Source: an uncultured SAR86 cluster bacterium
Lineage (GTDB): Bacteria; Pseudomonadota; Gammaproteobacteria; Magnimaribacterales; AG-339-G14
Direction of reading: 5' to 3'
Length of the DNA stretch: 64,000 nt
NCBI GenBank assembly: GCA_902525735.1
Contig: CABZIF010000001.1
Coordinates: 130,813 to 194,812, forward strand
The notes beneath the pieces were generated by a model that ran no database searches, had not been told where the DNA came from, and worked only from the letters and a program-made list of their open reading frames with translations. Numbering within the stretch: position 1 is the stretch's first letter; each line of letters starts with the position of its first letter. Of the stretch, positions 1 to 64,000 are shown one piece after another. Both the position numbers and the translations under genes were made by a program.

Positions 1-738
1 TCAAGAGGATACAAAAGCTCATCTTCTAAATTTCCATTAGACGTTAGTGAGCAGACTAATGTTAGTGCTTCCGGGGACGAACCAAAGCTTATTTTTAATC
101 AGACTCAATGTCCCACTGTAATTTCTCCTGATAGAGTAGAAGCAGCAAAATTTCTTTTAAAAAAACATAATTGCGATGTAATAATCAGTGATGATGGAAT
201 GCAACATTATAAGCTTCATAGAGATATAGAAGTAGCATTAGTTGATGGCTTTAGAAAATTTGGTAATGGGTTTACTTTTCCTGCCGGCCCATTAAGAGAG
301 CCTCTAAAAAGATTGAAAGAAGTAAATTACATCATTAACACAAACAAATTTTATGCTGAAGAAGAAAATTTATCTGACAAAGATATATTAATGACATACG
401 AGCCAGTCTCTTGGGTTAGGTTAATCTCTGGAGAAGAAAGAAAAATTGAAGATTGGCCCTACGAGAAATTAGTTTATGCAGTTGCAGGTATTGCAAATCC
501 AAATAATTTTTTTTCTACACTTAGAAATCTAGGATTTGAAGTAATCGAAAATTCTTTTCCTGATCATCATAACTATAACAAGGCTGATTTTATTGGACTT
601 GAAGATTTACCGATAATAATGACCGAAAAAGATGCAATAAAGTGTAAAAATTTTATTGGTAATTATTGGTATCTTAAGATAAAAGCAAAATTATCTGAGG
701 ATTTTGCCGACAAAATTTATAAAGAAATTATATCTTGA
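1..738 (+). CDS. lpxK: Tetraacyldisaccharide 4'-kinase (lipid A kinase), 5' end outside window
   Basis: LpxK phosphorylates the 4' position of the tetraacyldisaccharide lipid A precursor at the inner membrane. The frame is open from base 1 and carries 245 residues; the N-terminal membrane anchor and Walker A are outside the window. Seen in order: SRGYKS at the left edge, GDEP, a DR..AA stretch, then ISDDGMQH and VDGFRKFGNG followed by PAGPLREP, all hallmark LpxK blocks. Its TGA overlaps the TTG start of kdsB by four bases, so the two are translationally coupled. The small ycaR gene that I recall between lpxK and kdsB in E. coli and Pseudomonas is missing. Identity is secure. Confidence 0.96.
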   Translation, partial: SRGYKSSSSKFPLDVSEQTNVSASGDEPKLIFNQTQCPTVISPDRVEAAKFLLKKHNCDVIISDDGMQHYKLHRDIEVALVDGFRKFGNGFTFPAGPLREPLKRLKEVNYIINTNKFYAEEENLSDKDILMTYEPVSWVRLISGEERKIEDWPYEKLVYAVAGIANPNNFFSTLRNLGFEVIENSFPDHHNYNKADFIGLEDLPIIMTEKDAIKCKNFIGNYWYLKIKAKLSEDFADKIYKEIIS

Positions 739-1484
739 AAAAAATAGTTATCATTCCAGCAAGATTAAATTCTGAGCGTTTACCTGAAAAACCTCTAAAA
801 TTAATTGATAAAAAACCCATGATTGAATGGACTTATCGAGCTGCACAAAATTCTATAGCCGATGAGATTTTTGTTGCTACTGATTCAAATAAAATTAAAA
901 AAGTAGTTGAGGAATTTGAGGGAAACGCAGTTTTAACATCTGATCAGCACCAAACTGGAACTGATAGAATATTTGAAGTTGCTAATAATCTCGATTTACA
1001 AGATGAGGACATTGTAATTAACGTACAAGGAGACGAACCTTTCATTGACCCAGTTGATATAAATAATATTTTCAATTCTTTTTTGGATACTGAAAGTAAT
1101 TTTCCTTCTAAATTAGAAAATTTATTAAATCATGAAATGACTACTCTTTATTCAGCACATGAAACTTTACCGTCTAAAAATAATTCAAACGAAGTAAAAA
1201 TTAAAGTTGATGAATGCATTTCATTAGATTTTGCTAGAGAAGTTAAGGGAGATACTTCAGATTGGTTTATTCACCTCGGTATTTATGGTTACAAATTTAA
1301 ATGTTTAAAGAATTTTGTAAAATGGCAGCAATCTAAACGAGAATTAGATAATAAATTAGAGCAATTACGCGCATTAGATAATGGTGTTTTGATTAAGGCT
1401 TTGCCATCAAAGTCACTATTTCATCTTGGCGTTGATACAGAAAAAGATTTAATAGAAGCAAATGAAATTGCCAAAAAATTTTAA
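735..1484 (+). CDS. kdsB: 3-deoxy-manno-octulosonate cytidylyltransferase (CMP-Kdo synthetase)
   Basis: KdsB activates Kdo with CTP for transfer to lipid A in the cytoplasm. The 249-residue protein has the usual length. It opens with the nucleotide-binding block IPARLNSERLPEKPL, has VQGDEPFI near residue 98 and ends with the EQLRALDNG block typical of the family. Translation most likely starts at TTG (735), because that codon is fused to the lpxK stop and the conserved N-terminus begins immediately. It overlaps murB by 23 bases. Together with lpxK and murB it forms an envelope-precursor operon. Confidence 0.95.
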   Translation: MKKIVIIPARLNSERLPEKPLKLIDKKPMIEWTYRAAQNSIADEIFVATDSNKIKKVVEEFEGNAVLTSDQHQTGTDRIFEVANNLDLQDEDIVINVQGDEPFIDPVDINNIFNSFLDTESNFPSKLENLLNHEMTTLYSAHETLPSKNNSNEVKIKVDECISLDFAREVKGDTSDWFIHLGIYGYKFKCLKNFVKWQQSKRELDNKLEQLRALDNGVLIKALPSKSLFHLGVDTEKDLIEANEIAKKF

Positions 1485-2448
1485 TAAAAACCATAATTTA
1501 AAAAAAAGTAATTCGCTAAAGTTGAATTATACCTCTGACTTCTTTGTATCTTGTAATTCCGAAAAAGATCTTTTCTTAATTTACGACTTTTTAGAAGAAA
1601 AAAAAATTAAATATTGGATTTTTGGAGACGGAACTAATGTAATTTTAAAAAATAATTTGAAAGGACTGGTTATTAAAAATAATTTAAAAGGATTTACAGT
1701 TAATGGAAATTCTATAATAGTTAGTGCAGGAGAAATTTGGGATGACATAGTATCTGAGTCATTAAATAAAAATTTATATGGGCTAGAGAATTTGTCGGGT
1801 ATTCCTGGTTCTGTAGGAGCCTCTCCTATTCAAAACATTGGCGCATATGGATCTGAGATATCAAATTTCGTGAATTATGTAGAAACTTTTAATTTTGATA
1901 AAGGCTGTTTTGAGATATTTTCTAATAAAGCTTGTAATTTTTCTTATCGAGATAGTATTTTTAAAAACAATCCTTATTTGATGGTCACTAAAATTTGCCT
2001 TGATCTAAGCCAAGAATTTAAACCTAATACACATTACGAGGCTTTGCCAAAAATAGTTAAGAACGCTAAAGAACAAAGGAAAAATATTTTAAATATTCGA
2101 TCTCAAAAATTACCCGATCATAAAAAAATTCCTAATGTAGGGAGCTTTTTTAAAAATCCAATAATCTCAGAAACTCAACTCAGAAGATTAGTTCCTGATT
2201 TTCCTGATATTAAATACTATTTATTTGAGGATAAAAATTATAAAGTTTCGGCTGCTTGGTTGATAGAAAATGCAGGTTTAAAAGATTCAAAAAAAGGAGA
2301 TTGTGGTATATCTGACAAACATGCCCTTGTTTTTTATAATTATTCTGAAACTTCAGATTTTCTTTTGTCTTATTCTTCAGAGGTAATAGATATAATAAAA
2401 GATAAGTTTGGAATTATTTTGGAATATGAACCTTCAATCCTTTGCTGA
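1462..2448 (+). CDS. murB: UDP-N-acetylenolpyruvoylglucosamine reductase
   Basis: MurB reduces UDP-GlcNAc-enolpyruvate to UDP-MurNAc with NADPH and FAD, the second committed step of peptidoglycan synthesis. The 328-residue protein shows the FAD-binding stretch FGDGTNVILK (about 54-63), the GIPGSVGASPIQNIGAYG block (about 113-130), the substrate arginine in SYRDS (R163), the proton-donor serine in GSFFKNP (S228) and the late glutamate in EYEPS. The chosen ATG lies inside kdsB; the conserved core begins about ten residues later, but no better downstream start exists. The stop overlaps the next start as TGATG. Confidence 0.95.
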   Translation: MKLPKNFNKNHNLKKSNSLKLNYTSDFFVSCNSEKDLFLIYDFLEEKKIKYWIFGDGTNVILKNNLKGLVIKNNLKGFTVNGNSIIVSAGEIWDDIVSESLNKNLYGLENLSGIPGSVGASPIQNIGAYGSEISNFVNYVETFNFDKGCFEIFSNKACNFSYRDSIFKNNPYLMVTKICLDLSQEFKPNTHYEALPKIVKNAKEQRKNILNIRSQKLPDHKKIPNVGSFFKNPIISETQLRRLVPDFPDIKYYLFEDKNYKVSAAWLIENAGLKDSKKGDCGISDKHALVFYNYSETSDFLLSYSSEVIDIIKDKFGIILEYEPSILC

Positions 2449-3020
2449 TGATGAATAGAGAAGTTAATACTGCAAGCATACTAAAAGATATTCTAGAGGC
2501 TCAAAAAACATCTGGAGAATTACCGCCAGTGGATAAATGGAATCCGCCTCTTTGTAAAAATGTGGAAATGAAAATTTCAAAGGATGGTAAATGGTTTTTT
2601 ATGGGCTCTCTGATCGGAAGAGAAAAAATGGTTAAGCTATTTAGCTCAGTTTTAAGGCTAGATGAGGATGGTTTTTATTACTTGGTTACTCCAGTTGAAA
2701 AAATCAAAATAGAAGTCGCTGATAAACCATTTGTTATAGTAACTTACGATAAGGAAATAATCGATGATCAAGAAACCTTCTTTTTTCAAACTAATGTTGG
2801 CGATGTTGTGCCCTTGAATTCTTCTCATCCATTAAGGATTGAGTTTTCCGAAACTACTAATGAACCTTCTCCTTATCTTCTGGTTAGAAAAAATTTAGAA
2901 GGATTGATTTCAAGAAATGTTTTTTATCAATTGGTTCAGGAGGCTGCAGAAGATAAAAACTCAAAGGAATTAATTATTGAAAGTTCAGGGATAAATTTTT
3001 CTTTAGGAAAAATAGAATAA
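2448..3020 (+). CDS. DUF1285 family protein
   Basis: A 190-residue cytoplasmic protein with no signal peptide or membrane segment. The blocks LPPVDKWNPPLC, ISKDGKWFFMGSLIGR and FSSVLRLDEDGFYYLVTPVEK match what I know of the DUF1285 family, whose biochemical function is not established. The ATG at 2448 overlaps the murB TGA (TGATG); a TTG six bases upstream is possible but not needed. It is the last gene of the lpxK-kdsB-murB run and ends ten bases before the convergent ETF-QO gene. Family assignment is firm, function unknown. Confidence 0.85.
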   Translation: MMNREVNTASILKDILEAQKTSGELPPVDKWNPPLCKNVEMKISKDGKWFFMGSLIGREKMVKLFSSVLRLDEDGFYYLVTPVEKIKIEVADKPFVIVTYDKEIIDDQETFFFQTNVGDVVPLNSSHPLRIEFSETTNEPSPYLLVRKNLEGLISRNVFYQLVQEAAEDKNSKELIIESSGINFSLGKIE

Positions 3021-3030
3021 ATTTTTACAG

Positions 3031-4695
3031 TTACATGTTTGGATAATTAGGGCCACCCATTCCTTCAGGAGTTACCCAAACTATATTTTGACTTGGATCT
3101 TTAATGTCGCAAGTTTTACAATGCACACAATTTTGAGCATTGATTTGAAACTTTTTCTCACCTTCTTTTTCTACGACTTCATACACTCCAGCAGGACAGT
3201 ATCTCTGCGCGGGCTCATCATATTCTGGCAAGTTAACCGCAATCGGAATAGATGCATCCTTAAGAGTTAAGTGACAGGGTTGATCTTCTTCATGATTTGT
3301 ATTTGATAAAAAAACTGATGAAAGCTTGTCAAAACTAACGATACCATCCGGCTTAGGATAATCTATTTTTTCTGCTTCCGTAGCTTTTTTCATACAAGCA
3401 TAATCAGGAGTTTTATGTCTCCAAGTAAAAGGCATTTTTCCTCTGAAAAGAAATTGTTCGATACCCAATATTAATCCACCCAAGGCAATTCCGTATTTAT
3501 GGATAAGAGCCCCCATATTTCTTGATTTATATAGATCACTTTGTATCCATGATGCTTGAAATTTTTCTTCGAAATCTAGCAAATCTTCTCCAACTTTATT
3601 TGCGGAAATTGCTTCAAAAGTTGACTCTGCAGCAAGCATTCCCGATTTCATAGCAGTATGAGATCCCTTGATTTTGGTGAAAACCATTAAACCTGCGTCA
3701 CAACCTACTAAAAGCCCTCCTGGGAAAGTCATCTTAGGTCTTGAGCTATATCCACCCTTGGTAAGAGCTCTAGCCCCATATGCGACTCGAGTACCTTTTT
3801 CTAATATTTTCTTGATGTCTTTGTGTTGTTTCCATTGTTGAAATTCATCGAAAGGACTTAAATGAGGATTTGAATAGTCTAATGGAACTACAATTCCTAA
3901 GTAAACTTGATTATTCTCACCATGGTAAAAATAAGAGCCCGCTCCAGATTCCATACTAGGCCAACCTAAAGTATGCATGACCGTTCCCTCAGAATGCAAT
4001 TCCTTAGGCACATCCCAAACTTCTTTAAAACCAATACCGTAATGTTGAGGGTCACTTTCAGCATCTAATTTGTATTTTGAAATGAGTTGCTTTCCTAAAT
4101 GCCCTCGACAACCTTCGGCAAAAATAGTGTATTTTCCTCTTAGTTCCATTGATGGCTGATAAGAAGCTTTTTTCTCACCTTCTTTAGAAATCCCCATTTC
4201 TCCAGTAAGAATTCCTTTGACAATGTCATCTTCAAATATAACTTCAGAAGCTGTAAAACCTGGAAATATTTCAACACCAAGATTTTCGGCTTGTGTCGCA
4301 AGCCATCGGCACAAGTTAGCCAAGCTCATAACGTAATTACCATGATTATTAAAATTTGGGAGAAAAAAGGAAGGGAAGGGAACATTGAAAGATAATTTTT
4401 CATTCAAAAGGATCTTGATAACGTCTTTCTTAGCTGGACTATTAAGAGGAGCACCTTTTTCTTTCCAGTCGGGAATTAACTCGCTTAAAGCTCTGGGCTC
4501 GAAACAATTACCGGATAAAATATGTGCTCCAACTTCAGACCCTTTTTCTATAACACACACACTCAAATCAGAATTATTTTCTGCTGCCAATTGTTTCAAT
4601 CTTATAGCCGAAGACAGGCCAGATGGTCCCGCGCCAACAATGACAACGTCATACTCCATTACGTCTCTCGACACTTCTTCAGTTGTAACTTCCAT
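3031..4695 (-). CDS. Electron transfer flavoprotein-ubiquinone oxidoreductase
   Basis: This monotopic membrane enzyme passes electrons from reduced ETF to ubiquinone, joining acyl-CoA dehydrogenases to the respiratory chain. The 554-residue protein starts with an FAD dinucleotide-binding motif (VVIVGAGPSGLSSAIRL, about 18-34). It ends with a 4Fe-4S cluster region: one Cys in YCPAGVY and three in NCVHCKTCDIK, followed by the typical C-terminal MGGPNYPNM. It is divergent from etfB-etfA across a 181-base control region, so the whole electron-transfer branch sits together. Length and motifs match the full-length family. Confidence 0.96.
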   Translation of the reverse strand: MEVTTEEVSRDVMEYDVVIVGAGPSGLSSAIRLKQLAAENNSDLSVCVIEKGSEVGAHILSGNCFEPRALSELIPDWKEKGAPLNSPAKKDVIKILLNEKLSFNVPFPSFFLPNFNNHGNYVMSLANLCRWLATQAENLGVEIFPGFTASEVIFEDDIVKGILTGEMGISKEGEKKASYQPSMELRGKYTIFAEGCRGHLGKQLISKYKLDAESDPQHYGIGFKEVWDVPKELHSEGTVMHTLGWPSMESGAGSYFYHGENNQVYLGIVVPLDYSNPHLSPFDEFQQWKQHKDIKKILEKGTRVAYGARALTKGGYSSRPKMTFPGGLLVGCDAGLMVFTKIKGSHTAMKSGMLAAESTFEAISANKVGEDLLDFEEKFQASWIQSDLYKSRNMGALIHKYGIALGGLILGIEQFLFRGKMPFTWRHKTPDYACMKKATEAEKIDYPKPDGIVSFDKLSSVFLSNTNHEEDQPCHLTLKDASIPIAVNLPEYDEPAQRYCPAGVYEVVEKEGEKKFQINAQNCVHCKTCDIKDPSQNIVWVTPEGMGGPNYPNM

Positions 4696-4814
4696 TTATC
4701 TATATTGTAGTTAAAAAACTAATATTCAAGTTGTTTTATAGCAAATAAGCATAAAAAAATGCTCCTTTTAATCCTTTTTTTCAAATATTTATATAAACTT
4801 ATGCCTTCAAGTCT

Positions 4815-4843
4815 TTGCTTGAATAACTGATATCAATTAAAAT
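4815..4843 (+). promoter_or_regulatory. Candidate sigma-70 promoter of etfBA with overlapping inverted repeat
   Basis: TTGCTT (4815-4820) and TAAAAT (4838-4843) are separated by exactly 17 bases, 34 bases before the etfB ATG. A perfect inverted repeat TTCAAG-N6-CTTGAA (4806-4823) covers the -35 element and could be an operator. No regulator can be named from the sequence. Confidence 0.5.
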
Positions 4844-4876
4844 GTTAATTTTTAGTATCAAAAAATCTTTAGTTTT

Positions 4877-5629
4877 ATGAAAATTTTAGTACCAATTAAA
4901 AGAGTTGTAGATTATAACGTAAAAGTTAGACCTAAATCAGATGAATCTGGTGTAGATTTAAATAATGTAAAAATGGCAATGAATCCATTTTGTGAAATTG
5001 CTGTCGAAGAGGCAGTTAGACTGAAAGAAAGTGGAAAAGCTGAAGAAATTATTGCTGTCACTATCGGAGCTAGCTCCTCTCAAGAGCAACTCAGAACTGC
5101 TCTTGCTCTTGGAGCTGATAGAGCTATTTTAGTTGAAACTGATGTTGAAGCTGAACCCCTAGGAATTTCTAAATTATTAAAATCTATCGTTGATAAAGAA
5201 TCTCCAGATCTTATTATTTTAGGAAAACAAGCGATAGATGGTGACAACAACCAGACAGGGCAGATGCTTGGTGCCTTGACTGGCTTTTCCCAAGCAACAT
5301 TTGCCTCTGAAGTAAATTTAGACGGTGACAATCTTTCTGTAACCAGAGAAATTGATGGAGGTTTGCAAACTTTAGATATAAATTTGCCAGCAATTGTCAC
5401 AACAGACTTAAGACTAAATGAACCAAGATATGCTTCTCTTCCGAATATTATGAAAGCCAAATCTAAGCCCTTAGATATTATTCCTGCAGCTGATCTGGGA
5501 GTGGATATTTCCCCAAGGCTTGAAACTATAAAAGTAACTTTACCGGCTGAAAGAGAAGCTGGAGTAATTGTTGAAACGGTCGACGAACTGATAGATAAAC
5601 TTAAAAACGAAGCAAAGGTGATTTCATGA
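4877..5629 (+). CDS. etfB: Electron transfer flavoprotein, beta subunit
   Basis: EtfB is the AMP-binding half of the heterodimeric flavoprotein that accepts electrons from acyl-CoA dehydrogenases. The 250-residue protein has the normal length. It begins [19 protein letters not shown] and contains [17 protein letters not shown] (about 35-51), GADRAILVE, the [16 protein letters not shown] block (about 115-130) and the conserved [25 protein letters not shown] region shortened here only slightly in spacing. It overlaps etfA by four bases (ATGA), so equal translation is likely. The probable substrate donors in this window are the two acyl-CoA dehydrogenases at 12.4-14.7 kb. Confidence 0.97.
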
Positions 5630-6555
5630 CAGCATTAGTGGTTGCAGAACATAATAACCAAGAACTTAAACCAGTTACTTTAAATACAGTTACGGCGGCT
5701 TTAGGACTAGATCAAGAAGTCCATATATTAATTGCAGGAAATGCTTGTTCATCCGTGGCTGAAGAAGCCGCTAAGGTTTCTGGAGTAGCTAAAGTGCTTT
5801 TAGTTGAATCTAGCGCTTATGAAAACTTCTTAGCTGAAAATGTTGCTACATTGGTTTCTAACATTTCAGGCGATTATGATTATATTCTTGCTCCAACCAC
5901 AACTAATGGTAAAAATGTGATGCCAAGAGTCGCTGCTCTTCAAGATGTTAGTCAAATTTCAGATATTTCAGCGATAGAAAGTTCTGATACCTTTCAGAGA
6001 CCAATTTATGCTGGAAATTGTATTGCTACTGTTAAAAGTAACGATTCTAAAAAGATCATAACTGTCAGAAATACTGCTTTTGATGCAGCATCAGCAACTG
6101 GTGGTAATGCAGAGATTATTACTTTAGAAGAAATTAATGACGCAGGCATTTCAAAATTCGTTAAAGAAGAAATTGCTGAATCTGACAGACCTGAGTTAAC
6201 GGCAGCGGATGTGATTATTTCTGGAGGACGAGGCATGCAAAACGGAGATAATTTTACTATCTTAGAAGGTATCGCTGACAAATTAGGAGCGGCTATAGGT
6301 GCCTCAAGAGCAGCTGTTGACTCTGGATTTGTGCCAAATGATTATCAAGTAGGACAAACTGGAAAAATTGTTGCTCCAGATTTGTATATTGCTGTAGGAA
6401 TTTCAGGGGCAATTCAACATCTTGCAGGCATGAAAGACAGTAAAGTCATCGTAGCGATCAATAAAGATGAAGACGCACCTATATTTCAAGTTGCTGATTA
6501 TGGATTGGTTGCTGATTTATTTGAAGCAATGCCGGAGTTGGAATCAAAAATTTAG
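5626..6555 (+). CDS. etfA: Electron transfer flavoprotein, alpha subunit
   Basis: EtfA carries the redox-active FAD of ETF. The 309-residue protein has the N-terminal ETF domain and the C-terminal FAD domain with the signature [12 protein letters not shown] (about 199-210), [29 protein letters not shown] and [13 protein letters not shown], all diagnostic. The C-terminal [17 protein letters not shown] is also typical. It follows etfB with a four-base overlap. The nfuA frame opens immediately at its stop codon, so nfuA may be translated by re-initiation after etfA. Confidence 0.97.
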
Positions 6556-6566
6556 TTTTACCAAAT

Positions 6567-7145
6567 ATTTCTATTTCTGCATCAGCTGAAGATTATTTAG
6601 CTGACTTACTTTCTAAACAAGATGAAAAAAATATAAATATTAAAATTTTTGTAACAGATCCTGGAATGCCTTCTGCTGAAACTTGCATTGTTTATTGTAA
6701 GGAAGGTGAACAGGAAAAAGATGACAAGCTTTTAGAATTAAAAAAAATAAAAGTTTATTTAGAAAATCTTAGTTTACCTTTTTTGGAAGATACCAAAGTT
6801 GACTACAATCCTGATAAGTTTGGGGGCCAGCTAACAATCAGAGCGCCTAATGCTAAGACGCCAAATATTAAAGAAGACAGTTCTATCGAAGATAAAATAA
6901 ATTACTATCTATATAGCGAAGTAAATCCTTCTTTAGCCTCGCATGGAGGTGAGGTTCATTTGGTCGAGGTAATTGAAAACTCAAAAGCAGTCTTAAGATT
7001 CGGTGGTGGATGTCAAGGTTGTGGCATGGTTGATTTAACTCTCAGAGATGGCGTAGAAAAAACTCTTAAAGATAATATTCCTGAATTAACTGAAATATTA
7101 GACTCTACAGATCACTCTCAAAGAGAAAACGCTTATTATAAATAG
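6567..7145 (+). CDS. nfuA: Fe-S cluster carrier NfuA, start codon non-canonical or unresolved
   Basis: NfuA binds a 4Fe-4S cluster and passes it to apo-proteins. The C-terminal Nfu domain with CxxC (GGGCQGCGMVDLT) and the A-type-like N-terminal domain (DPGMPSAETC, then YLENLSLPFLEDTKVDY and LTIRAPNAK) are both present. The conserved N-terminus (ISASAEDYLADLLSKQ, like the start of E. coli NfuA) is in frame upstream of the first ATG at 6666, yet no ATG, GTG or TTG exists between the in-frame stop at 6522 and that ATG. I place the start at ATT 6567, giving 192 residues against 191 in E. coli. An ATG 6666 start would remove about 33 conserved residues. It lies just after etfA. Confidence 0.88.
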   Translation: MSISASAEDYLADLLSKQDEKNINIKIFVTDPGMPSAETCIVYCKEGEQEKDDKLLELKKIKVYLENLSLPFLEDTKVDYNPDKFGGQLTIRAPNAKTPNIKEDSSIEDKINYYLYSEVNPSLASHGGEVHLVEVIENSKAVLRFGGGCQGCGMVDLTLRDGVEKTLKDNIPELTEILDSTDHSQRENAYYK

Positions 7146-7193
7146 TCTTTCCTTGGACACTATCTGTCGTTATTATTTAATATAATTAAATAA

Positions 7194-8609
7194 ATGAGCG
7201 ACGAAAATAAACTTTACGTATTTAACGATACGGAAACCACTGGTTTAAACACATGGTTTTCCCAAATTATTCAAATTGGATCTGTTTTAAGTGATGAAAA
7301 TTTTGAAGTTTTAGAAGAATTAGATATTTCTTCAAAGGTTTTGCCTTGGGTTGTTCCTACAGTAGGAGCTTATAGAGTTCATAAACAGCTAGATAGCTTA
7401 AATAGCAACATATCTCATCTCGATATGATGACTGCTTTAAAAGATAAATGGTCACTATGGAGCAAAGAAAAGAATTTAATACATGTAACTTACAATGGAA
7501 TGAAATTTGATGAAGAGTTATTTCGAAGACAATTTTATTGGAATCTCTATGACCCCTATATGACCAACACAAATGGTGCTAGTCGAATAGATTTAATGGT
7601 AGTAATGATGGTAATTGCTAATTTTTATTCTGATCAAATTCTTTTCCCTAAGGATGATGAAGGGAAAATAAAATATAAGTTAGAACTGCTTGCTGAAGAA
7701 AACGGAATTTCTGCTCAAAATGCTCATGATGCTGTAGTTGACTGTTATTTAATGATTAATCTTCTAAGAGTCATCAAAGAAAAAATTCCTGAAGTTTGGT
7801 CCTCCGCAGTATCAGCATCATCCAAAGAAGGTTGTATGAAGTTACTTAATTCAGAACCTTTTTGTATGCAAGGAGAGTTGTATGGTGGTAAAAAATTTAC
7901 CTATCCTGTCGTACCATGTGGTCAAAATCCCAATAACAAAAATGAAATAATCCTTCTTGATCTGTATTTTGATCCTAAGGAGCTTTTTGCAATGAAAGAT
8001 AGTGAACTAAAGGGACAATTTGGTAGATCAGGTGCATTTAAAAAGATAGCAATCAATAAAACTATTCCTCTTATTAATGCAAAAAACATACCTAATTTGT
8101 CTAAATTTTTAGACGTCCCTGAAAAACAATTAGAAGAAAGGGCAAAGTTAGTAAAAGAAAATATAGATTTTCAAGAAAAAATTTCTAATGTTTTAGGAGA
8201 AACTCAATTTAATTGGCCACCACAAGAAATAGTTGAACAAAGGATCTATGATGGCTTTCCTTCGGAGGCTGACAAATTATGGAGAGAAAGGTTTGAATTA
8301 GCGCCATGGGCTGAAAAAGCTAAATTAATTGAGGGATTTGAAGACGAAAGATATCGAGAGTTAGCTGAGAGGATTATTTGTTATCAAAAGCCAGAATTTG
8401 CTTCTAAAGAAATGATCGATAGATTTGAGTCTTTTGTAAAGACCAGACTTTTTTCAAAAGGGCCTTGGCTTAAGGATCGAGGACAAACTTTAGATCAAGC
8501 CATTATAGAAGCTGAAGCTTCTCTAACTGAAGAAAATTCAGAAGAGGATATAGAAATTTTAGAAAAACTTCTCGATCACTATAAAGAAAAGAAATCTATA
8601 TATTCTTAG
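7194..8609 (+). CDS. sbcB: Exodeoxyribonuclease I
   Basis: Exonuclease I degrades single-stranded DNA 3' to 5' in mismatch repair and recombination. The 471-residue protein matches the family length of about 475. It starts with the DnaQ-type Exo I motif (NDTETTGLN, acidic pair near 11-13), has an Exo II region in VTYNGMKFDEELFRRQFY and an Exo III motif NAHDAVVDCYLMINLL (about 176-191), followed by the SH3-like and C-terminal regions seen in ExoI (PLINAKNIPNL, RIYDGFPSEADK). A TATAAT (7181-7186) lies ahead of the ATG. Its 3' end overlaps the convergent csiV by 14 bases. Confidence 0.94.
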   Translation: MSDENKLYVFNDTETTGLNTWFSQIIQIGSVLSDENFEVLEELDISSKVLPWVVPTVGAYRVHKQLDSLNSNISHLDMMTALKDKWSLWSKEKNLIHVTYNGMKFDEELFRRQFYWNLYDPYMTNTNGASRIDLMVVMMVIANFYSDQILFPKDDEGKIKYKLELLAEENGISAQNAHDAVVDCYLMINLLRVIKEKIPEVWSSAVSASSKEGCMKLLNSEPFCMQGELYGGKKFTYPVVPCGQNPNNKNEIILLDLYFDPKELFAMKDSELKGQFGRSGAFKKIAINKTIPLINAKNIPNLSKFLDVPEKQLEERAKLVKENIDFQEKISNVLGETQFNWPPQEIVEQRIYDGFPSEADKLWRERFELAPWAEKAKLIEGFEDERYRELAERIICYQKPEFASKEMIDRFESFVKTRLFSKGPWLKDRGQTLDQAIIEAEASLTEENSEEDIEILEKLLDHYKEKKSIYS

Positions 8610-9402
8610 TTGGCGAGATCTGAAAAATAACACCAAATTTTGGATGGTCTACGTAATGCAGTTCTTTAGATCTTACTTTTCTTGAATGGTTAATACGATA
8701 CAAAAATTCTAGTTCTTCATTTTCAAAGAGATTAATTTGATTAATTACAAATTCTCCTTTCTTGAATTGTTCTTTTAATTTAACTATTTTTTCAAATGAA
8801 GCAGGGGCTATAGATTCTTTGGCAAAATAAAGATTTGTATCTAAATGTAAAAATCTTTTTTTATAAGCTTTGACTTCTCCAACAACTATATCTCCATCAT
8901 CCATTTTGGTCTTTATTAAAACTGCTGGCGCTAGAGACTGATCTTTTACTTCTTGAAACCATGAATTTTGGTCAATTACTCTATAATTTTTGCTTCTTTT
9001 TAATATCTGAACAATCTCTTCCATTGCAAAGTCGACGCCAGAATCATTTTGAAAAAAAACCTGATTTTTAGACATTCGAACTTGGTCTTCAGAGCTTTCT
9101 TCCTGAAGATTTGATTGGTTTATTATTCTTGAAATTGAAATATCCTGAAATAAATTCTGATAAGGTAAATTATTGTTTAAAGAATCTGGTTTATTAAATT
9201 CTGGATATTTTAAGTCGGTGATATTTATTAACTCATCCGAAAAAGTTATTTCAGGAATTTTAAATTTTTCTTTGGAATCAATGTCTGGTAAAAATTTAAA
9301 AATAATATAGTCAATTCTATAAATACTCTCATCTGAAAAAGAGAAACTCGAAAAAAGAACAGAGCTGAAAATAAAAAGTAAATTAAGATTTATTTTGTTC
9401 AT
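8596..9402 (-). CDS. csiV: CsiV family periplasmic protein
   Basis: CsiV-type proteins are exported peptidoglycan-associated proteins of gammaproteobacteria, usually encoded next to mfd, as here. The 268-residue protein has a signal peptide (hydrophobic 4-22, cleavage probably near SFS-DES), then RIDYIIFKF, and the late blocks HLDTNLYFAKE and ELHYVDHPKFGVIFQISP that I recognise from this family. The start overlaps the mfd 3' end by 20 bases on the same strand, so the two form an operon. The molecular role is not settled; the assignment rests on motifs and synteny. Confidence 0.8.
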   Translation of the reverse strand: MNKINLNLLFIFSSVLFSSFSFSDESIYRIDYIIFKFLPDIDSKEKFKIPEITFSDELINITDLKYPEFNKPDSLNNNLPYQNLFQDISISRIINQSNLQEESSEDQVRMSKNQVFFQNDSGVDFAMEEIVQILKRSKNYRVIDQNSWFQEVKDQSLAPAVLIKTKMDDGDIVVGEVKAYKKRFLHLDTNLYFAKESIAPASFEKIVKLKEQFKKGEFVINQINLFENEELEFLYRINHSRKVRSKELHYVDHPKFGVIFQISPTKNI

Positions 9403-12319
9403 TAAAAGAAATTAGTTTATCTAGGACAAAATCTATTTTATCCACTTCTTTAGTTGAATAGTTAAGAAATATTTTTTCCAAGTTAGAATCTTTTGGTTTC
9501 AAGGGACTTTTAGAATTCAAGAAAAGAAAAATTCGATCTTGTTCTGACAAAATCTTATAAATTGACAGCTTGCTGCTCAAGATTCTTATTCTTGCAACTT
9601 TTATTAAATTTTCTGTTTCTTCTGGAAGTTTTCCAAATCTATCCTCTAGTTCTTTTTTTAACTCAAATAGATCTTTTTCTTCTTTGAACGAAGTCATTTT
9701 TTTGTAGAGAGATAATCTGACTTCAGGTTGGGGGATTGATTCTTCTGTAATATAACCATTAACTCCTAGCTTAATTTCAATTTCATCAAGACTAGTCTCA
9801 AGATTTCCTTTAAGAAGCTTTATTGATTTATCAATCAAAGAAGTAAAAAGAGTTAAGCCCACAAAATCAACTATTCCGCTTTGTTTTTCTCCTAACAGTT
9901 CTCCCGCTCCTCTAATTTCTAGATCTCTCATTGCTAAGTTAAAACCTGAATTTAGAGAATCTCCAAATTTAAGAGCATCAATTCGTGAAACAGCATTTTT
10001 TGAAAGATTTTTATCTTCTGTAGTTAAAAAATATGCATAAGCCTGCCTTTTTGATCTTCCAACTCTGCCTCTTATTTGATGGAGCTGAGATAATCCAAAG
10101 TTCTCAGCACTTTCAACTATTAAAGTATTTGCATTTGGAATGTCTAAGCCGCTTTCTATGATAGTTGTGCAAATCAATATATCTATTTCTTTATTGTGAA
10201 ATTTAATCATGATCTCTTTTAGATCTTTGGGTGACATTTGACCATGAGCTGTTGAGACGACCGCATCAGGAAGTAATTTTCTTATTTCCTCAGCTTTAAA
10301 GTCTAAGTTTGAAACGCTATTGAGTAAGTAAAAAGATTGTCCTGATCTATGAAATTCTCTTTCAAGAGCCTCTTTAATCAATGCATTTGAAAACCTAGAA
10401 ACTATTGTTTCTACTGTTTTCCTTCCAGGAGGAGGAGATGAGATGATGGAAATATCTCTGACCTTAGATAGAGCTAAATTTAGTGATCTAGGAATTGGAG
10501 TTGCGGAAAGATAGATCACATTTACCCCCTTTTTTAAATTCCTCAATTTTTCTTTTTGCCTAACTCCAAACCTATGTTCCTCATCAATAACTAACAACCC
10601 AAGATCTGCAAAAGTTATAGAATCACTTAATAAAGAATGAGTACCTATAATAATAGAGATATCACCATTTTTTAATTCATCAATAATTGCCTTCTTTTCT
10701 TTTTGACTTCTCTCTCTGGATAAGAAATCAATTTTGACATTGAAACTTTTGAATCTTTCTTTGAATACCTCATAGTGTTGTCTGGCTAAAAGAGTTGTTG
10801 GGGCAAGAATACAAACTTGTTTTAAATTTTCAGAACAAATGTAAGAAGCTCTTAAAGCAATTTCTGTTTTTCCAAATCCAACTTCTCCACAAATTAAACG
10901 ATCTTGAGGTTTTGATGTAGATAAATCGTTTATAACCTGAGAAATTGTAATTGCTTGATCTGGCGTCTCTGAGAATCCAAAACCATCTTTGAAGGCTTGG
11001 TACTTTTCTTGATCAAGGATAATTAATTGTTCTGATTTCTCAATTTTTCTTTTTGCTTCAGCTTCAAGCAATTCGGTAGCTATGTCGTAGGCTTTTTTCT
11101 CAGATTTTTCTTTTTTAAGTCTCCAATTATTTTTACCTAGAGAATCGAGTTTTATATCTTGGTTTCCAACATATGGAGTCAGCACATTTATTGAATCAAC
11201 CGGGATATATAAAATTTCTTCGCCTTCATATTCAATAACAAAACATTCAGTGTTATTGAGATTTTTTAGACCTTTATAAATTCCTATACCATAGTTAGAG
11301 TGAACTATTTTTTTATCTATTGTAAATTCATGAAAATCATCAATGGTGGTTTGATTTTGATTTAAGTTTTTCTCTGTTTCAGTTTCTTTAAGAAATTCAC
11401 TTTTTGTCTCTATTTCTTTTTTGACAGGTAAAATTTCGTGATTTTTTAAAATTGTCACTGGGTCGTTATATAAAAACTTAGGTTTGAGAGGAGGACGATC
11501 CTTATCAGAAATAAAATCTTCAAATCTTCTATTTATTAAATCCCAATATTTTTTTGCATTACTTTCTACTTTTCCGTATGAGAAAACAGAGAAAAGAGAA
11601 AAAAAATCTTCGAATGAGGGCTTTTTTTCATAAAACAATGGGAAGTAAGATTCAATTCCCTCAGGAAATTTTCCTTTAGATACTTGATCAAAAAAATTTC
11701 CATCTTCATCGAACTCTCTTCGCCAATTTTTTTTAAATAACGCTATTGCATCTTTATCCAATTCAAATCCTTTGCTGGGTCTACATTTGTATTTATTGAT
11801 CGTTTGAAATGAAATTTGAGAATCTTTATCAAAAATCCTAATGGATTCTATCTTTTCATCGTCAAGGTCGATTCTGAGAGGCAAGTTAGAGTTAGCAGGA
11901 AAAATATCTATTACAGAACCTCTGATAGCGTATTCAGACCGCTCGGAAACTATTTCAGATGCTACATAGCCAGATTTTGATAGAGAGCTTATAAGATAAT
12001 CCCTATCTAACTTGTCCCCTTCACTAAATTCGTATGAAAAGCTATTGAAGGAATTCTTATCAAAATAGGGCTGAATTAATGAATTTATGGTTGCAAGGAC
12101 AATAATTTCATCTTCACTTGTAATTTTTGCCATGGTTTCAAGACGCGAAGATAATTTTTCTGGATGAGGTGAAAAAAGATCATAAGGTAAAACTTCAAGG
12201 TCATTTAAAATAAAATAATCATTGATTTTCTTATCTTCTAAAAAGTTAGCAAAATCATTTAAAAAAAATTGATTCTCACAAATTACAAGAGATTTTTGAT
12301 GTCCTAAAATTCTATGCAT
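9383..12319 (-). CDS. mfd: Transcription-repair coupling factor Mfd, compact form
   Basis: Mfd removes RNA polymerase stalled at DNA damage and recruits UvrA. Seen in order: a UvrB-homology N-terminus (LEVLPYDLFSPHPEKLSSRL, 41-60; YAIRGSVIDIFP, 130-141), the polymerase-interacting domain (DKKIVHSNYGIGIYKGL, from about 335), and the RecG-like motor with Walker A GEVGFGKTEIA (about 478-488), DEEH box, and RGRVGRSKRQAYAYFL, then the C-terminal UvrA-interaction domain. At 978 residues it is about 170 shorter than the E. coli protein: the N-terminus is about 30 shorter and the segment between the UvrB-like module and the polymerase-interacting domain is cut by more than 100 residues. Confidence 0.95.
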   Translation of the reverse strand: MHRILGHQKSLVICENQFFLNDFANFLEDKKINDYFILNDLEVLPYDLFSPHPEKLSSRLETMAKITSEDEIIVLATINSLIQPYFDKNSFNSFSYEFSEGDKLDRDYLISSLSKSGYVASEIVSERSEYAIRGSVIDIFPANSNLPLRIDLDDEKIESIRIFDKDSQISFQTINKYKCRPSKGFELDKDAIALFKKNWRREFDEDGNFFDQVSKGKFPEGIESYFPLFYEKKPSFEDFFSLFSVFSYGKVESNAKKYWDLINRRFEDFISDKDRPPLKPKFLYNDPVTILKNHEILPVKKEIETKSEFLKETETEKNLNQNQTTIDDFHEFTIDKKIVHSNYGIGIYKGLKNLNNTECFVIEYEGEEILYIPVDSINVLTPYVGNQDIKLDSLGKNNWRLKKEKSEKKAYDIATELLEAEAKRKIEKSEQLIILDQEKYQAFKDGFGFSETPDQAITISQVINDLSTSKPQDRLICGEVGFGKTEIALRASYICSENLKQVCILAPTTLLARQHYEVFKERFKSFNVKIDFLSRERSQKEKKAIIDELKNGDISIIIGTHSLLSDSITFADLGLLVIDEEHRFGVRQKEKLRNLKKGVNVIYLSATPIPRSLNLALSKVRDISIISSPPPGRKTVETIVSRFSNALIKEALEREFHRSGQSFYLLNSVSNLDFKAEEIRKLLPDAVVSTAHGQMSPKDLKEIMIKFHNKEIDILICTTIIESGLDIPNANTLIVESAENFGLSQLHQIRGRVGRSKRQAYAYFLTTEDKNLSKNAVSRIDALKFGDSLNSGFNLAMRDLEIRGAGELLGEKQSGIVDFVGLTLFTSLIDKSIKLLKGNLETSLDEIEIKLGVNGYITEESIPQPEVRLSLYKKMTSFKEEKDLFELKKELEDRFGKLPEETENLIKVARIRILSSKLSIYKILSEQDRIFLFLNSKSPLKPKDSNLEKIFLNYSTKEVDKIDFVLDKLISFNEQNKS

Positions 12320-12336
12320 ATGAGTGTCTTTACACC

Positions 12337-12364
12337 TTTTGAAGTTTAATTCTGTGTGTATAAT
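12337..12364 (+). promoter_or_regulatory. Candidate promoter of the acyl-CoA dehydrogenase operon
   Basis: A perfect -10 hexamer TATAAT (12359-12364) lies 42 bases before the ATG; a poor -35 (TTTTGA, 12337-12342) is 16 bases upstream. The region separates divergent mfd. An AGAGG ribosome-binding site (12395-12399) precedes the start. Confidence 0.45.
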
Positions 12365-12406
12365 ACCTACCTCAGAGACAAATCAAATACTTTATAGAGG
12401 TTAATT

Positions 12407-13600
12407 ATGAACTTATCTTTTTCAGAAGAAGACTTAAAATTTCAATCAGAAGTTCGATCATTTATTAAAGAAAACTACCCGTCTGAAATCAAAGAAAAGA
12501 TGGATAATGGTGTTCCAGTATCTAAAGACGATATTGTTACTTGGCAAAAAATTCTCAGTAAAAAAGGCTGGTTTGCAATCAATTGGCCTGAAGAACATGG
12601 TGGCTCAGGCTGGTCTGTAACTCAAAAATTTATATTTCAAAATGAGTTGGCTGAAGCCAACACCCCAAATATCGTTCCTTTTGGAGTAAGTATGTGTGGA
12701 CCAGTAATTTACACATTTGGAACAGAAGAACAAAAAAAGAGATTTTTACCTGATATTAGAGATAACAATGTTTGGTGGTGTCAGGGTTATTCTGAACCGG
12801 GATCAGGATCCGATTTAGCCTCTTTAAAGACAAAAGCAGAAAAAAAAGGAGATAAATACATAGTTAACGGCACTAAGACTTGGACAACTATGGCACAACA
12901 TGCAGATTGGATTTTCTGTTTAGTGAGAACCGACTCTTCAGGCATTAAACAACAAGGAATAAGTTTCCTATTAATTGATATGAAATCTCCTGGTGTAGAA
13001 GTAAAACCAATAATCACAATTGATGGTTCACATGAAGTAAATATGGTATATCTTGATAACGTTGAAGTTCCTTCTGAAAACTTAATTGGTGAGGAAGGTG
13101 CTGGATGGAGTATAGCCAAGTTTTTACTTGCTCATGAGAGAACTGGTATCGGCGGTATTCCTCACCTTAAAAGAGAAATTAGAAGGTTGAGACAGATTAC
13201 AGAAGAGCTTCCTTTAAACGAAGGTTTTCTAAAAGATGATCAACTTTTCATGGATAAACTAAACAAAGTTGAGATTGATTTATTGTCAGCAGAGTTTACA
13301 GAACTAAGAACGTTAGCTTCTATATCTGCAGGAGGTCATCCTGGTCCTGAATCTTCTATTCTAAAAATCGGAGGAACAGATTTACAACAATCTTTATCTG
13401 ATCTTTATGTTGAAGCATTAGGTTATTATGCTCATCCTTTCATGAGCGAGGAAGATTTAAAATCTAACGAAAAAAGAATAGGCCCTGATTTTGCAGCTAA
13501 TGTTATGCCTCATTATTTAAATTATAGAAAAGTATCTATCTATGGAGGAAGTAATGAAGTTCAAAGGAATGTTATTGCAAAAGCTGTTTTAGGTCTTTAA
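12407..13600 (+). CDS. Acyl-CoA dehydrogenase, large/catalytic partner (pimeloyl-CoA dehydrogenase PimC-like)
   Basis: FAD enzyme that introduces a trans-2 double bond into an acyl-CoA and passes electrons to ETF. The 397-residue protein has the acyl-CoA dehydrogenase N-terminal helical domain, the FAD block WWCQGYSEPGSGSDLASLKT (about 123-142) and the C-terminal IYGGSNEVQRNVIAK block. At the position of the MCAD catalytic Glu (YEGT) it has Gly; an alternative catalytic Glu is E244 in LLAHERTGIGG, as in isovaleryl- and long-chain-type enzymes. It forms a pair with the next gene, 19 bases away. Such pairs (PimC/PimD, and heteromeric enzymes of steroid side-chain breakdown) act as heterotetramers. 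The substrate cannot be read from sequence. Confidence 0.9.
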   Translation: MNLSFSEEDLKFQSEVRSFIKENYPSEIKEKMDNGVPVSKDDIVTWQKILSKKGWFAINWPEEHGGSGWSVTQKFIFQNELAEANTPNIVPFGVSMCGPVIYTFGTEEQKKRFLPDIRDNNVWWCQGYSEPGSGSDLASLKTKAEKKGDKYIVNGTKTWTTMAQHADWIFCLVRTDSSGIKQQGISFLLIDMKSPGVEVKPIITIDGSHEVNMVYLDNVEVPSENLIGEEGAGWSIAKFLLAHERTGIGGIPHLKREIRRLRQITEELPLNEGFLKDDQLFMDKLNKVEIDLLSAEFTELRTLASISAGGHPGPESSILKIGGTDLQQSLSDLYVEALGYYAHPFMSEEDLKSNEKRIGPDFAANVMPHYLNYRKVSIYGGSNEVQRNVIAKAVLGL

Positions 13601-13619
13601 AACCATTTGGGGTTAAGTT

Positions 13620-14747
13620 ATGGATTTTTTAATCTCAGACGAGCAAAAACAGCTCCAAGACTTAATTCACCAATTTATTCAAAAAGACTATCCTTTTGAT
13701 GTCAGAGAAAAGCTAGTCAAGACGGAAGAAGGATTTAGTAAAGATTTCTGGAAAACATTTTCTCAATTTGGCCTTTTAGCAATGCCTTTCTCAGAAGAGG
13801 ATGGAGGATTTAATGGTGGCCCGGTAGATATAATGATCATACTTGAGGCATTTGGAACCGGTCTAATTGTCGAGCCTTATATTCCAAATATTGTGCTTTC
13901 CGGAAATCTTGTCAGCAAGCTAGGCTCTAAAGATCAAAAAGACGCCATTCTTCCAAATTTATTAAATGGTGACATGCAATTAGCTTTTGCTTTTTCTGAA
14001 CCCCAAAGTAGGTTTGATTTGAACGATGTTACTACTAGTGCTGAAAAAGATGGAGATGGATATAAATTAAATGGCTATAAGTGTGTGGTCATGAACGGGC
14101 CTGCTGCAGATAAGTTGATCGTCTCCGCCAGAACTGCGGGATCTCAACTAGATGAAAATGGTATAAGTTTGTTTATAGTTGACAGAGAGACTAAAGGAGT
14201 ATCTTTAAGAGACTACTCCAATGTTGACGGTTCAAAGGCATCTGAACTTACATTAGAGGATGTTGTCTTAACTAATGATGCTCTTCTTGGTAAGCAAGAT
14301 AAGGCATTTTCAACCATTGAAGAGGTAGTAAATCTTGCAACTTTAGCTATTTCTGCCGAAGCTATTGGTATTATGCAAAAAATGAATGAGTTAACTTTAG
14401 AATATACAAAAACTAGAGAACAATTTGGTCAAGCGCTTAGCCAGTTTCAAGCTCTTCAGCACAGAATGGTTGATACCTTCATGGTACATGAGCAAACTAA
14501 ATCTTTGCTTCTTATGGCAGCTGCTAAAATGAACGACAAATCAGAAGATGCGGTTAAATCTATTTCGGCCTTAAAATATCAAGTAGGTAATGCAGCTAAA
14601 TTAATCGGAGAAGAAGCCATTCAATTACATGGCGGAATGGGAGTTACAGAAGAAATGAGTATTGGTCATTACTTTAAGAGATTAACTACGATAAGAACTA
14701 TTTTTGGAAACGCAGACTACCACTTAAAAAAATACTCTTCATTATAA
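13620..14747 (+). CDS. Acyl-CoA dehydrogenase, small partner (PimD-like)
   Basis: A 375-residue acyl-CoA dehydrogenase fold protein: N-terminal domain from ISDEQKQLQDLIHQFI, FAD region AFAFSEPQSRFDL (about 121-133), and C-terminal TREQFGQALSQFQALQHRM and QLHGGMGVTEEMSIGHY blocks. I find no acidic residue at either of the two known catalytic-base positions (the FGNADYH stretch replaces YEGT, and the region matching HER of its partner reads NLATLA). It is therefore probably a non-catalytic or FAD/CoA-contributing partner of the upstream gene. It is followed by gap after four bases, so this pair is in the gap transcription unit. Confidence 0.88.
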   Translation: MDFLISDEQKQLQDLIHQFIQKDYPFDVREKLVKTEEGFSKDFWKTFSQFGLLAMPFSEEDGGFNGGPVDIMIILEAFGTGLIVEPYIPNIVLSGNLVSKLGSKDQKDAILPNLLNGDMQLAFAFSEPQSRFDLNDVTTSAEKDGDGYKLNGYKCVVMNGPAADKLIVSARTAGSQLDENGISLFIVDRETKGVSLRDYSNVDGSKASELTLEDVVLTNDALLGKQDKAFSTIEEVVNLATLAISAEAIGIMQKMNELTLEYTKTREQFGQALSQFQALQHRMVDTFMVHEQTKSLLLMAAAKMNDKSEDAVKSISALKYQVGNAAKLIGEEAIQLHGGMGVTEEMSIGHYFKRLTTIRTIFGNADYHLKKYSSL

Positions 14748-14751
14748 GAAA

Positions 14752-16236
14752 ATGGTCCCAACCGATTCGGAAAATAACCCTGATAAAAGATCTAGGGCGA
14801 AACCAGAAAACTACTTAGAAAATTGGATTGAAAGACAATCTTTAGTTGAATCTATGATTCCAGTCATTGGAAAATGGCACAGAAATAACGTAAGAATTCT
14901 TCTTTACGGCAATCCGATGATGAACCTTTCAGTGATTGAAATTATGCAACTTCACAGGAAGGTTCGTGAAGTTGAGGCAAATGAACTTAGTGAATACGAA
15001 ACCTCTTTAGTACTAGCTGCAATAGATAAACTTGACGTTGGCCCATGTCAGATAGACATTGGCATTCTAGCAGCTGGTTTTATGTTTGATGATAAAGGAC
15101 TAAATATTGATGAATTTGTTCATAGTCAAATAAAAGAAGTAATTGGAGCACATGCTCCAATTTTAGATAATCCACAAGATTTAGTTTTATTTGGATTTGG
15201 GCGCATAGGTAGATTGATCACAAGATTGTTACTAGAAGATAGCGGCGCAGGCGAAACCCTGAATCTCAAAGCAGTAGTAACCAGACAAAAATCTAATAAT
15301 GATTTATTAAAGAGAGCAGAATTAATTAGAAAGGATTCAGTACATGGCCGTTTTAAAGGAACTATAAGGGTAGATGAAGAACAAAATGCCTTAATAATGA
15401 ATGGTAATATAGTTAAATTCATAAATGCCAATGATCCAAGTAATGTTAATTATTCTAAATATGATATTAAAGACGCATTATTAATTGATAATACTGGAAT
15501 TGTCTCAGATGAAAAAGGTTTGTCTGCACACTTAAAAAATAAAGAAATCAAAAAAGTTTTATTAACTGCTCCTGTAAAAGGTGGTCTAAAAAATATTGTT
15601 TACGGCGTAAATCATGATGATATTAAAGATAAAGATGAAATTATAGGTGCAGCATCTTGTACCACTAACGCAATCGTTCCTGTCCTAAGCGCTATTGATA
15701 ATGAGTTCAAAATTGATAATGGACACGTAGAAACAGTTCATGCTTATACTAATGATCAAAATCTCATTGATAACTATCATAGTAAAAATAGGAGAGGGAG
15801 AGCAGCAGCTCTTAACATGGTTTTAACAGAAACCGGAGCTGCAAGTGCAGTTTCTCAAGTTTTACCGAATTTAGAAGGAAAGATATCTGCAAATGCAATC
15901 CGAGTGCCAACACCTAATGTTTCTTTAGCAATCTTAAAATTATATTTAGAAAAACCTTCCGAGCTAGAAAAATTCAATGAGTTTTTAAAACAAACAGCCT
16001 TTCACAGTTTATTAAAGGATCAAATAGATTTTTCAATTTCAACAGAAAATGTTTCTTCTGATTTCGTAGGAAGTAAATATGCGGCTGTAATAGATGGTCA
16101 ATCGACAATTATAAAAGACAGAAATGCGGTAGTTTATGTCTGGTACGATAATGAGTTCGGTTACTGTGCTCAATTGTTAAAAGTAATTAAAAAAATGTCA
16201 GGAATACAGTATAGAAAGTTACCTAATTTTTTGTAA
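14752..16236 (+). CDS. gap: Glyceraldehyde-3-phosphate dehydrogenase with N-terminal extension
   Basis: Interconverts glyceraldehyde-3-phosphate and 1,3-bisphosphoglycerate. The catalytic part begins with the Rossmann motif GFGRIGR (148-154) and has the active-site Cys in ASCTTNAIVPVL (C303), then VHAYTNDQNLID and the late WYDNEFGYCAQL. Ahead of it lies an unusual region of about 140 residues (ENWIERQSLVESMIPVIGKW onward) with no motif I recognise. This roughly 490-residue form is known from pseudomonads, where I recall it lying between mfd and nqrA, just as here apart from the acyl-CoA dehydrogenase pair. The 24-base gap to nqrA suggests co-transcription. Confidence 0.93.
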   Translation: MVPTDSENNPDKRSRAKPENYLENWIERQSLVESMIPVIGKWHRNNVRILLYGNPMMNLSVIEIMQLHRKVREVEANELSEYETSLVLAAIDKLDVGPCQIDIGILAAGFMFDDKGLNIDEFVHSQIKEVIGAHAPILDNPQDLVLFGFGRIGRLITRLLLEDSGAGETLNLKAVVTRQKSNNDLLKRAELIRKDSVHGRFKGTIRVDEEQNALIMNGNIVKFINANDPSNVNYSKYDIKDALLIDNTGIVSDEKGLSAHLKNKEIKKVLLTAPVKGGLKNIVYGVNHDDIKDKDEIIGAASCTTNAIVPVLSAIDNEFKIDNGHVETVHAYTNDQNLIDNYHSKNRRGRAAALNMVLTETGAASAVSQVLPNLEGKISANAIRVPTPNVSLAILKLYLEKPSELEKFNEFLKQTAFHSLLKDQIDFSISTENVSSDFVGSKYAAVIDGQSTIIKDRNAVVYVWYDNEFGYCAQLLKVIKKMSGIQYRKLPNFL

Positions 16237-16260
16237 ATATATTGAATATCCCCTCTACTA

Positions 16261-17616
16261 ATGAAGTTTAAAGTTTCAAAAGGTTTAAATATACCTATCA
16301 GTGGAAATATAAACCCTGATAAAAAGAATTCTGTTTCTGTAAGAAATGTTGCTATTTTAGGAGAGGATTACCATGGTTTGAAACCAACGATGTTGGTTAA
16401 AGAAGGTAATGTTGTTATCAAAGGACAGAATTTATTTGAAGATAAAAAAAATCCTGGAGTTAAGTTTACTTCTCCAGTTTCTGGAAAGATTGTTGAGATA
16501 AATAGGGGAGATCGAAGATCATTCCTTTCTATGGTTATTGAAAAAAATTTAAATAGTACTTCAGAAGTTTTATTTGAGTCTTTTCAGGATTCTTCTGAGT
16601 TATCAAAAGATTCAATAGTTAAAAACTTGATAGAGTCAGGAACTTGGACATCATTTAAAACAAGACCTTTTTCTAAAATTCCAAAAATAGATACTATTCC
16701 CGAAGAAATATTCATTTCTTTAATTAGCTCTGATCCTTTGAGCTTAAATCCTGACGATTACCTAAATCATAAGGCAGATGATTTTAACTTTGGATTAGAA
16801 GTGATTTCTTATATTCCAAAAAATTGTGTACATATTTCAACTTCTAGCACTAGTAACTTTTCGAAAATTACGTCTGATAAAATTCATTATCATGAGTTTG
16901 AAGGAATTCATCCTGTTGGATTGGTTGGCACTCAAATTCATAGAATTTCACCAGTAAGTTTGAATAGAACTGTATGGACAATAAATTATCAAGATGTAGC
17001 AATGATAGGTAGACTCTTTAAAACAGGATCGCTAGACACAACCAGAATGGTAGCTTTTTGCGGTCCACAAGTTGAAACCCCATGTCTTATAGAAACTGAA
17101 ATTGGTGCATCAATATCAGAGGTCTCTGCGGGTAAGACACTTCAAGGAAATAATAGATTTATATCAGGATCAGTTTTATGCGGGAGAGAGGCTAATAGTT
17201 ATACAAATTACTTGGGAAGGTATAACTCACAAATTTCAGTTTTAAGAGAGGTTGAAAAAGATGATAGAGAATTTTTAAATTTTTTAAGACCAGGATTAGA
17301 CAAACATTCTGTCCTTCCTGTTTTCTTAACCAAATTAAAAGAAAAATTTTTAAAACTCAATTATACAACTGCGATGAATGGTGCAGACAGGGCTATAGTT
17401 CCTATTGGTATTTTTGAGGATATATTTCCTTATAATATTATGGTTACTCAGCTTCTTAAAAGCATTGTCATTGGCGATACAGAATTAGCACAAAAACTTG
17501 GCATTTTAGAATTAGATGAAGAAGATTTAGCTCTTTGTACTTATGCTTGCCCTAGTAAATATGATTATGGATCGCTTTTAAGAGAAATGTTAACCAAAAT
17601 AGAAGAGGAAGGTTAA
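16261..17616 (+). CDS. nqrA: Na+-translocating NADH:quinone reductase subunit A
   Basis: NqrA is the cytoplasmic-face subunit of the Na+-pumping NADH:quinone oxidoreductase and contributes to quinone binding. The 451-residue protein matches the normal length (about 446). It begins KVSKGLNIPISG, has a barrel-sandwich region with GVKFTSPVSGKI, and the blocks HPVGLVGTQIHRISPV, NYQDVAMIGRLFKTG and CTYACPSKYDYG near the C-terminus, which are diagnostic. First gene of nqrABCDEF-apbE-nqrM; nqrB starts two bases after its stop. Confidence 0.96.
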   Translation: MKFKVSKGLNIPISGNINPDKKNSVSVRNVAILGEDYHGLKPTMLVKEGNVVIKGQNLFEDKKNPGVKFTSPVSGKIVEINRGDRRSFLSMVIEKNLNSTSEVLFESFQDSSELSKDSIVKNLIESGTWTSFKTRPFSKIPKIDTIPEEIFISLISSDPLSLNPDDYLNHKADDFNFGLEVISYIPKNCVHISTSSTSNFSKITSDKIHYHEFEGIHPVGLVGTQIHRISPVSLNRTVWTINYQDVAMIGRLFKTGSLDTTRMVAFCGPQVETPCLIETEIGASISEVSAGKTLQGNNRFISGSVLCGREANSYTNYLGRYNSQISVLREVEKDDREFLNFLRPGLDKHSVLPVFLTKLKEKFLKLNYTTAMNGADRAIVPIGIFEDIFPYNIMVTQLLKSIVIGDTELAQKLGILELDEEDLALCTYACPSKYDYGSLLREMLTKIEEEG

Positions 17617-17618
17617 TA

Positions 17619-18836
17619 ATGTCAGATCCTCTAAGAAATTTCTTTGACAAAGTTAAGCCATCTTTTCAAGGCTCAGGAAAACTAGCAAAATATTTTCCTC
17701 TTTTTGATGTATTTGAAAACCTTTTTTATTCTTCTGATAGAAAAACTTCAGGACTAACTCACATAAGAGACGGTAGCGACATTCAAAGGATCATGGTAGT
17801 GGTTTGGTTGGCGACTTTTCCTGCCGCTTTTTTTGGGATGTATAACGTTGGATTCCAAGCTTTATCTGCATTAGAGGAAATAAACCTTAATGGGGGAGTC
17901 TTTGAAACAGATTGGCATTGGCCAATAATTCAACTTGTTTCAGGTTTAAACCCAAATAATCTTCTAGATTGCATTAGTTATGGGGCGGTTTATTTCATAC
18001 CAATATACTTAGTCACTTTTATTGTTGGAATAGGATGGGAGATGATTTTTGCTGTCATCAGAAAGCATGAAATAAGCGAAGGTGCCTTCGTTACAACTAT
18101 TCTCTTTGCTCTATCTTGTCCACCGGATGCTCCTTTGTGGCAAGTAGCTTTAGGTATTAGTGTCGGTCTAGTAATAGGTAAAGAAATATTTGGTGGTACC
18201 GGAAAGAATTTTTTAAATCCAGCTTTAACGGGAAGAGCATTTTTATATTTTGCATATCCAGCATCATGGTCAGGTGATATGGCTTGGGTGGCAGTCGATG
18301 GCTATACAGCAGCGACAATGTTAGGAATGTCCGCTCAGGAATCTTATATGAATATGTCTTATACATGGAGTGATGCCTTTTTAGGTTTTATTCCCGGATC
18401 AATCGGCGAAACATCAGTTGTAGCAATATTAATAGGGCTGGCTATTTTACTATATACAAAGATAGCTTCATGGAGGATTGTCGCAGGTGTTGTCTTGGGA
18501 ACAATGTTTACAGCGACGCTATTTAACTTGGCTGGCAGCGATACTAATCCAATGTTCGCTATTCCTTTTTGGTGGCATATGGTCATGGGTGGTTATATGT
18601 TTGGCCTAGTCTTTATGGCAACAGAACCAGTTTCAGGTTCACACACTAATCAAGGAAGATGGGTCTACGGGTTCGTAATCGGTTTCATGGTAATCATGAT
18701 TAGAGTTCTTAATCCTGCTTACCCAGAGGGTATGATGCTAGCTATTTTATTTGGAAATTTACTTTCTCCTCTCATAGATCATTACTTTGTTTCAAGAAAT
18801 ATTAAACAAAGAGTGAGAGTGCTCAATGCAGAATAA
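17619..18836 (+). CDS. nqrB: Na+-translocating NADH:quinone reductase subunit B
   Basis: Integral membrane subunit carrying covalently bound FMN and riboflavin and forming much of the Na+ path. The 405-residue protein has multiple hydrophobic segments from about residue 55 onward. The FMN attachment motif recognised by ApbE reads DGYTAAT (about 229-235), where the usual form has Gly before the last Ala (SGAT-like); the acceptor Thr is kept. Other family blocks: TGKNFLNPALTGRAFLYFAYP and ATEPVSGSHTNQGRW. It overlaps nqrC by 11 bases. Confidence 0.96.
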   Translation: MSDPLRNFFDKVKPSFQGSGKLAKYFPLFDVFENLFYSSDRKTSGLTHIRDGSDIQRIMVVVWLATFPAAFFGMYNVGFQALSALEEINLNGGVFETDWHWPIIQLVSGLNPNNLLDCISYGAVYFIPIYLVTFIVGIGWEMIFAVIRKHEISEGAFVTTILFALSCPPDAPLWQVALGISVGLVIGKEIFGGTGKNFLNPALTGRAFLYFAYPASWSGDMAWVAVDGYTAATMLGMSAQESYMNMSYTWSDAFLGFIPGSIGETSVVAILIGLAILLYTKIASWRIVAGVVLGTMFTATLFNLAGSDTNPMFAIPFWWHMVMGGYMFGLVFMATEPVSGSHTNQGRWVYGFVIGFMVIMIRVLNPAYPEGMMLAILFGNLLSPLIDHYFVSRNIKQRVRVLNAE

Positions 18837-19602
18837 AGATAGCATTAAAAATACTTTGCTTATTGGAATTGGACTTTGTCTAGTTTGTGCCGCCGTCATT
18901 TCAGTCATAGCTGTAGGCTTAAAGGAACTCCAAAAAAGTAATGCCATATTAGATCAACAAAAAAAAATTGTCGCAGCAGCAGACTTAAAAGGTTTTTACG
19001 GCACTACTGAATCTGCTTTTGACTCTATAGAAGAAAAAATTATTGATATAGAAGAAGGGCTTATTACTGATATTTCAACGGAAAAATACGATCTTTCTAA
19101 GGAATTGAAAAATCCATCTCGGTATATAGCGCTAAGCTCTATTGAGGACATTGCTACCATTAAGAAAAGAGAAAACTTTTCAAAAGTGTTCCTTGAATAC
19201 CGTGAAGATCAATTAAATACTGTAATTCTGCCTGTTAGAGGTTATGGATTGTGGGGAATTCTATACGGATATTTAGCAATTTCTAGTGATTTAAACACGA
19301 TCGTCGGTCTCGAATTTTATCAACATAAGGAAACTCCAGGTCTCGGAGCTGAAGTAGATAATCCTAAATGGAAGGCTCTTTGGAGGGGAAAAAAGATTTA
19401 TGACGAAAACGGAGAAATTCTTATTAAAGTTGTTAAGGGAAAAGTGGATAATAACAGTGATATGTCCACTTATGAGGTAGATGGTTTATCGGGAGCAACT
19501 TTAACCAGCAATGGGGTATCTAACTTATTGGCTTATTGGTTGGGTGATAGTGGTTTCAAAAAGTTTTTAAATAATTTAAAACAGGAAAATATAAATGGCT
19601 AA
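18826..19602 (+). CDS. nqrC: Na+-translocating NADH:quinone reductase subunit C
   Basis: Single-span subunit with a periplasmic domain bearing covalent FMN. The 258-residue protein has one N-terminal membrane helix (about 10-33), [14 protein letters not shown], the [16 protein letters not shown] block and the FMN attachment motif [12 protein letters not shown] near residue 222, with the acceptor Thr in SGAT. It overlaps nqrD by eight bases. The flavin would be installed by the ApbE encoded downstream. Confidence 0.96.
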
Positions 19603-20266
19603 AACTTCGGAAGTATTGTTATCTCCGATATTCAAAGACAACCCAATTGCTTTACAAGTTTTGGGTATTTGTTCTGCTTTGGCAGTAACTAGCAAGCTCT
19701 ATCCAACTTTAATTATGTGTGTCGCCTTAACTGCAACAATTACGTTATCCAATTTTTTCATTTCATTAATAAGAAACATAGTTCCTAGCAACATAAGGAT
19801 TATTGTTCAAATGACAATTATTTCTTCTTTAGTAATTATCGTTGATCAACTTTTGAAAGCTTATGATTACGAGACGAGTAAAACTCTTTCAGTATTCGTA
19901 GGTCTAATTATCACCAATTGTATTGTCATGGGACGTGCTGAGGCTTATGCCATGCAAAATGGTCCCTATATGAGTATGGTTGATGGGTTTGGAAATGGAT
20001 TGGGTTACAGCGTGATTTTGATTATCGTTGGTTCTATAAGAGAGCTAATAGGAAGCGGACAATTATTAGGGGTACAAATTCTTCCTTTAGTCTCTGAAGG
20101 TGGATGGTATGTAAGTAATAATTTTTTTCTATTGCCACCAAGCTCTTTTTTGATAATTGGATTATTTATATGGTTTTTAAGATCTTGGAAGACCGAACAA
20201 GTAGAGCCAGCTGAATTTAAAATGAGCAAGAATGCTCCAAAAGAAGTAAAGGTAGATCATGCTTGA
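19595..20266 (+). CDS. nqrD: Na+-translocating NADH:quinone reductase subunit D
   Basis: Six-helix membrane subunit that with NqrE holds an Fe-S centre at the subunit interface. The 223-residue protein begins [26 protein letters not shown] and contains the pivotal [15 protein letters not shown] block (about 106-120) with its Cys. It overlaps nqrE by eight bases and is paralogous to it, with the opposite membrane topology in the known enzyme. Confidence 0.96.
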
Positions 20267-20870
20267 GAGTTATTTAAGTATATTTATCAATGCTGTCTTT
20301 ATAGAGAATATAGCGCTCTCGGTGTTTCTTGGAATGTGCACCTTTATTGCAATCTCAAAAAAAATAGATGCTGCAATCGGTCTTGGAATAGCTGTCATTG
20401 TAATTATTGGAATCACAGTTCCTTTAAATAATTTAATTTATACGTACATTCTTAAAGAAGGCGCATTGGCTTGGTTGGGTTTCCCAGAAGTTTCCCTAGA
20501 GTTTGTTGGACTTATAAGTTATATAGGTGTCATAGCGGCTACCGTTCAAATTTTAGAAATGTTTTTAGATAGATACGTGCCAGTGTTATACAACGCCCTG
20601 GGAATTTTTCTACCATTGATTACAGTCAATTGTGCAATTTTGGGTGCCTCTTTGTTCATGGTCGAGAAGAGTCTAGCTTTTGGAGAAAGTGTTGTTTACG
20701 GATTAGGTGCTGGAGTAGGTTGGGCCCTTGCAATTGCTATGCTTGCTGGAATTAGAGAAAAGCTTAAATACAGCGATATTCCCGATGGTTTACAAGGATT
20801 AGGTATTACCTTTATAACTGTTGGTTTGATGTGCTTTGGATTTATGTCTTTTGGGGGTATAAGTATTTAA
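20259..20870 (+). CDS. nqrE: Na+-translocating NADH:quinone reductase subunit E
   Basis: Partner of NqrD in the membrane Fe-S site. The 203-residue protein has six hydrophobic segments; [20 protein letters not shown] (about 26-45) and [15 protein letters not shown] (about 124-138) contain the conserved cysteines. The stop overlaps the nqrF start as TAATG, so translation is coupled. Confidence 0.96.
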
Positions 20871-22102
20871 TGGTTAACATGATAGAAATAGCATTGGGCA
20901 TCGTAGCATTCACATTAATAGTGAACATGATGATTTTCGTTATTTTGTTTGCTAGAACTAGATTAGTTTCTACAGGAGACGTGACAGTTGAGATCAATGG
21001 CGACCCTGAAAAAACTATTACGGTACCAGCAGGTGGCAAATTACTTCAAACGCTCGCAGAACAAGATTTATTTTTATCTTCAGCTTGTGGTGGTGGCGGA
21101 ACTTGTGCTCAATGCAGATGTCAGGTTTTTGATGGTGGAGGCTCAATTTTAGCGACGGAAGAAGCGCATTTTAATAATAGAGAAAAGAAAGATTTTTGGC
21201 GATTGTCATGTCAGGTTCCTGTTAAAAGTGATATGAAAATCACCGTTCCCGATGAAGTTTTTGGAGCCAAAAAATGGGAAACTACTGTTAAATCAAACGA
21301 AAATGTTGCAACTTTTATTAAAGAACTAATATTAGAACTGCCTGAAGGAGAAGCTGTAGGTTTTGACGCAGGAGGTTATGTTCAAATGGAAATTCCTGCT
21401 TATGAGGCTGATTATAAAAACTTTGAAATTGAAAAAGAGTACTTGGAAGACTGGGAAAAATTTAAAGTTCTTGAAAATAAGTCCATTGTAAAAGAACCTG
21501 TAATAAGAGCTTATTCAATGGCAAATTACCCTGAGGAGAAAGGTATTATGAAATTCAATATCAGAATTGCTAGTCCTCCTCCAGGAACAGATTTTCCCCC
21601 TGGTGAAGCATCATCATATTTATTCAATCTAAAAAAAGGTGATAAGTTGACTATTTTTGGGCCATTTGGAGAATTCATGGCTAAGGATACTCAAAATGAA
21701 ATGGTATTCATTGGCGGTGGAGCAGGTATGGCACCAATGAGATCTCATATTTTTGACCAGCTTTTACGATTAGATTCCACAAGAAAAATATCTTTCTGGT
21801 ATGGAGCAAGAAGTCTCAAAGAAATGTTTTATGATGAAGAATTTAGAGAACTTGAAAAAAAATACGAAAATTTCTCTTATCATACTGCTTTATCCGATCC
21901 ACTTCCGGAAGATAGTTGGAGCGGTTATACAGGTTTCATAAGCCATGTTCTCCATGATAATTATTTGGTTAATCACCCAACACCTGAAGATTGCGAGTAC
22001 TATATGTGCGGACCGCCGATGATGATGGATGCAGCATTCAAAATGCTCGATAGTCTCGGGGTTGAGCCTGAAAACATCATGTTTGATGATTTCGGTGGCT
22101 AA
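20870..22102 (+). CDS. nqrF: Na+-translocating NADH:quinone reductase subunit F
   Basis: NADH entry subunit: N-terminal membrane anchor, 2Fe-2S ferredoxin domain, then FAD and NADH domains. I use the ATG at 20870 fused to the nqrE stop, giving 410 residues (about 408 in Vibrio); an upstream frame extension into nqrE is not needed. Seen: anchor helix (about 6-24), cluster Cys in [16 protein letters not shown] and in [11 protein letters not shown] motif [15 protein letters not shown] motif [13 protein letters not shown], and the C-terminal [10 protein letters not shown] and FDDFGG. A second ATG nine bases on is an alternative start. Confidence 0.96.
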
Positions 22103-22104
22103 TA

Positions 22105-22926
22105 ATGCCAAAAACCTTTCTCTTTCTTTTTTTTGGTCTCATTTTCTTAAGTTGTTCAAACGAATCTAGCCAAAAAATAATTCAAGGAGAGATTTATGGT
22201 ACTACTTGGCAGTTAAAGTACTTTTCTGAAAATAAAGAAGTTCCTATAAAAGCAATCATTATAAAGGAGCTGAATAGAATTGATGACCTTTTTTCTCATT
22301 ATAAAGACGATTCACTGACTTCCCTTATAAATAATAACAAGATTGATTTAAGAGAAGCAGATGAGGAATGGAGAAAGCTAGATCAACTTGGATGGAATAT
22401 TCACAGTAAATCAAAAGGTTATTTTAATCATAAAATTATGGGTAATTATGACTTTAATTCTTTTGCGAAAGGATATGCTGTTGATAAAGTTTCTGATCTT
22501 TTAAAAGCCAATAACATTAATAATTATATGATTGAGATAGGAGGGGAATTAAGGTTTGAAGGTTTGAACAAATCCAAACCCTGGTCTTTTGCTATCGAAG
22601 ACCCGTCTTTGTCTAAAACTATTCATAAAAAGTTTTCTGTTTTAAGAAATCTATCAATCGCATCTTCAGGAAATTACAGAAATCCAGGACATATACTCGA
22701 TCCAAATACTTCTAAACCTTCCAAGACAAACTTATTAAGTGTCACAGTGATTGATGAGAACTCAACAACTCTTGCAGATGCCTGGGCTACTGCTCTTTAC
22801 GCTTCACAAAGCAATGACTGGCTTAATTTGGCTAATCAGAACAACTTAAATGCTTATTTTATTTACGGTGAGGAAGAAAAAGTTAAAATTATCACTACAT
22901 CTAAGTGGTCTGAATTGGTAGAATAA
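22105..22926 (+). CDS. apbE: FAD:protein FMN transferase ApbE
   Basis: ApbE transfers FMN from FAD to Thr residues of NqrB and NqrC in the periplasm. The 273-residue protein is a predicted lipoprotein (signal helix then lipobox FLSC with Cys17). It has YGTTWQLKY, FNSFAKGYAVDKV, YMIEIGGELRFEG and the C-terminal SVTVIDENSTTLADAWATALYA, all ApbE blocks. It is shorter than the roughly 340-residue enterobacterial protein but retains the core. It starts two bases after nqrF, and its targets are encoded just upstream. Confidence 0.94.
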   Translation: MPKTFLFLFFGLIFLSCSNESSQKIIQGEIYGTTWQLKYFSENKEVPIKAIIIKELNRIDDLFSHYKDDSLTSLINNNKIDLREADEEWRKLDQLGWNIHSKSKGYFNHKIMGNYDFNSFAKGYAVDKVSDLLKANNINNYMIEIGGELRFEGLNKSKPWSFAIEDPSLSKTIHKKFSVLRNLSIASSGNYRNPGHILDPNTSKPSKTNLLSVTVIDENSTTLADAWATALYASQSNDWLNLANQNNLNAYFIYGEEEKVKIITTSKWSELVE

Positions 22927-22930
22927 ACTT

Positions 22931-23089
22931 ATGGCTACAATAGTTTTTGCATTAATAGTAGTTGCCTTGTCGATCGGAGGCATGGCGATAGGCTTGATTC
23001 TAAATAAAAAACCTTTACAGCCTAGCTGCGGAGGGATCTACCTTGAAAAGGGAGATACTTGTAGTGTTTGCGGTAAAGTGAGAGATTAG
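22931..23089 (+). CDS. nqrM: Nqr maturation factor NqrM
   Basis: A 52-residue protein with one N-terminal membrane helix (about 3-24) and a cysteine cluster: Cys33 in PSCGG, Cys44 and Cys47 in CSVC. This matches NqrM, which I know as a small factor required for Nqr maturation, probably delivering iron to the NqrD/NqrE site, and encoded after apbE as here. The ATG at 22931 follows apbE by four bases. The TAG stop interlocks with the convergent aceA stop over four bases. Confidence 0.9.
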   Translation: MATIVFALIVVALSIGGMAIGLILNKKPLQPSCGGIYLEKGDTCSVCGKVRD

Positions 23090-24690
23090 AATTGATTCAT
23101 GGTGTTATCTGCACCACCAGCCTTCAAAGCATTTTCACCAGAGAAGTATTCTTTGTGAGTATCGCCAACAGTTGAACCAGCTAAATCCTGATGCTTAACA
23201 GAAGACATTTCTCTTCTAATTTCTGCTCTTTGAATTTCTTTTACGTAGGCCAACATACCTTTATCTCCAAAATAACCTTCCGATAGAACTGCTGTTCCCA
23301 AAGCCGTTTCATGATAAGTCGGCAAAGTAATGAGATGGTGGAATATTCCTGCTTCTCTGGCCGCGTCCTTTTGAAAATCTTGAATTAATTGATCGGCTTC
23401 TGCTGCTAACTCACTATCATCAAATTTTACATCCATAAGACCTCTTGGAGCTTTTGCTGGGTCTGGATAATTGCTTACGTCTTTGCCGGCAGCTACCCAT
23501 TCGCCATAGACCTGTTCTCTAAAAGATAAAGTCCAATTGAAAGAAGGTGAGTTGTTGTAAACAAGCTTAGCGCTTGGCTCAGTTTCTCTTATTTTGTTAA
23601 CCATCTCGGCAATTTGAGCGACATTTGGTTTTTCAGTTTCTATCCAAAGCAGATCCGCCCCATTTTGAAGACTTGTTATACAGTCTAAAACCACTCGGTC
23701 GAAACCAGTACCATTTCTAAACTTATATAATCCATTAGCCAATCTGACAGGCTTTACTAAAATACCATTTTGATGAATCGAAATATCATTTTCATTTAAT
23801 TGATTTAAATCTTGAATTTCTTCAGTTTCAAGAAAAGAATTGTATTGATCAGCTAAATCTCCCGGCTCTTTCGAAACAGGAACCTTTTGAGTAAGGCCAG
23901 CTCCTAAGGAATCTGTTCTTGCAACAATAATTCCATTTTCAACACCCAATTCTAAAAAAGCATATCGAACAGCATTTATTTTTGAAAGAAAATCTTCATG
24001 CGGTACGGTAACTTTGCCGTCTTGGTGACCACATTGTTTTTCATCTGAAACTTGATTTTCTATTTGAATGCAACACGCACCTGCTTGAATCATTTTTTTA
24101 GCCAACAAATAAGTTGCTTCTTCATTTCCAAAACCGGCATCGATGTCAGCAATAATAGGCACGACATGAGTTTCAAAATTATCTATTCTAGAAATAATTT
24201 CATCTGTTTTAGAACCACTCTTGTAAGCTTCATCTAACTCATTGAATAGATGTTGAAGTTGAACTGAATCGGCTCTTTTTAAAAAAGTATAAATTTCTTT
24301 TATCAGATTTGGCACGGTTGTCTTTTCATGCATACTTTGGTCCGGTAGGGGGCCGAATTCAGATCTTAATGCTGCAACCATCCAACCACTAAGGTAAACA
24401 TATGATTTTGCCGTTGTTTTTTGAGATTTTTTTATCTCCATCATCATTTGTTGAGCTGTAAAACCATGCCAACAACCAAGAGATTGAGTATATTTTGAAG
24501 AATCTCCATCGTAATCTTTCATGTCAGCGTGCATGATATCGGCAGTGTACCTAGCAATATCTAAGCCCGAATGAAATCTATTTTGAAGTCTCATTCTTGC
24601 TGCACTTTCAGCGTTGATATGCTTAAGAAGATTAGGTTCCTTCTCTCTGAGATCAGTGTAATGATCAAGCATTTCTTTGTATTTCAACAT
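23086..24690 (-). CDS. aceA: Isocitrate lyase, long form
   Basis: Splits isocitrate into succinate and glyoxylate, the first step of the glyoxylate shunt, allowing growth on acetyl-CoA. The 534-residue length places it with the long ICL of Pseudomonas and relatives. The active-site motif reads KQCGH (about 218-222), and PIIADIDAGFGNEEATYLLAKKMIQAGA precedes it in the usual position. AGGGGA sits just ahead of the ATG, and TATAAA (24710-24715, minus) is a possible -10. No malate synthase gene is visible nearby. purB lies upstream on the same strand with a 29-base gap. Confidence 0.96.
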   Translation of the reverse strand: MLKYKEMLDHYTDLREKEPNLLKHINAESAARMRLQNRFHSGLDIARYTADIMHADMKDYDGDSSKYTQSLGCWHGFTAQQMMMEIKKSQKTTAKSYVYLSGWMVAALRSEFGPLPDQSMHEKTTVPNLIKEIYTFLKRADSVQLQHLFNELDEAYKSGSKTDEIISRIDNFETHVVPIIADIDAGFGNEEATYLLAKKMIQAGACCIQIENQVSDEKQCGHQDGKVTVPHEDFLSKINAVRYAFLELGVENGIIVARTDSLGAGLTQKVPVSKEPGDLADQYNSFLETEEIQDLNQLNENDISIHQNGILVKPVRLANGLYKFRNGTGFDRVVLDCITSLQNGADLLWIETEKPNVAQIAEMVNKIRETEPSAKLVYNNSPSFNWTLSFREQVYGEWVAAGKDVSNYPDPAKAPRGLMDVKFDDSELAAEADQLIQDFQKDAAREAGIFHHLITLPTYHETALGTAVLSEGYFGDKGMLAYVKEIQRAEIRREMSSVKHQDLAGSTVGDTHKEYFSGENALKAGGADNTMNQF

Positions 24691-24719
24691 GGAGTTCCCC
24701 TGAATTGTGTTTATAAGTT

Positions 24720-26084
24720 TTAAATCTCTTTGGCTAATTTCTCGGCCAGGCCGGTATATTTTAATGGAGTTAACTGAGAAAGTTTAGCTTTATCTTTTTC
24801 ACTTATATCCAAGGTTGCTATGATATCTAAATAGATTTTTTTATCAAACGGTTTTCCTCTTGAAATCTTTTTAATCAAGTCATAACTATTGGCAATTTTA
24901 TTTTTTCTCATTATTGTTTGAAGCGGCTCAGCAAGAACCTCCCAGCTATTTTCTAAATCCTCTTTAATTTGTTTTTTATTTGCCTCAATTTTAGAAAACC
25001 CTTTAAGTAAAGATTTGTATGCTAAGTAGGAATATCCTAGAGCGGAGCCCAAATTTCTTAACGTTGTTGAATCGGATAAATCTCTTTGAAACCTTGAAAT
25101 TTGAATCTTATCTTTTAAAGCTGACGAAATGGAGTTCGATAGAGTTAAGTTTCCTTCTGCATTTTCAAAATCTATAGGATTTACTTTATGCGGCATAGTT
25201 GATGAGCCCACTTCTCCTGTAACAATTAATTGTTTTAAATATCCTTTTGAAATATACAACCAACAATCTTTTGATATATCTAGGAGAACGTTATTAAGAT
25301 TTTCCATTGTTGAAATAATAGTTACCATTTCGTCTTTCAATTCGATTTGGGTTGAGTATTTAGACCAATTCAAGCCAAGGGATTTTACAAACTTTTCAGA
25401 TAAAGATTGCCAATTCACCTTATCATCAGTTATCACATGCGCATTATAATTACCTACTGCACCATTAAACTTACCGCTAGGATTTAAGGATTTTAAAAGA
25501 TTCAAATGGTATTTAATTCTTTCATGAAAATTTGCAATTTCTTTACCCAAAGTTGTGGGTGATGCAGTTTGACCATGAGTAAAAGATAACATGGGTAACT
25601 TAGACCACTTTTTGGATTTAGATTTCAAATCTTTCAAAAGCAATGAATTTATCTCTTTGAATTCATTGTCTAGATAACCTTTTAGCATTAAATTGTAAGA
25701 CAAGTTATTGATATCTTCAGAAGTACAAAATAAATGTATAAATTCTGAGTATTTTTTAAGATTAAGAAGTTCTAACTTTTTTCCAATAAATATTTCTACT
25801 GCTTTAACATCATGATTAGTTTTAGCTTCTATTTTTTTTATCTGCTCTGCATCTTTTAAAGAAAACTCATCAATTATTTTTAACAATGAAGTTTCTTTAT
25901 TTTTAGACAATGCAGGAACAAAACTCAAACTTTTATTGCGAGACATAAAAATAAGCCAGTTGATTTCAACAAGAACTCTATTTTTTATTAAGGCAAATTC
26001 GCTGAAATATTGTTCTAGATCCCTTAATTTAGTTGAGTATCTTCCATCTAAAGGAGAGATTGAATTAAGAGTATTTTTCAGCAT
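24720..26084 (-). CDS. purB: Adenylosuccinate lyase
   Basis: Acts twice in purine synthesis, releasing fumarate from SAICAR and from adenylosuccinate. The 454-residue protein has the fumarase/lyase superfamily signature GSSTMPHKVNPIDFENAEGN (about 290-309), the early SPLDGRYSTKLRDL and the THGQTASPTTLGKE block (about 165-178). It follows mnmA on the same strand with a 37-base gap, the mnmA-purB order being common in gammaproteobacteria. Confidence 0.96.
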   Translation of the reverse strand: MLKNTLNSISPLDGRYSTKLRDLEQYFSEFALIKNRVLVEINWLIFMSRNKSLSFVPALSKNKETSLLKIIDEFSLKDAEQIKKIEAKTNHDVKAVEIFIGKKLELLNLKKYSEFIHLFCTSEDINNLSYNLMLKGYLDNEFKEINSLLLKDLKSKSKKWSKLPMLSFTHGQTASPTTLGKEIANFHERIKYHLNLLKSLNPSGKFNGAVGNYNAHVITDDKVNWQSLSEKFVKSLGLNWSKYSTQIELKDEMVTIISTMENLNNVLLDISKDCWLYISKGYLKQLIVTGEVGSSTMPHKVNPIDFENAEGNLTLSNSISSALKDKIQISRFQRDLSDSTTLRNLGSALGYSYLAYKSLLKGFSKIEANKKQIKEDLENSWEVLAEPLQTIMRKNKIANSYDLIKKISRGKPFDKKIYLDIIATLDISEKDKAKLSQLTPLKYTGLAEKLAKEI

Positions 26085-26121
26085 GAGAAGCTTATTTATT
26101 ATACATTAAATCGTCGATACA

Positions 26122-27189
26122 TTATTCAATTTCGCCTCCCCCCAAACAGATATCACCAGAGTATAAAACTACAGATTGCCCCGGAGTAATCGCACGTTGG
26201 GGTACATCAAATTTAATACTCCAGCCATTAGCTATTTCTTGTAGAGTGCAAGCTTGCTCTTTTTGTCGGTATCGAATTTTTGCAGTTATATTTTTTAGAT
26301 AAGGGATAGTTTCAACTAGCCAATTTATTTTTTTAACAGTTAACTCAGATTTAAAAAGCAAAGGGTGATTATTATCTTGTACAACAGTCAAAGAATTTTT
26401 TTGATTGTCTTTAGCTGCGACATACCAGGGTTGTTCTAATGAGCCTTTAATACCCCCAATTCCAAGACCTTGTCTTTGACCAAGAGTGTAAAAATAAACA
26501 CCGTTATGTTCACCAATTAAATTTTGGTTTTCATCATAAATATCTCCCTTTTTTACGGGTAAATAATTAGATAAAAATTCTGGAAATGGTCTTTCCCCAA
26601 TAAAACAAATGCCGGTGCTATCTTTTTTGTTATGCGTAACCAGATCTCTACTTTTGGCTATTTCTCTAACTTGGCTTTTTTCTATATCACCAATAGGAAA
26701 TAAACATTTATTTAGAACCTCTTTATTAATGTCGTTTAAGAAGTAAGTTTGATCTTTCGATTGATCGTGAGACTTTTTTAGTAAACATGAGAGTCCTTTT
26801 TGTTCAATTTGACAATAGTGACCAGTAGCAATCTGATCAAAATTATTCTCAATTGCGTAATCGTAAAAAGCATCAAATTTTATAAATTTGTTGCAAAATA
26901 TATCTGGATTAGGAGTTTTTCCATTTTTCAAGCTATCTAAAAAATATTCAAAAACTTTCTCTTTGTACTCTTTTGCAAAGTTGAGCTGAATGAGTTCGAT
27001 ACCTAATTTATCGCAAACTCGAGCAGCATCAAAAAAATCTTCTTTCACACTGCAATAGGGAGTGCCATCGTCGTCTTCCCAATTTTTCATGAAAGCACCA
27101 GTTACTTCAAAACCTTTAGCTTTTAAAATTGCAGCAGAAACCGAAGAATCAACTCCTCCTGAGACACCTACCAGTACTTTATTTGCCAT
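26122..27189 (-). CDS. mnmA: tRNA-specific 2-thiouridylase
   Basis: MnmA thiolates position 2 of the wobble uridine in tRNA-Lys, -Glu and -Gln. The 355-residue protein begins with the PP-loop VLVGVSGGVDSSVSA (4-18). The two catalytic cysteines lie in NPDIFCNKFIKF (Cys about 98) and DSTGICFIGERPF (Cys about 195), and TYFLNDI and YTLGQRQGLGIGG are also typical. It is divergent from icd; a TATAAT (27212-27217) sits in the 60-base gap. Confidence 0.97.
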   Translation of the reverse strand: MANKVLVGVSGGVDSSVSAAILKAKGFEVTGAFMKNWEDDDGTPYCSVKEDFFDAARVCDKLGIELIQLNFAKEYKEKVFEYFLDSLKNGKTPNPDIFCNKFIKFDAFYDYAIENNFDQIATGHYCQIEQKGLSCLLKKSHDQSKDQTYFLNDINKEVLNKCLFPIGDIEKSQVREIAKSRDLVTHNKKDSTGICFIGERPFPEFLSNYLPVKKGDIYDENQNLIGEHNGVYFYTLGQRQGLGIGGIKGSLEQPWYVAAKDNQKNSLTVVQDNNHPLLFKSELTVKKINWLVETIPYLKNITAKIRYRQKEQACTLQEIANGWSIKFDVPQRAITPGQSVVLYSGDICLGGGEIE

Positions 27190-27249
27190 AACTTAGACCT
27201 TTAAAAAATGTTATAATATTCAAAAGATTTGCAATTCTAAATCGTTTAT

Positions 27250-28569
27250 ATGGAATTTAAAAATATTACAGTCCCAGAAAGTGGGGAAAAAATAACCCAT
27301 GATTACAAGGGAAACTTAATCGTCCCTGACAATCCAATCATTCCTTTCATAGAGGGTGATGGTATTGGAACAGACATCACCCCAGTTATGCTCAAGGTTA
27401 TCGATCATGCCGTGCAAAAAGCATATGGTGGTAAAAAGAAAATTAATTGGATGGAAGTTTATTGCGGAGAAAAATCTTTGAAAGTATACGGCGATGACGA
27501 ATGGCTTCCGGATGAAACCATTGATGCTTTAAAAGAGTTTTCAGTAGGTATAAAAGGTCCATTAACAACTCCTATCGGAGGAGGGATAAGATCTTTAAAC
27601 GTTGCCTTGAGACAGAAATTAGACCTTTTTCTATGTCAACGCCCCATTCGATACTTTGAGGGCGTGCCGACTCCAGTACTGAAACCAGAACTCACTGATA
27701 TGACTGTCTTTCGTGAAAATTCTGAAGATATCTACACTGGCATTGAATTTCAAGCTGGAAGTGAAGAAGCTGAAAAGGTTATCAAATTTTTAGTTGAAGA
27801 GATGAAAGTTGAAAACATTCGTTTTGAGCAAAATTGTGGAATTGGAGTTAAAAATATTTCAAAAGAAGGCTCTGAAAGATTGGTAAGAAAGGCAATTGAA
27901 TATGCAATTGATCATGATAGATCCTCTGTCACATTGGTTCATAAAGGTAATATCATGAAATTCACTGAAGGCTCATTTAAGGAATGGGGCTACAGCCTAG
28001 CCGAAAAAGAATTCGAGGCTTCTAGTTTGGACGGTGGAGAGTGGATGGAAATTAGAAACCCAAAAACAAATAGACCAATCATAATCAAAGACGTTATTAC
28101 TGATAATTTTCTACAACAAATTCTAATTAGACCAGTTGATTATGATGTCATCGCAACGATGAACTTGAACGGAGATTTTATATCGGATGCATTGGCCGCA
28201 AAAGTTGGAGGCTTGGGATTAGCACCAGGGGCAAATATAGGAGATTCAGTGGCTTTATTCGAAGCAACGCATGGCACAGCGCCGAAGTATGCTGGCAAAG
28301 ATAAAATAAATCCTTCCTCATTGATTCTTTCTGCACACATGATGCTAGAACACCTAGGTTGGCAAGAGGCAGCTGATTACGTTCTCAAAGGTATTAGTTG
28401 GTCCATTCAATCTAAGCTAGTAACTTATGATTTAGATAGATTGATGGATGGTGCAACTTTATTAAAATGTTCAGAGTTCGGCGAATCAATAATCTCTGGT
28501 ATGGAAATAATAGACAAAACAGATGCTAATGAGGAGCCTAAGATTAAATTAGTGAAAGACGAAGTATAA
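27250..28569 (+). CDS. icd: Isocitrate dehydrogenase, NADP type
   Basis: Oxidatively decarboxylates isocitrate to 2-oxoglutarate in the TCA cycle, competing with isocitrate lyase encoded 2.6 kb away. The 439-residue protein is of the E. coli type: [32 protein letters not shown] (the regulatory phospho-Ser site of E. coli lies in the matching NSED), [13 protein letters not shown], and [20 protein letters not shown] possible -10 TATAAT lies at 27212-27217. No gene for the ICD kinase/phosphatase (aceK) is seen here. Confidence 0.96.
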
Positions 28570-28576
28570 ATTGAAA

Positions 28577-28927
28577 ATGTCACACAATTATTTGAAAAAT
28601 AATAATGCCAATGAATTTGACGATAACTCATCTGTTTTAGTTAAACCCTCAGACCCAATACTTAAAAGACCACCTTTGTATCATGTAGTATTATTGAACG
28701 ATGATTACACTCCCATGGAATTTGTAATTTATGTCTTACAATCGTTCTTTGGATTCGATAAAGAAAAAGCAACGCAAATCATGTTGTCTGTTCATACCAA
28801 AGGCAAAGGCATATGTGGAGTTTTTACTAGGGAAGTGGCTGAGACAAAATCAATGCACATCAATAATTTTGCCCAACAAAATGAACACCCTTTAATTAGT
28901 GAGATCGAACCAGCAGAGGACGAATAA
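28577..28927 (+). CDS. clpS: ATP-dependent Clp protease adaptor ClpS
   Basis: ClpS delivers N-degron substrates to ClpAP. The 116-residue protein has a variable N-terminal tail and the conserved core [20 protein letters not shown] (about 33-52), then AVHTKGKG-like [21 protein letters not shown]. The N-degron pocket residues (ND of LLNDDYTPM) are retained. I choose the ATG at 28577; a TTG six bases upstream is possible. It is directly followed by clpA with no gap, the standard arrangement. Confidence 0.96.
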
Positions 28928-31189
28928 ATGTTAGAAAAAAACCTAGAGACCTGCCTGAATAATTCATTCAAATATGCTCACTCTAAGAAACATGAATTCG
29001 TAACCACTGAGCATTTGCTTTTATCCATCCTAGATAACGATGAGTCAATTAAAGTTTTGACTTCATGCAACGTCAATATTGAAACGCTAAGAACTGAATT
29101 GACAAAATTTATAGAAGACAACACGCCTTTGACTCAAGACGAAGCCAAAGAAATTCAGCCAACTTTAAGCTACCAAAGAGTAATCCAAAGAGCAGTTTTT
29201 CATGTGCAGTCCACTGGCGCCGGAGAAGTAACGGGCGCCAATGTTTTGGTAGCGCTTTTTAGTGAAAAAGAAAGTCAAAGTGTTTTCTTACTAAAAAAAC
29301 AAGGCATGAATAGATTGGATGCTGTTGCCTTTCTAAGTCATGGCGAAAAAAAATTAGAAGATGAGAGCTTCTCAGAGTTCACTGAAGAAAAGGAAGTGGA
29401 AAGTAAAACCGATTCAAACATTTCTAAGTTTGCTTTGAACTTAAATGAAGAAGCCCTTCAAGGACGTATTGACCCTGTCATAGGTCGTGAGAGCGAATTG
29501 GTAAGAATCACACAAATTCTTGCTCGTAGATCTAAAAATAATCCAATTTTAGTAGGTGAATCAGGAGTTGGAAAAACTGCTTTAATTGAAGGCTTGGCAA
29601 AAAATATTATTGACAAAAAAGTCCCAGAAACTTTAGCCAATGCTCAAATATTCTCTCTTGATATGGGGTCACTTCTTGCGGGCACAAAATACAGAGGCGA
29701 TTTTGAAAAAAGACTGAAAGTGATCTTAAAAGATCTTTCAAAAATAGATAACGCCATATTATTTATTGACGAAATCCACACGATTATTGGTGCTGGAGCA
29801 ACTTCTGGTGGTGTTATGGATGCTTCGAATTTGCTCAAACCAATTCTTGGCAAAAGTCCAATTAAATTCATTGGTTCTACAACTTTTAAAGAATACAGAA
29901 CTGTTTTTGAAAAAGATCGAGCCCTGGCCAGAAGATTTCAAAAAGTAGATTTGGACGAGCCTAGCATTGAGGAAACTGTAAAAATTTTAGAAGGTCTAAA
30001 ATCTAGATTCGAAGAGCATCATGAATTGAAATATTCGCAATCGGCTTTGAAAGCAGCAGCTGAACTTTCAGCTAAGCATATCAATGATAAATATTTGCCA
30101 GACAAAGCAATTGATGTGATTGATGAGGCGGGCGCAAGAATTAGGCTTTCTTCTGACAAAAAAAGAAAAACTGTGGGAGAACAGGATATTCAAAAAGTAA
30201 TTTCGCAAATAGCAAAAATTCCTGAAAAGAGCATCTCCGTCAAAGACAGAGTTTCTTTAGGTAAACTCGAAGAAGACTTAAAGAGAGTTATTTTTGGTCA
30301 AGACCAAGCAATCAATAAACTGGCAAGCTCGATAATGATGTCTCGAGCAGGATTGGGCAACGATGAAAAGCCTATGGGCTCTTTCCTATTTTCTGGACCT
30401 ACAGGTGTCGGTAAAACTGAAGTTTCTAGACAATTGGCTCAATTGTTAGGGGTTGAATTGATCAGGTTTGATATGTCTGAATATATGGAAAGACATACTG
30501 TTTCACGTTTGATTGGAGCGCCTCCAGGATACGTTGGTTATGATGAAGGGGGACTGCTTACAGAGGCCATTACTAAAAATCCTCATTCTGTAATTCTTTT
30601 GGATGAAATAGAAAAAGCGCACCCAGAAGTCTTCAACGTTTTATTGCAAGTGATGGATCATGGAACCTTGACTGACAACAATGGTAGAAAGGCAAGCTTT
30701 AGAAACTGTGTGTTGATCATGACAACAAACTCCGGTGCACAAGAAATGGCTAGAGAGTCTATGGGCTTTCAAAAACAAGACAACACCACCGATGGTTCGG
30801 AAGTAATTAAAAAAACTTTCACACCAGAGTTTAGAAATAGACTTGATGCCATAGTTCAGTTTGATTCGTTAAGTGAGGAAGTCATCCACACGGTCCTGGA
30901 TAAATTCTTAACAGAATTGCAAGCTCAATTGGATGAGAAGAAGGTAACCCTGGAAGTCGACGACAAAGCTAGAGCTTGGCTTGTTAAAAATGGTTACGAC
31001 GAAAAAATGGGCGCTAGACCGATGCAACGTTTGATCCAAGATAAAATTAAAAAGAACCTTGCAGAATCTATTTTATTCGGAGATCTCTCTAAAAAGGGTG
31101 GCGTGGTGCTTGTTTCAGAGAAGAAAGACGACTTGGTAATTTCGTTTGAACTTGAATCTTCAGAAGAAGAAGTCAAAGCTGATAAGTAA
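28928..31189 (+). CDS. clpA: ATP-dependent Clp protease ATP-binding subunit ClpA
   Basis: Hexameric AAA+ unfoldase that feeds ClpP. The 753-residue protein has the N-domain (HEFVTTEHLLLSILD), first AAA domain with Walker A VGESGVGKTALIEGLA (about 205-220) and Walker B ILFIDEIHTIIG, and the second with SGPTGVGKTEVSRQLA (about 488-503) and ILLDEIEKAHPEVF. It has no long M-domain, which separates it from ClpB. The base composition is slightly less AT-rich than nearby genes. It ends three bases before the convergent infA. Confidence 0.97.
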   Translation: MLEKNLETCLNNSFKYAHSKKHEFVTTEHLLLSILDNDESIKVLTSCNVNIETLRTELTKFIEDNTPLTQDEAKEIQPTLSYQRVIQRAVFHVQSTGAGEVTGANVLVALFSEKESQSVFLLKKQGMNRLDAVAFLSHGEKKLEDESFSEFTEEKEVESKTDSNISKFALNLNEEALQGRIDPVIGRESELVRITQILARRSKNNPILVGESGVGKTALIEGLAKNIIDKKVPETLANAQIFSLDMGSLLAGTKYRGDFEKRLKVILKDLSKIDNAILFIDEIHTIIGAGATSGGVMDASNLLKPILGKSPIKFIGSTTFKEYRTVFEKDRALARRFQKVDLDEPSIEETVKILEGLKSRFEEHHELKYSQSALKAAAELSAKHINDKYLPDKAIDVIDEAGARIRLSSDKKRKTVGEQDIQKVISQIAKIPEKSISVKDRVSLGKLEEDLKRVIFGQDQAINKLASSIMMSRAGLGNDEKPMGSFLFSGPTGVGKTEVSRQLAQLLGVELIRFDMSEYMERHTVSRLIGAPPGYVGYDEGGLLTEAITKNPHSVILLDEIEKAHPEVFNVLLQVMDHGTLTDNNGRKASFRNCVLIMTTNSGAQEMARESMGFQKQDNTTDGSEVIKKTFTPEFRNRLDAIVQFDSLSEEVIHTVLDKFLTELQAQLDEKKVTLEVDDKARAWLVKNGYDEKMGARPMQRLIQDKIKKNLAESILFGDLSKKGGVVLVSEKKDDLVISFELESSEEEVKADK

Positions 31190-31192
31190 AAA

Positions 31193-31411
31193 TTATTTAG
31201 AACGAAACGTTATTCTTCCTTTCGATAGATCGTAAGGGGTCATTTCAACCTTTACTTTATCTCCAGTCAGAATTCTTATGTAATTTTTTCTCATCTTTCC
31301 TGAAATATGAGCAGTAATTACGTGATCGTTTTCTAATTTAACTTTGAAAGTAGTATTAGGCATTGTGTCTATGACCTCGCCTTCCATTTCTATTAAATCT
31401 TCTTTTGCCAT
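31193..31411 (-). CDS. infA: Translation initiation factor IF-1
   Basis: IF-1 occupies the ribosomal A site during initiation. The 72-residue protein is full length: [13 protein letters not shown], the OB-fold core [21 protein letters not shown] shown here by its start and end, [27 protein letters not shown]. It lies after clpA on the opposite strand, an order conserved in many gammaproteobacteria. It diverges from a 37-residue peptide gene with only 26 bases between start codons; TATAAC in that gap may be its -10. Confidence 0.97.
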
Positions 31412-31437
31412 ATGTTATTGTTATAAAAAAAATAATT

Positions 31438-31551
31438 ATGCCAGATCAAGAAAAAGATAAACAATTTAACTTATGGGGGCTTATCATTTTATTGGTCTCA
31501 GTCACAGTTTTTTTAGCAGTGATTAGTTATGTAATTGATTACATTTATTAA
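31438..31551 (+). CDS. Hypothetical 37-residue single-span membrane peptide
   Basis: ATG at 31438 opens a 37-codon frame: a charged head (PDQEKDKQ) followed by one strong hydrophobic helix (about 12-32) and a short tyrosine-rich tail. Its TAA is fused to the sixA ATG as TAATG, the same coupling used by real gene pairs in this window, which supports translation. I do not recognise the family. By charge the head should face the cytoplasm. It may be a sixA-linked membrane peptide, or only a leader that couples sixA translation. Confidence 0.6.
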   Translation: MPDQEKDKQFNLWGLIILLVSVTVFLAVISYVIDYIY

Positions 31552-32018
31552 TGATTTTGACTTTGATACGTCACGCCAAATCGTCTTGGTCAGACCTTTC
31601 CTTAGATGATTTTGACAGACCTCTTAATGAAAGAGGCAACAGAGATGCACCAAAAATGGCTCAGTGGTTTTCTAAGAATACTCAAGAGAAACCTATTTTT
31701 TTTTCTAGTCCAGCCAATCGAGCTTTATCAACCGCGAAATATTTTGAAAAAGAATTGACCCCAATTAAATTTAACGTTGTTGATGATCTATATCATGCAA
31801 ATTTACAAGATTATGAAAGTTTAATTTTAGAAAACAACCATGAGAAGCATATTGTTATTTTTGGACACAATCCTACAATTTCTCAGGTCGCTGAAGAGAT
31901 GTTGAAAACTAAATATGTCTATCTAAAAACTTGCTCAATCTGTCAGATAAATTTAGTAGAGTCGGATACCTTATCTGGAGAGCTTAATTTTATTAAGAGC
32001 CCGAAAGAGCTAACCTGA
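31551..32018 (+). CDS. sixA: Phosphohistidine phosphatase SixA family
   Basis: A histidine-phosphatase superfamily protein of 155 residues. SixA of E. coli removes phosphate from a phosphotransfer His (ArcB HPt, or PtsN/NPr system). It has the RHG-type motif LIRHAKSSW (5-13), the second acidic region and the late HNPT (GHNPTISQ, about 105-112). It follows the small membrane peptide with a one-base overlap and precedes phoB by 87 bases. Family is firm; the natural substrate is unknown. Confidence 0.87.
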   Translation: MILTLIRHAKSSWSDLSLDDFDRPLNERGNRDAPKMAQWFSKNTQEKPIFFSSPANRALSTAKYFEKELTPIKFNVVDDLYHANLQDYESLILENNHEKHIVIFGHNPTISQVAEEMLKTKYVYLKTCSICQINLVESDTLSGELNFIKSPKELT

Positions 32019-32105
32019 GTGTCAAAACTATTAAGAAAGTATTACAGGATTGCAAAAAAAATTCTTTTTTAAACAAGAAAAAACTATTTCTAGTAAAATT
32101 AGAGA

Positions 32106-32804
32106 ATGAGTAAAGAACACATTCTATTGGTGGAAGACGAACCTGATTTGCTTCAAACCCTTTCCTTTAATTTTGAAAGCGAAGGTTATAAAGTTTCAAA
32201 AGCATTGAATGGCGAAGAGGCCATGAAGTTGCTTGAGAAAAATGATTCCATAGCTATGGTTATTCTTGATCTTATGCTGCCCGGTATCAGCGGTTTAGAT
32301 ATTTGTCGACACATTAGAAATACAGACGACCTAAAAAACCTCTTGGTCATTATGGTCACTGCCAAAGGAGAGGAAGTAGATAGAGTGGTAGGTTTTGAAG
32401 TAGGGGCAGACGATTACGTTGTTAAGCCTTATAGTGTTAGAGAGTTATTGCTTCGAGTTGGTGGCATGCTTAAAAGATCCTCGAAAGAAAAAGACGAAAT
32501 CGATAAAGAAGTGATTGTTTTTGAAGATTTAAAAATAGATACTAATAAGCATAAAGTCTATATATCAGATAAAAAACTATCTTTAACCTCAAAAGAGTTC
32601 AAACTTCTCAAACATCTCTTATCCAAAGCTGACAAAGTTCAAACTAGAGATAATCTACTAAATAAAGTATGGGGCTATGACCAGGATGTCACAACCAGAA
32701 CCGTCGATACGCATATTAAAAGATTGAGATCAAAAATTGGAAAATACGGTGAGAAAATAGAAACAGTCAGAGGAGAAGGGTATATCTTTAATAAATTAGA
32801 TTAG
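32106..32804 (+). CDS. phoB: Phosphate regulon response regulator PhoB
   Basis: OmpR-family response regulator: receiver domain with acidic pocket (E10, D11), phospho-acceptor D55 in VILDLMLPG, KP motif in VVKPYS, and C-terminal winged helix with TTRTVDTHIKRLRSKIG. The 232-residue length fits PhoB (229 in E. coli). Assignment as PhoB rather than a paralogue rests on the abutting phoR kinase, the neighbouring ppx, ppk2 and pit genes, and Pho-box-like repeats ahead of the porin and pit. I see no convincing Pho box in its own 87-base upstream region. Confidence 0.93.
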   Translation: MSKEHILLVEDEPDLLQTLSFNFESEGYKVSKALNGEEAMKLLEKNDSIAMVILDLMLPGISGLDICRHIRNTDDLKNLLVIMVTAKGEEVDRVVGFEVGADDYVVKPYSVRELLLRVGGMLKRSSKEKDEIDKEVIVFEDLKIDTNKHKVYISDKKLSLTSKEFKLLKHLLSKADKVQTRDNLLNKVWGYDQDVTTRTVDTHIKRLRSKIGKYGEKIETVRGEGYIFNKLD

Positions 32805-34157
32805 ATGAATTTTTCTGTAAAAATAAAACTTTTTTTGTTGGTCTTAACAATTGTTTCTTCCGCTACTTTGGTTGGATATGTCATTTACAGAGGAAATGTT
32901 TTCTTAAGTGGAAATTTAATATTAGGATTCTATTTATTAATTCTTACTACTGTTGTTGCAACCTATTTCATTTATCAATATTTTAAAAGATTAGTAAATT
33001 CAGCAGCTCAGCTTATTGCCAAAAATAATATAGATGATCCTTCAGTTGCTTCTGAAGAAATTTTTGATGAACTTTTAAGAGAATCCAGTCAGGTTGAAGA
33101 TGAGTTAGTCTATTACACTAAACAAACAGAACAATTTAGCTCTGTGTTATCAAAAATGGGACAGGGAGTGATTTTGGTTGACAAAAATTATCAAGTTTTG
33201 TATCTGAATAAAACTATCAATGCAGAATTTTTCCCGGATTTAAATATTGGCGATAAGCTTTTTGAAAATATTAGTTACCCTCAATTTAAAAAATTTCTAG
33301 AAAAAGCCTGGAATAAAAAAGACTTAGTTAGAGAGATTTCAGGTCCCATATCTATAAAGACTGTTTATTTGGTAAGTGCTAAAAAAGACGATATCAGAGA
33401 TGAGATGTTGATTGTTTTTAGTGATATATCTAAATCAAAGAATTTTGAAAAAATGAGAGAAGACTTTATTGGTAATGTCTCTCACGAACTGAGAACTCCC
33501 ATTAGTGTTATTAAAGCCAATGCAGAAACTTTAATTGAAAATAAACTAATTAAAGATGACGAAAATGCAAAGTTGTTTACGGAAGCAATATTTTCTCAAT
33601 CTGAACGCATGGCAGTCATAGTCAATGATTTGCTTAAAATTTCAAGCATGGAAGCAGGGGAATACCCGATCTCAATTGAGTCTATCAATTTATTTTCGAT
33701 TGCTAAAAATTTAATCGAAGAATTCAAACCTAACTTGGATAAGAAAAAATTAACCGTGCAAAACAATTTGAATGAAAATACCAAAGTAATGGCTGACAAA
33801 GCTGCTCTGAAACTTATCCTGACAAATTTTTTAAGCAATGCCATCAAACACTCACCCAAAAAAGCTCTTATAAATCTAGCAGAATCTTCATCTTCAAAGG
33901 GCTTCGTTAGGCTGTCTGTTTCAGATGAAGGCAAAGGGGTGCCGAAAAAATACAAAGAAAGAGTTTTTGAAAGGTTTTACAGAATAGATAAAGGCCGTTC
34001 TTCGGAAACTGGTGGAACAGGTCTGGGTTTATCAATTAGTAAAAATTTAGCGTTGATGATGGGCTATTCTGTTGGAGTTGAAGCGAATGAGCCAAAGGGC
34101 GCTACTTTTTTTATCGATATAAAAGTCGATGAGGAAAAATCAATTCAAGCCGCTTGA
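32805..34157 (+). CDS. phoR: Phosphate regulon sensor histidine kinase PhoR
   Basis: The 450-residue kinase has two N-terminal membrane helices (about 7-28 and 38-58), a PAS-like region (about 112-210), HisKA with the phospho-acceptor H227 in NVSHELRTPISVI, and an HATPase domain with FLSNAIKHSP, SDEGKGVP and GGTGLGLSI. Like PhoR it lacks a large periplasmic sensor domain. It starts with no gap after phoB. Its end overlaps the convergent ppx by 13 bases inside a 17-base palindrome. No pst or phoU genes are present in the window. Confidence 0.93.
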   Translation: MNFSVKIKLFLLVLTIVSSATLVGYVIYRGNVFLSGNLILGFYLLILTTVVATYFIYQYFKRLVNSAAQLIAKNNIDDPSVASEEIFDELLRESSQVEDELVYYTKQTEQFSSVLSKMGQGVILVDKNYQVLYLNKTINAEFFPDLNIGDKLFENISYPQFKKFLEKAWNKKDLVREISGPISIKTVYLVSAKKDDIRDEMLIVFSDISKSKNFEKMREDFIGNVSHELRTPISVIKANAETLIENKLIKDDENAKLFTEAIFSQSERMAVIVNDLLKISSMEAGEYPISIESINLFSIAKNLIEEFKPNLDKKKLTVQNNLNENTKVMADKAALKLILTNFLSNAIKHSPKKALINLAESSSSKGFVRLSVSDEGKGVPKKYKERVFERFYRIDKGRSSETGGTGLGLSISKNLALMMGYSVGVEANEPKGATFFIDIKVDEEKSIQAA

Positions 34158-34159
34158 AT
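34143..34159. repeat. 17-base palindrome at the interlocked phoR/ppx stops
   Basis: ATTCAAGC-C-GCTTGAAT is a perfect inverted repeat around one central base. Both genes end within it, so phoR and ppx both finish with the residues IQAA and a TGA. It could form a short hairpin in either transcript. Confidence 0.7.
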
Positions 34160-35035
34160 ATTCTTATTTTCCTGTAGTTCTTTTTCCATTACTGCGTCAG
34201 CAATATTCCAAGAACTATCGAATAAAAAAGAGTTTGGAAAAAATTCAATGATTTCTATAAAAATAGCTATAGCATGTTCGAGTATATCGGCTCTGTCTTC
34301 TGGCAGAGAGTAAGAAGATACTTTTTCTTCAAAACTTTTATTGGAAAGTTCTTTTTTCAATACTTTTAATTCCTGTAAAGATGATTTTCTATCTTGTCTA
34401 TTGATAATTTCATTGATGAGTCTGGCATTTCCACCAACCCCAACTATATTTTTTATATTTTCAGATGGGATTTTAGTTAGCCACTCTTTTAAATTATTCC
34501 AATGCTTGGGCGAGTCTTTTTCTTCTAAAATTCGCACTGCACCAAGCGGAAAAGACTTTGCGAGATGTTTACCATTTCCTTGATAGAATAATTCAGTACT
34601 GCCACCACCTATATCCACCACCAAGGTTTCATCTTTTTTAAAATCTCTGTAATTAAAAAAGTTTAACAATTGCGCTTCTTCGTTTCCGGATAAGATTTTT
34701 ATTTCTATATTAGTTTTTTTTCTTATTTTTTTACAAATTTTATGTCCATTTGAAACTGTTCTCATTGCAGAGGTAGCTACCCCAGTAATTATTTTTATAT
34801 CTTTTTTATCAGCCTTGTCTTTGAGTTTCATTATGCTTTTTAATAATTTCTGTTCAGTTTCGGAAGAAATTTTTTTAAATTTGAATGCATCGGTTCCGAG
34901 TCTCACTGAAATTCTTTTAAAAGTATCTAGCTCAGCAAAATTTTTACTTTTTTGTTTTGATATACGATATTGACGATATTTAATTGCGTTTGAACCAATA
35001 TCAATACAAGCTAAGCGTTGAGTTTTATTCTGCAT
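34145..35035 (-). CDS. ppx: Exopolyphosphatase/GppA family protein, short form
   Basis: Ppx/GppA phosphatases hydrolyse terminal phosphate from polyphosphate or pppGpp. The 296-residue protein has the actin-like ATPase-fold blocks: IDIGSNAIKYRQY (12-24, where most relatives have GSNS.R), LSGNEEAQLL, VDIGGGSTELFY (about 141-152) and GVGGNARLINEI. It ends after the Ppx-GppA core, lacking the C-terminal HD-like domain of the roughly 500-residue E. coli enzymes. It is in an operon with ppk2 (11-base overlap), making polyphosphate turnover the likely role. Whether pppGpp is also a substrate cannot be told. Confidence 0.85.
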   Translation of the reverse strand: MQNKTQRLACIDIGSNAIKYRQYRISKQKSKNFAELDTFKRISVRLGTDAFKFKKISSETEQKLLKSIMKLKDKADKKDIKIITGVATSAMRTVSNGHKICKKIRKKTNIEIKILSGNEEAQLLNFFNYRDFKKDETLVVDIGGGSTELFYQGNGKHLAKSFPLGAVRILEEKDSPKHWNNLKEWLTKIPSENIKNIVGVGGNARLINEIINRQDRKSSLQELKVLKKELSNKSFEEKVSSYSLPEDRADILEHAIAIFIEIIEFFPNSFLFDSSWNIADAVMEKELQENKNIQAA

Positions 35036-35858
35036 CTGCCATAACTTTTAATACCTTGTATTGCTGATAACTTAAGTTATTAAAAGGGACTTTATTTATT
35101 GTTAAAGAGTAATCGTTAATATTCTCTGTCCAAACTTTTGGCTTTGGTAATTTTTTACCAGGATAATCAAAACTTCCTAAGATGTAACGTAATGCGTGAA
35201 GCACCGCTATCTTCTTATCATTTGCATTTAAAACTATCCAAGGTGCTTCAGAATAGGAAGTATTTTTAAACATTTGCTCTTTATACAGAGTAAAAATATC
35301 CCATTTGTCTAAACCTTTTAAATCATTTTCACTAATTTTCCAATATACCAAAGGACTATTCTTGCGCTTTTCTATTCTCATTTTTTGAGTTCCTTTTTCT
35401 ATGGATAAATAAAACTTAAGTATTTCTGTGCCATTTTCTCTGAGTTTTTGCTCCCAAGGCACAACTTTTTTCATAAATGATTTGTATTGTCCCTTTGTAC
35501 AATAGCCCATAGTTGATTCAACCAAAGCTCTGGTGTACCAAGATCGATCAAAAAAAACTAGTTCACCTATATCTGGTAACTGTTTCTCATATCTTTGAAA
35601 CCAATTTTTTGATTCTCTTGCAGTAGGTATCCCTAATTTAACTAAGCGACAGTGTTTTGGTATTAAATATTTAGATAAAACAGAAATGCTCCCAGTCTTA
35701 CCAGCTGTATCTCTTCCTTCAAAGACAACAGCAATCTTTTTTTTCTCCTGAATGATCCAATCTTGGAGTTTGACAAGTTCTATTAAAAGCTTTCTTTTTT
35801 CTTTTTCGTAAAGCTTAGAATCAATTCTCCTGTAGTTTGGTATATCAAATTCAATCAT
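35025..35858 (-). CDS. ppk2: Polyphosphate kinase 2 (PPK2 family)
   Basis: PPK2 transfers phosphate between polyphosphate and nucleoside diphosphates or monophosphates, usually to make GTP or ATP from polyP. The 277-residue single-domain protein has Walker A FEGRDTAGKTGSIS (47-60), Walker B-like LVFFDRSWYTRALVE (100-114) and the lid/C-terminal blocks RIEKRKNSPLVYWKISEND and APWIVLNANDKK. It reads into ppx. No ppk1 gene is seen in the window. Its promoter must lie in the 157-base gap shared with the porin. Class I, II or III cannot be fixed by eye. Confidence 0.92.
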   Translation of the reverse strand: MIEFDIPNYRRIDSKLYEKEKRKLLIELVKLQDWIIQEKKKIAVVFEGRDTAGKTGSISVLSKYLIPKHCRLVKLGIPTARESKNWFQRYEKQLPDIGELVFFDRSWYTRALVESTMGYCTKGQYKSFMKKVVPWEQKLRENGTEILKFYLSIEKGTQKMRIEKRKNSPLVYWKISENDLKGLDKWDIFTLYKEQMFKNTSYSEAPWIVLNANDKKIAVLHALRYILGSFDYPGKKLPKPKVWTENINDYSLTINKVPFNNLSYQQYKVLKVMADAE

Positions 35859-35910
35859 ATTTTTTTTGCGAAGATGTATTCTAGCTAAGTTTTCTAAGAA
35901 GAATTACTTT

Positions 35911-35939
35911 TTCACTTAATTGTCACATATTTTTCGCTT
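35911..35939 (+). promoter_or_regulatory. Candidate PhoB box upstream of the porin
   Basis: Three 7-mers at an exact 11-base pitch: TTCACTT (35911), GTCACAT (35922), TTCGCTT (35933), with AT-rich 4-base linkers. This is the architecture of the E. coli Pho box (repeats of CTGTCAT spaced by 11). The reading direction matches the porin on the plus strand; it lies 76 bases before the porin ATG and could also affect ppk2. Confidence 0.65.
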
Positions 35940-36015
35940 ATCTTTTCTATTTCGCAATCAAATCTCAATAAAGAGAAAATAAAATCATCAGGTATTTTAA
36001 AATTTGAGGAGAAAT

Positions 36016-37002
36016 ATGAAAAAATTAAATTTTTTGTTACTAACGATTTCAGTTTCTTTGCTTTCTACCAATTCATTTGGTGCACCCAAAGTTTATGGAA
36101 AAATAAACATTGCAGCTGATGATGGTAATGGAACTGACGATTATGTTAACAACGCTTCTAGATTAGGAGTAAAAGGTACTATGGATCTTAACAACGGATT
36201 GACTGGAATATATCAGGTCGAATACGAAATAGACCCTACCGATGGCAAAGCGCAAGATGAACAAACAGTTACATTAGGAACTGGTGAGACTGTTGTCACA
36301 AAATCTGCCATGATCGCAAAACAAAGAAATACCTTTGTTGGTCTTAAGGGTGATTGGGGAACAGTTAAGTTGGGATTTCACGATACTTATTTAAAACTGG
36401 CTCAAGGCAAAGTCGATTTATTTAATGACCTAAGAGGTGACATTAAAACTACTTTCAGTGGAGAAGATAGAACGTCAGATTTTCTAGGTTACGAATCTCC
36501 GATCTTTGGTGGCGGCTTTCAATTTAAATATAATTTAAGTGATGGTGGATCTGCAGCTAATGGCGGTACAGGAAATAGGGATGCTACTGCTTATGCAATT
36601 TCTTATAAAACCAAAAAAATCTATGCTGCTTACGCTTCTGAAGACAACAGTACAAAGTCAAGTGGAGAGGATCACACAAGAATTGTGATACAAGTTCCAA
36701 TTGGACCGGTTAAAATTGGATTTATTGATCAAGAATCTGAAATAGGTTCCTCAAAAGATGATTCAACCATGTTTAACATTGCTTGGAAAGCAACTGACAA
36801 ATTAACTGTTAAATTCCAAACTATGGATAAGGAAGATGAAAATGGTATTACTCAAGACGATGTAACTTCATTTGGAATAGATTATAAACTCGCAAAAAAA
36901 GTTAAATTATTCTTTTACGATACTGAGCATGAGGATGGCGTAATCTCTATTTCAAATCAGCCTAAGGATTACACTGGAATAGGAATAGAAGTAAATTTTT
37001 AA
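36016..37002 (+). CDS. Outer-membrane porin (Gram-negative porin family), probably phosphate-regulated
   Basis: A 328-residue beta-barrel porin. It has a Sec signal peptide (hydrophobic 5-19, cleavage near SFG-APK), then the first strand VYGKINIAAD typical of trimeric general porins. It also shows SRLGVKGTMDLNNGLTGIYQVEYE, FVGLKGDWGTVKLGFHD, and a C-terminal YTGIGIEVNF ending in Phe, as required for BAM recognition. AGGAG (36007-36011) fixes the ATG at 36016 rather than an upstream TTG. The Pho-like box upstream and the ppk2 and pit neighbours suggest induction by phosphate starvation. Selectivity cannot be told from sequence. Confidence 0.88.
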   Translation: MKKLNFLLLTISVSLLSTNSFGAPKVYGKINIAADDGNGTDDYVNNASRLGVKGTMDLNNGLTGIYQVEYEIDPTDGKAQDEQTVTLGTGETVVTKSAMIAKQRNTFVGLKGDWGTVKLGFHDTYLKLAQGKVDLFNDLRGDIKTTFSGEDRTSDFLGYESPIFGGGFQFKYNLSDGGSAANGGTGNRDATAYAISYKTKKIYAAYASEDNSTKSSGEDHTRIVIQVPIGPVKIGFIDQESEIGSSKDDSTMFNIAWKATDKLTVKFQTMDKEDENGITQDDVTSFGIDYKLAKKVKLFFYDTEHEDGVISISNQPKDYTGIGIEVNF

Positions 37003-37020
37003 TTATTTAAATTTAAAAGT

Positions 37021-37050
37021 TTTTAAAAAAAACTAGTTTTTTTTTAAAAA
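37021..37050. terminator. A/T-only terminator-like palindrome after the porin
   Basis: TTTT, A8, CTAG, T9, A5 makes a long near-perfect A:T hairpin with a T-run, 19 bases after the porin stop. The lack of a G:C stem makes termination strength uncertain. Confidence 0.4.
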
Positions 37051-37062
37051 TTAGTCTATTGT

Positions 37063-37091
37063 GTCTTTTGTGTGACAAAAAAGTGTCACAT
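37063..37091 (+). promoter_or_regulatory. Candidate PhoB box / inverted repeat upstream of a 41-residue peptide gene
   Basis: 7-mers GTCTTTT (37063), GACAAAA (37074) and GTCACAT (37085) are at an 11-base pitch; the last is identical to the middle unit of the porin box. The same stretch contains a perfect inverted repeat TGTGACA-N6-TGTCACA (37071-37090), so another dimeric regulator is possible. It ends 15 bases before the ATG at 37107. Confidence 0.45.
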
Positions 37092-37106
37092 AAGTTACTA
37101 ATAAAT

Positions 37107-37232
37107 ATGAATACTAAAACAGTTCTTAAAGACCAAGGATTAATGCCTGCAAACTCTCAAGCACAAGAGATGATGATAGTAGGTTTTATTTCTTTATGGG
37201 TAGTTTTGGCAGCAGTTCTTTATTTTTCATAA
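37107..37232 (+). CDS. Hypothetical 41-residue membrane peptide in the phosphate island
   Basis: ATG at 37107 opens a 41-codon frame: a soluble polar head (NTKTVLKDQGLMPANSQAQE) and one hydrophobic helix (about 22-40, IVGFISLWVVLAAVLYF). It fills most of the otherwise empty 401 bases between the porin and pit. The repeat-rich site just upstream suggests its own promoter. I do not recognise the family. A small membrane partner of the PiT transporter or of PhoR is one possible role. No strong ribosome-binding site is visible, which is common in this window. Confidence 0.55.
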   Translation: MNTKTVLKDQGLMPANSQAQEMMIVGFISLWVVLAAVLYFS

Positions 37233-37301
37233 ACATCTCTGTTAAAAACACCTTATCTCATAATTCATCCTAAACTAGCAAGGAAATGAATTTCTTACTA
37301 T

Positions 37302-37341
37302 TTCACCTAAATTTCACTTAAATATCTAAATTTAGTCACAC
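37302..37341 (+). promoter_or_regulatory. Candidate PhoB box upstream of pit
   Basis: Four 7-mers at an 11-base pitch: TTCACCT (37302), TTCACTT (37313), ATCTAAA (37324, weak) and GTCACAC (37335). TTCACTT is identical to the first unit of the porin box. The site ends 62 bases before the pit ATG. The remainder of 37233-37403 shows no gene. Confidence 0.65.
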
Positions 37342-37403
37342 TACAGCAATAGTTTCTCAACAATCTTGTAGTTTAATAATTATTGAATTTAGAGAGTTTA
37401 AAT

Positions 37404-38654
37404 ATGGGAACTTTATTTTTGGATCCTTTCAATATACTTTTGCTTGCAGGATTTATTGGTTTTTTTATGGCTTTTGGCATTGGTGCTAACGATGTTGCAA
37501 ACTCCATGGGGACTTCAGTAGGAAGCAAAGCTCTAACTATTAAACAGGCAATTATAATTGCTGCTATTTTTGAATTTTTAGGAGCCTTTTTAGCAGGTGG
37601 TGAAGTAACTTCTACAATTAGAAAGGGCATCGTAGATCCAAATCTCTATGCAAATGATGTAAATATATTTGTGATCGGAATGATATCTGCTCTTTTAGCG
37701 GGAGGCGCTTGGTTGTTTATCGCAAGTATAAGAGGCTGGCCTGTTTCTACTACTCACTCAATAGTGGGAGCTATTATTGGTTTCGTACTAATTTCTAAGG
37801 GAGTAGATGCTGTATCTTGGGGCAAGGTCGGTAATATAGCAATGAGTTGGGTAACTTCCCCTTTATTTTCTGGAACTTTAGCCTTTGGACTTTATATATC
37901 TGCAAAAAAATTAATTTTAGATAGAGCCAATCCTGGAAAAGCAGCTATCACTTTTATTCCATTATATAGTTTTCTAGTAGCAGTCGTTATTTCACTCGTC
38001 ACAGCAAGGAAAGGTCTTAAACATGTAGGAATAGAATTTTCAGAAAATGAAATTTATTTATTTACTTTAATTTTTAGCATTATTGTTGCAACTGGAACAG
38101 CATTTTTTTTAAGAAGGAATAAAGATCAAATAATGAGAGAAGGCGGCATTGAATTTGCATTTGGATTGCTAATGATAGTTTCTGCTAGCGCCATGGCTTT
38201 TGCCCATGGTTCAAATGATGTTGCAAATGCAATTGGACCTTTGGCAGCAGTTGTAAGTGTTGTGGATACTGGCGAAATAGGATCTAAATCTTCAATCAGC
38301 CCATGGGTGTTACTTGTTGGAGGTATTGGTATAGTTTTTGGTCTAGCAACTCTGGGTTCCAGGGTCATCTCAACAGTTGGAAAAAAAATTACAGCTTTAA
38401 CTCCTAGTCTTGGCTTCTCCGCGGAAATGGCCACAGCGTCTACTGTTGTTGCTGCAACTTATCTTGGTTTTCCTATTTCAACTACACATACACTAGTTGG
38501 TGGAGTTATAGGTGTTGGTCTAGCTAAAGGCGCAGAACACTTAGATTATGCTTCCATAAGGAGAATAATTGCTTCATGGTTAGTAACTATTCCAGCTGGA
38601 GCAGCTTTTACAATTTTATTCTATATTTTATTAAGAATAATTTTTAGTGTTTAA
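37404..38654 (+). CDS. pit: Inorganic phosphate transporter, PiT family
   Basis: Cation-coupled phosphate permease of the inner membrane. The 416-residue protein has two inverted halves, each with the family signature: FGIGANDVANSMGTSVGSKA (about 17-36) and FAHGSNDVANAIGPLAA (about 265-281), plus the repeated P(V/I)STTH motif in WPVSTTHS and FPISTTHTLVGG. About ten hydrophobic segments are present. I choose ATG 37404 with AGAGAG upstream over a TTG at 37383. No PhoU-like pit accessory gene adjoins; the neighbour is the 41-residue peptide. A Pho-like box suggests starvation control, unlike the mostly constitutive PitA of E. coli. Confidence 0.93.
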   Translation: MGTLFLDPFNILLLAGFIGFFMAFGIGANDVANSMGTSVGSKALTIKQAIIIAAIFEFLGAFLAGGEVTSTIRKGIVDPNLYANDVNIFVIGMISALLAGGAWLFIASIRGWPVSTTHSIVGAIIGFVLISKGVDAVSWGKVGNIAMSWVTSPLFSGTLAFGLYISAKKLILDRANPGKAAITFIPLYSFLVAVVISLVTARKGLKHVGIEFSENEIYLFTLIFSIIVATGTAFFLRRNKDQIMREGGIEFAFGLLMIVSASAMAFAHGSNDVANAIGPLAAVVSVVDTGEIGSKSSISPWVLLVGGIGIVFGLATLGSRVISTVGKKITALTPSLGFSAEMATASTVVAATYLGFPISTTHTLVGGVIGVGLAKGAEHLDYASIRRIIASWLVTIPAGAAFTILFYILLRIIFSV

Positions 38655-38664
38655 AGTTTTTTAT

Positions 38665-39414
38665 TCAAAGAATAAATAATAACCAAATTCCAGACAAAGC
38701 AATGTGCGGACCAAAAGCTATAGTTTTTTCCAAAACATTTCTTTTTTTAAAAAAATACCAAATTATTCCTGATAAAGAAGAGACAAATAAAATAAAGGGT
38801 AAATTGTAAATACTAAAAAATAGAGATAGATTAGATATCAATATTATATCTCCCCAACCAAAAGAATCTTTCTTCAATATAAAGTCTGCTAAAAATTTGA
38901 TAGCAGATAACACGGCAAGACATAACAAGAAAGAGGAAAATCCTAAACTCAAAGATGAGAAATAATAATTGATAAGAATCCCATTAAAGAAAACGATTAA
39001 ATTAAGTGAGAAGGGAATTTTAAAAAAACTTTCATCCAAGCGAGCAATTAAGATCAAAGCAAAAATAAAAAGACAATTTATAAGAAAGATATAATTTATT
39101 GAACCTGCTTTGATTAGCATTAAAGCGAACAAAATTCCCATTAAAATTTCAAAGAAAGGGTAACTGATTGAAATATTTTTTTTACAAGATTTGCATTTCC
39201 CCAATTGAATAAAGTAACTTAAAACCGGTATGAGTGAAAATGCCGATAAAGGCGCTTTGCAATTTGGACAAAATGATCTAGGAAAAGAGAGCCCTAAATC
39301 TGGGAAATCTTTTAAAGCATTTTGATAATTCAGAATGATTGGTATGCGATACGATAAGCTATTGAGAAAGCTTCCAAATATCAATCCTAGTAAGAAAGCA
39401 TATAAAATTTCCAT
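38665..39414 (-). CDS. gspO: Prepilin leader peptidase / N-methyltransferase
   Basis: Membrane aspartyl protease that cleaves and N-methylates the type II secretion pseudopilins. I use the ATG at 39414 (MEILYAFLLGLIFGSFLN), the conserved family start, giving 249 residues; a longer frame to 39501 adds a poorly supported hydrophilic leader. Seen: the zinc-binding pairs CPNCKAPLS and CKSCKKNISISYPFFE, a first catalytic-Asp region ARLDESFFKIP and the second GWGDI. It is divergent from gspC, whose pseudopilins it would process. It may also serve type IV pili if present elsewhere. Confidence 0.92.
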   Translation of the reverse strand: MEILYAFLLGLIFGSFLNSLSYRIPIILNYQNALKDFPDLGLSFPRSFCPNCKAPLSAFSLIPVLSYFIQLGKCKSCKKNISISYPFFEILMGILFALMLIKAGSINYIFLINCLFIFALILIARLDESFFKIPFSLNLIVFFNGILINYYFSSLSLGFSSFLLCLAVLSAIKFLADFILKKDSFGWGDIILISNLSLFFSIYNLPFILFVSSLSGIIWYFFKKRNVLEKTIAFGPHIALSGIWLLFIL

Positions 39415-39510
39415 AAAATAATAATATTCAAATTGTCTCTTAAATAACTGTAATATAGTTTTTATATTAGATAATATTATTTCAGGAGAATAAATAAACA
39501 TAGATAAAGC

Positions 39511-40341
39511 ATGAATATAGATTTCTTTAATTTTTATAAAAAAAGCATCGATTTTTTTGCTGATAAGATTAAAACAATTGCTATTGCTATCATTGTTTTA
39601 ATATTTTCTTTTGAGACTTCAAATGTAATTTTAGAAATTATCTTTGCTGATAAACCCGTTCTAAATCAGTCCACTGCCGCAAAGATTCAAATTAAAAAGA
39701 TAAACCGAAATCCTTTCTTGCCAAATTATGAATTTCAAGGAAATTCCAATGTTTTTTTAAACACTATTAAAGCTCCAGAAACATCTTTATCTTTAAAGTT
39801 ATTTGGTGTGACTTCATCAGAGGATAAAAATTTTGCAATTATTGGTCTCAATAAATCAGATCAAAAAGAGTATCAGACAGGAGATCGCATCTTAGATAAT
39901 GTTTTTTTAGAGTCGATACATAAAGATTATGTAACGATCAATAGATCTGGAGTTGCAGAGAGTCTCTCATTTAATAAACCAAACCTAATTTCTGGAATAG
40001 AAACTGAAATTTTAAAAAATCCTGCAAATAAAAATGACAATATAATTTCTGCGGAGTGGCTATCAAATCAAAATATTCTTGACGCGATTTCTTTTGTTCC
40101 AATTTTTTCAAACGGCACTTTGTCTGGACTGGAAGTCAATCCTGGAGAAAATAAAGACTTTTTTGTTAACTTAGACCTTATGCCAGGAGATGTTCTTGTT
40201 TCAATAAATGGCGCTTTAGTCTCTGATCTAAATGAAAATTACCTCTCAAACCTGGAGACTTTTTTCAGCGAACCTAGGGATCTTAATCTTTCGATCTTGA
40301 GAGATAACAATCCAATTTCGATTGGTATAAAAGTAAATTAA
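39511..40341 (+). CDS. gspC: Type II secretion system protein GspC
   Basis: Inner-membrane clamp that links the secretin to the inner platform. The 276-residue protein has one membrane helix (about 20-45), the homology region LSLKLFGVTSSEDKNFAIIGLN with YQTGDRI (about 91-130), and a C-terminal PDZ-like part (LEVNPGENKDFFVNLDLMPGDVLVSINGALV shown only by its ends). First gene of the gsp run; weak promoter-like elements (TTGTCT 39433, TATAGT 39454) lie in the gap shared with gspO. Confidence 0.88.
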   Translation: MNIDFFNFYKKSIDFFADKIKTIAIAIIVLIFSFETSNVILEIIFADKPVLNQSTAAKIQIKKINRNPFLPNYEFQGNSNVFLNTIKAPETSLSLKLFGVTSSEDKNFAIIGLNKSDQKEYQTGDRILDNVFLESIHKDYVTINRSGVAESLSFNKPNLISGIETEILKNPANKNDNIISAEWLSNQNILDAISFVPIFSNGTLSGLEVNPGENKDFFVNLDLMPGDVLVSINGALVSDLNENYLSNLETFFSEPRDLNLSILRDNNPISIGIKVN

Positions 40342-40348
40342 ACAAAAT

Positions 40349-42241
40349 ATGTATTTAAGAAATTACTTAAAATTTTGCGCGACTCTGACATTAATATTTT
40401 CTCTGTACAGTCATGCCGTTACTATTAATATGCGTGATGCTGATATCAGAGCTTTTATATCTGACATTTCATCTTTAACGGGTAAGACTTTTATAGTCGA
40501 CCCAAGAATAAATGCCAAAATAACAATAATTTCTCGTGAGGATTTATCCATTGATGAAGCCTATGAAGTAATGCTCTCTGTTTTAGCCGTGCATGGATAT
40601 GCTGCTATAGAACAAGATAACGCAACTAAAATAGTTCCTGAGATAAGCGGAAGGCAAGCCTTTAATACTTTCCCCAGGTCTAATAGCCCAGCCGACTCTT
40701 TTGTGACAGACATTATTAAACCTAAATTTGCTTCAGTGAATTCCTTAATTTCAATATTGAGGCCGATTATTTCTTCGCAGGGCCATCTGGCAGTTTATGA
40801 GCCGACTAATTCATTGATAATTGCAGACCGGGCCGGAAATGTAGAAAAGTTAAGAGGCATAATTAATGAACTTGATAAAACACCAGGTGAAAAATATGAG
40901 GTTATTAAACTTAATTATTCTTCTTCAAAAGAAGTCTCAAAAATAATTGATAAAATTTTCAATGATAATTCAGGAGGAATGAATCCAAATCAATTCACTT
41001 CATATTCAATCGATCGAAGCAATAGCATCCTTTTGGTTGGAGACGAACCCATAGTGGATAGGATGAAAGATCTCATACAGAATTTAGATACAGAGCAAAG
41101 TGGTTCAAGCACTCTGAAAGTGAAATATCTTAAATATGCCGATGCCAAGTCTCTCGAAAAGATTCTAAAGAATTTATCAGAAAATTTATCAGCACAAGAT
41201 AGAAGCACCAGTAAAATAACAACTAGCATCGAAGCACATGAAGGTACCAATTCATTAGTAATCTCAGCCGACCCCGAGGTAATGACAGCAATTGAAGATG
41301 TTATTGCAAGCTTAGATATCAAAAGAGCCCAAGTTTTGGTGGAGGCTATTATTGTAGAAATTTCAGATACTTTAGCAAAAGAGCTCGGTGTTCAAATCCT
41401 TTTCTCAGGCGATGGGTCTGATACCCCAATTGTTTCTCAACGATTTGGAAACCCAAATCCTGATCTAACTGCGATCGTAGGAGGAGAAGTTTACGATACT
41501 ACGTCCGGTTCATCTTCCATTCCAACTGCCGCACAATCACTATTAACTTTAGATGGATTCGCTGCTGGAGTGGGAAAATATAAAAAGGATGAAAAAAGTT
41601 TTGCTGCAATTTTAAATGTTCTTCGTAAAGATACAGATTCTAATGTGTTATCAACTCCTTCTATTCTCACAATGGATAACGAAGAATCCTCAATTATAGT
41701 TGGCCAAGAAATACCAATCACAACTGGAGAATCTTTAGGTGCTGACAACACAAATCCTTTTAGAACGGTCAGCAGAGAAGAAGTTGGCGTCAAGTTACTT
41801 GTTAAACCACAAATTAATGAAGGAAACTCCATTCGATTAGATATAGAACAGGAAGTATCAAGCGTATTTGGACCTTTGTTGATTGGAGCTTCTGAAATAG
41901 CTACAAATAAAAGAGAAATTAAAACGGCCGTGATGGTGGAAGATAGTGAGATCATTGTTTTAGGTGGTTTGATAAGCGATGACGTGCAGGAATCAGAAAG
42001 AAAAGTACCATTATTAGGAGACATTCCCTTACTAGGCAGGTTATTTAAATCCACTACGACTTCGAGATCAAAAAAGAATTTAGTTGTCTTTTTGAAACCA
42101 ACTATTGTTCGAGATGTAACAGATATGCAAACGATTACAAATGAGAAATACAACCTATTAAAAGCTGAACAAATTTTAAAATCTAAAAGAGGGCGACCCA
42201 CACCTGATTTAAAAGTATTAGAAGACTTAATTAATAATTGA
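40349..42241 (+). CDS. gspD: Type II secretion system secretin GspD
   Basis: Outer-membrane secretin through which folded proteins leave the cell. The 630-residue protein has a signal peptide (about 1-23), the N0 domain (INMRDADIRAFISDISSLTGK), three N1-N3 repeats (IIKPKFASVNSLI, IKLNYSSSKEVSKII, KVKYLKYADAKSLEKIL) and the C-terminal secretin domain with VLSTPSILTMDNEES, VPLLGDIPLLGRLF and KKNLVVFLKPTIVRD. No lipobox, and no separate pilotin gene is seen. Eight bases separate it from both neighbours. Confidence 0.96.
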   Translation: MYLRNYLKFCATLTLIFSLYSHAVTINMRDADIRAFISDISSLTGKTFIVDPRINAKITIISREDLSIDEAYEVMLSVLAVHGYAAIEQDNATKIVPEISGRQAFNTFPRSNSPADSFVTDIIKPKFASVNSLISILRPIISSQGHLAVYEPTNSLIIADRAGNVEKLRGIINELDKTPGEKYEVIKLNYSSSKEVSKIIDKIFNDNSGGMNPNQFTSYSIDRSNSILLVGDEPIVDRMKDLIQNLDTEQSGSSTLKVKYLKYADAKSLEKILKNLSENLSAQDRSTSKITTSIEAHEGTNSLVISADPEVMTAIEDVIASLDIKRAQVLVEAIIVEISDTLAKELGVQILFSGDGSDTPIVSQRFGNPNPDLTAIVGGEVYDTTSGSSSIPTAAQSLLTLDGFAAGVGKYKKDEKSFAAILNVLRKDTDSNVLSTPSILTMDNEESSIIVGQEIPITTGESLGADNTNPFRTVSREEVGVKLLVKPQINEGNSIRLDIEQEVSSVFGPLLIGASEIATNKREIKTAVMVEDSEIIVLGGLISDDVQESERKVPLLGDIPLLGRLFKSTTTSRSKKNLVVFLKPTIVRDVTDMQTITNEKYNLLKAEQILKSKRGRPTPDLKVLEDLINN

Positions 42242-42248
42242 AAATTAG

Positions 42249-43616
42249 ATGAAAAATGAAATCGATTTAAGTTATAAATATTGCAAAGAAAATCAAATTT
42301 TATTAGAGAAAGATCATAACCAATTGATCATTAAATACACAAACGATACTAAAATTTCTGCTATTTCCTATTTGCAAAAACATTTTAATCTGCCTTTGAA
42401 CTTATCTAAGCTGCCCTTTAAAGAATTTAACAAAGCTTTATCTGATAACTTCACAAACAATACTTCTGCTTCAGAAGACTTGATTGAAAATATCGATGAA
42501 AATATTGATCTTGATTCTTTGGTTTCTAATCTACCTAAAACTGAAGACTTGTTAGATGACAGCAACGATGCTCCTGTTATTAGATTAATAAATGCTATTT
42601 TATCCGAGGCTATTAAAGATGGTGCTTCAGATATTCACATAGAACCCTACGAAGAAAATTTATCCATAAGATTTAGGGTTGACGGCATCTTAAAAGAAAA
42701 ATTAAATCCCAGCAGCAGAATTGCACCCTTACTGAATGCAAGAATAAAAGTTATGTCTAATCTTGATATTGCTGAACGCAGAATACCTCAAGATGGAAGG
42801 ATGTCATTAAAATTAGGAGAAAAGTGGGTCGATATTAGAGTTTCCACTTTGCCTTCAAGTTTTGGAGAAAGGCTTGTTTTAAGGTTGTTAGATAAAGCAG
42901 ATGCGAGCCTTGATCTAGAAGAGCTTGGAATGACTAGTGAAATGACAAAAGATTATTTACAACAACTTAAAAGCACAAGTGGAATAATCTTGGTAACAGG
43001 ACCAACGGGTTCGGGAAAAACAACTACTCTTTATTCTGGTCTGAATTTTCTAAATGATCAGACGAGAAATATATTAACTGTAGAAGATCCCATTGAGTAT
43101 GCATTGGAGGGTGTAGGCCAAACTCAAGTAAATAACAAAGTAGGCTTGTCCTTCTCTAAAGGATTAAGAGCAATATTAAGACAAGATCCAGACGTTGTTA
43201 TGGTCGGTGAGATTAGAGATAAAGAAACTGCTGAAACTGCTATTCAAGCGAGTTTAACCGGTCACTTAGTCTTGTCTACCATCCATACGAATGATTCGGT
43301 TGGAGCTATCACAAGATTGATCGATATGGGGGTTGAGCCTTACCTTTTAGCCAGCACTTTAAAAATGGTTATAGCTCAGAGACTAGTAAGAAAATTAACC
43401 AACAAAAATGAATTCTCTGGAAGAGTTGGAATTTTCGAGATGATTAAAATTGATAGTGATATTAGAAATTTTATAAATGAAACTATAGACGAAGATAAAA
43501 TTAGAAAAGTAGCTTTCAAAAAATATAATTCTTTATTGGATGATGGCGAAGAAAAAGTTAAAAAAGGAATTACTTCAGAATTAGAGATAAAAAGAGTTCT
43601 TAAGCAAGTCGATTAA
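42249..43616 (+). CDS. gspE: Type II secretion system ATPase GspE lacking the tetracysteine insert
   Basis: Cytoplasmic ATPase that powers pseudopilus assembly. The 455-residue protein has a shortened N-terminal region, then SDIHIEPYEENLSIRFRVDG (about 127-146), Walker A GPTGSGKTTT (251-260), the Asp box ILTVEDPIEY, Walker B DPDVVMVGEIRD (about 313-324) and the His box GHLVLSTIHTND. After AQRLVRKL (about 376-383) the chain goes directly to GRVGIFEM: the roughly 45-residue four-cysteine zinc domain normally there is absent. All catalytic ATPase motifs remain, so the enzyme is probably active. Confidence 0.95.
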   Translation: MKNEIDLSYKYCKENQILLEKDHNQLIIKYTNDTKISAISYLQKHFNLPLNLSKLPFKEFNKALSDNFTNNTSASEDLIENIDENIDLDSLVSNLPKTEDLLDDSNDAPVIRLINAILSEAIKDGASDIHIEPYEENLSIRFRVDGILKEKLNPSSRIAPLLNARIKVMSNLDIAERRIPQDGRMSLKLGEKWVDIRVSTLPSSFGERLVLRLLDKADASLDLEELGMTSEMTKDYLQQLKSTSGIILVTGPTGSGKTTTLYSGLNFLNDQTRNILTVEDPIEYALEGVGQTQVNNKVGLSFSKGLRAILRQDPDVVMVGEIRDKETAETAIQASLTGHLVLSTIHTNDSVGAITRLIDMGVEPYLLASTLKMVIAQRLVRKLTNKNEFSGRVGIFEMIKIDSDIRNFINETIDEDKIRKVAFKKYNSLLDDGEEKVKKGITSELEIKRVLKQVD

Positions 43617-43618
43617 TT

Positions 43619-44827
43619 ATGGCTAGTTTTACATACAAAGCAATTGATCATAACGGTGAAACCGAAAATGGCTATTTGATAGCCGAAAATATCGATGAAG
43701 CTCAAAACGAACTAAAAAATAGAAAACTAATTCCACTAAAACTAAAAAAATCAAACACAAGATTTAATTTTAGTTTTTTTTCAACGATCGGCTTTTCAAA
43801 ATTGTCATTAATTTCAAGACAATTATCTACTTTAATCAATAGCGGCATACCTGTTGATCAAGCTTTAGATTCAGTTTCAAATCAAATTGAACCTCTTCGA
43901 GTTAAAAATAAACTGAAACAGGTTTCTTTAAAAGTAAAATCAGGTTTCAAATTTTCTGAATCATTAGAAGAACACCCTGAGTCTTTTGACAAACTATACT
44001 GCTCGCTCATAAAAGCTGGAGAATCTTCTGGTGAGCTGGGAGTAATTTTAGAAAAAACATCAGACTTTTTAGAAAAAAGAGCAAATATGACTCAGGAAAT
44101 CACAGGAGCTTTAGTTTATCCCGCCATTCTCTTCACTGTTGCTTTGGGAATAATAAGTATGTTGCTTGTTTATGTAATTCCAGACGTAGTTTCACAATTT
44201 TCCTCTTTGAATAGAGAACTGCCTTTTTTAACCAAATATCTAATTAATCTTTCTGAAATAATCAGTAGTCCGTTTTTTTTATTTTCATTAATGATTCCTC
44301 TCTTATCTTTTTTTATTTTAGTAAGATACTTAGGAGTTGAAAAAGTAAAAACTAAATTTGATAAGGTTTTATTAAAAATACCAGTAATTAAAGATTTTTT
44401 ATTAGATGCTGATTTATCTAGATTTACTAGTTCGCTGAGTCTACTAAGGGTAGGAAATGTATCTATCCTAAATGCTTTGCAGATTTCATCTGATACAATT
44501 TCGAATAGCTACTTGAGAAGCTCAATAAAAAAAGCATCAAATAACGTTAAAGAAGGAGAATCTATTGCGAGATCTTTGGAAAAAGTTGATGTTGTGCCGC
44601 CGTTAGTTATTCAGATGATTCAAAATGGAGAAAATTCAGGAAAACTCGAAGAGATGTTATCTAAGCTCTCAGATTATTTAGAAACAAGATTTAAAAATTC
44701 AACTAAAATTGCAATGAATCTCCTTGAACCATTAGTTATTATTATTCTAGGAGTCTTTGTTGCTTTGATTGTTTTGGCAATTCTTTTGCCATTAATCCAA
44801 TTAAATACTTTTACGACAACGTTATGA
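43619..44827 (+). CDS. gspF: Type II secretion system inner-membrane protein GspF
   Basis: Polytopic platform protein that contacts GspE and GspL. The 402-residue protein begins FTYKAIDHNGETENGYL, has two repeated cytoplasmic GspF domains (SRQLSTLINSGIPVDQALD at about 65-83; SRFTSSLSLLRVGNVSILNAL at about 265-285) each followed by an AGESSGELG / NGENSGKLEEML loop, and three hydrophobic helices (about 163-188, 212-237, 371-395). Length and layout match the family. It overlaps gspG by four bases. Confidence 0.95.
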   Translation: MASFTYKAIDHNGETENGYLIAENIDEAQNELKNRKLIPLKLKKSNTRFNFSFFSTIGFSKLSLISRQLSTLINSGIPVDQALDSVSNQIEPLRVKNKLKQVSLKVKSGFKFSESLEEHPESFDKLYCSLIKAGESSGELGVILEKTSDFLEKRANMTQEITGALVYPAILFTVALGIISMLLVYVIPDVVSQFSSLNRELPFLTKYLINLSEIISSPFFLFSLMIPLLSFFILVRYLGVEKVKTKFDKVLLKIPVIKDFLLDADLSRFTSSLSLLRVGNVSILNALQISSDTISNSYLRSSIKKASNNVKEGESIARSLEKVDVVPPLVIQMIQNGENSGKLEEMLSKLSDYLETRFKNSTKIAMNLLEPLVIIILGVFVALIVLAILLPLIQLNTFTTTL

Positions 44828-45279
44828 AAAAAAAGATAAGAAAAAATTTTAATGTTAAATCACTGGAAAATGGATTCAGCCTCATTGAAATATTAGTTGT
44901 TCTTATGATTATTGGAATGTTAACTGCCGTTGTAGCTATAAATGTATTGCCTAGTCAAGATCGAGCAAGAGTTGATAAAGCAAAGGCCGATATCAGGATT
45001 ATGGAACAAGCTTTAGAGCTTTATAGGTTAGATATGTTCTCTTACCCAACGAAACAAGAAGGTTTGAAAGCGCTGATAGAAAAACCCTCCAACAATAGAT
45101 TTTCAGATAGATATCGACAAGGCGGCTACATAAGGAGGTTAGAGCTTGACCCATGGGGCAATGACTATCAATACGAAAGGCCAGGAAAAAACAATAGTCC
45201 ATTTGAGATTATTTCCTTTGGTTCAGATGGCCAAAAAGGGGGAGAAGGTCTTGAGAGTGACATATCTAATTTGGATTGA
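44824..45279 (+). CDS. gspG: Major pseudopilin GspG
   Basis: Main subunit of the type II secretion pseudopilus. The 151-residue protein has a somewhat long leader, then the prepilin cleavage site ENG-FSLIEILVVLMIIG with Glu at +5 and a hydrophobic helix. The C-terminal part has the GspG hallmarks YPTKQEGLKALIEKP, GGYIRRLELDPWGNDYQY and SFGSDGQKGGEG, where Asp and other residues bind Ca2+ in known structures. It would be processed by the divergent prepilin peptidase. The next pseudopilin gene is gspI; no gspH lies between. Confidence 0.96.
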   Translation: MKKKIRKNFNVKSLENGFSLIEILVVLMIIGMLTAVVAINVLPSQDRARVDKAKADIRIMEQALELYRLDMFSYPTKQEGLKALIEKPSNNRFSDRYRQGGYIRRLELDPWGNDYQYERPGKNNSPFEIISFGSDGQKGGEGLESDISNLD

Positions 45280-45284
45280 TTTGA

Positions 45285-45635
45285 GTGAAAGGTTTTACCT
45301 TAGTAGAAGTTTTAGTTTCGTTATTAATTTTATCTATAGTTGCTGCTGCAGGACTGTCGAGTATTAGTTTTTCAACAAATAGTTATTTGAAATTAAAAGA
45401 TGATTTTTATTCTTCAACCATTGCAGAAAATGTTCTACTGCTTTCTTTTTACGATAATAATTTTCTAACTAATAACATCTCCACTCAATCAGAAATTATG
45501 ATGGGTAATTCTTATATTTGGAGAAGAAATATTAATATCAACAGATCTCAGAATTCTTTAAGCATATCAGTGGAAGTAGCATCTGAAACTGAGTCTAATC
45601 CATACAAATTAGAAATATTCAAAACACTAAAATGA
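45285..45635 (+). CDS. gspI: Minor pseudopilin GspI
   Basis: Tip pseudopilin of 116 residues with a very short leader MKG-FTLVEVLVSLLIL (cleavage after Gly3, Glu at +5). The rest resembles GspI in size, including IAENVLLL and YIWRRNI followed by a beta region. It starts with GTG at 45285, six bases after gspG. GspI was chosen over GspH because of its size, its short leader and its place directly before gspJ and gspK. It overlaps gspJ by four bases. Confidence 0.82.
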   Translation: MKGFTLVEVLVSLLILSIVAAAGLSSISFSTNSYLKLKDDFYSSTIAENVLLLSFYDNNFLTNNISTQSEIMMGNSYIWRRNININRSQNSLSISVEVASETESNPYKLEIFKTLK

Positions 45636-46204
45636 AAATCATCAGAGGCTACTCTTTGATAGAAATGTTAATTGTCTTATTCATTTTTAGTATGATTGCC
45701 TTAATTTCTTTATCCTTCTTATCTTCTTCGGCAAATTCTTTTTTTCAAATAAATTCTAAAACAGACAATTTAAAACAACTTATCGTTGCTACGGAAGTAA
45801 TAAGAGACGACTTAGTTCATGCTTCAGATAAATTAGCTCGAAATGAATTTGGAGTTAAAAAACAAATTTTCTTTATTTCACCTTTTTTAATTGAAAATGG
45901 AACAGCTATAGAGTTTGTTAGGTTTTCTTCCAGCGACGGATTGGGAAATACTGGATCCATGTTCAAAGTAAAATATATTTTAGAAAATGGAACTTTAAAT
46001 CGATATGTAAGTAATTTTTTAAATTCTCCATATTCAAGCAAACCATTAGCATTAATTTCAGATGTTTCTGAAATTGAGATACAAAAACCTTTATCGAGTT
46101 CTTTTTCTTCTTTTGAACCTGAAAATATTCCAAAACTACTCAAATTCAACATAAAAATAGGAGAAGTTTTTTTTAAAAAAATTTTTATAGTTTCCAATGC
46201 TTAA
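45632..46204 (+). CDS. gspJ: Minor pseudopilin GspJ
   Basis: A 190-residue tip pseudopilin. The leader MKIIRG is followed by YSLIEMLIVLFIFSMIALISL, with Glu at +5. The length, the early ATEVIRDDLVHAS segment and the position between gspI and gspK fit GspJ, which forms the I-J-K tip complex. The C-terminal region is divergent. It overlaps gspK by eight bases. Confidence 0.85.
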   Translation: MKIIRGYSLIEMLIVLFIFSMIALISLSFLSSSANSFFQINSKTDNLKQLIVATEVIRDDLVHASDKLARNEFGVKKQIFFISPFLIENGTAIEFVRFSSSDGLGNTGSMFKVKYILENGTLNRYVSNFLNSPYSSKPLALISDVSEIEIQKPLSSSFSSFEPENIPKLLKFNIKIGEVFFKKIFIVSNA

Positions 46205-47189
46205 GAAAGATATAAAAATTGAAAGAGGAGCAGCTCTTCTTTTATCGTTGTTGATAACCTCTGTTGTGTCTTTAATAGGTTATAGGCTTTTTGACATTAC
46301 AATTTTTACATCTGAGTTAGAAAAAAAATATTTAAGTGACCAGCAATCGCTTCTTTTAGTACTTAGTTTGGAGGAATATACTTTAGACTTCATAAGTTCT
46401 TCAGAAAAAAGAAATTCATTATCATTAATGACAAATAAATATGATCCTTACAGTCCAATAAAAATTCCAATAGAGAGAGGCGATGTTCTGGCTCAAATCG
46501 AAGATAAAAGCGATTGTTTCAACATCAATGTGTTGGTAACTAACATAGAAAAAAGTAATAAGAAAATTGTAAATCAAGACGAGTTGAAATTTTTTAAAAA
46601 CTTATTAATTAGTTTGGATACACCAGATGAAAAAGTTGAAATCATATCTGCGTCTCTCACAGATTGGATGGATTTAGATGATTTTCCTGATAATTACAAC
46701 GGAGCAGAAGATTTTTACTACTCAAATTTAGAATCTCCTTATTTGCCAGCTAATGATTATTTTCAAAATATCAATGAAATCAGACAAGTTAAAGGAATTA
46801 GTGAAGATATATATCAAAGCTTAAAGCCCTACATTTGCGCGTTACCAAATGCGTTAAATTTAATAAATTTGAATTCTATTTCGCCTTTAAAGCCAAAAAT
46901 TTTAGTTGCACTAAGCGAGAATAAAATAACTGATCTAGATGCTGTCAATATTATTGAGAATAGACCTTTAGAAGGCTTTCAAGAAATAAGAGATTTTTTT
47001 AATGATGACTTTATAAAAAAAAGTTTTGCAACAAAATTTGCTAAGGAAAAACTGACGACCGAACCATTTTATTTTAATTTAAAAACTCAGATAAAATTTG
47101 ATGAGTTCACATTTATAATGAACACTGAATTTTTGAAAGATAAAGAAACTATGCAAATTATCTCAAGAAAGAAAGGTAATTCATTATGA
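46197..47189 (+). CDS. gspK: Minor pseudopilin GspK
   Basis: Largest tip pseudopilin, 330 residues. The leader has ERG-AALLLSLLITSVVSL without Glu at +5, as expected for GspK. The body has DKSDCFNINVLV, the alpha-domain LTDWMDLDDFPDNYNGAEDFYY (Ca2+-ligand-rich, shown by its two ends), the LPANDYFQNINEIRQVKGIS segment and LINLNSISPLKPKIL. It overlaps gspL by four bases. Confidence 0.92.
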   Translation: MLKKDIKIERGAALLLSLLITSVVSLIGYRLFDITIFTSELEKKYLSDQQSLLLVLSLEEYTLDFISSSEKRNSLSLMTNKYDPYSPIKIPIERGDVLAQIEDKSDCFNINVLVTNIEKSNKKIVNQDELKFFKNLLISLDTPDEKVEIISASLTDWMDLDDFPDNYNGAEDFYYSNLESPYLPANDYFQNINEIRQVKGISEDIYQSLKPYICALPNALNLINLNSISPLKPKILVALSENKITDLDAVNIIENRPLEGFQEIRDFFNDDFIKKSFATKFAKEKLTTEPFYFNLKTQIKFDEFTFIMNTEFLKDKETMQIISRKKGNSL

Positions 47190-48322
47190 ACAAATTGGTT
47201 TATGTAATTTATGACTACTATTCGAAAGAAAAGTTATTTTTTCTAGAGACCGACGGTAAAAAAAATATAATTAGCGAAAATGAAATCAATAATTTTCCTA
47301 GGGTTCAAAAAAGTTTTTTTTTAATATCTGATTTATTTAATTCATTTGAAATAAAACTTCCTGATACAAGTCTAGCAAATCAAAAAAAAGCTTTACCATT
47401 TCTCATAGAAGATCAATTAGTTGACGATGGTGAAAACTACTCAAAGTATTTGAACAACAAAGAGGGAATTTTGTTGTTAGCAAAAAAAAATAATTTGGAA
47501 GAACTTATCAAAAATATTGATTTATTTTCTACTTCGTCTTTGCAACCTATAGAAGCATCCTTTGAAGAAGATAAATTAATAATTATCAGAGATAAAGTAA
47601 TCGTAGCTTTAAATAAAAAATGGTATTGGTCGGGAAATTTAGAAATTTTTGAATCTTATTTGCCTCATCTAGAGGAATATTCAAAAAATCAGCCAATTCA
47701 ATGTCATGTTTTAGAAAAAATTCCTGAGTCTTTAAAAAGTAAAAATTTTTTAAAGTTTAAATTGCACAAAGATATCCAATCTCTTTGGAGTGAAAACATG
47801 CCTGATATTAAAAAAGAAATTAACATTTTAAAAGGAGTCTTTGAGCCTAAAATAGATTGGTTAAAGAAATTTAAAGAATGGAAAATTCTTTTTTATACTG
47901 GTGTAGCAGTTTATTCAATTTTTCTACTTTCAGCTTTAATTCAAATTAGCGCTTTATCAATTTCAAATTATCAATTTAAAAATCAACTTTCTGGAATATT
48001 TAATGAAAAGTTTCCCAATGAAACTTTAAAAAATGACTTAATTTCTCAGGTAAATAATTTAGTAAATATAAATTCATTCACAAAAAAAAACTTAGATTTG
48101 CTGGAGCTTATAGCTAATGAAATTTCCATAATGGATAATATTAGTCTGATCTCAATTAATTCAGATTCAAATAAATTATCTATCGATGTAGAGGCCATTG
48201 ATTACCAAGAAATTGAAAATTTGGTAAGGCTTATGGCTAATTCAGGTGTCGATATATCTATCGGTAGTTCGAGACGTTCAAATAACTTGCTTATAGGGGA
48301 GTTGGATGTTGAAAATTTTTAA
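47186..48322 (+). CDS. gspL: Type II secretion system protein GspL
   Basis: Single-span platform protein that anchors GspE to the membrane. The 378-residue protein has an actin-like cytoplasmic domain with the family's KALPFLIEDQLVDD block (about 68-81), a membrane helix (about 233-256) and a small periplasmic ferredoxin-like domain. Sequence conservation is low, as usual for GspL; the order K-L-M supports the call. It overlaps gspM by 17 bases. Confidence 0.88.
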   Translation: MNKLVYVIYDYYSKEKLFFLETDGKKNIISENEINNFPRVQKSFFLISDLFNSFEIKLPDTSLANQKKALPFLIEDQLVDDGENYSKYLNNKEGILLLAKKNNLEELIKNIDLFSTSSLQPIEASFEEDKLIIIRDKVIVALNKKWYWSGNLEIFESYLPHLEEYSKNQPIQCHVLEKIPESLKSKNFLKFKLHKDIQSLWSENMPDIKKEINILKGVFEPKIDWLKKFKEWKILFYTGVAVYSIFLLSALIQISALSISNYQFKNQLSGIFNEKFPNETLKNDLISQVNNLVNINSFTKKNLDLLELIANEISIMDNISLISINSDSNKLSIDVEAIDYQEIENLVRLMANSGVDISIGSSRRSNNLLIGELDVENF

Positions 48323-48764
48323 AAATATGTTCAATATAAAACTCACAAGATTGCACCAAATAATTCTTTTTGGAACTTTCGTTTTTATAAGTTTTTACTT
48401 TTTAATTTCTATAATTTTTGCTTTAAATAAAAGTATTTATGATCTAAAAAAAGAAAATGAAATTACTATTAGCAGAATAGAATTTTTATCTTCAATAAAG
48501 GATCAAGAGATAATTTCAAGATCAAATTTTTCAAGTAATTTTGCATCTTCAATAAATACATCCGCATTGAATAAGAATCTTAAGATTGATCGTTCTTTAC
48601 CATTGTCAGATGGCGAAATATCCATTTGGATAAATGAATCTAATTTTGTTGATTTATTTAATTGGCTTTTAGAGATTAATAATAATAATGTTGAGATTAC
48701 AAAAATGAATATAAGAAGAGTTTCCGGAGATACAGTTAGTGCTCAGTTAACTTTTAAATCTTAA
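48306..48764 (+). CDS. gspM: Type II secretion system protein GspM
   Basis: A 152-residue bitopic protein: short cytoplasmic tail, membrane helix (about 18-40), then a periplasmic domain with LPLSDGEISIWINESNFVDLFNWLLEI, where WI and F..L..WL pattern residues are typical of GspM (shown whole positions about 99-125). GspM partners GspL. The start at 48306 lies inside gspL; the next ATG at 48327 would remove the large overlap. Called mainly by topology, size and order. Confidence 0.85.
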   Translation: MLKIFKNMFNIKLTRLHQIILFGTFVFISFYFLISIIFALNKSIYDLKKENEITISRIEFLSSIKDQEIISRSNFSSNFASSINTSALNKNLKIDRSLPLSDGEISIWINESNFVDLFNWLLEINNNNVEITKMNIRRVSGDTVSAQLTFKS

Positions 48765-48768
48765 TCAA

Positions 48769-49494
48769 ATGAAATATTTTATTTTTTTTATTGTTTCCAG
48801 TCTTTTTATAACTCTCTTCGTAGTGACTATTAACTTGCCACTTAGTGTTATAAAACCGCTATTGTCTGAAAATTTTCCAGAGATAACTTATAGCAAAATT
48901 GAAGGAACTATCTGGTCAGGAGAAATTTCTGATTTATCTTTTGCTAATGAATATCTTGGAGATCTCAAAACCGAAACCGATTTGAGAAGCTTAGAATTTT
49001 ATCTTAATGATAATGAAGTTCTAGTAGAGGGAAAGCTTAATTTAATTGGCACATTAATTGAGAGACGTATCAATCTTAGAGAAGTTAATTTTGAAATTGG
49101 ATCTAGAAGGTTTTTACAAAGAATACCTTCTATTTCCTCTTTCTCAGGCAATAACATCAATATGACTTTTGATATAGACGGTTGCTACGAAGCTTCAGGC
49201 AATCTTTTTGCTGACTTGGATAGGCGCGGGCTTTTGAATCAAGCAGTAACTACAGAAATGGAAGTTATCTTGGGATGCAAAGATAAAAAATTAATTGGTG
49301 ATTTTTACAGCACACCAAATCAAGATATTTTGAAGGGAAATTTCAACGTGGACAATGAGTTAAACTATGTATTAGTAGCCAATTCGGCAATGGTTATATC
49401 AAAAATCTCAAAACTCATAACAAAGCCGCTGAGCCGTGCGCCTGACGTTAAAATTAAGGGAAATTTGTATAATTTTTTTTACGGAGATAATTAA
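48769..49494 (+). CDS. gspN: Type II secretion system protein GspN
   Basis: A 241-residue inner-membrane-anchored protein with one N-terminal hydrophobic helix (about 2-21) and a periplasmic beta-rich domain. The stretch LPLSVIKPLLSENFPEITYSK and the motif GTIWSGEI (about 45-52) are typical of GspN. It is present only in some type II systems. It shares one base with the following hydrolase gene (TAATG), so the transcription unit continues. Confidence 0.86.
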   Translation: MKYFIFFIVSSLFITLFVVTINLPLSVIKPLLSENFPEITYSKIEGTIWSGEISDLSFANEYLGDLKTETDLRSLEFYLNDNEVLVEGKLNLIGTLIERRINLREVNFEIGSRRFLQRIPSISSFSGNNINMTFDIDGCYEASGNLFADLDRRGLLNQAVTTEMEVILGCKDKKLIGDFYSTPNQDILKGNFNVDNELNYVLVANSAMVISKISKLITKPLSRAPDVKIKGNLYNFFYGDN

Positions 49495-50375
49495 TGCTCA
49501 TTGGAAATAACCCGCTCAACGAGAAACCTGAATGGTTTAAAAAAAATATAGAGATTATCCCTCAATCTAAGCATGTTGAAGTTGAAAATAAAAAAATTAA
49601 ATATTTCATTTGGGGCGATGAGTCTTTACCAAAATTAATTTTTCTCCATGGTTTTAATGCTCATAGTTATTGGTGGAGTCATATTGCTCCTTTTTTTAAT
49701 ACCAAATATTGTGTCGTTGCTTTGGATTTTAGTGGAATGGGAGAAAGCGAGCATCGAGAAGAATATTCTCAAGCGATGTATTCAAAAGAAATTAAAGCTG
49801 TTGTTGATGAGATGGAATGTACTAAACCAATTTGTTTAGCTCACAGCATGGGAGGAGCTATTGCAATGTTCAGCACGTCAATGTTTCCAGACCTTTTTTC
49901 TAAAATCATTTTGTTGGATTCGGTTGTAGTTTTGCCACCTGAAAAAGCAGAAATGATGAAATCTAGAAGACCAAAATCAAGAATGGAGATAGCTTCTGAT
50001 TCAATCGATAATGCAATATCTCGATTCAGATTAATGCCTCCTCAACCTTGTGCGCAAGAATATGTCTTAGAATATATTGCAAAAACATCCTATAGAGAAA
50101 CGGAGCAAGGTTGGATATTAAAATCTGATCCAAAAATTTCCAGCACATATAAATACAATGATTTGCATGAGATGATGATGAATCCAAAAACAGATCTTGA
50201 AATTATTTATGGTCAACTTAGCCAGGTATTCACCGCAGATGTTCTTGACTATATGAAATATGCAGGACAACTAGATGAAACTAAGATTCATAGATTAGAA
50301 GGAGCGATGCATCATTTGTTTTTAGATAGACCTTTGGAATTTAAAGATTTAGTTTTAAAAATTTTAGAAAATTAA
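49494..50375 (+). CDS. Alpha/beta-fold hydrolase
   Basis: A 293-residue serine hydrolase of unknown substrate. The oxyanion-hole motif is LHGFNAHSYWW (51-61), the nucleophile elbow is AHSMGGA with S118, an acidic residue follows in the LLDS / DLEIIYG region, and the catalytic His is in GAMHHLFLDRP. No signal peptide is seen, so it is probably cytoplasmic and not secreted by the upstream system. It is fused to gspN by one base and precedes another hydrolase. It resembles general alpha/beta hydrolases without a defining subfamily motif. Confidence 0.87.
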   Translation: MLIGNNPLNEKPEWFKKNIEIIPQSKHVEVENKKIKYFIWGDESLPKLIFLHGFNAHSYWWSHIAPFFNTKYCVVALDFSGMGESEHREEYSQAMYSKEIKAVVDEMECTKPICLAHSMGGAIAMFSTSMFPDLFSKIILLDSVVVLPPEKAEMMKSRRPKSRMEIASDSIDNAISRFRLMPPQPCAQEYVLEYIAKTSYRETEQGWILKSDPKISSTYKYNDLHEMMMNPKTDLEIIYGQLSQVFTADVLDYMKYAGQLDETKIHRLEGAMHHLFLDRPLEFKDLVLKILEN

Positions 50376-50378
50376 TAA

Positions 50379-51566
50379 ATGAGCGTAAACGGATATTGCG
50401 ATCCTAAATTTATTGAATTAAGAGAGTATTTCGAAGAATCCATAAATTCAAAATTCGAACTTGGTGCAGCTATTTCCATTGAAATAGAAGGGGAAAGCGT
50501 TATTAATCTATGGGGTGGCTACCAGGATGCCAACAGAAGGCGCGCTTGGGAAGAAGACACTTTGTGCAATACTTTTTCTGTATCTAAAGCTATGACTTCT
50601 GCTTGCATTCTTAAACTAATAGAAGAAAGAAAAATTGATTTAAATGAAAAAGTATCTTTCTACTGGCCAGAATATGGTTGCAATGGGAAAGAAGATACTA
50701 AAATTATTGACCTACTAACTCATAGAGCTGGAATGTTCGCTTTTGAAGATAATTTTACAATTACCAATGAAGACTGGACTAATTGGAACTTGTTTGTGAC
50801 CAAATTAGCAAAACAAAAACCTTTTTACACCCCTGGCTCTGCCCAAAGCTATCATGCTTTAACCTTTGGCTTTCTCGTTGGGGAGGTTGTGAGAAGAGTA
50901 GATGGAAGATCTCTGGGTACCTATTTCAAGGAGAAGATTGCAGATGCTTACAACATAGATTTTATATTCGGACTAAATAATGAGGACATCAAACGCACTT
51001 CGGACATTGTCATGTCAAAAATAAGATCACCAATTTTAGCAAAAGCTTTTTTTAGTATGCCTACTTGGCTTCTTCCAAAAAGGATCAGACCTGTTGTAAG
51101 TCTCCTAAAAGAAAGTGATTTTCAGAAAGCATTTTTTAATACGCAAACAGAAAAAAATTCTGTAAATAGCGACGCTTGGAAAAAAGCTGAGATTCCGGCT
51201 GCTAATGGATTTGCTTCAGCAAAAGGTATTTCAAGATTTTATAGCGTTTTGAGCGATTTGAATGACAACTCCTTTATTAAAAGGGAAACTCTTGAACAAG
51301 CTATTAAGGTCCATTCTTCCGGTCCGGATACAGTTTTATTAAATCTTCCAATTAAATTTGGACTTGGTTTCATGATAGAAAATCCATACTCCCCTATAGG
51401 ACAAAATCCCGATCTTTTTGGTCACTCAGGCGTTGGAGGTTCTGTTGGGTTTGCTGATAAAAAAAGAGGCATTGGATTTGGATTCATAAAGAATTATATG
51501 CACCCACCTGGAAAATTATTTAAATCGGCTAATGATTTAACAAAGTTATTCTATTCAATTTTGTAG
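50379..51566 (+). CDS. Serine hydrolase, class C beta-lactamase/esterase family (EstB-like)
   Basis: A 395-residue protein of the beta-lactamase-related family, more likely an esterase or peptidase than a true beta-lactamase. The SxxK motif is FSVSK (S67, K70), the YxN position is YHA (Y158), and the third box is a HSGVGGS motif near residue 350. The early WGGYQDANRRRAWEEDTL is common in the EstB-like group. No signal peptide is visible, unlike AmpC, which argues against a role in antibiotic resistance. It follows the alpha/beta hydrolase by three bases. Confidence 0.87.
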   Translation: MSVNGYCDPKFIELREYFEESINSKFELGAAISIEIEGESVINLWGGYQDANRRRAWEEDTLCNTFSVSKAMTSACILKLIEERKIDLNEKVSFYWPEYGCNGKEDTKIIDLLTHRAGMFAFEDNFTITNEDWTNWNLFVTKLAKQKPFYTPGSAQSYHALTFGFLVGEVVRRVDGRSLGTYFKEKIADAYNIDFIFGLNNEDIKRTSDIVMSKIRSPILAKAFFSMPTWLLPKRIRPVVSLLKESDFQKAFFNTQTEKNSVNSDAWKKAEIPAANGFASAKGISRFYSVLSDLNDNSFIKRETLEQAIKVHSSGPDTVLLNLPIKFGLGFMIENPYSPIGQNPDLFGHSGVGGSVGFADKKRGIGFGFIKNYMHPPGKLFKSANDLTKLFYSIL

Positions 51567-51568
51567 AT

Positions 51569-52324
51569 ATGGTTTTAGAGCCTTTATTTTACGTTGTCGC
51601 TCTTCTTTCGGTATTTGTGCATGGAATGGGAAAGGCTGGATTTGGAATGGGCTTGCCTATTCTAGCAATTCCAATGATGTCTCTTTTCATCTCACCAATA
51701 CAAGCATTATCAATATTGGTAATTCCTTTAATATTTATGGATTTAATTACGATTCATAGATTTAAAGGATTATGGAATAAAGAAATTTTAAAGTTTATTA
51801 TTCCTTTTTCTCTTCTAGGTATAGTAATTGGAACAATTACTTTTCAGTATCTCTCTGAGAATTCTTTAAGAGTTATATTAGGACTCATAGCGTTAGGATT
51901 TGGGTTAAATTATTTTTTGACATCCATTCAAGAGGTAGCTTTTAATTCTTCAAAAAAAATTGGCAGTTTCTGGTCTATTCTTTCTGGATTTACTAGTTTT
52001 TCAATTCACTCTGGAGGTTTGCCAATAAGTTTTTATTTGTTACCCATGCGACTAGACAGAAGAATTTATGTTGCTACAACAGCTGTATTCTTTTTATCTT
52101 TAAATTTAATCAAATTAATCCCTTATGCGTATTTTGGACAAATTAATTTACAAAATTTTTATATCTCTGCCATCCTTCTTCCTTTGGCTCCACTTGGAGT
52201 ATATTTTGGAGCCTATTTGACTAATAAAGTTAGTCAGGATTTTTTTTATAATCTTAGTTATTTTTGTTTGATCCTTGCCGGATTAAAGTTGGTTTATGAT
52301 GGAACAGGAGTATCATTATTTTAA
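51569..52324 (+). CDS. TauE/SafE family membrane permease
   Basis: A 251-residue protein with seven or eight hydrophobic segments. The start FVHGMGKAGFGMGLPILAIP and the internal repeat-like LSGFTSFSIHSGGLPISFYLL match the TauE/SafE (DUF81) family, which exports or imports small anions such as sulfite, sulfoacetate or organic acids. The substrate is unknown. It is two bases after the serine hydrolase and its stop overlaps pdxJ by one base. Confidence 0.88.
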   Translation: MVLEPLFYVVALLSVFVHGMGKAGFGMGLPILAIPMMSLFISPIQALSILVIPLIFMDLITIHRFKGLWNKEILKFIIPFSLLGIVIGTITFQYLSENSLRVILGLIALGFGLNYFLTSIQEVAFNSSKKIGSFWSILSGFTSFSIHSGGLPISFYLLPMRLDRRIYVATTAVFFLSLNLIKLIPYAYFGQINLQNFYISAILLPLAPLGVYFGAYLTNKVSQDFFYNLSYFCLILAGLKLVYDGTGVSLF

Positions 52325-53067
52325 TGACTAATTTAAGCGTTAATGTAAACAAAGTAGCACTCATAAGGAACTCCCGTAAGGGAGAAGTTCCTTGTATAGA
52401 AAATTTTTCTAGAATTTGTATTCAAAACGGAGCTAAAGGAATTACAGTTCACCCGAGACCAGATCTAAGACATATTCGTCCTTACGATCTTGAATTATTA
52501 TTCAAGGTTACAAACGAACTAGACGTGGAATTTAATATAGAAGGAAATCCATTTGAAGGAAGTTCAGGCGATTATCCAGGATTTATGAACTTGGTAGAAA
52601 ATTTTACTCCTACACAATGCACTTTAGTTCCTGATGCAAGCGATCAATTAACTTCAGATCATGGATGGAATATTTTATCTGAAAAAAGAAGATTGACCCC
52701 AATCATTCGACAATTGAGCTCACTTAAGATTAGAACAGTTCTTTTCATTGATCATGATATCGATCAACTTGAGGCTGCCAAGGAAATTGGAGTTGATCGG
52801 GTTGAAATTTATACTGGCCCATTTGCAAAAGCTTTTAAAGACAATGATTTGAAAGTTATTAATGACTACCAAGAAGCGATAGATTTTGCGAAAAGTATTA
52901 ACCTAGAGCTTAATGCTGGCCACGATTTGAGTTTGTTAAATTTAGAAAAATTCTTAAGTCTAGGGGATATTGAAGAAGTTTCAATCGGGCATGCTTTAGT
53001 CTCAGAAGCCTTGATTTCTGGGCTAAGTCACACTATAAAGAACTATATGAAACTTACAAAAAAATAA
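52324..53067 (+). CDS. pdxJ: Pyridoxine 5'-phosphate synthase
   Basis: PdxJ condenses aminoacetone-derived phosphate with deoxyxylulose 5-phosphate to make pyridoxine 5'-phosphate. The 247-residue TIM barrel has VNVNKVALIRNSR (6-18), GAKGITVHPRPDLRHI (about 37-52), FNIEGNP, and the C-terminal LNAGHDLSLLNL and IGHALVSEAL. The variant with PRPD in place of the E. coli REDRRHI start is common outside enterobacteria. It overlaps the permease gene by one base. Confidence 0.95.
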   Translation: MTNLSVNVNKVALIRNSRKGEVPCIENFSRICIQNGAKGITVHPRPDLRHIRPYDLELLFKVTNELDVEFNIEGNPFEGSSGDYPGFMNLVENFTPTQCTLVPDASDQLTSDHGWNILSEKRRLTPIIRQLSSLKIRTVLFIDHDIDQLEAAKEIGVDRVEIYTGPFAKAFKDNDLKVINDYQEAIDFAKSINLELNAGHDLSLLNLEKFLSLGDIEEVSIGHALVSEALISGLSHTIKNYMKLTKK

Positions 53068-53069
53068 TT

Positions 53070-53396
53070 ATGAGCACAGAAGAAAGAATTAAAAAACAAA
53101 TTTCAGATAATTCAATCCTATTGTTTATGAAAGGATCTCCAGATAAGCCCCAATGTGGGTTTTCTCAGAGAGCTACTCAAATTCTCATGGCTTGTGGTAA
53201 AGAATTTTCTTTTGTTGATATTCTTAGTAACCAAGACATAAGAGAAACTTTGCCTTCAATATCGAACTGGCCAACTTTTCCACAACTTTTCATCAATGGA
53301 GAATTAATTGGTGGAAGCGATATTATGATGGATATGTATCAAAGTGGAGAAATGCAAAAAGTTATAGACGAAGCGACAGAAGAGAGCTCAGATTAA
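53070..53396 (+). CDS. grxD: Monothiol glutaredoxin, Grx4 family
   Basis: Small Fe-S-binding glutaredoxin that acts in cluster transfer with partners such as BolA. The 108-residue protein has the monothiol active site CGFS in KPQCGFSQRA (about 27-36), NWPTFPQLFINGELIGGSDI with the cis-Pro and the glutathione-binding GGSD. Last gene of the long plus-strand run that begins with gspC; the convergent lpxH ends one base after its stop. Confidence 0.95.
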   Translation: MSTEERIKKQISDNSILLFMKGSPDKPQCGFSQRATQILMACGKEFSFVDILSNQDIRETLPSISNWPTFPQLFINGELIGGSDIMMDMYQSGEMQKVIDEATEESSD

Positions 53397-54107
53397 CTAT
53401 TCTATTTTTTCATTTATAAATTCTATAGTTTTATTGATCTTTAAAAAGTAATATTCTTTTCCCCAATCGCCTAAAACATATCTAGTTCCGTATTTTTCTT
53501 GATGAATTTTTGGTCTATGAGTATGACCATGAATTAAAATATCATTCTTAAATTTCTGAAAAATCTCGTTTACTGTCATTAGATTAACATCCATTATTTC
53601 GTATGCTTTATCCTTATTTTCAACCTTACTAACTTCTCTAAGGCTTTGCGCTAATTCAATTCTTTCTGAAATTTCTTTTTTTAAAAAATCATTTTTCCAT
53701 GTTTGATCTCTGACCACTGTTCGAAATGATTGATAATCTAAGTCGTCTGTACAGAGAGAATCTCCATGCATCAGAATGACTTTAAAATGATTGATTTTTA
53801 TTGTTGTTGGATCATCTAATAATACTCCTCCAATTTCATGGCAAAATTTATCCCCAAGAAGAAAATCTCTATTACCATGCATCAAATAAATTTTTTTACC
53901 GAGGGACGCATATCTTTTTAGTTCAAACTTAACTTCTGCAATAAAATCATTTTCGTAGTCATCTCCTATCCAAGCCTCAAATAAATCTCCTAATATGTAT
54001 AGAGAATCAACATTTGCTGCATGAGAAACAAGAAATTTTTTAAATGCTTTGGTTAATTCCGGTCTATTTTCTTGTAAATGTAAGTCAGAAATTAAGCACG
54101 CAGACAT
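53397..54107 (-). CDS. lpxH: UDP-2,3-diacylglucosamine diphosphatase
   Basis: Calcineurin-like metallophosphoesterase that cleaves UDP-2,3-diacylglucosamine to lipid X in lipid A synthesis. The 236-residue protein has all metal-ligand motifs: ISDLHL (6-11), GDLFEAWIGDD (about 40-50), HGNRDFLLG (about 76-84), MHGDSLC and HGHTHRP (about 194-200). It follows ppiB with no intergenic base. Together with lpxK and kdsB it shows a conventional lipid A pathway. Confidence 0.95.
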   Translation of the reverse strand: MSACLISDLHLQENRPELTKAFKKFLVSHAANVDSLYILGDLFEAWIGDDYENDFIAEVKFELKRYASLGKKIYLMHGNRDFLLGDKFCHEIGGVLLDDPTTIKINHFKVILMHGDSLCTDDLDYQSFRTVVRDQTWKNDFLKKEISERIELAQSLREVSKVENKDKAYEIMDVNLMTVNEIFQKFKNDILIHGHTHRPKIHQEKYGTRYVLGDWGKEYYFLKINKTIEFINEKIE

Positions 54108-54608
54108 TTATTTTTTTTCTACACTGATTATGTAAACGTCTTCTATAGGAACATCTTGATGATATCCTGCATTAGCTGTTTCTACTTCAGCAATTTTATC
54201 AATGACTTCGAAGCCGCTGATCACTTTTCCGAAAACTGCATAACCTCCCATCGAAGGATAGTCCAAAGACTTATTATCAGTTAGATTTATAAAAAATTGA
54301 GAAGTAGCAGAGTTTGGTTCACTTGTTCTTGCCATAGATAGCGTATATTTTTCATTTTTCAAGCCATTATCAGCTTCATTAACGATTGGCTCTTTAGTAG
54401 GTTTTTGTTGCATTCCAATTTCAAACCCTCCTCCTTGAATTACAAAACCTGGAATCACTCGATGAAAAAGAACGTTTTCAAAAAAGCCTTCTTCTGCATA
54501 TTCAAGAAAATTTGCTGAAGTGACTGGCGCTTGTTCAGGATAAAGTTCTATTTCAAAATTTCCCAAAGAAGTTGTTAAAGCTAAAATAATTATTTCATTC
54601 ATATTCAC
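54108..54608 (-). CDS. ppiB: Peptidyl-prolyl cis-trans isomerase, cyclophilin type
   Basis: Cytoplasmic cyclophilin of 166 residues. It has LGNFEIELYPEQAPVTSANFLEY-type start (about 16-38), FHRVIPGFVIQGGGF with the catalytic Arg (about 50-64), SMARTSEPNSATSQFFINL (about 93-111) and YAVFGKVISG. No signal peptide. It may start at either of two nearby ATGs (54608 or 54602). It is divergent from cysS, as in many gammaproteobacteria, and leads into lpxH. Confidence 0.93.
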   Translation of the reverse strand: MNMNEIIILALTTSLGNFEIELYPEQAPVTSANFLEYAEEGFFENVLFHRVIPGFVIQGGGFEIGMQQKPTKEPIVNEADNGLKNEKYTLSMARTSEPNSATSQFFINLTDNKSLDYPSMGGYAVFGKVISGFEVIDKIAEVETANAGYHQDVPIEDVYIISVEKK

Positions 54609-54640
54609 GCAGTATAATACTTATTAGACAATTTAGATAA

Positions 54641-56023
54641 ATGAAAATTTTTAATTCTCAATCAAGTCTCAAAGAAGAATTTAAGTCCATAAAAAAAGGA
54701 AAAATTAACATGTATGTTTGCGGTATGACAATTTATGATTTTTGTCACATCGGACATGCTAGAACTTTTTTTAGTTTTAATGTGATGGTAAATTTTTTTA
54801 AATTTTTGGGATATGAAGTTTATTACGTAAGAAATATTACAGACATCGATGACAAAATAATCGAAAAAGCTAAAGAAGAACAAGTACCTTTCAATTTGAT
54901 AACAGATAAATTTATTGAAGCTATGAATGATGATTTCAAAGCTTTGGATATACAACCACCCAGTTTAGAACCCAAAGTGTCTGAACATATCGAAGATATT
55001 CTTAAAATGATCGAGAATTTGGAAGTTAATGATTTTGCCTACTCTAAAGAAGATTCAGATGTTTACTTTGACATAGAAAAGTTTCCTGATTATGGAAAAC
55101 TCTCTAATAGAGTTCAAGATGATTTAGATTCAGGTTCGAGAGTAGAAATTGATAAAAATAAAAAAAATCCAAATGATTTTGTTTTGTGGAAAAAAACAAA
55201 TGCAGAACCATCGTGGAATTCAAAGTGGGGTCCTGGCAGGCCAGGGTGGCATATAGAATGTTCTGCAATGAGCAATAAATATTTGGGTGCAAATTTTGAT
55301 ATTCATGGCGGTGGTTTAGATTTAAAGTTTCCTCATCACGAAAATGAAATAGCTCAATCAGAATGTGCCAACAATTCTGATTTTGCAAATTATTGGATTC
55401 ATGTTGCTCCTTTAAACGTAGATGGAAAGAAAATGTCTAAGTCTCTTGGTAATTACCTCACCATTAGGGACTTTCTCAATGATTATCACCCAGAGGTCTT
55501 AAAGACCTTTTTTCTTTTAACTCACTATAGAAAACCAATCAATTTCACAAATGATTCGATTAAGGAATCAAAAAATATTTTAGATAAATTATATGAATCT
55601 TTAAAAGATGTAAAAAAATTTAATTCTTCAGAAGTTGATAAAAAGATTATCGATTCATTTAAATCTGCTCTTAAAGATGACTTCAACACTTCAAGGGCTC
55701 TTAAAATTCTTCAAAAAATCTCTCAAGGAATTAATTCAAACAAATCAGACAAAGAAGCGAAAGAAAAGCTTACAAATAGTCTGAAAGTTTTGGGAAATCT
55801 TTTGGGTATTTTAAATAATTCTTCTCAAGATTATTTTCAATATGATTCAAGTAAAAAAATATCTAACGAAGACATTGAATTGATGATCAAAGAAAGAAAC
55901 CAAGCAAGACTTAATAAAGACTTTAAAAAAGCAGATTTGATTAGGGAAAAACTTTTTTCTCTAAATATTGCCTTAGAAGATGATGGCGAGAACACTATTT
56001 GGAAAAAACTAGTTCAAAAATAA
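54641..56023 (+). CDS. cysS: Cysteinyl-tRNA synthetase
   Basis: Charges tRNA-Cys. The 460-residue class I synthetase has the zinc/active-site stretch MYVCGMTIYDFCHIGHART containing the HIGH motif, RNITDIDDKII, GWHIECSAMS, HGGGLDLKFPHHENE and the KMSKS loop (KKMSKSLGN, about 265-273), then the anticodon-binding tail. TATAAT (54613-54618) in the 32-base gap is a good -10. The 3' end overlaps the convergent antiporter gene by 15 bases. Confidence 0.96.
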   Translation: MKIFNSQSSLKEEFKSIKKGKINMYVCGMTIYDFCHIGHARTFFSFNVMVNFFKFLGYEVYYVRNITDIDDKIIEKAKEEQVPFNLITDKFIEAMNDDFKALDIQPPSLEPKVSEHIEDILKMIENLEVNDFAYSKEDSDVYFDIEKFPDYGKLSNRVQDDLDSGSRVEIDKNKKNPNDFVLWKKTNAEPSWNSKWGPGRPGWHIECSAMSNKYLGANFDIHGGGLDLKFPHHENEIAQSECANNSDFANYWIHVAPLNVDGKKMSKSLGNYLTIRDFLNDYHPEVLKTFFLLTHYRKPINFTNDSIKESKNILDKLYESLKDVKKFNSSEVDKKIIDSFKSALKDDFNTSRALKILQKISQGINSNKSDKEAKEKLTNSLKVLGNLLGILNNSSQDYFQYDSSKKISNEDIELMIKERNQARLNKDFKKADLIREKLFSLNIALEDDGENTIWKKLVQK

Positions 56024-56944
56024 ACTTGCTTGATAGTAAAAAGTCCAGATGATAAGACCCAAACCTAAGAAAGGATAAATTAATTTTTTTATTCTATTTT
56101 GGTTTTCACCAAAAGTTATAAAAATTACAAAAATTGCTGTAAAAAGACTCATTAAAAGAAAGTCTCTTTCGAATATCTTTGAATCTAAGATGACTTTTGT
56201 TGCAAAACCTATTATCGGAAAAATTAAAACTAGGTTTAGGATATTAGATCCAATTATATTTCCAATAACCATATTGCCCTTTTTTCTTTTTAATGCAGAA
56301 AATGAAGCTGCCAACTCAGGCAAGCTTGTTCCAATAGCAACAAGGGTAAGTCCTATAACTGTATTAGACACTCCGAAAGCTAAAGCAAGATTTTTTCCAC
56401 CATTAACTGTTAATTCTGATCCTGAAAGTAAGATAAATAGACTCAAGAGAATAAAAAAAATGTTTTTTCCTATTCCATCTTCTTCAGGATCATTTTCATC
56501 ATTAGATTTCTGCCTAATTAGGTGGAGTACGAAAAGAATTAAGAAACAAACTAATATGAATGAATCACTTTTAGAGATTGAAAAATCAAAGATGACATAA
56601 CCTGAAATTAAAACCGATAAGATTAGTAAAAATATATCTCTTAAATTAATATCAAGAACTGACTTAGAAAGAAAAAAACAACTGAACCCAAAAATTAGAC
56701 CAATATTTGCTATGTTTGAGCCAATTGAATTTCCAACTGCTAATTCAGGTGAATCATTAATAATGGATGAAATACTTACAAACACTTCTGGAATAGAGGT
56801 TCCGAGAGCAACTACGGTTATTCCAAGAAACATATCATTTAATTTTAACTTAGCTCCTAGTTTTGACGTGTTGGAAACAAAATACTCCGCGCCAAGCACC
56901 AATAAACTTAGACCGGATATTAAAACTAGGAAATTTATTAACAT
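56009..56944 (-). CDS. Calcium/sodium antiporter, CaCA family (YrbG-like)
   Basis: A 311-residue membrane protein with about ten helices and the two alpha repeats of Ca2+/cation antiporters: ALGTSIPEVFVSISSI with GNSIGSNIANIGLI, and AIGTSLPELAASFSAL with GNIIGSNILNLVLI. A charged loop (RQKSNDENDPEEDG) divides the halves. It follows the Cas4-like nuclease gene on the same strand by three bases. The transported ion pair (Ca2+ against Na+ or H+) is inferred from the family. Confidence 0.92.
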   Translation of the reverse strand: MLINFLVLISGLSLLVLGAEYFVSNTSKLGAKLKLNDMFLGITVVALGTSIPEVFVSISSIINDSPELAVGNSIGSNIANIGLIFGFSCFFLSKSVLDINLRDIFLLILSVLISGYVIFDFSISKSDSFILVCFLILFVLHLIRQKSNDENDPEEDGIGKNIFFILLSLFILLSGSELTVNGGKNLALAFGVSNTVIGLTLVAIGTSLPELAASFSALKRKKGNMVIGNIIGSNILNLVLIFPIIGFATKVILDSKIFERDFLLMSLFTAIFVIFITFGENQNRIKKLIYPFLGLGLIIWTFYYQASLFLN

Positions 56945-56947
56945 GTT

Positions 56948-57664
56948 TTATAAATTAGCTTTTTTAACATATCTACAGTATTCACAATTTGGGCTTTGTT
57001 CTGGAATTTCTTCAGTATTTAAAACTTGATAAATTTTTTTAATAGTTTTATCTAACCACGAATCATCTCCTTTGTGAGGTATGATTTTAACTTTAAATTT
57101 CAATTCATTATTGAATAAAACATTTTCTTTTATACCGTTGCAATAAACAAAATATCCAATATTTTGAACATCAAATCCATTTTTTCTAAACAACCATTGG
57201 TATATTTCTATTTGTCTTTTATAAGAAATCTGCCATGGCGCATTTAAAGTTACTTCTCCCTTTTTTGAGGTGGCTTTGTAATCTACTAATATCAATTGAT
57301 CCGTTTTTGTATTAATCCAAACATCATCTACTAAGCCGTAAAAATATAAATTTGTTTCTTCGTCTAAAAAGCCAATGCCTTTGTTTCTAGTTCGCCAATC
57401 TTCTATATCAGGATGATCAAAAGGCTTAGCATCTAAGCCATTTTCTTCGATATATGGATGATTTTTATTAGTGCCTCTGAAGGAATCAAATTCTTCCTTT
57501 AATAATTCATCAACCGCATTATTTAAATTAAAGGGGAAGGAAGCAGGCCTTGAGATTCCTAATTTTTCTTCTAGGAAGAAACATTTTTTGCATCGACAAA
57601 AATTTTCTATCCTTGTTCTACTAAGTTTATAAGGGTCTGTGGTATCTTTATTATAAATAGGCAT
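56948..57664 (-). CDS. PD-(D/E)XK nuclease, Cas4/RecB-like
   Basis: A 238-residue predicted nuclease. The catalytic core reads GLVDDVWIN (Asp) then LILVDYKATSKK (D..K, motif III), followed by QIEIYQWLFRKNGF like the QXXXY motif of RecB-family nucleases. An N-terminal FCRCKKCFFLE (three Cys) and a C-terminal NCEYCRY (two Cys) resemble the 4Fe-4S clasp of Cas4 and AddB. I start it at ATG 57664: the frame upstream is only the antisense of tRNA-Asn. No cas genes or repeats are present, so a repair role is more likely than CRISPR adaptation. Confidence 0.82.
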   Translation of the reverse strand: MPIYNKDTTDPYKLSRTRIENFCRCKKCFFLEEKLGISRPASFPFNLNNAVDELLKEEFDSFRGTNKNHPYIEENGLDAKPFDHPDIEDWRTRNKGIGFLDEETNLYFYGLVDDVWINTKTDQLILVDYKATSKKGEVTLNAPWQISYKRQIEIYQWLFRKNGFDVQNIGYFVYCNGIKENVLFNNELKFKVKIIPHKGDDSWLDKTIKKIYQVLNTEEIPEQSPNCEYCRYVKKANL

Positions 57665-57672
57665 TTTTGAGC

Positions 57673-57748
57673 TGGCTCCGCGAGCAGGGCTCGAACCTGC
57701 GACCCAATGATTAACAGTCATTTGCTCTACCAACTGAGCTATCGCGGA
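57673..57748 (-). tRNA. tRNA-Asn (GUU anticodon)
   Basis: Read on the minus strand, 76 bases with encoded CCA: acceptor TCCGCGA pairs with TCGCGGA, D-arm AGCTCAGTTGGTAGAGC, anticodon loop CTGTTAATC with GTT, T-arm with GGTTCGAGCC. Complete cloverleaf. A TATAAT lies a few bases upstream, and the nuclease gene starts nine bases downstream. Confidence 0.97.
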
Positions 57749-57759
57749 AAACGAGGTGT

Positions 57760-57765
57760 ATTATA
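57760..57765 (-). promoter_or_regulatory. -10 element of the tRNA-Asn gene
   Basis: TATAAT on the minus strand, 12 bases before the mature tRNA 5' end, giving a leader of only a few bases. No clear -35. It is squeezed between the tRNA and the divergent uvrB start. Confidence 0.5.
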
Positions 57766-57783
57766 AGCAAAAAAGTATGAAAT

Positions 57784-59781
57784 ATGAGTAAAACATTTGA
57801 AATAAAATCAGATTTTAAGCCTGCTGGAGATCAGCCTAATGCGATTTCAGAACTTGTTAAAGGCTTAAATGATGGTCTTTTAAATCAGACACTACAAGGC
57901 GTAACAGGATCTGGAAAAACCTTTGCTATGGCCAATGTAATTCAAGAAGTACAAAGACCGGCAATAGTAATGGCACATAACAAAACTCTTGCAGCACAGC
58001 TTTACGGCGAATTTAAAGAATTTTTTCCTAATAATGCAGTTGAATATTTTGTATCTTATTATGATTACTATCAGCCTGAAGCATACGTACCCACCTCAGA
58101 TACTTTCATTGAGAAAGATGCTTCTATTAATGAACACATCGAGCAGATGCGTCTTTCAGCAACAAAGGCGATTATGGAAAGAAGAGACGTTGTGATTGTT
58201 GCATCAGTATCTGCAATCTATGGTCTTGGTGACCCTAAATCTTATCTTCAAATGGTCCTTCATTTAGATAGAGGGGATGAGATAGATCAAAATGTTCTAC
58301 TACTAAGACTAGCTGAACTTCAATATAAAAGAAACGACATTGAATTCACTAGAGCAACTTATAGAGTGAAAGGAGATGTAATAGATGTATTTCCTGCAGA
58401 ATCTGAAGCAGAGGCCCTTAGAATAGAGCTATTTGATAATGAAATAGAATCGTTAAAAATGTTTGATCCTCTCACGGGCGAAATTTTTAAAGAGGTTCCT
58501 AGAATTACAATTTTTCCTAAAACGCATTACGTGACTACTCGAGAAATTATGTTGAACGCCACCAAAGAAATTAGAAGTGAAATGCGGGAAAGAGTGAGAT
58601 TTTTCAAAAAAAATGAAAAATTTATAGAAGCCCAAAGAATTGAAGAAAGAACAAAATATGACATTGAAATGATAAAAGAACTTGGATTTTGTTCGGGTAT
58701 AGAAAATTATTCAAGATATCTTTCTGGAAGGAAAGAAGGAGAATCACCCCCCACTCTCTACGAATACTTACCGGAAGATGCAATAGTTTTTGTTGATGAA
58801 TCTCACGTTTCTTTACCTCAAATAAAAGGAATGTATCGAGGTGATAGATCAAGAAAAGAAACTTTAACAGAATATGGTTTCAGACTGCCAAGTGCATTAG
58901 ACAATAGACCCTTAAGATTTGACGAATGGGAATCGATTTCGGGTCAAAAAATATTTGTTTCAGCAACTCCAGGAGAGTACGAAGAAAATAATATGGAACA
59001 GAAAGTAGATTTGATTGTTCGCCCAACTGGATTAGTAGATCCAACTATAGAAATAAGACCTGCAACCAATCAAGTCGACGACTTGATGTCAGAAATAAGT
59101 GAAAAAGTTAAGAAAAAAGAAAGAGTTTTGGCAACTGTTTTAACCAAAAGAATGGCTGAAGATCTAAGTCAGTACTTATTTGAAAGAGATATCAATGTAA
59201 GATATCTTCATTCTGATATTGATACCGTTGAAAGAATTGAAATCTTAAGAGATTTGAGACTTGGTAATTTTGACGTATTAGTTGGTATTAATTTATTAAG
59301 AGAAGGCCTAGATCTTCCAGAAGTCTCTCTTGTCGCAATTCTTGATGCGGATAAAGAAGGGTTTTTAAGATCTGAAACTTCAATAATTCAAACTATAGGA
59401 AGGGCTGCAAGACATATCAACGGACATGCTATTTTATATGCTGACAAAGAAACAGGATCAATAGAAAGAGCAATCAAAACAACTAAAAAGAGAAGAAAGA
59501 TTCAACTCGAATTCAATAAAAAAAATAAAATTATTCCTACGGGAATAATTAAACCAGTTTCAGATGTCATGGAAGGTTCAAAAAACTTTACCAAAAAGGA
59601 GTTTATTTCTGAAATGGATAAAAAAATAGAGGAAGATTATTTGTCTCCTAAAGAGTTAGCTAAACAAATTGATTCATTGGAAAAATTAATGATCGAGCAT
59701 GCTAATAAATTAGAATTTGAAGAAGCCGCTAATATGAGAGACAAAATTACTGAACTTAAAAATAGATTATTTGCTGCCTAA
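57784..59781 (+). CDS. uvrB: Excinuclease ABC subunit B
   Basis: DNA-damage verification helicase of nucleotide excision repair; partner of the UvrA that Mfd would recruit. The 665-residue protein has Walker [17 protein letters not shown] (about 37-52), the beta-hairpin [12 protein letters not shown] (about 92-103), [18 protein letters not shown], the C-terminal helicase half with [19 protein letters not shown] and QTIGRAARH, and the UVR domain ([21 protein letters not shown]). Full length for the family. Confidence 0.97.
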
Positions 59782-59783
59782 AA

Positions 59784-59813
59784 TTCAAATTAAGTTTGCA
59801 ACTCAGTTATAAT
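59784..59813 (+). promoter_or_regulatory. Candidate promoter for the 79-residue ORF and purL
   Basis: TTCAAA (59784-59789) and a perfect TATAAT (59808-59813) with an 18-base spacer lie in the 50-base gap after uvrB. Transcription would start near 59820, about a dozen bases before the ATG. Confidence 0.45.
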
Positions 59814-59831
59814 TATTTTTTTCTAATCTAA

Positions 59832-60071
59832 ATGTTAGATATTTATCAAATTAATCCCTATTTAATTGGTCTTTTAGGACAGGAAACACTGACTGATTTT
59901 GAATTAAAGAATCTTTCTATAGAAATAGAAAAGACATCCAATAATAAACTAAAAGAAATTAGAGATTTTTATCTTTTAGAGTTATCAATGGAGTGGAAAA
60001 AACTTTCCGAAGAAAAAAAGGCGCAAATTTTTAAGTTGCTTCAAGCAGAGGGCGACTTAAAAAAAACATGA
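59832..60071 (+). CDS. Hypothetical 79-residue helical protein
   Basis: A small soluble protein with no cysteine and a strongly helical, charged composition (LTDFELKNLSIEIEKTSNN, KLSEEKKAQIFKLLQAE). I do not recognise the family. Support for it being real: a good promoter-like element upstream, coding-like composition, and its stop lying two bases before the purL TTG start, so it would be co-transcribed and perhaps coupled with purL. Confidence 0.6.
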   Translation: MLDIYQINPYLIGLLGQETLTDFELKNLSIEIEKTSNNKLKEIRDFYLLELSMEWKKLSEEKKAQIFKLLQAEGDLKKT

Positions 60072-60072
60072 A

Positions 60073-63000
60073 TTGAAAGAATTTTATTTTTCATCTCCAA
60101 GAAAGGGAGTGCAATCTCCTTGGGCAACTAAAACTTTAAATATTTTTGAGAGCTGCGGATTAACTGAAGTTATTAAAATTGAAAAATTAAAAGCTATAAA
60201 ATTTTCGAGGGAGCTTGTAAATGAAACGAATTTAAAAAAAACCCTCTTTGATCCGTTGACTGAATCCTTTTTTATGGATTTCAAGTTTTTAAAAGAATTA
60301 TTTTCTGACTTAGAAAAAAAGAAAACTAAATTTATAAAAATTAATAAAAATGAAAAAAATTTAAATACTTTGAATTCTTCAATGGGCTTAGCTTTGAATG
60401 AATACGAAATAAATTATTTAATTAAAGGTTATGAGCTTTCAAATAAAGAAGCTTCAGATACTGAGTTGATGATGTTTTCTCAAATAAATTCAGAACACTG
60501 TCGTCATAAAATATTTAACTCAACATGGACTTCGAATGGAAAAGATAAGAAAGATAGTCTTTTTGACATGATAAAAAGTACTTATAAAAATTATTCAACG
60601 GATGTTTTATCAGCTTATAGTGATAATGCTGCCATTATCTCGGGCTTGGGTAAAAAAAGGTTTTATCCAGATCCTGATACTAGAGAATATAAGTCTATAG
60701 ATGAAAAAAATAACTTTTGTATAAAAGTAGAAACTCATAACCATCCAACGGCTATATCACCTTTTTCTGGAGCAGCGACTGGTTCTGGAGGAGAAATTAG
60801 AGATGAAGGAGCAACTGGTAGGGGAGCTAAACCCAAAGCTGGATTATGCGGATTTTCTGTTTCTTATTTAAGAATACCAAATGAAAATGAAGAGTGGGAA
60901 GGACAGGAGGATAAACCTAGCAGAATAGCTGGTCCTTTAGAAATTATGATAAGTGGACCAATAGGAGCTGCCTCCTTCAATAATGAATTTGGAAGACCAA
61001 ACATTTTGGGTTATTTCAGATCTTACGAATACAGAGCTGAAAATTTATATTTTGGTTTTCACAAACCTATCATGTTGGCAGGAGGTCTCGGAAATATTAA
61101 GCCCATGCATACCAACAAAGCAAAAGTATCAAGTTCAGCAAAAATAATTATTTTAGGAGGACCGGGTTATCTTATTGGATTAGGAGGGGGCTCAGCATCT
61201 TCAGTTGAATCTGGTAAATCTAGTGAAGATTTGGATTTTGCATCAGTTCAAAGATCAAATCCTGAAATGCAAAGAAGATGTCAGGAAGTCATAGATCAAT
61301 GTTGGCAGCTTGATGAAAAAAATCCAATTGCATTTATTCATGATGTAGGTGCAGGAGGCCTGTCAAATGCTATTCCAGAGTTAGCAAAAGATTGTGATTT
61401 AGGTGCTGTTATAGATTTAAATAAAATACCAATAGTAGATAAATCCATGAGTTCATTAGAAATTTGGTGCAATGAATCTCAAGAGAGGTATGTGCTAGCT
61501 ATAGAAAAAGATGATATAGAAAATTTTCAAATTATTTGTATGAGAGAAAATTGTCCTTTTTCAATAGTCGGAGACTTTACTAAACAAAAAAAACTCAAAC
61601 TAATAGATAAAAACTTAAATGAAAATTCTATTGATCTTGATATGGATTTTATTTTTGGAGCTAAAGAGCAATTAAAAAGATCTCTAAAGGACTTTTCTAA
61701 AAACAAACCCGACAATATTAACTTTGATTTAAATATAAAAAAATCTATTTTAGATGTTTTAAGACATCCCACAGTAGGAAGTAAAAATTTTTTGATTACT
61801 ATTGGGGACAGAAATGTTGGAGGTCTGACATATCGCGATCAAATGGTGGGGCCATATCAAGTTCCAGTAGCCGACAATGGTATTACAATGTCTCATTTTG
61901 ATTCTATAGAAGGAGAAGCAATGTCTATAGGAGAAAGATCTCCAATAGCTATTTTTGACGCTCCAGCCTCAGGAAGGGTTGCTATAACTGAAGCTTTGAC
62001 AAACATTCTCTCCTCGGGAGTAGAGGAAATATCCAAAGTAAAATTATCGGCAAATTGGATGGCTTCGCCGAATAATGATTCTAATGATTATGATTTGTAT
62101 GAGACTGTTAAAGCGATTTCTAGAGATCTTTGCAATAAATGGAACCTAACAATTCCAGTAGGAAAAGACTCTTTATCAATGGAAACTGCTTGGGAAAACA
62201 AGAAAAATACTTCTCCACAATCGTTGATAGTTTCTGCGTTTTCACCAATCCCAGATGTTACCAAAAGTATTACCCCTGATTTAAGCCATAATCCAGATTT
62301 AGTAGTTTTGAGAATTAATTTCAATTCAAAAAATTACAGATTAGGCGGTTCAATTTTATCTGAGACTTTAAAAAAAGATTTAGGAGAAGTTCCTGATATG
62401 GAAGCGATTGAAGAATTTCCTAAGATTTTCAATTTTGTTGCAAAATTAATAAAAGACAGAAAAATATTCTCTTACCATGATATTTCTGATGGAGGCCTCA
62501 TTGCCTGTTTAGTAGAAATGATAATTTCTAGTAACTGTGGCTTTGATTTAAAAACAGAGTTATCAAAAAAAGATCTTCAGGATTTTTTATTTTCAGAAGA
62601 ACTAGGGTTCGTAATACAGGTTTCTAAAGAAACCTTCAATGAGATAGAAGTTTTTATGAAAGCTATTAGAGCAGAAGAAATGCTAACTATTCTTGGGAAT
62701 ACAAATAAAAAAAATGGTATGACTATTTCCTCAAACGAATTTAATGAAACAATCAATTTAGAAACATTAATTTCAAATTGGACACACGTATCAACAAAAA
62801 TTAAATCTCTGAGAGACAATCCAATATCTGCTTTAAATGAGTCAAAATCTTTTATTGAAAGAGAAAAAAATAAATTAAATCAAAAAACTCATTTCAAAAG
62901 TTCAAACTTTAAAAATATCTCTTCGATTAAGCCAAAAATCGCAGTTATAAGAGATCAAGGAATTAATGGGCAAATTGAAATGTCAGCTGCTTTTTCGAGA

Positions 63001-63702
63001 GCTGGATTTAAGGTTTTTGATGTTCATATGACCGATTTAAAAAATAAAATTTTTTGTTTAGATGATTTTAAAGGCTTAGCTTTTCCTGGAGGTTTTTCAT
63101 ACGGAGACGTTCTCGGAGCTGGTAGAGGATGGGCAAATTCAATCTTAATGAATAATGAATTAAGGGATATTTTTGAAAATTTTTTTAATCGATCTGATAC
63201 TTTTTCTCTTGGAGTATGCAATGGATGTCAGGTCTTATCCGAATTAAAGGAAATAATTCCTGGTGCAGATGAATGGCCTATTTTAAAAAAGAATCTTTCA
63301 AATCAATTTGAAGCTAGATTAGTTCAATTAAAAGTTAATGACTCAAGATCTATATTTTTCCAAAACATGAAAGATTCCCAACTAATTGTTCCAGTGGCTC
63401 ATGGCGAAGGAAGAATGGAATTTTCCAATTCATCTAATTTAGAAAAATTAATTTCAAATAATCAAATTCCTTTGCAATATGTTGATTCAGAAGGTGAAAT
63501 TGCCACCAGTTATCCTTCTAATCCAAATGGCACAACTGAAGGTATTTCTTCTGTTTGCAATACTGATGGAAGAGTAACCATTCTTATGCCACATCCCGAA
63601 AGGGCTTTTTTAAATAAGCAACTTTCATGGACAAATAGTGAAGATTCGGGTTTTAGTCCTTGGTTTGAAATGTTCTTAAATGCAAGACAATTTATAAATT
63701 AA
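60073..63702 (+). CDS. purL: Phosphoribosylformylglycinamidine synthase
   Basis: Converts FGAR to FGAM using glutamine and ATP, step four of purine synthesis. The single-chain 1209-residue enzyme is a little shorter than the 1295 of E. coli. Seen: SQINSEHCRHKIFN (about 134-147), ETHNHPTAISPFSGAATGSGGEIRDEGATG (about 218-247, quoted in part), GDRNVGGLTYRDQMVGPYQ, FSYHDISDGGL, and the C-terminal glutaminase with nucleophile Cys in SLGVCNGCQVL and HPERAF. The frame starts at TTG 60073; no ATG is in frame near it. The stop interlocks with the convergent NUDIX gene over four bases. Confidence 0.96.
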   Translation: MKEFYFSSPRKGVQSPWATKTLNIFESCGLTEVIKIEKLKAIKFSRELVNETNLKKTLFDPLTESFFMDFKFLKELFSDLEKKKTKFIKINKNEKNLNTLNSSMGLALNEYEINYLIKGYELSNKEASDTELMMFSQINSEHCRHKIFNSTWTSNGKDKKDSLFDMIKSTYKNYSTDVLSAYSDNAAIISGLGKKRFYPDPDTREYKSIDEKNNFCIKVETHNHPTAISPFSGAATGSGGEIRDEGATGRGAKPKAGLCGFSVSYLRIPNENEEWEGQEDKPSRIAGPLEIMISGPIGAASFNNEFGRPNILGYFRSYEYRAENLYFGFHKPIMLAGGLGNIKPMHTNKAKVSSSAKIIILGGPGYLIGLGGGSASSVESGKSSEDLDFASVQRSNPEMQRRCQEVIDQCWQLDEKNPIAFIHDVGAGGLSNAIPELAKDCDLGAVIDLNKIPIVDKSMSSLEIWCNESQERYVLAIEKDDIENFQIICMRENCPFSIVGDFTKQKKLKLIDKNLNENSIDLDMDFIFGAKEQLKRSLKDFSKNKPDNINFDLNIKKSILDVLRHPTVGSKNFLITIGDRNVGGLTYRDQMVGPYQVPVADNGITMSHFDSIEGEAMSIGERSPIAIFDAPASGRVAITEALTNILSSGVEEISKVKLSANWMASPNNDSNDYDLYETVKAISRDLCNKWNLTIPVGKDSLSMETAWENKKNTSPQSLIVSAFSPIPDVTKSITPDLSHNPDLVVLRINFNSKNYRLGGSILSETLKKDLGEVPDMEAIEEFPKIFNFVAKLIKDRKIFSYHDISDGGLIACLVEMIISSNCGFDLKTELSKKDLQDFLFSEELGFVIQVSKETFNEIEVFMKAIRAEEMLTILGNTNKKNGMTISSNEFNETINLETLISNWTHVSTKIKSLRDNPISALNESKSFIEREKNKLNQKTHFKSSNFKNISSIKPKIAVIRDQGINGQIEMSAAFSRAGFKVFDVHMTDLKNKIFCLDDFKGLAFPGGFSYGDVLGAGRGWANSILMNNELRDIFENFFNRSDTFSLGVCNGCQVLSELKEIIPGADEWPILKKNLSNQFEARLVQLKVNDSRSIFFQNMKDSQLIVPVAHGEGRMEFSNSSNLEKLISNNQIPLQYVDSEGEIATSYPSNPNGTTEGISSVCNTDGRVTILMPHPERAFLNKQLSWTNSEDSGFSPWFEMFLNARQFIN

Positions 63703-64000
63703 CTCTTTTTTCTTACTATATCTTCAACATGGAGATTAAAAGCTTTTTTTTCTAAACACTTATAGTAATGTTTAATAGTTTTTGGCACGAATGGAAAAGC
63801 AAGTTCTTTCCAAGGAATCTCATCATAAGAAAATAGTTTTACATCTAAACTTTCAGATGTTGGTCCGAAAGAGTTATCTTCAATATCTGCAAGGTAAATA
63901 ACATAAATTTGATTTATTTGAGGAATGTTGAATATCGTAAAGATATCTCTCATATCTACTTCTGCTTGAGTTTCTTCTTTTGTTTCTCTCCAAGCTCCTT
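63699..64000 (-). CDS. NUDIX hydrolase, 5' part outside window
   Basis: C-terminal 99 or so residues of a NUDIX pyrophosphohydrolase, reading in from the right edge. The visible part of the Nudix box is AWRETKEETQAEV (the REXXEE core with catalytic glutamates), followed by QIYVIYLADI, SESLDVKLFSYDEIPWKELAFP. The latter resembles a group of NUDIX proteins related to the ADP-ribose/NADH pyrophosphatases, where similar ESLEV.LF...EIPW blocks occur. The substrate is unknown. It ends interlocked with purL. Confidence 0.85.
   Translation of the reverse strand, partial: GAWRETKEETQAEVDMRDIFTIFNIPQINQIYVIYLADIEDNSFGPTSESLDVKLFSYDEIPWKELAFPFVPKTIKHYYKCLEKKAFNLHVEDIVRKKS

Follow-up and report, generated by a model that had tools for sequence, protein, structure and literature searches.

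In the window, by which we mean the whole stretch of 64,000 nucleotides of SAR86 DNA analysed here, a gene for a 41-residue peptide lies between the genes of a porin and of the phosphate transporter Pit. The features at and near this locus, all on the + strand, are as follows.

32106–34157, + strand: response regulator and histidine kinase of the PhoB-PhoR type (PF00072, PF00486, PF00512, PF02518), the candidate regulator of the boxes below.
35910–35943, + strand: Pho-type box of the porin gene, direct repeats at 11 bp (TTTCACTTAATTGTCACATATTTTTCGC...).
36016–37002, + strand: porin (PF13609), a variable neighbour, located upstream here and, among relatives, either 3′ of pit or at another place.
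37034–37062, + strand: −35-like TAGTTT (37034–37039), a 17-bp spacer and −10-like TATTGT (37057–37062), from pattern and conservation.
37061–37098, + strand: PhoB-like operator of four half-sites in 11-bp phase (GTGTC at 37061, GTGAC at 37072, GTGTC at 37083, GTTAC at 37094), conserved in 28 loci.
37107–37232, + strand: gene of the 41-residue, single-pass membrane microprotein, with ATG start and the stop included, from conservation, constant length and pN/pS.
37173–37226, + strand: hydrophobic C-terminal helix of the peptide (codons 23–40), from AlphaFold2 and hydropathy.
37301–37339, + strand: Pho-type box of pit, with TTTCACCTAAATTTCAC at 37301–37317 and AGTCAC at 37334–37339.
37404–38654, + strand: pit, PHO4-family phosphate transporter (PF01384, 5e-111), the constant partner of the peptide gene.

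The product of the open reading frame (ORF) at 37107–37232 is MNTKTVLKDQGLMPANSQAQEMMIVGFISLWVVLAAVLYFS. Its position between a porin and a phosphate transporter, as given in the original prediction, was borne out by the PF13609 and PF01384 matches on its two sides, and the neighbourhood as a whole (phoBR-ppx-ppk2-porin-pit) is indeed one of phosphate genes. Homologues, all of 41 residues, were found in 37 of the 203 genomes of the SAR86 order, and of the 40 genomes in the window's family, 17 had already yielded one in an earlier search. When named genomes were scanned with Pit as the query, 56 loci were obtained, and a 41-residue ORF occupied the same place in 31 of these besides the window. 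Identity among these ORFs falls to 44% with the length unchanged, and the residues K4, L7, L12, P14, M22, G26 and L34 are kept. The frame was checked for disruption in relatives, and the length proved constant in all 32 loci.

A comparison of synonymous and non-synonymous change gave a pN/pS of 0.34 for 25 distinct sequences, against a column-shuffled null that averages 0.89 and never falls below 0.62, and the differences per codon position were 0.31, 0.12 and 0.52 for positions 1, 2 and 3. The codon bias that a gene calls for is thus present. Since pN/pS was 0.27 over codons 2–12, the ATG at 37107 is supported as the start; a longer ORF from an upstream TTG (37059) was rejected, the extension being interrupted in the genomes G007, G008 and G014. 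The results showed that the ORF is a genuine gene under purifying selection. It could be argued that the ORF arose by chance and that the DNA element in front of it is alone functional, as the upstream block is more conserved than the ORF at the DNA level, but this is contradicted by the codon-position pattern, the pN/pS and the constant length, and we regard its probability as negligible.

The AlphaFold2 model of the peptide (pLDDT 83.7) consists of a short helix at residues 3–9 and a long helix at residues 16–40, with pLDDT values of 93–95 for residues 21–40. Model and hydropathy agree on one hydrophobic helix of the kind found in single-pass proteins (about 18–25 residues), and the single membrane helix noticed earlier is thereby supported. 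The peptide is probably an inner-membrane protein, with the N-terminus predicted by charge to be inside and the C-terminus out. A Pfam scan of the peptide at E≤1 returned DUF2615 below threshold and nothing else, searches against NCBIfam and PHROGs gave chance-level matches only, and the same was true of a PDB sequence search for relatives of solved structure. The remark that no family comes to mind was therefore correct. No convincing homologues were found elsewhere in the class, and a virus-borne copy was rejected, as there was none in viral contigs. As judged by its sequence, the peptide is a new, unnamed microprotein family outside every family tested, and the genetic support for it is strong.

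The presence of the peptide follows the type of Pit. A Pit at least 86% identical to that of the window occurs in 35 of the 203 order genomes, and all 35 have the peptide (17/17 within the window's family); these counts are not independent, as the genomes are incomplete and the peptide-linked Pits share one ancestor. Wherever the upstream DNA of such a Pit is covered, the peptide gene lies 155–190 bp upstream of it. In the two peptide genomes without such a Pit, the peptide genes stop 59 and 2 bases short of the contig end. Neither a peptide homologue nor a distant small ORF was found before Pits of 47–73% identity, for which the upstream DNA of 16 such Pits from the genome set and of the SAR86 62% and Thioglobus-type loci was inspected, with the positive control recovered. 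Divergent Pits (47–73%), one of them in the same family (g4), operate without the peptide, which counts against a modulator of Pit. One genome that belongs to g17 by its PPK2 (G100) has a Pit of 68% and no peptide, and the cell AG-917-I09 (L124, 4001–4171) has a pit truncated after codon 57 and lacks the peptide gene together with its promoter. The size and hydrophobicity of the peptide would suit the toxin of a type I toxin-antitoxin system; the strict pairing with Pit, the conserved polar N-terminus, the lack of an Rfam match to an antitoxin RNA and the single match per genome in the 203-genome scan make such a toxin highly improbable.

A tree of pit places all peptide-linked Pits in a single clade (100/99) within the Pits of family f3, whereas the same peptide genomes fall into two families (100/100) in the PPK2 tree. 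The Pit of the window is 87–88% identical to those of SAR86E-type genomes, as compared with 51–53% for PPK2 and 31–34% for Ppx. Because of these identities and the disagreement between the trees, the simplest reading is that peptide and pit were transferred horizontally as one unit.

Within the window's family, the locus occupies a fixed site, with phoBR-ppx-ppk2 on one side, pulO-gspC-gspD on the other and a variable part between them. The variable part is porin-peptide-pit in the window, G003 and G021; porin-aquaporin-phosphatase (ArsC-like)-pstSCAB without the peptide in G017 and G033; and a divergent Pit of 50% without the peptide in G013. Mosaic variants have peptide-pit after aquaporin-ArsC (G023, G026) or after an insert of 12 kb that includes genes for TonB receptors and a phytase (G008, G002). 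PstS passed the Pfam cut-off in 9 of the 40 family genomes and in none of the 17 with the peptide. The pstSCAB genes (L065, 4454–9089, in G033; L062, 6127–10763, in G017) and peptide-pit (36016–38654 in the window, with the porin) use the same site and never occur together in the 40 genomes. The site is an exchangeable phosphate-uptake locus, and the mosaic loci suggest repeated recombination there.

Some details of these loci were noted in passing. In the mosaics L063, L064, L060 and L061, there are aquaporin and ArsC-like phosphatase genes, as well as apparent remnants of porin and aquaporin genes, beside pst or peptide-pit. The insert in L060 (3193–14047), which separates ppk2 from peptide-pit, encodes TonB-dependent receptors, an aquaporin, an ArsC-like phosphatase and a phytase (PF02333). 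No phoU follows pstSCAB in L065 (8244–9089).

The gene order in SAR86E-type genomes is ppx-ppk2-SnoaL-TetR(divergent)-peptide-pit-porin-phytase. Across these genomes and the window's family, the placement of the porin is variable and that of the peptide beside pit is constant. The peptide might nevertheless be an independent small envelope protein that travels with pit through linkage, as linkage alone can make adjacent genes come and go together; in addition, the peptide gene has its own promoter region, and 155–190 bp of diverged DNA precede pit. On the other hand, the adjacency has survived in two families and through several rearrangements that altered other neighbours, the peptide is found without this Pit only at contig ends, and the only cell in which Pit is truncated no longer has it. 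We consider an independent protein unlikely, though by no means far-fetched. The action on Pit that had been proposed thus gains a genetic link stronger than the sequence alone could have told its reader.

Upstream of the peptide gene, GTGTC-N6-GTGAC-N6-GTGTC is found at 37061–37087. This is the single exact match in the 1.18-Mb genome, and only 0.17 matches are expected in the window even with 3 mismatches allowed. The 11-base phased repeat that had been noticed here is kept in every homologue: over 28 distinct loci the half-sites, 11 bp apart, are GTGTC (28/28), GTGAC (26/28, with GTGTC in 2), RTGTC (28/28) and GWWAC (28/28). Between groups, the 42-bp operator block is 74–81% identical, as against 42–60% for the 55 bp upstream of it and 45–54% for the spacer between peptide and pit. 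The perfect inverted repeat TGTGACA-N6-TGTCACA is exact in the window (37071–37090), but it is conserved in only 5 of the 28 loci, so that it was rejected as a functional element and is regarded as incidental. An RNA hairpin was rejected likewise; RNAalifold finds a stem (−6.3), but there are no pairs with both sides changed, and 15 of 27 break the outer pair. An operator of the divergent TetR of SAR86E-type genomes was rejected as well, since conservation of the motif is just as high in the window's family, for which a search (run without a positive control) did not find that TetR. Several g3 genomes (L077–L081) have a second GTGAC-N6-GTGAC pair, a reverse-oriented Pho-like box, some 95 bp 5′ of the peptide gene, and in L099 TGTCA occurs three times with 11-bp spacing.

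The accepted form of a PHO box is a tandem of 11-nt direct repeats (PMC4415409). The E. coli Pho-box CTGTCAT-N4-CTGTCAT has no match at the site upstream of the peptide within 3 mismatches. TKTCAC-N5-TKTCAC has two exact matches in the window against 0.00 expected, one in front of the porin gene and the other in front of pit, and three in the whole genome; the peptide block fits the local TKTCAC pattern with one mismatch on the − strand. In G005, pstS is preceded by CTGTAACAATGTCGTAAC, with TATAAT following 10 bp on. The putative Pho box of the peptide thus holds as a set of PhoB-like phased repeats, and PhoB is the likely ligand of the block, as far as the repeats and the nearby boxes indicate.

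A TA(T/A)TGT hexamer overlaps the first half-site in 28 of 28 loci, and in nearly all of these a hexamer of the T(A/T)G type precedes it at a spacing of 17 bp (TTGATA in two loci with replaced upstream DNA). A scan with a generic consensus promoter did not flag the −35/−10-like pair, and these candidate promoter elements, identified by pattern and conservation only, are weak. If the hexamers are the −10 and −35, transcription would begin within the repeats, and a regulator bound there would act as a repressor. A layout for activation, with the box standing in for the −35, a −10 some 10 bp downstream and a start ahead of the ORF, would lead from half-sites 1–2 to a poor −10, or from half-sites 2–3 to a start inside the ORF. 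Both activation and repression are possible for PhoB-type regulators (PMC4415409). Repression of the peptide gene by the bound regulator would be at least as likely as induction by starvation, which is a slight lean and not a result. Induction by phosphate starvation, as implied earlier, is not supported in that form, because, with the conserved −35/−10-like elements, the probable start is covered by the repeats.

The short ORF with its hydrophobic C-terminus directly 5′ of pit might also be a regulatory leader, the translation or nascent-chain stalling of which sets the expression of pit. However, the region between peptide and pit is diverged and without a consensus RNA structure, the Pho-type box of pit itself lies in between, no Rfam match was obtained, and conservation extends across the whole peptide. 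A leader function is accordingly very unlikely.

We propose, with somewhat better than even confidence, that the microprotein, probably N-in/C-out and inherited as a unit with one clade of SAR86 Pits, binds and modulates that Pit. Such a Pit-bound modulator is suggested by the strict pairing, the conserved cytoplasmic stretch and the helix. The contact surface would consist of the helix and the short conserved cytoplasmic N-terminus (K4, L7, K8, L12, P14, E21-M22). The peptide promoter carries its own 11-bp-phased operator of the PhoB type, and clean Pho-type boxes precede pit and the porin gene. The peptide could then be a brake on Pit that is produced while phosphate is sufficient and switched off by PhoB~P under starvation; we lean slightly towards a brake, which would fit the promoter layout a little better than a starvation-induced helper.

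The Pit modulator would functionally resemble MgtS of E. coli (31 residues), a very small inner-membrane protein acting on PitA (review PMC10710835), without being related to it in sequence. The peptide, too, is very small and probably an inner-membrane protein, and it is tied to a Pit by genetic pairing. There is no detectable similarity between the two (hhalign 1.8%), and MgtS is a protein of Mg2+ homeostasis with a gene that is not beside pitA in E. coli, whereas the peptide gene always precedes pit and has a PhoB-like operator. YoaI of E. coli (34 residues) is a small membrane protein under PhoR-PhoB control (PMC11853020), and the peptide may be tied to Pho control in a similar manner through its PhoB-like operator. 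It differs from the peptide in sequence (hhalign 0.9%), in being a reported activator of EnvZ-OmpR and in not being linked to pit. DUF1127 proteins, among them YjiS of E. coli and examples from Agrobacterium, are small, often below 50 residues, and affect phosphate uptake via PhoR (PMC12501420); the peptide had no DUF1127 match in the Pfam scan. A microprotein acting on Pit or PhoR would consequently not be new in kind, as had been thought, since MgtS-PitA and DUF1127-PhoR are precedents, and the PhoB-controlled YoaI-EnvZ pair is another.

These precedents bear on the possibility that the peptide acts on PhoR and not on Pit, and that, where Pst is missing, it feeds into PhoR-PhoB from the membrane. 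The phoBR genes are at the same locus, PstS is absent at the Pfam cut-off from all 17 peptide genomes of the family, DUF1127 proteins bind PhoR in Agrobacterium and E. coli (PMC12501420), and YoaI, itself controlled by PhoB, activates EnvZ. The peptide follows the type of Pit, however, and the ppk2-ppx-pit neighbourhood is retained in SAR86 with other Pits and no peptide, which makes an action on PhoR distinctly unlikely.

DUF47/PhoU_div (PF01865) is likewise encoded directly upstream of pit (Thioglobus-type loci L106 and L112), but it has about 225 residues, is unrelated to the peptide and is absent from 40 of the 40 genomes of the window's family; this absence would, speculatively, leave room for a substitute. 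A bolder version of the Pit modulator, unlikely in our judgement, is that in SAR86 without Pst the microprotein serves Pit as a dedicated regulatory subunit, which informs PhoR of the transport status or gates Pit through reciprocal control by PhoB. It would then be a minimal stand-in for Pst-PhoU or DUF47 on a transferable peptide-pit cassette.

SAR86 is an abundant and largely uncultured ocean lineage, and in its peptide-bearing genomes Pit takes the position that Pst has in relatives, while PstS was not detected. If the proposal is true, a Pit-locked microprotein with a PhoB-like operator would offer a handle on the control of phosphate entry without Pst in streamlined cells, and the short list of small proteins linked to Pit transporters would grow by a family unrelated to MgtS. 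In HIMB59, the phosphate genomic island is also an exchangeable set of phosphate-acquisition genes at a fixed site in streamlined marine bacteria (PMC10734472); every version there retains pst, whereas in SAR86 pst and peptide-pit replace each other. The exchange of peptide-pit and pst at one site can be used as a metagenome marker of phosphate strategy. In the SAR86E-type locus L093 (5255–7269), the porin gene and a beta-propeller phytase gene lie directly 3′ of pit, apparently as one operon.
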